Shown here: in pieces, positions 1-20,017 of the stretch
Numbering within the stretch: position 1 is the first letter of the stretch
Layout of the letters: every line of letters starts with the position of its first letter
From: a virus
Strand: one strand, 5' to 3'
Virus record (IMG/VR): IMGVR_UViG_3300017971_000882
Location: 1-20,017 of that record
Length of the DNA stretch: 20,017 bases
Position numbers and translations under genes: made by a program
Notes under the pieces: model-generated
The model's input: the letters and a program-made list of their open reading frames with translations, nothing else
The model's database searches: none
What the model was told of the DNA's origin: nothing

Positions 1-279
1 AATCCCGTCACGGTTTGGCTGAAAAACCAATGTTAAGTAGTCCTCATAGATATTCAATTGGTTGTTTATAAGGCCCTCCGTGGTTTGCCCTGGGCGGTTA
101 TAGTTGGCACTATCAATAAAAGCAGATTTTGGCTTGTTCTTTACAAAAGCACGCTCGTTGTTATCTGTCTCTGCCAAGTCTGGGTTGTATGTTTCAAAAT
201 TATTACCCTTGGTAATAGTTTCATTTATCTTTTGACGGCAGCTATCGCCTTGTTCACCGTCTGCAAGTGGGTCAGTCAT
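1..279 (-). CDS. Hypothetical virion or fibre-associated protein, 3' end cut by window edge
   Basis: An open minus-strand frame of 93 codons starts at ATG 279-277 and runs off the left edge without a stop, so only the N-terminus is visible. GAGG lies 8 bases upstream of the ATG, a good ribosome binding site. The visible protein is hydrophilic and Asn/Asp-rich, without a signal peptide or membrane segment. It contains the stretch ERAFVKNKPKSAF (about residues 42-54); the 'KNKP' element resembles linkers I associate with phage fibre-type proteins, but this is weak. It lies downstream of the tail fibre gene on the same strand, so it is probably another late gene (fibre, fibre chaperone or minor virion protein). 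It is separated from the fibre gene only by the oppositely oriented lipoprotein gene. I do not recognise the family. Confidence 0.75.
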   Translation of the reverse strand, partial: MTDPLADGEQGDSCRQKINETITKGNNFETYNPDLAETDNNERAFVKNKPKSAFIDSANYNRPGQTTEGLINNQLNIYEDYLTLVFQPNRDGI

Positions 280-308
280 TTAGTACCTCAAGTTTGCAAT
301 TTTAAGCA

Positions 309-314
309 TATAAT
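309..314 (+). promoter_or_regulatory. Candidate -10 element for the lipoprotein gene
   Basis: A perfect TATAAT lies about 70 bases upstream of the lipoprotein ATG, in the AT-rich gap between two divergent genes. No convincing -35 hexamer lies 16-18 bases upstream: TTGCAA at 294-299 is only 9 bases away, which is too close. A promoter is expected here because the plus-strand gene has no other upstream plus-strand gene in the window, but its exact position is uncertain. The rest of 280-383 holds only the two ribosome binding sites. Confidence 0.3.
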
Positions 315-383
315 TTACTCTATTATGACCTTTCACGCTGTTTGTGCAAGGTAACAACATTAAACGTGCCAAGGAGTTACACC

Positions 384-977
384 ATGAAATATTTATTACT
401 AGCAATAATTATCGGGCTTTCTGCCTGCTCAAACGATAATGATGACAATTTTAACAAAGCGATGCTGTATGACCATTATGACAAATCTGTTTTTGTCACA
501 TCAGAACAATATACACCATTGGAAATAGGCGGCATTCTGCAAGCTGATGGAATATGTAACCAGCATGCCTCAAGCAATAACGCCTTGACTGGCAAATATT
601 TTGTTGCTTATGTAAGCGCCCCCGGTATGGATGTTGTGAATAGGCTTAATTATTTACCGGCTGGCTCTTATTCAAGGAACCTTTTTTATACAACAGCCGA
701 TGAGTATTTGGTAAAGGCCCAACGCTTTGTATTTAATGAAAACGGGCACCTTATTGATAATGATGAGAATGGTAATACAGTTGATTTATCAGGCGGTGTT
801 TACTTCAACAATACCTTTATTGGTGAAAGCGAGCCTTATTCGGCATGCCTTGAATTTACAAGTGAAAGCAGCAGTGAGCACATAACAATAAAAAAATTAA
901 ATCCTTCGCTTGAGCTATCAACACAAGTGGCGGCTTGCGATTCTGCAAACCACCATTTGTACTGTGTTGAAAATTAA
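384..977 (+). CDS. Lipoprotein with DUF1554 / C-type-lectin-like ectodomain (moron candidate)
   Basis: The protein has 197 residues. ATG 384 is chosen because AAGGAG at 371-376 lies 7 bases upstream and the protein then begins with a textbook lipoprotein signal: a short basic start, a hydrophobic stretch and the lipobox LSAC with Cys15. The next residue is Ser, which by the usual +2 rule favours outer-membrane sorting. After an Asn/Asp-rich spacer the ectodomain shows VFVTS (36-40), GGI..ADGIC (49-58), an LTGKYFVAYVS block (69-79) and a C-terminal LYCVEN. This order matches my recollection of the DUF1554 family (endostatin/C-type-lectin-like; found in Leptospira Len lipoproteins). Cys58, 155, 185 and 194 could form two disulfides in the periplasm or at the surface. 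It is the only plus-strand gene in a late operon and ends convergently with the fibre gene, their stops sharing TTA/TAA within TTAA at 974-977. Spot counts suggest lower GC than the structural genes. Surface remodelling, superinfection exclusion or a virulence trait are possible roles; none is shown. Gene reality is near certain; the family call is moderate. Confidence 0.85.
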   Translation: MKYLLLAIIIGLSACSNDNDDNFNKAMLYDHYDKSVFVTSEQYTPLEIGGILQADGICNQHASSNNALTGKYFVAYVSAPGMDVVNRLNYLPAGSYSRNLFYTTADEYLVKAQRFVFNENGHLIDNDENGNTVDLSGGVYFNNTFIGESEPYSACLEFTSESSSEHITIKKLNPSLELSTQVAACDSANHHLYCVEN

Positions 978-2761
978 GTAGCCCTCCAAACACCAACGCC
1001 CTTATTGTAAATACAGGCGTCACCGTCAGCCATTACCCGTTGGAACTTGCCGTACTGAGTGCCAGCAGGTAATGCACCGCTTACCGTAATGCTGTTATCA
1101 CTAGTTATACCGGTCACCAGGTATTGAGAGGTATCAGGTATTTCAATTGTGTCACCTGCTGTAACAAGCTTTCCTACTTCCTCGAGGTCTATGGTGGCAC
1201 CTGCACTTAGATATTCATACAAGGTATCAGGCCTTGGGGCAGCTGTAGTTCTAGGCTGGCCGAATATAACGTCATCCCAAACAGCGCCAAGGAAAAAACC
1301 ATCATAAAGATTGGTATATGAAATATCAGCAGCGACCTCATCAAAGGTGTTTGTGTCCGGATTCCATGTATAAGTATTTGACCAGTTGGTATTGTTGCCA
1401 ACGTCAGAAACTGTTGATTGAAGAACACCGGTAGAGGTGTAAACAATGGATGCCAATACGTTTGTCGGGTAGTTGCCGCCAATCTGTATGCTTGTTCCAG
1501 CAAAAGCAAAACTATTGCTCCCAGAGTTCAACGTTATTTCATCAATAAATACACGGCCATTACCTGTTGTTTCTCTTGAGGCAATCCAATAAGAGCCATC
1601 GGTACCCTTGAAAATACCTGCAGCCGTAACACCAATTCTGCTGTTGGGGTGAGATATTGCCCCTGAGCTACCTCCAAAATCCCAGTTCTGGCTACCAGCA
1701 TTCCAAGTCCAGCGGACAGATGACCAGTTGTTTGCACCTAAACCATAAAAAAACCAAAGCTCAGTGCCATCAATAAACATATTCTGAGGTGCATTGGTGT
1801 TTGGCCAATCGGCGTCAATGCTGTATTCGTAAACATTGCTTGGCAGCTTTGTTACAGGGTTGTAGTCAATCTTATAAAGGAAGTTTTGTATGCCGCCTTG
1901 GTCTTTGCGCTCATACCCCCAATAAAAGCCGTCTGGGTCTTTGTTGTTGATATACCGGTTATCAGTATTCCCGCCAAGCTGAGTTGATGGCTCAAAATTA
2001 AAGGTTCCTCTGTAAACGCCAGCAGAATTTGGAAAAGCTGAGCCAGCAGTAAGCGTTCCCACCCCGACCAAGTGGTCAATAATTCTTGTGGTCGATATTT
2101 CCTCAAGCCTGTCTCTGGTAATAGCAAACCTTGTGCCATCGTAAATGAGGGTTGTATAGCCGCTTATTTCGCCACCAATCAATGCCTTATCAGTACCGTA
2201 TTCACGAACAATATCTTTTGAGCCAAGGCCAAATAAATTTAAGGTTGAAGCTCCTGTATTGTCTGATGTTGCAAAAAAAACAACCTCCATGCCTGGGTAA
2301 TATGCATCAGGTGCCCGGAAACCTTGAGCACTGTTTAAAACGTAATTATTCGCGCCGCCGCTATCAACAAACAATTTGGCAAAGTTTGCCGGCCTACCCC
2401 ACTTGCTAAGGTCGGTCGGGTTTGCTGTATTGTTGTCAACAAGCGATTGATATATAAGACCGCCATAAACACAAAGCGCCTCTTTAGCATAAGGAAATGG
2501 AGCACCATTATTTTGCACTGGCGTTATGTATTCATAAAGGCCAAATGTCTGCCATTGCTTTAGATTTTCAGTTGTATCAAAAGCAAACTGGTTAAACGTT
2601 GTGCGCTCAATATCTTTAGCATTTGGGTCAACGCCTTGCTCTGCTTGGTAATCAGGGCCAAAGCCGTCAGCATAGCTAACTTCGCCGCTCGGTTGCGTGT
2701 CATCTGGTATGGCAACTTTGTCGCCACTAAATGCAAAAGGGTTTCTAAAAAATTTAGGCAT
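974..2761 (-). CDS. Tail fibre / receptor-binding protein
   Basis: The protein has 595 residues and begins at ATG 2761 with GGAG 9 bases upstream, 17 bases after the DUF2612 gene. The N-terminus (MPKFFRNPFAFSGDK, then ..QPSGEVSYADGFGPDYQ and TTFNQFAFDTTENLKQWQ) is the baseplate-anchoring type seen at the start of many enterobacterial phage fibres. Residues 97-121 (CVYGG.IYQS..DNNT.NP....KW) look like a CBM5/12-type carbohydrate-binding module. Residues about 130-215 resemble a fibre domain with the DNTGASTLNLFGLGSK motif. Residues about 230-515 are Trp/Tyr/Asn-rich with several strand-turn units (for example WTWNAGSQNWDFG and YTWNPDTNTFDEV) and are not recognised; this is probably the receptor-binding part. 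The last about 80 residues are a small beta-rich end domain. It acts outside the cell, recognising the host surface. No chaperone or peptidase tail is evident. The N-terminal call is strong, the middle region is of unknown fold. Confidence 0.85.
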   Translation of the reverse strand: MPKFFRNPFAFSGDKVAIPDDTQPSGEVSYADGFGPDYQAEQGVDPNAKDIERTTFNQFAFDTTENLKQWQTFGLYEYITPVQNNGAPFPYAKEALCVYGGLIYQSLVDNNTANPTDLSKWGRPANFAKLFVDSGGANNYVLNSAQGFRAPDAYYPGMEVVFFATSDNTGASTLNLFGLGSKDIVREYGTDKALIGGEISGYTTLIYDGTRFAITRDRLEEISTTRIIDHLVGVGTLTAGSAFPNSAGVYRGTFNFEPSTQLGGNTDNRYINNKDPDGFYWGYERKDQGGIQNFLYKIDYNPVTKLPSNVYEYSIDADWPNTNAPQNMFIDGTELWFFYGLGANNWSSVRWTWNAGSQNWDFGGSSGAISHPNSRIGVTAAGIFKGTDGSYWIASRETTGNGRVFIDEITLNSGSNSFAFAGTSIQIGGNYPTNVLASIVYTSTGVLQSTVSDVGNNTNWSNTYTWNPDTNTFDEVAADISYTNLYDGFFLGAVWDDVIFGQPRTTAAPRPDTLYEYLSAGATIDLEEVGKLVTAGDTIEIPDTSQYLVTGITSDNSITVSGALPAGTQYGKFQRVMADGDACIYNKGVGVWRAT

Positions 2762-2778
2762 AACTTACTCCGAATATA

Positions 2779-3438
2779 TTAAGGCCCATCATTCCAAACA
2801 TCGTTATCATCCCAAGAGCCGTTGTCATTCCAAAAACCGGTTTCCAATATCCAGCCCTCTGAAACAATTTGGCCAACAGTTGATGGCCTTGGCAATACTT
2901 GCAATGTATTTATTGCATAGGTCATCCATTCTTCGGCTTCAAACTCAAAAATATAAGTTATGGACATGTTCCCATTATCTAAAACATAGGAGCTTCCAAT
3001 ATCTCCCCAACCAACCTGCATTGCATAGTTTATTTCAGCAACAGTGCCACGGGATATGAGCTGCAAGTAACGCATCTTTAAAACACGGCGGCGCTGGTCT
3101 AGCGTCAGAATATCGCTTGAGCCAGAGCCTATAAAGTTGCCATTAGTAAAGTTCTTTCTGAATTCACCAAAGCCCCAATTACTACCAGGCACGATTGGCT
3201 CTTGGTTTATAAGCAGTGGCAAATCTAGAATTATTGCCCAGACATTTGTGCCAAAAATATTACAGGTGTCGATATTAAAAACATCGTTGTACCAATCTTC
3301 CCAAAACTCAGTATGGTCTTGGTTGGCATAGTTTTGCTTATTCTGCAGCCATTCAAGCAAGCGCACAGCATCTTCATATTGCCATGGCACAACACGCAAT
3401 AAATCAAGGCTGTAATCAAATGTTTGAATCTTACTCAT
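2779..3438 (-). CDS. DUF2612-type baseplate protein (tail protein I / gp7-like wedge role)
   Basis: The protein has 219 residues. Its ATG overlaps the stop of the upstream J gene as ATGA (3435-3438), so translation is probably coupled. The central part, with PGSNWGFGEFRKNFTNGNF and DILTLDQRRRVLKMRYLQLISRGT, fits DUF2612, a family found directly after baseplate J genes and thought to sit at the outer baseplate where fibres attach. The C-terminus carries a compact Trp/Asp/Asn repeat (FWNDNGSWDDNDVWNDG) that resembles the Trp-rich tails I recall in this family. There is no signal peptide or membrane segment. Position between J and the fibre gene supports a role as the fibre-bearing wedge protein, analogous to P2 gpI. 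Family assignment is from recollection of motifs and synteny. Confidence 0.8.
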   Translation of the reverse strand: MSKIQTFDYSLDLLRVVPWQYEDAVRLLEWLQNKQNYANQDHTEFWEDWYNDVFNIDTCNIFGTNVWAIILDLPLLINQEPIVPGSNWGFGEFRKNFTNGNFIGSGSSDILTLDQRRRVLKMRYLQLISRGTVAEINYAMQVGWGDIGSSYVLDNGNMSITYIFEFEAEEWMTYAINTLQVLPRPSTVGQIVSEGWILETGFWNDNGSWDDNDVWNDGP

Positions 3439-4643
3439 ACAACAGTCACCGAAATATTGGCTTCTGTAATATTGGCCCTTTCAAATAGCTCAATTTCAAC
3501 CGTTGCAGGCGCAACAGGGTCGCCCTGCTTGGCAACCTGAACATTTCTTACAATGATTGCAGGGTTATAAACTGTGACAGCACCGGCAAGCTCAAATGGC
3601 GAAACATCGGCACCAACAACAAACCCTTGCTCACCTGGAACCTCGCCTGCTGCATAAGCAAGCACCGCATCTTTAACAGCTTGTACAGGGTCAACAACTG
3701 AGGAGCCGGCGCTTACAGTAAAATCAGCAATGACGCTTACAATATCAGGCCTATCAAATAAAACCTCATAATCTTGGCCACTAATAGCCTCAGTCACATC
3801 AATTGTAACTGGGCTTGAGCTTTCACCATTATGCCACTGTGCGCCGGCTGTCTTGCTATCAAGTAATGCTGCTGCAACCTCAGCATCAGTGCCACCCTCG
3901 ACGCATACATAAACAGAGTGAGGCGGCATAGTTAATCCATCAATATTTTCGGTTGTAGCTTTAACATTTTCACGAAATGAAAGGCTGGCAACATTCTCAA
4001 CAGCACGCACATTTGAAAAAACCGCCTCAGGTGTTGAGCGGCCTTGTAATGCTAAAGTTTGGCGGCGATAAATACGGGCTTGCTGGTCGCTTTGTCTTTC
4101 GCGCCCTGGTAGTGCCGCATCAGTATTGGTTACGGTTTCCCAGCCAATAACCTCATCAATTATTTGTGTTAATTCATTCGGGCCAACTTGTATGGCTGCA
4201 TTTTCTACAGATTGAAATTGGACGCTTGCGGTACCACCACCACCAATAACCACCTCCTCAGTGGCTTCAAAAATATCGCCTGCTGTTGTTTTGGCCTTAC
4301 TGCCTGCAGGTATAACGGTGCCGGCAACACCACCGACAACTGGCTCAATTGGAAAAGTTGTTGGCAACCCGTCTTGCCTCTGGCTACCAGTAAAAGCAAA
4401 AACGGCATCAAGGAAAGGCCCCTCAGCAAAGTTAGGGTTTATCTGGTTTGCCAAGTCGGCATTGTTTTTTGCCAAGGCGTCACGCTGCTCAACCTCAGCA
4501 TTGATAATAAGGCCCTCAGGCGATTCATCATCAACAATTAAATCGGCACCAAATATGGCCTTGTATTCATTTTCAACAATTTCTTTGGTGTCTGACGTAT
4601 CCGGTACGATAACTCCGGTGTCTGTGATGTACTCGTAACTCAT
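3435..4643 (-). CDS. Baseplate J-like protein (T4 gp6-like wedge)
   Basis: The protein has 402 residues, starting at ATG 4643, 5 bases after the gp25-like gene. Family hallmarks are visible in order: an N-terminal helix-rich part with ESPEGLIINAEVEQRDAL, then NFAEGPFLDAVFAFTG, the beta-rich core with GTVIPAGSKAKTTAGDIFEATEEVVI (residues about 108-133), the RESDQQ-like GRERQSDQQARIYRRQTLAL, and a C-terminal region with PPHSVYVCVEGGTDAEVA. These are typical of the baseplate J family (P2 gpJ, Mu gp47, T4 gp6), which forms the wedge ring that opens during sheath contraction. The length is normal for the family. The order spike, gp25-like, J, DUF2612, fibre is the standard baseplate order. Confidence 0.92.
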   Translation of the reverse strand: MSYEYITDTGVIVPDTSDTKEIVENEYKAIFGADLIVDDESPEGLIINAEVEQRDALAKNNADLANQINPNFAEGPFLDAVFAFTGSQRQDGLPTTFPIEPVVGGVAGTVIPAGSKAKTTAGDIFEATEEVVIGGGGTASVQFQSVENAAIQVGPNELTQIIDEVIGWETVTNTDAALPGRERQSDQQARIYRRQTLALQGRSTPEAVFSNVRAVENVASLSFRENVKATTENIDGLTMPPHSVYVCVEGGTDAEVAAALLDSKTAGAQWHNGESSSPVTIDVTEAISGQDYEVLFDRPDIVSVIADFTVSAGSSVVDPVQAVKDAVLAYAAGEVPGEQGFVVGADVSPFELAGAVTVYNPAIIVRNVQVAKQGDPVAPATVEIELFERANITEANISVTVV

Positions 4644-4648
4644 AAGCT

Positions 4649-5002
4649 TTACCCAGTAATATCGCCGCTGCCATAAACGGTTTTTATTGTTGCAGCATAG
4701 CTTAACACATCGTCAACCCGCCTTATATTGAGGTCCTCAACCTCAATAACATCGGTCAACGCCTCAAAAGCACGGCGCAAACGTGAATCATAAAAAAATA
4801 AATCTGGCACATTGCCGAAGGTTCCCTCGCTTGAAAAGCTAAGCACGCCTTTGCTTTGGTTGAACACTAGCTCGCCAATAACGACCTTGGCCGTATGCTC
4901 GCATTCCTCAAGCACTGCCTGCAGGTCGGTTGCTATGGCTAAATGCTTATCTTTGCCAAGGTACCAATCATTGTTTTCATCTACTGCTATTTTTTGCGTC
5001 AT
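4649..5002 (-). CDS. Baseplate wedge protein, gp25 / gpW-like
   Basis: The protein has 117 residues, with ATG 5002 just one base after the spike gene's stop. It opens with MTQKIAVDENNDWYLGKD, followed by HLAIATDLQAVLEECEHTAK, the amphipathic helix region equivalent to the 'IxQxIxxILxTxxGE' region of gp25-like proteins, then VVIGELVFNQSKGV where the canonical 'GERVxxPxxG' lies. The C-terminal half has RLRRAFEALTDVIEVEDLNI. T4 gp25 and P2 gpW join the sheath base to the baseplate and help trigger contraction. The position between spike and J is diagnostic. Sequence similarity to classical gp25 is loose, so the call rests on motif layout plus synteny. Confidence 0.8.
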   Translation of the reverse strand: MTQKIAVDENNDWYLGKDKHLAIATDLQAVLEECEHTAKVVIGELVFNQSKGVLSFSSEGTFGNVPDLFFYDSRLRRAFEALTDVIEVEDLNIRRVDDVLSYAATIKTVYGSGDITG

Positions 5003-5003
5003 T

Positions 5004-5672
5004 TTAAACCTCCGGTACTATTGGCGCGGATGTTGGGCTACCAGGTGCAGCACTTGTATGAGTGTGGCCACTAAGGGTAACTTGTGTTGCTGGGCTTGCA
5101 GCATTGGCGGCCACTTCCCCGACTGCGACTACATCACCAGAAACGGCCAGATTGCCATTAATCTCAACATCAGTTGCAGTTATCCGCACAAGGTTTTCAA
5201 GCAGTGCAATACGCACTGAGCCATCGGTGGACTGCAATACGCAATCTTCGCCATCCGTAACGCTGTAATTCCTCATAACATCTGGAAAAAATACTGCGTC
5301 ATCAAAAACATGCTTGCGAAATGTGTTTGGCTTTGCTTGGTCATAAGATTGTAGAAACAGGCTTATATCGCGGTCATTGGCTTTAATCCAGCCCAAGTCA
5401 CCCTCTTTAAGATTAAAGCGTAACATATAGCCACCGCCACCAATCTGGAATACCGGAACGCTTGGCAAATCAGCACGCTCATAAAGCTCGCCCGATGTAT
5501 CAATACGCATAACCAAAGGCTTTACCGTGGCACGGTTTTTTTCTGCATCGTACTTAACCACAATGGCCGGCAACATGCCGTCAACCTTGGATAAAAACTT
5601 ATCCAAGACCTCAAGAAACATGCCAGACATTTCATCATCGTTGGCTTGGTCGCGTGATGGGTTGGCCGTCAT
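5004..5672 (-). CDS. Baseplate spike protein, Gp138/gpV-like
   Basis: The protein has 222 residues; its ATG overlaps the hub gene's stop as ATGA (5669-5672). After a helical leader (residues 1-33), residues about 34-110 form an OB-fold-type domain with PAIVVKYDAEKNRATVKPLV and a GDLGWIKANDRDIS motif, matching Gp138-type spikes (phage phi92 gp138, P2 gpV). The middle, with DGSVRI..LENLVRITATDVEINGNLAVSG, is the kind of repetitive short-strand sequence expected for a triple-stranded beta-helix. The tip has GHTHT (His203 and His205), an HxH pair like the one binding iron at the apex of P2 gpV and phi92 gp138. A trimer is expected, pointing from the hub and piercing the outer membrane on contraction. 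Confidence 0.9.
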   Translation of the reverse strand: MTANPSRDQANDDEMSGMFLEVLDKFLSKVDGMLPAIVVKYDAEKNRATVKPLVMRIDTSGELYERADLPSVPVFQIGGGGYMLRFNLKEGDLGWIKANDRDISLFLQSYDQAKPNTFRKHVFDDAVFFPDVMRNYSVTDGEDCVLQSTDGSVRIALLENLVRITATDVEINGNLAVSGDVVAVGEVAANAASPATQVTLSGHTHTSAAPGSPTSAPIVPEV

Positions 5673-6493
5673 AAAATCCTCAATGCATCTGCAATAAAGT
5701 AAAAAGGCTGTGCGCGGTTAGCAACATCAAAAGCCAATTTTACAATTTTATAGTTACCATTAAAGGACGGATATATTGGGCTTTCAAGTTGTAAGTTGGT
5801 ACCAACCTTTGTGAAGTTATCCACAAAAAACTTAACACGCACGCCATTATCAATCCATTCAGGCTTACCAATAAGGCCCGTGCTTGGGCTCAGCTTGCGT
5901 ATCTGGTTGGTTAGAGGCTTGTCGCGGTCGATAACAACCAGCTTGTCATCATCAATAAATGCTGAGTAATTGCCCAGGTAATAAATACGCTCAACCTGCT
6001 TTTCTGCTGAGCCGGTGTAATTGTAGTTTGCAATATCTTTATCGGTTGCCTCAAACTGCAGCGACAGCCCCATATCGTCAGCAATTTGCTTTGCAATAGA
6101 TGAAACAGGCGTTACCGGTGTGCTGCTATTTGTAACAATCTTTCCTTTGAATGTGTCAGCTGTCAAAGCCCTGATGCTGGTAACAATATCAGGCGGCTGG
6201 GTGCCACCAACAGAAACAATGTCGCCCCTATACAAAACAAAATAGCCGGTGCTTTCCCGGCCTGCTTCCACAATTATGCGCGAGCGCTTATTGGTTCGTA
6301 TGCGGTTGTAGGGGTTTCCCTCAGTTTCTAAAAAGTCTCGAGTATTTTTATCGAGGTTGGCAATTGTGATATTGCACTCATTTTGAATTGGGCTTCCTGA
6401 TTTGAAGCCTTGGCAAGTGATGGCCAGATTTTCATAAACGTTAAGCTTTCCATTTACCTCAATGCCGACCCTAAGTAACCGTTTATCAAGCAC
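5669..6493 (-). CDS. Baseplate hub protein
   Basis: The protein has 274 residues and starts with GTG at 6493, overlapping the plug gene's stop by 8 bases (GTGCTTGA), with GAGG a few bases upstream. The N-terminus (LLRVGIEVNGKLNVYENLAI, then NECNITIANLDKNTRDFL) and the central YFVLYRGDIVSVGGTQPPDI look like the Mu gp44 / T4 gp27-like hub fold that adapts the six-fold tail tube to the three-fold spike. Next come a SSIAKQIADDMGLSLQFEAT segment and ISDDD-like 'SAFIDDDKLVVIDRDKP'. A C-terminal NYKIVKLAFDVANRAQPFYF closes the barrel. The neighbouring spike gene is translationally coupled, consistent with hub-spike assembly. Confidence 0.85.
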   Translation of the reverse strand: MLDKRLLRVGIEVNGKLNVYENLAITCQGFKSGSPIQNECNITIANLDKNTRDFLETEGNPYNRIRTNKRSRIIVEAGRESTGYFVLYRGDIVSVGGTQPPDIVTSIRALTADTFKGKIVTNSSTPVTPVSSIAKQIADDMGLSLQFEATDKDIANYNYTGSAEKQVERIYYLGNYSAFIDDDKLVVIDRDKPLTNQIRKLSPSTGLIGKPEWIDNGVRVKFFVDNFTKVGTNLQLESPIYPSFNGNYKIVKLAFDVANRAQPFYFIADALRIL

Positions 6494-6803
6494 GTAAAGC
6501 CTCTATTTCTGAGCCAGAGAAGTAAAATAAAAACTGGTCAATGCCAAAGTTTTGGTAATATGGGATTTGTTCATCAGTGGTTGAAAAAATGAAGTTGCCG
6601 CCACCATCACGCAAGTATTCATAAGGGATTAGCGGCGTTCCACCAACGCAACGCACGCCCTCAATAAGTAGCTCATCGTTTTTTGTGATATTGGCAACCA
6701 TGCTTGTTTTTGTTGCCTTAATGTCTATGTCGTAACGGTCATTATCAAGCTGGATTGAAAAGCTTTGATTTGGCGTTGCTTCTAGTGGTACCAGGCTGCT
6801 CAT
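6486..6803 (-). CDS. Baseplate plug protein, Pam3 gp18-like
   Basis: The protein has 105 residues; its ATG overlaps the upstream gene's stop as ATGA (6800-6803). The layout MSSLVPLEATPNQSFSIQLD, then RYDIDIKATKTSMVANITKN, a GVRCVGGTPLIPYEYL block and GGGNFIFSTTDEQIPYYQNF matches what I recall of the small family represented by the cyanophage Pam3 plug gp18 (formerly a DUF). In Pam3 this protein plugs the tube lumen at the baseplate. Position between the Dit-like and hub genes agrees. There are no signal or membrane segments. The call is from motif memory; an HMM search with that family would settle it. Confidence 0.8.
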   Translation of the reverse strand: MSSLVPLEATPNQSFSIQLDNDRYDIDIKATKTSMVANITKNDELLIEGVRCVGGTPLIPYEYLRDGGGNFIFSTTDEQIPYYQNFGIDQFLFYFSGSEIEALRA

Positions 6804-7360
6804 TCAAGTATGCCCTCAATAAATTCTTGTGCTTGGTCAAATATTTGCGCTGCAACACTGCTGGCATCAGCTGGGTTTTGCTCGCCGCGGTCAACGCTTG
6901 TTGCTTGGTCTTTCCGTGCCACTTCCTGAAACTGCAAAGTTGCAATGATAACGCTCTCGAACTGGGTTTCCTCCATTTCCAAAACCATATCAATGGCATC
7001 AAACTTTTCTGGATTTTCCTCGTGCGGCAAACCGGTGATGAGCATATTGGTAAAGTTGGCTGCTTTAGTTCGGACCTCAAATAAATCACCGGATTGGTAC
7101 GCCTGCCTGATTTGGTTGTAGGTATCTTTGTAAAGGCCTTTTGGTATTGTTAAGGAAAGCGACACTTGATCGGGATTGATAACAATGTGATCGGTTATGA
7201 CAGTGCTGTCCTCAAGCGGATGGTCAAACTTTTGCAAGGTGCTGTTGATAGCAGCTTTCATTGGTATGGCATCGGCAAACACCTGCTCCTCGCTGGTGTT
7301 ATAAATTGCCACAACATCAGTGGCAAAAAATGATGCAATTCTGTCAAGTACCTGCGTCAT
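6800..7360 (-). CDS. Dit-like tail tip / baseplate adaptor protein
   Basis: The protein has 186 residues; its ATG overlaps the tape measure stop as ATGA (7357-7360). The N-terminal 140 residues carry the motif series of the Dit-like N-terminal family: FFATDVVAIYNTSEEQVFADAIPMKA, a HPLEDSTVITDHIVINP block (about residues 47-63), a long helix with YKDTYNQIRQAYQSGDLFEVRT, and NMLITGLPHEENPEKFDAI. The last about 40 residues are Gln/Ala/Glu-rich and helical. Such proteins form the ring joining the last tube ring to the hub. The gene lies directly between tape measure and plug, its usual place. The assignment to Dit-like is good; the exact ring position is inferred. Confidence 0.82.
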   Translation of the reverse strand: MTQVLDRIASFFATDVVAIYNTSEEQVFADAIPMKAAINSTLQKFDHPLEDSTVITDHIVINPDQVSLSLTIPKGLYKDTYNQIRQAYQSGDLFEVRTKAANFTNMLITGLPHEENPEKFDAIDMVLEMEETQFESVIIATLQFQEVARKDQATSVDRGEQNPADASSVAAQIFDQAQEFIEGILE

Positions 7361-8754
7361 GCGTTAAGCCCATCATCAAAAGTAACTACCGTTTGCTTCA
7401 TTTGCTGCTTCAAAGTCTTGCTAATATCTGCAGCAACACCCTCAGCATCTGTTGCCTGGGTTACAACCTCAACTTTATCAATTTGCACGGTGCGATTGCC
7501 ACCATTGCTTGTGTTGTTTGCAATGCTTTGCGAGGTTGATGCACCTAAAGGGCTATTAGCAGCCTCTGCCAAAAGCTGCTTACCAAGTAACTGGCCTGCC
7601 TCGTATTTTCCAGTGAAAAATCCTTTTAAGGATTCCCAGCCGTCTTTGATTTTATCTATGCCACCAAATACACGGGAAACCATGCCATCAATAACTTGGC
7701 CAACCATTTCGCTAAAATCACGCCAATCACCCAAAGCACGGCCAAGCAGCGAATCATTGCCGGCACGCCAGTTTTCTAAATCATCGAGAAATAAGCCAAT
7801 TGCAGCGCCTGCAGCAGCGATTGCAGCAGCAACCAATATAAACGGTGCAGCAGCGGCCAAAGTAGCAGCAGCAGCCTTTAGCATGGCTGGGAGGTATAAG
7901 GTTGTTATCACCGATGCAATCGTGCCAAAAAAGCCAATCATTAGAGTTTCATGCTCGTTCATAAAAACCATAATGTCGGTTATTGAATCCAAGAAAGCAG
8001 TTAGTGCCGGCAAAGCAGCGGTTATCAATCGCCTGCCAAGGGTTCCAAATATTTGCCCTGTATCACCCAGGCTATCATTGAAGTCGGCCGATGCTTCTGC
8101 TTGGGCCTTGGTAACAACACCAAGGCGCTCTTGGCGCTGAATCATTAACTCAACCTCACGCCGCCCCATTTTAAGCATTCGTATGGTTGCATCATCCAAA
8201 CCAAGCTGCTGGCCAAGCGTAGCAGCCTCAGAATCATTTAAACTTGCGAACCTATCCGCAAGCTCAGGTAATACCGAAAACGCGTCACGGGCCTTGCCTG
8301 CAGCGTCAATTGCAGATATGCCAAACAAGTTAAGGAAAGGCAGTAATGAGCCCTCGCCAGTTAAGGCAATTTCATTAAGGCCTGAATTTAAGCTTTCTAT
8401 TGTGCTAAGCATTTCAGCGGCACTGCCACCGGCACGCATGTTGGCTTGCTGCCAAGCATTTATGCTGGAAACATTCTTACCCCACAAATCTGCATACTTG
8501 CCAAGCTGGTCAACTTGCTGTGTAAGCTGTAAAGCTTTATTGGCAGCAGTAACAAGACCAAGTGCCGTTGCAACACCTGCAGCGGCCTTTATGGTTTTGC
8601 CAAATGATTTGTTAGCTTCCTCAGATTGCTTGGTTGTTTCCTCCAAGCCATCAGCAGCGCCATCGGCTGCCTTTTCAACGTCATCAAGGCCCTTTGCGGC
8701 CTTGTCTGCATCCGATTCAAATAGGATGAAAAATGTTTCTAATAAACTTGCCAC
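7357..8754 (-). CDS. Tape measure protein
   Basis: The protein has 465 residues and starts with GTG at 8754, 7 bases after the end of the frameshifted chaperone; only a weak AGAG lies upstream. It is Ala-rich and largely helical: residues 15-50 form an acidic coiled-coil-like segment, 50-130 an Ala-rich helical region, and 270-322 a strongly hydrophobic stretch (FFGTIASVITTLYLPAM through AAAIAAAGAAIGLFL) followed by DDLENW, typical of tape measures. It scaffolds tube polymerisation and is ejected with the DNA; the hydrophobic part may enter the host membrane. At about 1.5 angstrom per residue (general rule), the tail would be about 70 nm long. At 465 residues it is short for the family. The opposite strand is open over long stretches here, an effect of GCN-rich codons. 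Confidence 0.9.
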   Translation of the reverse strand: MASLLETFFILFESDADKAAKGLDDVEKAADGAADGLEETTKQSEEANKSFGKTIKAAAGVATALGLVTAANKALQLTQQVDQLGKYADLWGKNVSSINAWQQANMRAGGSAAEMLSTIESLNSGLNEIALTGEGSLLPFLNLFGISAIDAAGKARDAFSVLPELADRFASLNDSEAATLGQQLGLDDATIRMLKMGRREVELMIQRQERLGVVTKAQAEASADFNDSLGDTGQIFGTLGRRLITAALPALTAFLDSITDIMVFMNEHETLMIGFFGTIASVITTLYLPAMLKAAAATLAAAAPFILVAAAIAAAGAAIGLFLDDLENWRAGNDSLLGRALGDWRDFSEMVGQVIDGMVSRVFGGIDKIKDGWESLKGFFTGKYEAGQLLGKQLLAEAANSPLGASTSQSIANNTSNGGNRTVQIDKVEVVTQATDAEGVAADISKTLKQQMKQTVVTFDDGLNA

Positions 8755-8761
8755 GGCAAAG

Positions 8762-9315
8762 TCACTCTTGTTGTGATTCTTTAATAGCTAACCATTCATT
8801 GTAACGATTGGTAACTACAACTTCCCACAAATCAAACGCCTGTTCTAAGGTGTATCTTTCTTCGAGTTCCCAGAGCTTTGCTTGCCCTGAGCTGATGATT
8901 GCTCCAACAAATCCGTCAATGTTTTTGTAATCAACGCTTGACCCTGTTGGATTAAACCCTCGAAGAAAGTCGAGGCTTTGCCGTCTTGAAAAAAAGAGCA
9001 ATTATAAGTAATTGATGCTTTCTCAAGTCTAGCTAGTGTTTCCCAATCCCCTGCATGGTTATCGATAAGTGCGTCTGCATCTAGATTGACCGGCCCGTTA
9101 GAAGTTTCAACGGCCACAAAGCGCATCATCTTTTTCATGATTACTTCGTTTTTACCATAATCGCCAAGCTTTGGTAGGCCTGACATTGGGTATTGGCTAA
9201 CAATCTCACGGCCTGCAATGGCTGGGTATTTGCCAAGATAGAACGTTTTAGAGCCGCCATCAGGCAGCTCAATTTCGATTTCTTTAGGTTGTAGTAATTT
9301 AGGCGCTGTACTCAT
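8762..9315 (-). CDS. Tail assembly chaperone, -1 frameshift long form (gpGT-like)
   Basis: Reading starts at 9315 in the short chaperone frame. It slips back one base at 8989-8995 after Phe109 and continues in the -1 frame with SRRQSLDFLRGFNPTG to the stop ending at 8762, giving about 184 residues. The -1 extension of 75 residues is acidic/aromatic (LWELEERYTLEQAFDLWEVV) with no ribosome binding site or ATG of its own. This is the arrangement of lambda G/GT and of most long-tailed phages, where the long form binds the tape measure and the short form recruits tube subunits. The location between tube and tape measure is diagnostic. The product is inferred from a heptamer in the correct frame plus a stem-loop, not proven. 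Confidence 0.82.
8845..9315 (-). CDS. Tail assembly chaperone, short form (gpG-like)
   Basis: The unshifted product has 156 residues, starting at ATG 9315, 5 bases after the tube gene; the ribosome binding site is weak, so coupling to the tube gene is likely. It begins MSTAPKLLQPKEIEIELPDG, then FYLGKYPAIAGREIVSQYPM, a layout I associate with the tail chaperones of DUF3277-tube phages. The C-terminal part after Phe109 is low-complexity (Gln/Ser/Lys-rich, ending SSGNSKKDTP), suggesting little pressure on structure beyond the slip point, as in other G-type proteins. It is not part of the virion in studied relatives; it acts in the cytoplasm during tail assembly. Confidence 0.82.
   Translation of the reverse strand: MSTAPKLLQPKEIEIELPDGGSKTFYLGKYPAIAGREIVSQYPMSGLPKLGDYGKNEVIMKKMMRFVAVETSNGPVNLDADALIDNHAGDWETLARLEKASITYNCSFFQDGKASTFFEGLIQQGQALITKTLTDLLEQSSAQGKQSSGNSKKDTP
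8958..8975 (-). promoter_or_regulatory. Stem-loop downstream of the slippery site
   Basis: In the mRNA sense the sequence is CCUCGA-CUUUCU-UCGAGG, a perfect 6-bp stem with a 6-base loop, starting 13 bases after the heptamer. A short GGC-AAA-GCC hairpin is possible just before it. A downstream structure is a standard frameshift stimulator, though the spacer is longer than the usual 5-9 bases. Confidence 0.55.
8989..8995 (-). promoter_or_regulatory. Slippery heptamer T TTT TTT for -1 ribosomal frameshift
   Basis: Seven T residues on the coding strand are read in frame 0 as TC(T TTT TTT) CAA, i.e. Ser-Phe-Phe-Gln, an exact X XXY YYZ heptamer. A one-base backward slip leads directly into the 75-codon open -1 frame. 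The -1 frame has no other plausible start, and both frames are open across the site. Confidence 0.8.
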
Positions 9316-9320
9316 AGTGA

Positions 9321-9770
9321 TTAATCAAACCCCACTTTATTTTCAAATGCGAATTGGAAAGTTTTAGTGCCTTTACGGCCACCCTGTTGCGCACCTGTTG
9401 ACGGTGTCGCTTGAATCATTTTGCCGTTGGTATAAATAACCGGCTCCTCACCAGGCGCAACCTTTGTGCCAGTGATTGTGTCAAGCACTGCACGCTTACC
9501 CTTACCAACACGGTTGGCCTCTGCCAGTATTGATAAGTTACGGTCATTTGCGCCACCTGGTATGACAGCAATTGTCATAAGGATTGCATTAGGTGTTGAC
9601 CAAGTTACCAAGTCACCGTTAAGGCCCATGGCATGGTCGCCAACTTGCAGCGGTTCAAATGCGATTGCATCTACATCGTCGGCAAACTCATCAATCTCGA
9701 TGCCAACGGTTGGAAAGGTTTCTGAGGCCACAAGGATTACGCTTGTGCCAAATGCTGAAATATCACCCAT
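9321..9770 (-). CDS. Tail tube protein (DUF3277)
   Basis: The protein has 149 residues, with ATG 9770 preceded by AAGGAGG at 9 bases, one of the strongest ribosome binding sites in the window, as expected for an abundant protein. The sequence MGDISAFGTSVILVAS.TFP.G..IDEFADDVDAI, LVTWSTPNAILMTIAVIPG and the ending KTFQFAFENKVGFD fit DUF3277, the tube family paired with DUF3383 sheaths. About 150 residues is the normal length. Hexameric rings stack inside the sheath, and DNA passes through the lumen. It follows the sheath gene after 12 bases. Confidence 0.92.
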   Translation of the reverse strand: MGDISAFGTSVILVASETFPTVGIEIDEFADDVDAIAFEPLQVGDHAMGLNGDLVTWSTPNAILMTIAVIPGGANDRNLSILAEANRVGKGKRAVLDTITGTKVAPGEEPVIYTNGKMIQATPSTGAQQGGRKGTKTFQFAFENKVGFD

Positions 9771-9782
9771 TGCTGAGCCTCC

Positions 9783-11318
9783 TTATACTAACGAATGTTC
9801 GCCATCGACTTTGCGAATGGCGTCTGCTTTTGCGTAAACTAATGTGTAAACAATTTTGTACTCTGTTACACCGTTATTTTCAAAATCAACAACCGAGGCG
9901 CTTAAGTAATAACCTTGGTCTTGAACTTGGTACCAAGCATCCTCAACACCGGTAATGGTGGTGATTTGCTCTTTTTGTGCCGGCGTAAGCTCTTTGCCAA
10001 CACTTATTGCACCGTTATTTAATGCCTCAGCAACAACGCCCTCGCGTAAAGTGGTTACAGCCTGGGCCGCACCTGATGGCGTTGCAGCAATTGCGCTTGC
10101 AGTAAGCAGCAAATTCATAAGGTCAGAACCTGCAGCATCTTTTAGCCACATTTCATTGGCATAGATATTGGTGTTAACTGGGTCGGTACCGAACACGCCT
10201 TGCAAGTAACCACGCTGGTAAAACGCAAGGTTTGTGCCGGCTGTTTGGGTCACTCCATAATAGTTAACACGAATTGCATCAAGAGCGTTAGAAGTAAGCG
10301 TATCACTGACCTTGGCCGAAAGGCCGTTAAACATTTGAAACATGTAATTCTGAACTGAGCGGCGTGCACTGTAATCAGTTGCAGCCAATACAATCATATC
10401 TGCCATTTCATCGTATTGGTCGGTTTCAGTGTCAGAGATAATAATTAACGAGGTGCCAGCATTATCTTTCACAGTATCTTGTAAAGTTGCAGCATCAGCC
10501 TGCAGTACACCAACACAATAAATGAACTTAATATTTAGGCCGGCAATATAAGCTGAAATAGCCTGCTTCTGTGCATCAGAAACAGCATCCATAAACAGGA
10601 ATGAACCAAAGTTGTCACTGGCATCAACAGAGGCTTGCACAGTCTCAGAGGCTGTAAGGCCATCATCGCCATCGGAAAATATAGCGTCATTAGCTGTTGC
10701 AAGACCGGTATTCACCCAACCAATAAGAGGCAAAATGTTTGTTCCTGTCTGGCCGGCTGCACTGTTTATAACAGCATCAGCAGCAGTGCCACCAGTAAGA
10801 TTAAATGAGCCACGGACAGCATCATAAGTGACAGTCGCACCAGTAAAGTTACCGTCTACATCAGCAGCCTGTACAGCAGCCTGAATTGTGCCAGCTACTG
10901 TTGCAAGATCACCATCACCGCTAAAATCGCACGGGCCAACCTCAGCTGTTACAGTTCCCATCGTCAAAAAGAAATGGCCGTCAGTAACAGCTTGGAAGCT
11001 TGCAAGCACCTTTTGAGCAGTATCACCAATGATTGATGGCGCAACCGCTGCAGCATTCCACCGGGCAAACGTTAATTTCTGGGCCTTTTTATTATTTTTG
11101 CTGATAAAGCCAAAGTAAAAAGCTGCTCGCTTGTACTCTTGGCTGTCGGTGCCAAAGTATGCACCAACGTCATCGGCGCTGGTAAAATCAATAAGCGAGT
11201 TAGTGGGCACTAACACGTTCTTGGTGAAAATACGGCCAATCAGGTCACGGCGAGGCACAATGGCCGCACCAATTACCCGGCTAACGATATCGACATATTT
11301 TTTAAATGAAATTGCCAT
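9783..11318 (-). CDS. Contractile tail sheath protein (DUF3383)
   Basis: The protein has 511 residues, with ATG 11318 and AGGA about 9 bases upstream. DUF3383 features: N-terminal ISFKKYVDIVSRVIGAA, then NVLVPTNSLIDFTSADDVGAYFG (residues about 34-56), FGFISKNNKKAQKLTFARWN, a variable surface domain (about 110-230) with PCDFSGDGDLATVAGTIQAA, and a conserved core with KFIYCVGVLQADAATLQDTV, MADMIVLAATDYSARRSVQNYMFQ and a C-terminal strand region. The sheath shortens around the tube to drive the spike through the envelope. Its presence defines the virus as a myovirus. The tube gene follows immediately. Confidence 0.94.
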   Translation of the reverse strand: MAISFKKYVDIVSRVIGAAIVPRRDLIGRIFTKNVLVPTNSLIDFTSADDVGAYFGTDSQEYKRAAFYFGFISKNNKKAQKLTFARWNAAAVAPSIIGDTAQKVLASFQAVTDGHFFLTMGTVTAEVGPCDFSGDGDLATVAGTIQAAVQAADVDGNFTGATVTYDAVRGSFNLTGGTAADAVINSAAGQTGTNILPLIGWVNTGLATANDAIFSDGDDGLTASETVQASVDASDNFGSFLFMDAVSDAQKQAISAYIAGLNIKFIYCVGVLQADAATLQDTVKDNAGTSLIIISDTETDQYDEMADMIVLAATDYSARRSVQNYMFQMFNGLSAKVSDTLTSNALDAIRVNYYGVTQTAGTNLAFYQRGYLQGVFGTDPVNTNIYANEMWLKDAAGSDLMNLLLTASAIAATPSGAAQAVTTLREGVVAEALNNGAISVGKELTPAQKEQITTITGVEDAWYQVQDQGYYLSASVVDFENNGVTEYKIVYTLVYAKADAIRKVDGEHSLV

Positions 11319-11320
11319 GT

Positions 11321-11860
11321 TTATATCCTGTCAGTGTTGCTTTCAAATTCAGTTACTTTAGGTGTTTTGCTAATAGTAGCCTTTTGATAGCTAATAGTGA
11401 AATCAAATGACGGCTCCTGTTCAAAGCGGTCACTCTCGTTTTTAAAGAAAGGCTGCCTGATATCCAGTATGCGGATAATATTAAGCCCCTGTTCTTTAAG
11501 CTGTAGCCGCACCGATTTTGTGTTTAGGTAGGAAGAAACCTCCTCAACAATATCAAATGCGGTAGGCAAGCTGGTGTCGGCTGGGTCTTCGTCTGCCTCA
11601 CTGCTTACCTGGAAAGTGGTTTCAATTACGCGGCTTTCGCTGGTGTCAAAATCATCATCAGCCTCGTTGTATTCATCTTTACGGCTTTGCCAGCCATACC
11701 GGTGGTTGGTTAGCTTAAAGCAGTACAATGCAGGGCCAACAATGGCCCCTTGCTGCCTTGGCTGGTATGCGCGTTTGTATTTAACGTCAGTGAGGCCAGC
11801 CGCTGTAAGCGCCTCCTCAAAGGTGGTTTTTAGGATTGCCCAAATATCATTTTCAGTCAT
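11321..11860 (-). CDS. Tail terminator / neck protein (gp12-like, LIC_12616 type)
   Basis: ATG 11860 is chosen over a TTG four codons upstream because GAGGTG lies 6 bases before it, giving 179 residues and an 8-base overlap with the previous gene. The protein starts MTENDIWAILKTTFEEALTA, then RAYQPRQQGAIVGPALYCFKL, with a beta-rich middle (ESRVIETTFQVS) and IRQPFFKNESDRFEQEPSFDFTISYQ near the end. This matches my recollection of the phage neck terminator family next to DUF3383 sheath genes. Terminators cap the tube and sheath at the head-proximal end. It sits immediately before the sheath gene, the standard place. The family call is moderate. Confidence 0.7.
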   Translation of the reverse strand: MTENDIWAILKTTFEEALTAAGLTDVKYKRAYQPRQQGAIVGPALYCFKLTNHRYGWQSRKDEYNEADDDFDTSESRVIETTFQVSSEADEDPADTSLPTAFDIVEEVSSYLNTKSVRLQLKEQGLNIIRILDIRQPFFKNESDRFEQEPSFDFTISYQKATISKTPKVTEFESNTDRI

Positions 11861-12218
11861 TTGGCACCTCAACCATTAATACACCCGTCCAGCCATCGAC
11901 AGGCTTCCAGCCGCCCTCAGTTTCCAGCTTTAAGGTTTTGCCGGTATACGTTATGCGGTCGCCTGAATTGGTGCGGCTTAAGCCCTGTACGTCTTGCGAG
12001 GTAAAGAGCATGTAATAAACCTTTTTATAATCGAGTCCCATCTTCTCAAATAGGGTGCGCGGTACAGCTTGAAAGCTGCCATAAATTGGGGTTGGTGATG
12101 CGTATTGGTCAATTTCGGTTCCAACGTCATTGGTGATTTTGCCGACCCACTTATGCAATTGGCCCTCTTGCCCTGGAATTATTGTTAAGGCTTGGTTTAA
12201 AAGGTTGTTTAAAATCAT
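11853..12218 (-). CDS. Neck / head-tail joining protein
   Basis: The protein has 121 residues; its ATG overlaps the upstream gene's stop as ATGA (12215-12218). Features are ILNNLLNQALTIIPGQEGQL, a Tyr-rich middle (YASPTPIYGSFQAVPRTLFE), then YYMLFTSQDVQGLSRTNSGD and a strand-rich end with GWTGVLMVEV. The pattern of a short beta-barrel with 'SGDRITYTGKTLKLE' resembles head-tail stopper or connector folds. I recall close homologues in DUF2184/DUF3383-type phages annotated as collar or head-tail joining proteins. It lies in the neck gene block between two completion proteins. Precise ring position is not decidable here. Confidence 0.6.
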   Translation of the reverse strand: MILNNLLNQALTIIPGQEGQLHKWVGKITNDVGTEIDQYASPTPIYGSFQAVPRTLFEKMGLDYKKVYYMLFTSQDVQGLSRTNSGDRITYTGKTLKLETEGGWKPVDGWTGVLMVEVPND

Positions 12219-12682
12219 GCGTCCACCTGATGGGTTACTGATTGCAACAACAAGCCGGTTTCAACTAATGGCTTGGAATCGCCTTTGCGATCAATAGTTG
12301 CTTGCTTTAATGGCGGTGATGATATTTGCGTTATTTTTGCCGCTATATCGCCCTCAACTATGAAGCCTAGTTTATCAAGAGCTTCGGCGCTTGTCGCATT
12401 GCCAAGCATTACTGGCTTAAATATCTCACGGGCCGCTTTACGCCATGCACCGGCTTGCTCAATGGCCGTGGTGCGCATGAAAGAGCGCGGTGGGATATTG
12501 TTTTTAGGTGAGCCAAACTCATGGATGGCAGCAACATATGCAACAGGAACTGCAGGCCCTTTCTGTCCTTTCTTTTTTGGGTATTTAGTATCAAAAAAGC
12601 CGACTTTCATGGTCGGCATATTACCCAAAGTATTTCTCAGTTTATCGTAACCAGTGCCCTTTTTGCGTATGACCTTTGGCAT
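12215..12682 (-). CDS. Tail completion / neck protein, HK97 gp10-like
   Basis: The frame is open upstream to 12820, but the correct start is ATG 12682, which overlaps the stop of the DUF4054 gene as TAATG. The upstream extension lies entirely inside that gene. The resulting 155-residue protein is basic at its start (MPKVIRKKGTGYDKL). It contains the hallmark VAYVAAIHEFGSPKNNIPPRSFMRTT, where HEFG plus IPPRxFxR is the signature of HK97 gp10-like and Mu virion-morphogenesis proteins. The C-terminal part with TIDRKGDSKPLVETGLLLQSVTHQVD also fits. These proteins form the neck ring joining head and tail. Confidence 0.8.
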   Translation of the reverse strand: MPKVIRKKGTGYDKLRNTLGNMPTMKVGFFDTKYPKKKGQKGPAVPVAYVAAIHEFGSPKNNIPPRSFMRTTAIEQAGAWRKAAREIFKPVMLGNATSAEALDKLGFIVEGDIAAKITQISSPPLKQATIDRKGDSKPLVETGLLLQSVTHQVDA

Positions 12683-13152
12683 TAGCCATTCCCAAAGCCA
12701 CCGCCAACACGCCTGAAACCACGGCGCTCTGGTAAGCCGCCGATATATAAACCGCCAACAGCTTTTGCAGAAAGTAAAGCCAGTGCCATTTGGCCAAAAG
12801 GCGTTTGAGATAACCACCAAGAAAACTTGCTTTTATCGCTGCCTGGTGGAACCTGTACGGTCACAGAAACTTTATCAATGGTTGCTGATGAGATAACGCC
12901 GGCTTGTGCTGCTGGGTTATTGCCAGCAACGCCATTTGCAGCGTTTTCAAGTTGAATTACATGTGCGGTGACATATAGCAACGCATTCTCACGGCATGCA
13001 CCACTAAGGTGGCCGCAATCAACATCGGATACAAAACAAGTTGCTATATCCCAACGGAGTTGGATGTAGTCGTTTGAATAAACGTTAGGACAACCAAAAA
13101 CCGGGAACATTTCCCGGAATTTGGCTGGGTCTAGTGTGATTATGGTAGCCAT
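12682..13152 (-). CDS. Head-tail adaptor protein (DUF4054)
   Basis: The protein has 156 residues; its ATG overlaps the upstream stop as TAATG (13150-13154). The DUF4054 pattern is clear: residues 8-23 DPAKFREMFPVFGCPN with Tyr/Asp following, AIATC..V-like 'RWDIATCFV', a CRENALLYVTAHVIQLEN helix, and the C-terminal SWWLSQTPFGQMALALLSAKAVGG ending in an RRGFRRVGGGFG tail. The family corresponds functionally to the gp6/gp15-like adaptor docking on the portal. The extended Gly/Arg-rich end is typical. It is placed first in the neck gene block after the head genes. Confidence 0.88.
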   Translation of the reverse strand: MATIITLDPAKFREMFPVFGCPNVYSNDYIQLRWDIATCFVSDVDCGHLSGACRENALLYVTAHVIQLENAANGVAGNNPAAQAGVISSATIDKVSVTVQVPPGSDKSKFSWWLSQTPFGQMALALLSAKAVGGLYIGGLPERRGFRRVGGGFGNG

Positions 13153-13538
13153 TAAACAGCTACGTCCTCACCAGTTTTTGGTGCTTCCTTACCCTCTGCC
13201 TCGTAATCACCAGGCGTAACCGGACGCGATGGGTCATCTTGGTTTAGGTCAGATACCGCTTTCTCAGAACTGCGAGGATTTTGCTTAAGCATTTTCACGA
13301 AACCATTTTTTTCGTGAACTTGATAGCCCTTAATCTCTTTCAAGATTGCATAATCTTCTTCGCTGATTTCTGTGATAACACCGTGAGGCGTAATCAAGTT
13401 TTTATTGGCAACATTATGGCCGCCGTTGATGTTGATAACTTTTTCCACGGTTGGCACCTTGGCATTATCAACGTTTAAAAACGTGCTATACGCTTGCGGT
13501 GATGCAAGCGTACACGCGATATAGACTTTCTTACCCAT
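13152..13538 (-). CDS. Conserved head-region protein of unknown function
   Basis: The protein has 128 residues, with ATG 13538 and AAGGGG about 8 bases upstream, 11 bases after the capsid gene. The first 85 residues look folded: GKKVYIACTLASPQAYSTFL, a VININGGHNVANKNLITPHGVITEIS segment and EEDYAILKEIKGYQVHEKNGFVK. The last about 40 residues are Asp/Glu/Pro-rich and probably disordered (DQDDPSRPVTPGDYEAEGKE-like composition). I recall proteins of this layout directly after DUF2184 capsid genes, but no experimentally known function. A minor capsid or head-vertex role is plausible from position only. Confidence 0.75.
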   Translation of the reverse strand: MGKKVYIACTLASPQAYSTFLNVDNAKVPTVEKVININGGHNVANKNLITPHGVITEISEEDYAILKEIKGYQVHEKNGFVKMLKQNPRSSEKAVSDLNQDDPSRPVTPGDYEAEGKEAPKTGEDVAV

Positions 13539-13549
13539 AATTTTACCCC

Positions 13550-14659
13550 TTATAGGTTGGTTTGACGGTAAACAGCAAATGGACGCTTACAAAGCGAGCC
13601 GGCGGTAGCGTTAGAGTAATCCTCAAGATACTCTTTAGCACGCTGCTCAACTCCTAAGCTTTGGAATTTGCTCGGAACAACCTGTACAAATGTACGGCGG
13701 TCATCAGTCGAGAATTCGCTGTCTGTGATTTCTGCGTAGTAATACGCAACGTTTTGGCCACCGTTAGCACCGTTCAATTCAGGAACTGAAACAATGCGAA
13801 GCTTCGGATAGTTCTCACGAATCCAATCCAAAACACTGTTGCCAAAATCTGATGTTACAGTCATGTAATCAACAACGTCAGAAGCCACAGCCATTACGAT
13901 ATTATCGTTGGTTGGGTCTACACGGTCATTAGACTGTACACGTAAGCCACGCAATCCAGCACGGATATCGGCTGTAATCTGCAAGAATGTTGCAGCAGCC
14001 CAGCCGCCTGTTGGAGCATTCACATAAGGCAACAACTGAGGGTCATTCAAGAAACCGTAAGTGCGGTTCGTGCCATCGTTGTAACCAAAGAAGCCAACGC
14101 GGTTACGTTGAATTTCAAGTGCCTCTGCAGCCGCATTACGCTTTTGGCCAGCAGAATCAATTTTAATGCGTGCAGCACGCTTGCTTTCAAGGATGCCTTC
14201 ACGCATACCTTCTTCAAAGCGAACAATGGTGCGGCGCTCAAAGTTGGTATTCCAGCTTGCAAGAGGAATATCGGTATAGTCGCCATACGGCTGAGTTTTA
14301 CCAATATACTCAAGAACACCTTGTACAATTTCTTCATCTTCCCAAGAGCCTTGGGTAGTGATACCAATAAGCGAATCAATGCGCTTTGGCGATGTAACAA
14401 TGTGAACAAAACCAGGTAGCCATTCTTGTAAGAACTGAACCGGCGTTGCAATGCTTGGCGTAGATAGCGAACTTACTAAGCCAGCATCTTCGGCATAACC
14501 AGCAGATTGCGCCATTTGCGCCAAATCAGCATGGTCAAACGCAATACCCATCTTTTCGAGGGCATCCATGGTTTGCATAGTGATTGATTTCTTGTCTTTA
14601 AATACAAGAGGTTTCATGCCCAAAGCTGAGCGGTTGAACGTTTCTTTTGCAGGTAACAT
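13550..14659 (-). CDS. Major capsid protein (DUF2184, HK97 fold)
   Basis: The protein has 369 residues, with ATG 14659 and AAGGAG at 14669-14674, 9-10 bases upstream and overlapping the previous stop. DUF2184 features: MDALEKMGIAFDHADLAQMA (residues about 30-50), the STPSIATPVQFLQEWLPGFVHIVTSPKRID segment, GSWEDEEIVQGVLEYIGKTQPYGDY, and the E-loop/spine region with NFERRTIVRFEEGMREGILE. A GFFGYNDGTNRTYGFLNDP motif and a C-terminal GVEQRAKEYLEDYSNATAGSLCKRPFAVYR complete it. It forms the icosahedral shell. The N-terminal about 45 residues may be removed by the DUF2213 protease, but no cleavage site can be assigned here. Confidence 0.94.
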   Translation of the reverse strand: MLPAKETFNRSALGMKPLVFKDKKSITMQTMDALEKMGIAFDHADLAQMAQSAGYAEDAGLVSSLSTPSIATPVQFLQEWLPGFVHIVTSPKRIDSLIGITTQGSWEDEEIVQGVLEYIGKTQPYGDYTDIPLASWNTNFERRTIVRFEEGMREGILESKRAARIKIDSAGQKRNAAAEALEIQRNRVGFFGYNDGTNRTYGFLNDPQLLPYVNAPTGGWAAATFLQITADIRAGLRGLRVQSNDRVDPTNDNIVMAVASDVVDYMTVTSDFGNSVLDWIRENYPKLRIVSVPELNGANGGQNVAYYYAEITDSEFSTDDRRTFVQVVPSKFQSLGVEQRAKEYLEDYSNATAGSLCKRPFAVYRQTNL

Positions 14660-14672
14660 ATTTATCCGCTCC

Positions 14673-15191
14673 TTAAGACGTTGGGTTTACGGCTTGCTGG
14701 TTGGTCAACTGGATAACAGCAAGGCCAGCGCCTGCAGTATCACAGCGCACAACTTGCGCACCTGGGATTTGAACTAATGGAGCTGCAATTATAGCGCCTG
14801 GAGCAAATGCAGTTAACTGGCCATCTGCTGCATAAGCAACTGAATCACCAACGTTAGCAGCATTCGTAAGTTCTACAAATACGGTGCCCATGGTTAAGAA
14901 ATCAGCATCTTCGCCGTTACGCAATTGCAACGTTGGGTCAAGAGTGCCAGTGTCTGGGCCTTGAGTAGCGTGCTGCTTAGGGCCAACCATGATGCCGGCA
15001 AAAACACCAGCGCCACCAGCTTCAACATCCAAATCTTGACCAGCTTTAACAGTAAAAGCGCGACCAAAAATGTTGTTAGCTGCATCACCAGAATCTAACG
15101 TGTAACGAAATGCACGAGTTGGGCCATCAAAAGCCAACTCACCTACGATGCCAGACGCTTGGTCTTGGCGAACTTCTGTTTGAAAAGTCAT
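14673..15191 (-). CDS. Capsid cement / decoration protein (Gp24-like)
   Basis: The protein has 172 residues, with ATG 15191 and AGGAG 12 bases upstream, 8 bases after the protease/scaffold gene. The series GIVGELAFDGPTRAFRYTLD, NNIFGRAFTVKAGQDLDVEA and GGAGVFAGIMVGPKQHATQG matches the 'structural cement protein Gp24' type annotation I recall next to DUF2184 capsid genes. It is mostly beta and Ala/Gly-rich, with no cysteine except one near the C-terminus. It is expected to sit on the outside of the expanded capsid and stabilise it. The position between scaffold and major capsid genes agrees with lambda gpD-type arrangements. Confidence 0.75.
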   Translation of the reverse strand: MTFQTEVRQDQASGIVGELAFDGPTRAFRYTLDSGDAANNIFGRAFTVKAGQDLDVEAGGAGVFAGIMVGPKQHATQGPDTGTLDPTLQLRNGEDADFLTMGTVFVELTNAANVGDSVAYAADGQLTAFAPGAIIAAPLVQIPGAQVVRCDTAGAGLAVIQLTNQQAVNPTS

Positions 15192-15199
15192 GGCTACGA

Positions 15200-15796
15200 T
15201 TACTCCTCGTTACCGTTAATGTAAGCCTCTGCTTCATCCATTGCTTCGCCGGCATCTTCACCGGTAGCAATAACGCGAGGCTGTGGATTTGCCTGTAAGA
15301 AAGCATTTAAAGCCGTAAGCTCTGTGCCCTCATCGCAAGCAATTGAAAGTTTATCAACGCCATACTTAGCAACGGCGTTTGCATCAACCATTTCTGAATG
15401 GTCAAACGCACCAATAACAGGAGATAAGCGGCCAACAATTGCCTCTTTCTCTGCAAGTGATTTTTGCATATCTGCAAGCGAAGGAGCTGCATCTTGTGCA
15501 GTTTTAAGGTTCGCATTTTCTTGCTTAAGCGTTGCAATTTCTTTTTGCAACTCAGCAACAACGCCGGCATCCATACCCTCACCTTTTTTCTCATCAGCTT
15601 TAGCCTTTTCCTCATCTTCGGCTTTTTTCTTGGCTGCTTCTTCTTCCTCGGCATCCTTAGCTGATTTCATATCCTTAACGGTGCTCATGCACTCATCAAG
15701 ACCTTTTTTCATATCACCAACCATAGTGGCCAGTTTTTCAAGAGTCATATCGCCGTCTTCGGCTTTTTTACCCTTATCTTCGTTTTCGCCTGCCAT
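15200..15796 (-). CDS. Nested in-frame scaffold protein from internal start
   Basis: An in-frame ATG at 15796 (Met187 of the full protein) is preceded by GAGGAG with a 6-base spacer, a better ribosome binding site than that of many annotated starts in this window. It begins exactly at the junction between the protease domain and the coiled-coil part, giving a 198-residue product starting MAGENEDKGKKAEDGD. Nested scaffold genes sharing the protease's stop are known in lambda (C/Nu3) and relatives. The same RNA may therefore supply many scaffold copies and few protease-scaffold copies. Expression is inferred from sequence only. Confidence 0.6.
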   Translation of the reverse strand: MAGENEDKGKKAEDGDMTLEKLATMVGDMKKGLDECMSTVKDMKSAKDAEEEEAAKKKAEDEEKAKADEKKGEGMDAGVVAELQKEIATLKQENANLKTAQDAAPSLADMQKSLAEKEAIVGRLSPVIGAFDHSEMVDANAVAKYGVDKLSIACDEGTELTALNAFLQANPQPRVIATGEDAGEAMDEAEAYINGNEE

Positions 15797-16354
15797 TGCA
15801 AACTCCTCGCTATCAATTGAAAAAGTTAACTTTTCTGAGCTATCCAAAACTGCAACGTCTTTTCCCATTCTACCGGTTCCAACAGATGCGATATGGTTAC
15901 CTCTTATTCGCCTTTGTACTACATCATAGGTCACCCCGTCAAATTCGCCACTTTCTAGCTCATACTCACAACGGTAACCGCACGACAAATCACGCTTCCC
16001 GGATTCAACCGATTCGGTCAAATTATCCGAAAATAATTTAATGTTGGCGCGTAAGTAAGGGTATTCAAAATAAACGTCCTCACCTATAACACCCTCAACG
16101 CCCTTTTCCTCAGGTGAGGTTCCAAACGCTTCACCAAGCATTGTATGCTCATCAATCCACGGCACAAGCTTAAATGAATCAATTGCATCTTTGCTGCTTA
16201 ATTCCTCAGCTGGACGCAATACATTGTAAAGCTTGTCTGGCTCAAGCCCTGGTAAGCCAATTGACTTTCCCAGATACTGGTAAACCCCAACCTTACTAAT
16301 GGGGTTCCCTTTAATTTCTACCCAGCCGTTGCCGTCTAACTCTCTTGCACTCAT
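15200..16354 (-). CDS. Head maturation protease fused to scaffold (DUF2213)
   Basis: The protein has 384 residues; its ATG overlaps the Mu F-like gene's stop as ATGA (16351-16354). Residues 1-175 are the DUF2213 domain, thought to be a prohead protease. Visible candidates for catalysis are His70 (PWIDEHTMLG) and Ser124 (KRDLSCGYRCEY), the His/Ser spacing expected for serine herpes-type prohead proteases, plus the conserved RGNHIASVGTGRMG (151-164). Residues 187-384 are a highly charged Lys/Glu/Ala coiled-coil scaffold, with a Lys/Glu/Ala-rich run around 230-260 and a heptad-like ELQKEIATLKQENANLKT at about 268-285. A separate scaffold can be made from an internal start. The protease function is inferred from family knowledge. 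Confidence 0.85.
   Translation of the reverse strand: MSARELDGNGWVEIKGNPISKVGVYQYLGKSIGLPGLEPDKLYNVLRPAEELSSKDAIDSFKLVPWIDEHTMLGEAFGTSPEEKGVEGVIGEDVYFEYPYLRANIKLFSDNLTESVESGKRDLSCGYRCEYELESGEFDGVTYDVVQRRIRGNHIASVGTGRMGKDVAVLDSSEKLTFSIDSEEFAMAGENEDKGKKAEDGDMTLEKLATMVGDMKKGLDECMSTVKDMKSAKDAEEEEAAKKKAEDEEKAKADEKKGEGMDAGVVAELQKEIATLKQENANLKTAQDAAPSLADMQKSLAEKEAIVGRLSPVIGAFDHSEMVDANAVAKYGVDKLSIACDEGTELTALNAFLQANPQPRVIATGEDAGEAMDEAEAYINGNEE
15803..15808 (-). promoter_or_regulatory. Internal ribosome binding site for nested scaffold
   Basis: GAGGAG in the coding sense lies 6 bases before the in-frame ATG at 15796. It encodes Glu183-Glu184, so it could be chance codon use, but the exact spacing and its coincidence with the domain boundary argue for function. 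Confidence 0.6.
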
Positions 16355-17265
16355 GATTGCTCACCGTTTTTAAATTCTATTACCGGGCGCATTCTGCATT
16401 TGCAGTTTATGGCCTGTCCAGGTATTCCACGCTCGCCGGTCTTTTCGTCTATTATAGGCAAATCATCGAAACTGAAAACCCCACCGTTCAAACCAGCAGG
16501 CCAACGCTGCTTGTGATGCTCCCTTGGTTCTTTGCCGCCACCACTATGCAACCACTCAAACTTGGTAATGCCTACCGATTCCATTCGGGCCTTATTTATT
16601 GAGTTATAAGCTTTCCTTGTTTGATCTAGCGCAATGTTTTTGGCACGGTTTTTTGCAATGCGCTTTTGGCTTTTAAGTGATTCGTTGATAGTTGGTATTA
16701 ATTCAGCCAAGCCGCTGCCTGTCATAATGCTACGGTCAACAGCCCCAACAACTTGGTCGAAATAGCGGCTTTGTATGCTGGTAATCAATTTTACGTTTGC
16801 ATTAAATGCAGACTTGGCAACTTCCTTTACATCGGCGCTCACGATGCTGGCATCAATAGTTAGGCCGCCGCTTAATTCCTTGAGGCTGGTTTCCAATGCT
16901 TTTTGGCTAACGTTGTCGATACCACCCAACATTTGCTTGGCAATATCCTTGCTCTCATCGTTAAAGATTTTGGCCCACTTGGCCATGAGCTTGTTGGTAA
17001 TGATTCTTGATTGGCTGGCAATGCTGCTGTCCATGGCCGCATCCTCAACAAAATATTCTTTGCTGGTTTCAGAGGTATAAAGTTGCTTAAGCTGTTTCTC
17101 AACATCGGCAGCCATCTTATTGATTAGCTTGTCAATTTCCCGTGTATAACGAGCAGCAATTGCGGCGTTATATTCTAGCGGTGTTCCACGTGAAACACTG
17201 TTAGGCTTAAACTTTTCAGCCCAAGCTTTGCGGCCTGGGCTTTGTGGAAACGGGTTGCGTGCCAT
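16351..17265 (-). CDS. Head morphogenesis protein, Mu F-like
   Basis: The protein has 304 residues; its ATG overlaps the portal stop as TAATG (17263-17267). The N-terminal two-thirds are helical. The C-terminal domain (about 190-296) has the Mu F-like signature: RAKNIALDQTRKAYNSINKA, GITKFEWLHSGGGKEPREHH, then RGIPGQAINCKCRMRPVIEF with the PGxxxNCxC motif (Cys288, Cys290). Such minor head proteins bind the portal and are ejected or retained in few copies; the SPP1 gp7 relative binds the portal. The position right after the portal is standard. The trailing residues KNGEQS are unremarkable. Confidence 0.9.
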   Translation of the reverse strand: MARNPFPQSPGRKAWAEKFKPNSVSRGTPLEYNAAIAARYTREIDKLINKMAADVEKQLKQLYTSETSKEYFVEDAAMDSSIASQSRIITNKLMAKWAKIFNDESKDIAKQMLGGIDNVSQKALETSLKELSGGLTIDASIVSADVKEVAKSAFNANVKLITSIQSRYFDQVVGAVDRSIMTGSGLAELIPTINESLKSQKRIAKNRAKNIALDQTRKAYNSINKARMESVGITKFEWLHSGGGKEPREHHKQRWPAGLNGGVFSFDDLPIIDEKTGERGIPGQAINCKCRMRPVIEFKNGEQS

Positions 17266-19286
17266 TAGTCTTTCGCGCTACTCCATTGCTCATTTTCCAA
17301 GATGATTGGTTCATCCGGTATTTCAATTTGGCCAATGCGTGCAATGTCAGCCTCAGTCGGTGCGTACTTTAAACTGATGTGCGGCAAGTAGGCTTCATGC
17401 CTTGGAACTCCACCAACCAGTTTTATTTCGTTGTGGCGTTGGTGCAAATCAGGTGAATCAAGCATAACCACAATGGCCCTATACTCACCCTCACCCATCA
17501 CACGGATTTCACCGGTAGGCTTGGCAATCAATGGCTGGTAAGCATAGCTTGGCTCCGGTATATCCTCGCTGCTGTACATCAATGTTACGTGCAACTTATC
17601 TGGCTCGATAAGGTCATCAATGCCGGCCTTGGCTGCTGCAGCAAAATACTTGGCTGCATCACGGGAACGAGGCTTGACGCTTACATAGCCATTACGGATT
17701 GCATCCATAGCAAATATCCAATCTTGCTGGTCATTGGCTTTGGCTTGCTGCTTTTCTGCCTCGTTTAAATCAATTTCATTTTCCTCAACTTCACTTTCGT
17801 TTTCTTCCTCGGGCACGCCGTCAATCTCGATATCGTTATACCCAGAATCATCATCCTCAGAAATACGCTTGCGCGAATCATAACCATCAATACTGCCAGC
17901 ATTAACCAAGTTGAGGTCAGTGCGGCTTTTGCTTTCATTGAGCTCAGCAATTTCTTTTTCAGAAAGCACTTTAAGCGAGTTCCAGTTTATTTCGACCTCA
18001 GCGTTAATGCCCTCAGACTTTAAAAGCAGCTCATAATGGCGCTCTAAAACTGGCTCATATTCATCGCTTTGTATGCTTTCCAGTTCCTCGTGGTAGCTGT
18101 CCTCCTCGTACTCACCGGTCGCATTAAAGCCCTTGGGTGAGGTGCCAAGCAACTTGGTTGCCGGCGTGCGTGCAATAGCTGATACCAATTGATATTGGGT
18201 CATAACGGTAACGTCAAAGTCAGTGAGCGTGGTGTCGAACTGCTCCATCTTTTCGTTTTCACCCAATACTTTTACGCCATAGTTATCACGGATTGCGGCC
18301 CACTCTTGCATTTTTTCGGTGAATTCTTGCTCATTGGCAATGGCTGCCTCCATATCAACATAAAGGCCGGTTGTGCGTTTGGTCATGGCCAATTGCGGCC
18401 CCTCGTTTGCTGTACGCTCAGCTGCATATACACGCTCGTAAATTAGCTGGGTAAGCGACAAACCGCCATAAGTGTACGTTGGCTTTAAAACGTCTGGCAC
18501 TTCGTCATAACGTGCGATTACAAGGTGTGAGCGGTGGTAACGCTTGCCACTGATGCGCCAATACGTTGGCTCGTAAAACTCAGGGCTTCCAGGGTTGCCG
18601 CTTGCCTCCATGCTCAGCTCTGGGGTTATCCAGTACGGGTCAACCTGAATCATGCCCTTGTATGAACCCTTTTTAACGCCATCAATATTAAACGGCTTTT
18701 GGTAATACTGTTGGTCAGTGCTTTCAACATTAAAAATCATAATGCGAATGCCAAAGATGCGATTGTGGCGGCCATACTCGACAAGGTTCTTTTTGACCTT
18801 GTATTTCTTATCAAGCTTTCTGATTGTGGCACGCTGCTCTGGGGTAAGCGTTTGGCCATCATTGGTTGTAAGTTCCCAGCCTTTGCGTGCAGCGTCTTTT
18901 GGTGATTGGCTGCAGGCTTTATTTACCAGCCAGTTTTGAGCAAGTATTGCGCACGCCTGATAACCAATAAAGCTTTGTGCGCCATACCAGCAAAAGATTG
19001 AATCGGGTAATTGGTTGCTAAGGGTAAAAGCGGCTTTAAGGCTGCCACCATCCATTGCAAAACCTTTGGCCTCCTCAACGCCATCGGTGGCAACGTTTAC
19101 CACCTTGCTTGGCATTTTAGGAACAACCTGTATGGCGTTTTTTTCAAGCCATGATTTAGGGTTTCCAATTCTGAAAAATGTGTCGGTGCTAAAATAGCCG
19201 TTACCGGTTTTATTTATTAGCTCATCATCTTTGCTTTTATCTTCAACCGGTGCCGGCAAAGCCTTATTTTTTTTGCGACCAAACAT
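17265..19286 (-). CDS. Portal protein (DUF1073) with C-terminal Acb1-like 2H phosphoesterase domain
   Basis: The protein has 673 residues; its ATG directly abuts the terminase stop. Residues about 35-480 are the DUF1073 portal: SIFCWYGAQSFIGYQACAIL (96-115), VEYGRHNRIFGIRIMIF, the clip/stem region with RTTGLYVDMEAA and LVSAIARTPATKLLGTSPKGFNATGEYEE. Residues about 480-515 form an acidic Glu/Asn-rich linker. Residues about 525-673 show two HxT/S motifs, H566-V-T568 (KLHVTLMY) and H636-I-S638 (LPHISLKY), 70 residues apart, the signature of 2H phosphoesterases. Tyr534, Glu664 and Trp668 sit at the same distances from these histidines as substrate-contacting residues I recall in T4 Acb1 (Y12, E141, W147), give or take two residues. 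T4 Acb1 destroys cyclic nucleotides made by CBASS defence. Pfam/InterPro, as I recall, already groups DUF1073 and this domain under Acb1-like names. Twelve portal copies form the DNA gate; anti-defence activity is inferred. Confidence 0.9.
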   Translation of the reverse strand: MFGRKKNKALPAPVEDKSKDDELINKTGNGYFSTDTFFRIGNPKSWLEKNAIQVVPKMPSKVVNVATDGVEEAKGFAMDGGSLKAAFTLSNQLPDSIFCWYGAQSFIGYQACAILAQNWLVNKACSQSPKDAARKGWELTTNDGQTLTPEQRATIRKLDKKYKVKKNLVEYGRHNRIFGIRIMIFNVESTDQQYYQKPFNIDGVKKGSYKGMIQVDPYWITPELSMEASGNPGSPEFYEPTYWRISGKRYHRSHLVIARYDEVPDVLKPTYTYGGLSLTQLIYERVYAAERTANEGPQLAMTKRTTGLYVDMEAAIANEQEFTEKMQEWAAIRDNYGVKVLGENEKMEQFDTTLTDFDVTVMTQYQLVSAIARTPATKLLGTSPKGFNATGEYEEDSYHEELESIQSDEYEPVLERHYELLLKSEGINAEVEINWNSLKVLSEKEIAELNESKSRTDLNLVNAGSIDGYDSRKRISEDDDSGYNDIEIDGVPEEENESEVEENEIDLNEAEKQQAKANDQQDWIFAMDAIRNGYVSVKPRSRDAAKYFAAAAKAGIDDLIEPDKLHVTLMYSSEDIPEPSYAYQPLIAKPTGEIRVMGEGEYRAIVVMLDSPDLHQRHNEIKLVGGVPRHEAYLPHISLKYAPTEADIARIGQIEIPDEPIILENEQWSSAKD

Positions 19287-20017
19287 TTATTTTTTCCCCA
19301 TATCAAAAAAGCCTCGCGACTTACGCTCACCAATTAACATATCGTCTATTGCATCCATCCAAGTATCCCAAACGTCATCATGCTCATGGGAATCATCGGC
19401 GCTAAAATCAGCCACTTCTTTCAATGCAATAGGCAGCCAATCCGTTGAACCTGCCTCACTTCCGTTAGAATATACCACTTTAAGCAGTTTTTCCGTAACT
19501 TCGCCCTCAACAGTGCGATACATAGCCGGTATGAAAACTTGGCCCATTTTAAGTTGAGGTATCACATTATTACAACGCACTGGCTTTTTATCGCCTGGGC
19601 CTCGTGGTATTTCCTTAAGTGGTATGACCCGCTTTTTCTTAAGAGTAGTGATTAAACCTTGGCCGGCCTGCTTATCCTCGATGGCCATGTAACGTACACG
19701 CGACCGCTCCGTGCCACCTGTCCACCTATCCCAAACCTCAATGGCCTTTTTAAGCAATTCCTCGGGGTCCCACTTTCCACGCTCAACGTCAATGATGTAC
19801 ATGTTGCCATCAACACCAAGGCCAGCAAGCGTAAACACGGTGAAATCATTCATATCACCGACCTTGCCGCTATTGGTATCAACGTAAATGGCACGCCACT
19901 GCAGCTCAGGCAAAAACTCGTAACGCTGGAACCAAGCAGTATCAACCATGTTACCGGTAAGCTCAGTTGGCTTTTGCTGGTATTGGCTCAAAAACGTGTA
20001 ATCGTCCTTTTCCCATA
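19287..20017 (-). CDS. terL: Terminase large subunit, C-terminal nuclease part (5' cut by window edge)
   Basis: The frame is open to the right edge of the window (read-in residues WEKDDYTFLSQYQQK), so the ATPase domain lies outside it; about 242 residues are visible. They hold an RNase H/RuvC-like nuclease: first acidic residue in RAIYVDTNSG (with GDMNDFTVFTLAG following), second in RYMAIEDKQAGQGLI, and third in the HEHDDVWDTWMDAI cluster near the end. The PLKEIPRGPGDKKPVRCNNV loop and the GQVFIPAM strand are also typical of the Terminase_6C type. The protein cuts concatemeric DNA and drives it into the prohead through the portal, whose gene follows with no gap. No packaging-site call can be made. 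Confidence 0.92.
   Translation of the reverse strand, partial: WEKDDYTFLSQYQQKPTELTGNMVDTAWFQRYEFLPELQWRAIYVDTNSGKVGDMNDFTVFTLAGLGVDGNMYIIDVERGKWDPEELLKKAIEVWDRWTGGTERSRVRYMAIEDKQAGQGLITTLKKKRVIPLKEIPRGPGDKKPVRCNNVIPQLKMGQVFIPAMYRTVEGEVTEKLLKVVYSNGSEAGSTDWLPIALKEVADFSADDSHEHDDVWDTWMDAIDDMLIGERKSRGFFDMGKK

Follow-up and report, generated by a model that had tools for sequence, protein, structure and literature searches.

A putative internal start for a nested scaffold protein in phage DUF2213 head protease genes

We report that a DUF2213 gene, a type of phage gene that encodes a head maturation protease, very probably also has its own second start for a shorter scaffold protein, judging from its sequence and from those of its relatives. 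The putative start consists of a Shine-Dalgarno sequence (SD) and an in-frame ATG between the protease and scaffold parts of the gene, and both elements recur at the corresponding position in most of the related genes that we compared.

An internal SD and ATG in a head protease gene

The gene lies on the minus strand of a 20,017-base virus record (hereafter the window, meaning the whole stretch of DNA analysed), in a head-and-tail module that comprises the end of a terminase gene and genes for a portal, a Mu-F-like protein, the DUF2213 protein, a cement protein, the major capsid protein (13550–14659) and the tail. Pfam, the PHROG category 'head maturation protease' and a structural model together mark the 384-amino-acid DUF2213 product (15200–16354, minus strand) as a probable maturation protease with a scaffold domain attached. 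Its start codon overlaps the stop codon of the upstream Mu-F-like gene and is preceded, with a spacer of 5, by GGTGAG (16360–16365, minus strand; duplex energy –7.8), the probable SD of the full-length start. A Pfam search of the full protein with E-values up to 0.001 returned DUF2213 as the sole domain, at residues 5–172 (15839–16342, minus strand). Elsewhere in the module, the portal protein (17265–19286) ends in an anti-CBASS domain of the Acb1-like kind (PF23474, residues 534–666; also PHROG 755), possibly a counter-defence enzyme fused to the portal.

Within the DUF2213 gene, reading along the minus strand, GAGGAG (15808–15803) is followed by a 6-nt spacer, TTTGCA, and then by an in-frame ATG (15796–15794) that encodes Met187. 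An earlier note on this DNA had proposed a nested scaffold gene here, and the coordinates it gave agree with the sequence, as do its lengths of 384 residues for the full gene and 198 for the nested reading frame (15200–15796, minus strand), which has its frame and stop codon in common with the protease gene. The note had also placed the ATG exactly where the protease ends and the scaffold begins. The ATG is indeed in this border region, but Met187 lies 15 residues beyond the Pfam domain, within a linker predicted to be disordered (residues 175–202, 15749–15832, minus strand; pLDDT <50), and the long helices start from residue 205.

Eight adjacent Glu-Glu codon pairs occur in the window gene, and only two of them read GAG-GAG. 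One is the internal site and the other is at the end of the gene (15208–15203, minus strand), where this second in-frame GAGGAG lies 11 nt before the cement-gene ATG (15191) and is probably the cement SD. The choice of GAG-GAG at these two sites leans toward design. The duplex energy of the internal SD was –8.4, compared to –7.8 for the full-length SD, and across 14 annotated phages the internal duplex was stronger than the main one in 11, equal in one and weaker in two, a comparison that is biased because the internal value was the best among several candidates. When we shuffled codons with the protein and codon usage held fixed, using a locus (L001) that encodes a protein with 100% identity to that of the window, an equally strong SD arose in ~27% of shuffles. 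Taken alone, the window SD is not significant against such shuffles, and a single site is weak evidence. Because the site was unremarkable by this measure, we built a test of conservation across relatives, and the case depends on that conservation.

Conservation of the internal site across DUF2213 genes

We gathered 190 loci, duplicates among them, from viral contigs, GTDB genomes and phage records. A DUF2213 frame was recovered from 189 of these, and the 184 genes with a GNHxA anchor motif (the five without it were set aside) were clustered at 70% identity into 102 representatives. An ATG was present 19–50 codons beyond GNHxA in 95 of the 102, and 86 of these 95 ATGs were preceded by an SD match of 4 nt or longer, compared to a mean of 45.9 and a maximum of 57 in 1000 codon shuffles. 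We also chose starts blind to the SD, by taking whichever ATG came first from +22 onward and then looking for an SD tetramer 5–11 nt upstream. This procedure found a tetramer at 80 of the 95 ATGs, against 39.3 expected from 2000 synonymous resamplings that, like the codon shuffles, ignore relatedness (standard deviation 3.5, maximum 51). By comparison, tetramers preceded 112 of 922 other in-frame ATGs in the same genes and, within the same region, 335 of 3097 non-ATG codons and 3/83 and 0/4 out-of-frame ATGs. The ATG itself was present at 95 of 102 domain boundaries versus 541 of 1095 windows elsewhere. The distance between SD and ATG has the classic profile: for the 95 ATGs, tetramers were found at 20–47% for distances of 6–8 nt (47% at 8 nt), at 19% for 9–11 nt, at ~1% for 12 nt and at none for 13–22 nt.

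Many of the 95 genes are not independent, as only 13 representatives survive thinning to <50% domain identity; the ATG was present in all 13 of these and the SD in 10. The nearest divergent relative of the window gene (L003, 62–66% identity) keeps the arrangement AAGGAG-TTTGCA-ATG. We then examined synonymous diversity within clusters of genes that had not been filtered for the SD. In a 22-gene cluster, diversity at codons –5 to –1 was 0–0.09 against a mean of 0.21, and in an 18-gene cluster the SD codon was GAG in 17 of 18 genes. In a smaller cluster, that of L126, one of the SD codons was more diverse (0.4) than the mean (0.26), and 2 of the 11 clusters had no common ATG column. The SD codons are thus constrained at the nucleotide level in the two largest clusters, with the smaller clusters uninformative or mixed. 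A separate synonymous test used only 147 SD-bearing genes and is hence biased. Around the internal start, the RNA had less structure than codon resampling would give (mean z +0.73, s.e. 0.11, n = 87, all SD-bearing genes).

Under an extended SD rule, 87 of the 102 representatives had an SD before an ATG, in five the sole SD was upstream of GTG or TTG, and 10 had neither. In five genes without a core SD (L011, L055, L063, L110 and L022), a GGTG(A) shared by all of them lies upstream and pairs with the extended anti-SD. L152 has no ATG at the boundary, and its only candidate there is a GTG with GGAGG at +47. The 10 genes with neither were L004 (which has AGGGGG), L009 and L113, all three lacking a 4-nt match, and seven genes (L124, L125, L153, L168, L172, L178 and L185) in which a domain has been inserted after the protease; L009 is left with no SD match. 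We rejected the treatment of these seven as plain exceptions: in every one, an SD-ATG is found beyond the insert, where the scaffold part begins, in frames that also contain other SD-like matches. Four of the inserts are LPD3 domains; PBECR1, a nuclease-like domain, is present in L178 and was also matched in L125, with a score under the curated cut-off; and L153 contains other small domains. Such domains between protease and scaffold are possibly capsid cargo. Another gene, L123, ends after the protease and has neither a scaffold part nor the site, its late ATG being preceded by a pyrimidine stretch.

We applied the extended rule to 11 further genes, namely five that had been set aside or were unanchored (L021, L108, L118, L120 and L121, with L108 and L121 near-identical) and six fetched later. 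Eight had the site, and it was absent from Xanthomonas KPhi1, Shewanella MSO-5 and Aphanizomenon CL131. Conservation of the internal ATG and SD among DUF2213 relatives was the check that the earlier note had suggested for its proposal; most relatives bear it out, far above a codon-aware null, but these three do not. Collectively, the sequence comparisons point to conservation of an internal start codon, together with its ribosome binding site, across DUF2213 genes, and given the representatives and further genes that lack it, the nested SD-ATG is widespread, not universal.

Two of the loci had unusual features of their own. In L168 (3200–3710), the scaffold frame enters regularly spaced repeats (GTTTCAATCCACGCCTCCGCGCGGGAGGCGAC) that resemble a CRISPR array and reflect either an assembly join or a real insertion. 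In L005 (415–930), a stretch upstream of DUF2213 and in the same frame resembles a NUDIX box.

Could such a pattern arise without a start codon being used? Single genes often acquire an SD when their codons are shuffled (a null mean of 46 in 95, and ~0.27 for the window), as would be expected if the Glu-Glu or Lys-Glu of the linker merely happened to be encoded by GAG and AAG ahead of a methionine. However, the count of 80 against 39.3 noted above exceeds a null in which the protein is already fixed, and the residues encoded over the SD differ among lineages (SEEFAM, SRGLVM, AMEIKM and DEGNEM), making coincidence extremely improbable. We also regard it as very unlikely that the SD-like stretch, instead of marking a start, makes ribosomes pause and so lets the protease fold before the scaffold is synthesized. 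The stretch does lie at the predicted domain boundary, but pausing requires no ATG, whereas the tetramers favour the pre-chosen ATGs (80/95) over non-ATG codons (335/3097); moreover, in the inserted-domain genes the SD-ATG lies one whole domain away from the protease.

A further alternative is that the scaffold is freed by proteolysis only, the full-length protein cutting itself in the linker while the internal start goes unused. A (V/I/L/F)D(S/A) motif, similar to the herpesvirus R site, does recur in the linker just 5' of the SD (for example, TFSIDSEEFAM and FTIDAKELAAM), and herpesviruses employ both routes (PMC12474303). Proteolysis by itself leaves unexplained the SD-ATG distance, how little synonymous codons vary in the two largest clusters and the SD-ATGs beyond inserts, and we judge this explanation improbable. 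An internal start that is used for translation accommodates these observations, and we adopt this reading below.

Predicted fold, scaffold part and candidate cleavage sites

An AlphaFold2 model of the window protein, built from a 50-row alignment (pTM 0.48), consists of a mostly well-predicted beta-rich domain (residues 1–174), the disordered linker and then the long helices. A structure search with the protease part of the model returned T4 gp21 (5jbl; Z 9.9, rmsd 2.9, 127 residues aligned), the varicella-zoster virus (VZV) protease (1vzv; Z 8.5, rmsd 2.9, 112 aligned) and the pseudorabies virus protease (Z 8.1). Rows 1–35 of the results were all proteases of the T4 gp21/herpesvirus type and unrelated rows had Z ≤4.6; models that lack a clear match often reach a best Z of 7–8. 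Foldseek alone gave a weak signal (best E 1.4e-3), and the annotators of Serratia phage MTx also report this match to T4. The catalytic residues of assemblin occur in the order His-Ser-His. His70, Ser124 and His154 were present in 50 of 50 aligned sequences and in the expected assemblin order, the comparison being by order alone. The predicted fold supports the DUF2213 domain being a protease of the T4 gp21/herpesvirus assemblin type.

In the C-terminal part, the model predicts one long helix at residues 205–251 (15602–15742, minus strand), probably a coiled coil from its length and composition, and two more at residues 263–289 and 293–314 (15413–15568, minus strand). A homologue provides further evidence on this part: PDB 9b40 contains gp24 of Pbunavirus Pa193, which belongs to the same family as the window protein. 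Residues 286–326 of gp24 form a helical pentamer beneath the capsid vertices, inside the capsid (PMC11042391). The accessible text of that paper, which describes Pa193 as a therapeutic phage, terms gp24 a putative scaffolding protein and contains neither the word 'protease' nor a nested start. In the E217 homologue, the nested product would begin at Met195 and be 283 amino acids long, and the gp24 vertex density (286–326) consequently falls within it. The predicted helices and this density support a scaffold identity for the C-terminal part. The window protein would then consist of an N-terminal protease and a C-terminal helical scaffold encoded beside the capsid gene, as in nested protease/scaffold genes.

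If the protease matures the head, its substrates may share a recognition motif. Of 45 distinct arms of the capsid protein, 41 carried the motif (A/G/V/S/I/T)(M/L/E/Q)D(A/S/T/D) within the 22 residues that precede the mature domain, versus 41 of 1047 background windows, although this pattern was picked after inspection of the data and many of the 45 arms are closely related. The strict form MD(A/S) was found in 26 of 45 arms versus 1 of 1047 background windows. Within the DUF2213 proteins, MD(A/S) was present in the scaffold of 40 of 50 sequences versus the protease domain of 2 of 50, and xD(A/S) occurred within the final 30 scaffold residues in 39 of 50. In the window, the candidate sites (↓ marks the putative cut) are Asp262 of GMD↓A in the scaffold (15569–15571; Asp in all 50 aligned sequences), Asp367 of GED↓A, 17 residues from the C-terminus (15254–15256; Asp in 49 of 50), and, by motif comparison, the AED↓A of the major capsid protein at Asp58 (14486–14488), where the same protease may trim the arm; all three are on the minus strand. 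The E217 capsid protein has the motif AMD64↓S65. Its first 65 residues are unseen in the virion, which the authors ascribe to cleavage or disorder (PMC10329688), and the capsid protein of Pa193 is modelled from residue 66 (PMC11042391). The AMD↓A/S-like motif common to the capsid arm and scaffold is probably the substrate motif of the DUF2213 protease; we infer cleavage from the motif, with independent structural support at this one site (E217 AMD64↓S65, Pa193 residue 66).

We consider it highly likely that the window gene, through its internal SD-ATG, specifies two in-frame proteins, a protease-scaffold and a nested scaffold, with joint roles in assembly and cleavage. Initiation at 16354 would produce the 384-amino-acid protease-scaffold, and initiation at the internal SD-ATG (15808–15794) would produce a 198-amino-acid scaffold without the protease. 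With both starts on one message, the protease-scaffold would be in the minority. The scaffold-only form would co-assemble with the major capsid protein and a few copies of the protease-scaffold, which the common scaffold part would carry into the prohead. There, the protease would cleave the arm of the capsid protein, together with the long and short scaffolds, at (A/G)MD↓(A/S)-like sites, leaving a shell able to mature.

Known nested scaffold genes and implications

A scaffold frame within a protease gene, with frame and stop codon in common, is the arrangement of lambda C/Nu3 and Mu I/Z. According to its record annotation, lambda Nu3 lies inside C on the same strand and in the same frame, is 3'-coterminal with it and is just upstream of the decoration and capsid genes. 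The earlier note held that the window gene mirrors this pair. The gene layout does, but the predicted protease fold is closer to that of herpesvirus UL26/UL26.5, since the annotation places lambda C in the S49 peptidase family and Pfam found no S49 peptidase domain in the full DUF2213 protein (E up to 0.001), which in the model resembles T4 gp21 and the proteases of herpesviruses. Nu3 also failed as a positive control for SD strength: unlike in the window gene, the one SD-like stretch of annotated Nu3 lies far from its start, so nested genes of this class need no strong SD. In Mu, the scaffold start is again within the protease gene, with Z annotated as 'start site internal to gene I'. For the Mu-like phage PaMx73, a scaffold start at Val177 with the SD ACGAGGA has been proposed (PMC4378225), a Val codon in contrast to the ATG of the window gene.

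Herpesvirus UL26/UL26.5 has the assemblin protease fold predicted for the window protein, and its scaffold-only form is nested in frame in the 3' part of the gene. UL26.5 has its own transcript. These are eukaryotic viruses, whereas the window SD would serve one bacterial message. Herpesvirus proteins also have an M site near the C-terminus, like the candidate D367↓A, and in HSV1 the long form makes up ~10% of scaffold (PMC12474303).

The nested layout is thus already known from lambda C/Nu3, Mu I/Z, PaMx73 and herpesvirus UL26/UL26.5, and for DUF2213 it is apparently new as far as our searches reached. The earlier note was not aware of a nested start being described for DUF2213 proteins, and our literature search, from which subscription journals were mostly out of reach, likewise found no report; novelty is unproven. 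A nested gene on the same strand was annotated in none of the 27 phage records inspected. We rejected five apparent cases (Epa15, HHBS12_2, 20Oct199, Victoria and FoX7) because their additional features are on the opposite strand; in the first four, the gene's own strand has no annotation at all. In Pbunavirus FBPa35 (ON857938.1), most of the protease part is gone and the Mu-F-like gene joins the scaffold C-terminus directly, through either a deletion or an assembly fault, and the record annotates a short gene over the remainder.

The strongest new angle is the presence, in some genes, of cargo-like domains upstream of the nested start. We tentatively suggest, as a possibility we rate below even, that a phage branch of herpes-fold maturation proteases has long had the nested start throughout the family, with losses in some lineages, and that this start both sets the ratio of the two forms and keeps the protease and any inserted cargo (LPD3, PBECR1) out of most scaffolds, so that each capsid receives few cargo copies.

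The window protein has matches in 903 phage records, Pbunaviruses included. If the internal start is used, a structural gene has been missed in all 27 of the records inspected, and the Pa193 capsid-vertex density could derive from the scaffold-only protein. Cleavage of gp24, a question raised in the Pa193 paper (PMC11042391), would then become concretely testable. More broadly, the layout links phage head proteases with herpesvirus UL26/UL26.5, through both a predicted fold and a gene arrangement.

Follow-up and report, generated by a model that had tools for sequence, protein, structure and literature searches.

The portal gene and its neighbours

The window, by which we mean the whole stretch of DNA that was analysed, is 20,017 nucleotides long and derives from an IMG/VR record (IMGVR_UViG_3300017971_000882), a 20-kb virus fragment. 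All features described here are encoded on the minus strand. Portals are viral head proteins which form the passage for DNA in and out. The portal gene of the window (17265..19286) codes for a protein of 673 amino acids and is flanked by terminase and MuF genes. On one side lies the C-terminal part of the terminase large subunit (19287..19991, PF17289), on the other side the portal gene adjoins a MuF-like head morphogenesis gene (16351..17265; PF04233, E 7e-10). The next gene encodes a DUF2213 protein (15200..16354; PF09979, E 2e-41), which is probably a prohead protease or scaffold and occupies the position of the head scaffold gene of phage Pam3.

The initial annotation described the protein as a DUF1073 portal, and this assignment is confirmed. 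Residues 109-456 match Phage_portal_3/DUF1073 (PF06381) with an E value of 7e-91 in the profile search. The body (residues 95-492), taken from a model of the complete portal, was compared by VIA-align to solved portals, which resulted in Z scores of 32 for the Pa193 portal (9b41) and 31 for the E217 portal (8fvh); the score against the Pam3 portal is 24. The portal is that of a myophage.

The body is followed by a linker (residues 479-522; 17721..17852) which is acidic, as had been noted before, and probably disordered. Among its 44 residues are 18 D/E and 2 K/R, and pLDDT values in the whole-portal model drop below 50 at residues 491-507 and 518-531. Beyond the linker lies a domain of the 2H phosphodiesterase type (residues ~530-673; 17268..17699).

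The C-terminal domain belongs to the Acb1 family

The portal C-terminus is an Acb1-family 2H domain. It matches the Pfam model PF23474, 'Anti-CBASS protein Acb1', with 71.1 bits (E 1e-19) at a cut-off of 27; Acb1 of phage T4 (57B) is the top match of that model with 202.7 bits. The match is far above chance, because all 61 sequences in the alignment of related domains match PF23474 as well and a fold search ranks Acb1 structures first. Among the sequences of solved structures, Acb1 of phage FBB1 (7t26) is the best match in a sequence search (E 4e-6). An AlphaFold2 model of the domain, built with the alignment of the 61 related domains, reached a pLDDT of 91 and a pTM of 0.84, and superimposes on 7t26 over 135 residues at 2.3 A (Z 15.7). 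The top folds found by Foldseek and VIA-align are FBB1 Acb1 and a phosphodiesterase of Burkholderia phage BCSR5 (Z 15.4-15.7, 133-139 residues, 2.2-2.6 A), and the Acb1 structures 7t26, 7t27, 9q2g and 9q2y lead the ranking with Z scores of 15.4-15.7. Other 2H enzymes, namely plant cyclic phosphodiesterase (CPDase), LigT and Usb1, rank lower with Z scores of at most 11.7. Within the whole-portal model, residues 531-672 of the domain match 7t26 with a Z score of 16.7.

An Acb1-like 2H domain had been proposed at this place, together with a structure prediction and a profile search as checks. Both were run and agree with the proposal. The guess that databases might already name the family Acb1 was also right, as the Pfam entry documents. 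PHROGs assigns the same stretch of the portal to family 755, which is annotated as 'RNA ligase'; according to phage records this label is also carried by free 57B-type genes of T4-like phages. The RNA-type 2H model 2_5_RNA_ligase2 (PF13563) stays below its cut-off of 27; against it the whole protein scores 14.6 bits and the domain 20 bits.

Catalytic and contact residues

The two motifs that were reported from the sequence, H566-x-T and H636-x-S at a distance of 70 residues, are present and align with those of T4 Acb1, where the distance is 69. The first one, H566-V-T568 (17583..17591), corresponds to H44-x-T46 and the second one, H636-I-S638 (17373..17381), to H113-x-T115. Of the 79 portal-borne domains, 78 retain both histidine motifs. 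The sole copy lacking the first histidine (L075, R-V-T) is a natural variant and probably inactive. Among close pairs of relatives dN/dS of the domain is mostly 0.02-0.2, values that come from the relatives as the divergence between the window and its sister L004 is too large for an estimate of dS. The domain is thus under strong purifying selection in the family.

Three further residues had been matched to contact residues of T4 Acb1, and one of these matches holds. In the family alignment Tyr534 (17685..17687) occupies the position of T4 Tyr12, which is involved in base stacking. Glu664 and Trp668, which had been equated with Glu141 and Trp147, are found opposite Asp136 and Lys140, respectively. 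The family-invariant glutamate is Glu666 (17289..17291; invariant column E147 of alignment A4) at the T4 Glu138 position, and the family alignment places Ser669 (17280..17282) at the position of Glu141, the adenine N6 contact. The portal chain stops short of the Trp147 position and its C-terminal lid is short, with the register at Glu141 and Trp147 taken from the sequence alignment alone and these reported T4 contacts varying in the family. Thus 53 of the 79 portal-borne domains have a Glu at the 141 position and 54 of 79 a Trp at the 147 position. The Glu is kept in Vibrio phage PP270 and in L025 and L026, two of the nearest portal-borne relatives, and is absent in the portal of the window and in its 69%-identical sister L004.

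As two of the three named contacts were wrong, a T4-like recognition of adenine should not be assumed for this protein. Judged from its sequence, base specificity is uncertain and may differ from that of T4 Acb1, because a Ser stands at the Glu141 position and Trp147 and the full lid are missing.

Portal-Acb1 fusions are widespread

The fusion is widespread and not peculiar to the window. The same layout is found in cyanophage Pam3 (8hds), Synechococcus phage Ssp-JY39, Vibrio phage PP270 and the Rhizobium phages RHEph04 and RHph_I65. The C-terminus of the Pam3 portal matches PF23474 with 105 bits, and a pattern scan revealed 251 confirmed IMG/VR relatives of the Pam3-type domain; the best 80 of these 251 are all located on ORFs which also match the portal model. 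Another alignment (A1) was too diverse for scanning. The 397 genomes of one alphaproteobacterial order contain six matches above the cut-off. Four of them lie on ORFs with 608-676 amino acids, the length of a portal fusion, and two on short free-standing ORFs. Known Acb1 proteins were called relatively rare (PMC11722364); many carriers are concealed among genes named 'portal'.

Two observations on individual genomes are added here. The Roseovarius genome OX638333 contains two loci of the portal-Acb1 type (L124 and L125) about 47 kb apart, which have the same identity figures and are possibly tandem prophages. In the jumbo phages Serratia BF (L166), Pectobacterium CBB (L168) and Salmonella Munch (L165) free Acb1 genes are situated near genes for Sir2-like or NAD-dependent deacetylases, with a nicotinamide phosphoribosyl transferase (BF) and a Nudix protein (CBB) also nearby. 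This neighbourhood may represent an anti-defence cluster directed against NAD and nucleotide signals.

The domain is exchangeable cargo

Rather than being part of the core portal, the domain behaves as cargo that can be exchanged. The portals of Vibrio phages PP270 and XM1 are 96% identical in amino acid sequence, and that of XM1, for which a complete virion structure exists, ends at residue 412 and has no domain. A second pair, with 86% identical portals, consists of Vibrio phage 1.054.O and the IMG/VR contig L026; where L026 has about 475 bp that code for the domain, 1.054.O has 4 bp. Portals work without the domain, because such near-identical twin phages exist. A structural or DNA-packaging role, in which enzymatic activity would be irrelevant and which the portal location and head-interior orientation could suggest, is therefore highly improbable given these twins, the finished XM1 virion with its 412-residue portal, and near-invariant catalytic residues that a purely structural part does not need; the same holds for the packaging role raised in the initial annotation.

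A tree of the portal bodies requires at least 5-6 changes, gains or losses, of the domain trait. All portal domains fall on one side of a branch in 0% of the bootstrap trees, and a single origin of all portal fusions is not rejected by the AU test (p 0.12). For the pair L064/L085 the bodies show a dS of 0.26 and the domains a dS of 1.0. The same is seen when L064 is compared to L085, L087, L108 and L109, with nearly identical bodies (dS ~0.25) and strongly diverged domains (dS ~1.0), and by these sequences the domain looks as if it had been swapped alone.

Other effectors also occupy the slot. In E217, from a neighbouring branch, it holds a PF18823 inorganic pyrophosphatase (InPase). On the E217 portal ORF (L169:1483-3780) this domain covers residues 635-753, beyond residue 528 where the cryo-EM model ends. 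Two cargo domains in tandem on one ORF were found twice, as portal-Acb1-ADP-ribosyltransferase (ADPrib_exo_Tox; L089:3576-6515) and as portal-Acb1-PBECR3 nuclease (L113:1830-4223).

Head-interior carriers

The domain is also found inside DarA homologues of two P1-like genomes, which combine PF18788 (DarA_N) with PF23474. These are a Pantoea phage-plasmid (NZ_CP034366; L011:5943-9059) and an IMG/VR sequence (L029:2210-5605). The Acb1 insert is flanked by parts that match residues 1-469 and 556-638 of P1 DarA. The carrier had at one time been taken as DdrB due to its gene position, which was dropped since comparison with P1 pointed to DarA. No Acb1 match was obtained in the first 50 kb of P1, the part that contains darA together with the dar genes. 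P1 DarA itself thus has no such domain, and DarA-Acb1 is a candidate for an injected anti-CBASS enzyme. DarA of P1 is a head protein that is co-ejected with the DNA (PMC12810830).

The C-terminus of the E217 portal forms a barrel that projects into the head and is ordered only with DNA present (PMC10329688). For the portal in the Pam3 virion (8hds) 621 residues are deposited and 442 modelled; the fold match extends up to residue 433, and the Acb1 domain of 8hds gave no match in the fold search, which suggests that the domain is mobile or absent in virions.

A mechanism of release from the portal was not found, since the linker has no enrichment of start signals and no known cleavage site. In-frame starts preceded by a strong Shine-Dalgarno sequence occur in the linker (0.0007 per codon) no more often than in the portal body (0.0006). 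Production of free Acb1 from an internal start was therefore rejected; in the window, codon 527 is the lone in-frame ATG close to the domain and has no Shine-Dalgarno sequence.

Proposed function

The most probable explanation is that the domain is an accessory anti-CBASS-type phosphodiesterase, catalytically intact as judged by its motifs, which is carried on a flexible acidic linker of the portal. Both 3'3'-cGAMP and cAAA are cleaved by recombinant homologues of Acb1, and T4 without acb1 is impaired more than 300-fold under CBASS (PMC9117128). By analogy with this biochemistry (PMC9117128) we infer an action on CBASS signals. The domain would most likely hydrolyse small cyclic di- or trinucleotides that serve as alarm signals of the CBASS type, by a metal-free attack of the ribose 2'-OH with the help of the two HxT/S motifs, although homology within the 2H superfamily does not by itself fix the substrate. 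If the portal resembles that of E217, the domain should hang at its head-interior end, in about 12 copies per head. It could act late in infection, on unassembled new portals or in permeable proheads; alternatively it could act after entry from the head, and in that case it would first have to be released from the portal. In the papers searched we found no biochemical assay of an Acb1 that is fused to a portal. CD-NTase (SMODS) genes occur in 6 of 33 genomes with portal-Acb1 prophages and in 38 of 395 background genomes, a difference that is not significant (one-sided p 0.11) and comes from mixed orders.

Two sub-versions of this explanation differ in the time of action, and each of them, taken alone, is conceivable while falling short of an even chance. 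According to the first one, which is the published idea of polyvalent proteins, the domain is packaged with the portal, set free, e.g. by proteolytic cleavage, and enters the cell with the DNA, which would clear CBASS or cyclic-nucleotide signals from the start of infection. This agrees with the proposal of Iyer et al. (2017, 2022) for 2H-portal and 2H-MuF fusions, with the same domain in the ejected head protein DarA, with the head-interior portal C-terminus of E217, with the incomplete Pam3 portal model and with ART, PBECR3 and InPase as companion domains. A role connected with the head interior is favoured by the DarA fusions and by the further effectors in the slot, and the recurrent use of carriers inside the head favours action after entry. 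However, the portal remains in the capsid, so that a cleavage would be necessary, and the failure to find a release step speaks against this version. In addition, 12 copies are few, and T4 Acb1 works as a normal protein that is synthesized in the course of infection.

According to the second sub-version, which follows the initial annotation, the domain is active on new portals or proheads at the time when assembly triggers CBASS, with its dose tied to structural expression. The portal gene is one of the late structural genes, and in T4 the activity of Acb1 sets in at about 15 min, together with the late onset of CBASS (PMC9117128). Small cyclic nucleotides could presumably reach head-interior domains in proheads. 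A free gene would serve equally well, however, as it does in T4, and the repeated head-interior partners (portal, DarA and, according to Iyer et al., MuF) would be left unexplained.

It appears rather unlikely that the domain processes RNA ends, as an RNase or by 2',3'-cyclic phosphodiesterase activity, be it at the time of entry or with packaged RNA or RNA of the host as substrate. The 2H fold is common to LigT, CPDase and Usb1, the PHROG label points to RNA, RNase action is listed by Iyer et al. 2017 (PMC5512222), and the Glu141 position is lost in this protein. On the other hand, Acb1 structures clearly outrank the RNA-type 2H enzymes, and PF23474 exceeds its cut-off whereas the RNA-ligase 2H model stays below its own.

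Beyond the portal of the window, the anti-CBASS reading can be widened to the proposal that portal-borne and DarA-borne Acb1 together are virion-delivered anti-CBASS enzymes, stored in the head, freed from their carrier and injected with the genome. We regard this general form as less likely than not. If it were true, the phage would destroy the alarm signal before any protein synthesis of its own.

Comparison with known systems

The idea of portal fusions is already published and the window is a further case. For 2H domains fused to portal and MuF domains, the relevant passages of Iyer et al. 2017 (PMC5512222) propose RNase action or the destruction of immune nucleotides, and those of Iyer et al. 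2022 (PMC9503650) take such fusions as a hint that the domain is packaged, injected and counteracts SMODS signalling. The window shares with these polyvalent head proteins an effector-type 2H domain fused to a portal, for which an anti-SMODS function and packaging in the head were proposed. In contrast to our analysis, these passages do not name the family of the fused domain as Acb1 and give neither twins with and without the domain nor an activity. We found no paper that joins DUF1073 and CBASS, and by title and abstract none of the papers containing both 'Acb1' and 'portal protein' has such a fusion as its subject.

With T4 Acb1 (57B, PF23474) the portal domain has in common the profile, the 2H fold, the HxT...HxT/S tetrad and the Tyr12 and invariant Glu138 positions. 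In contrast to T4 Acb1 it is fused to a portal and not free, has a Ser at the Glu141 position, no Trp147 and a short C-terminal lid, and its activity is predicted. The closest solved portal bodies are those of E217 and Pa193 (Pbunavirus), with 52-55% identity over about 394 residues. E217 shares the presence of an extra C-terminal enzymatic domain but has the PF18823 InPase in place of Acb1. Pam3, an isolated phage with a virion structure (8hds), shares the C-terminal Acb1 itself and belongs to a different, larger branch of portal-borne Acb1, which is mainly from alphaproteobacterial phages. The DarA-Acb1 proteins also bear the domain on a head-interior virion protein; here the carrier is DarA, which is ejected in P1, and not the portal.

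What is added to the published picture is that the fused domain is specifically Acb1, that it comes and goes on near-identical portals, that its slot is common to other effectors and that DarA is a carrier, too; two contact residues of the initial annotation are corrected. The DarA fusions represent an independent case in a protein that is known to be ejected. With the pairs PP270/XM1 and L026/1.054.O and the solved virion of Pam3, the published idea of packaging and injection becomes directly testable.
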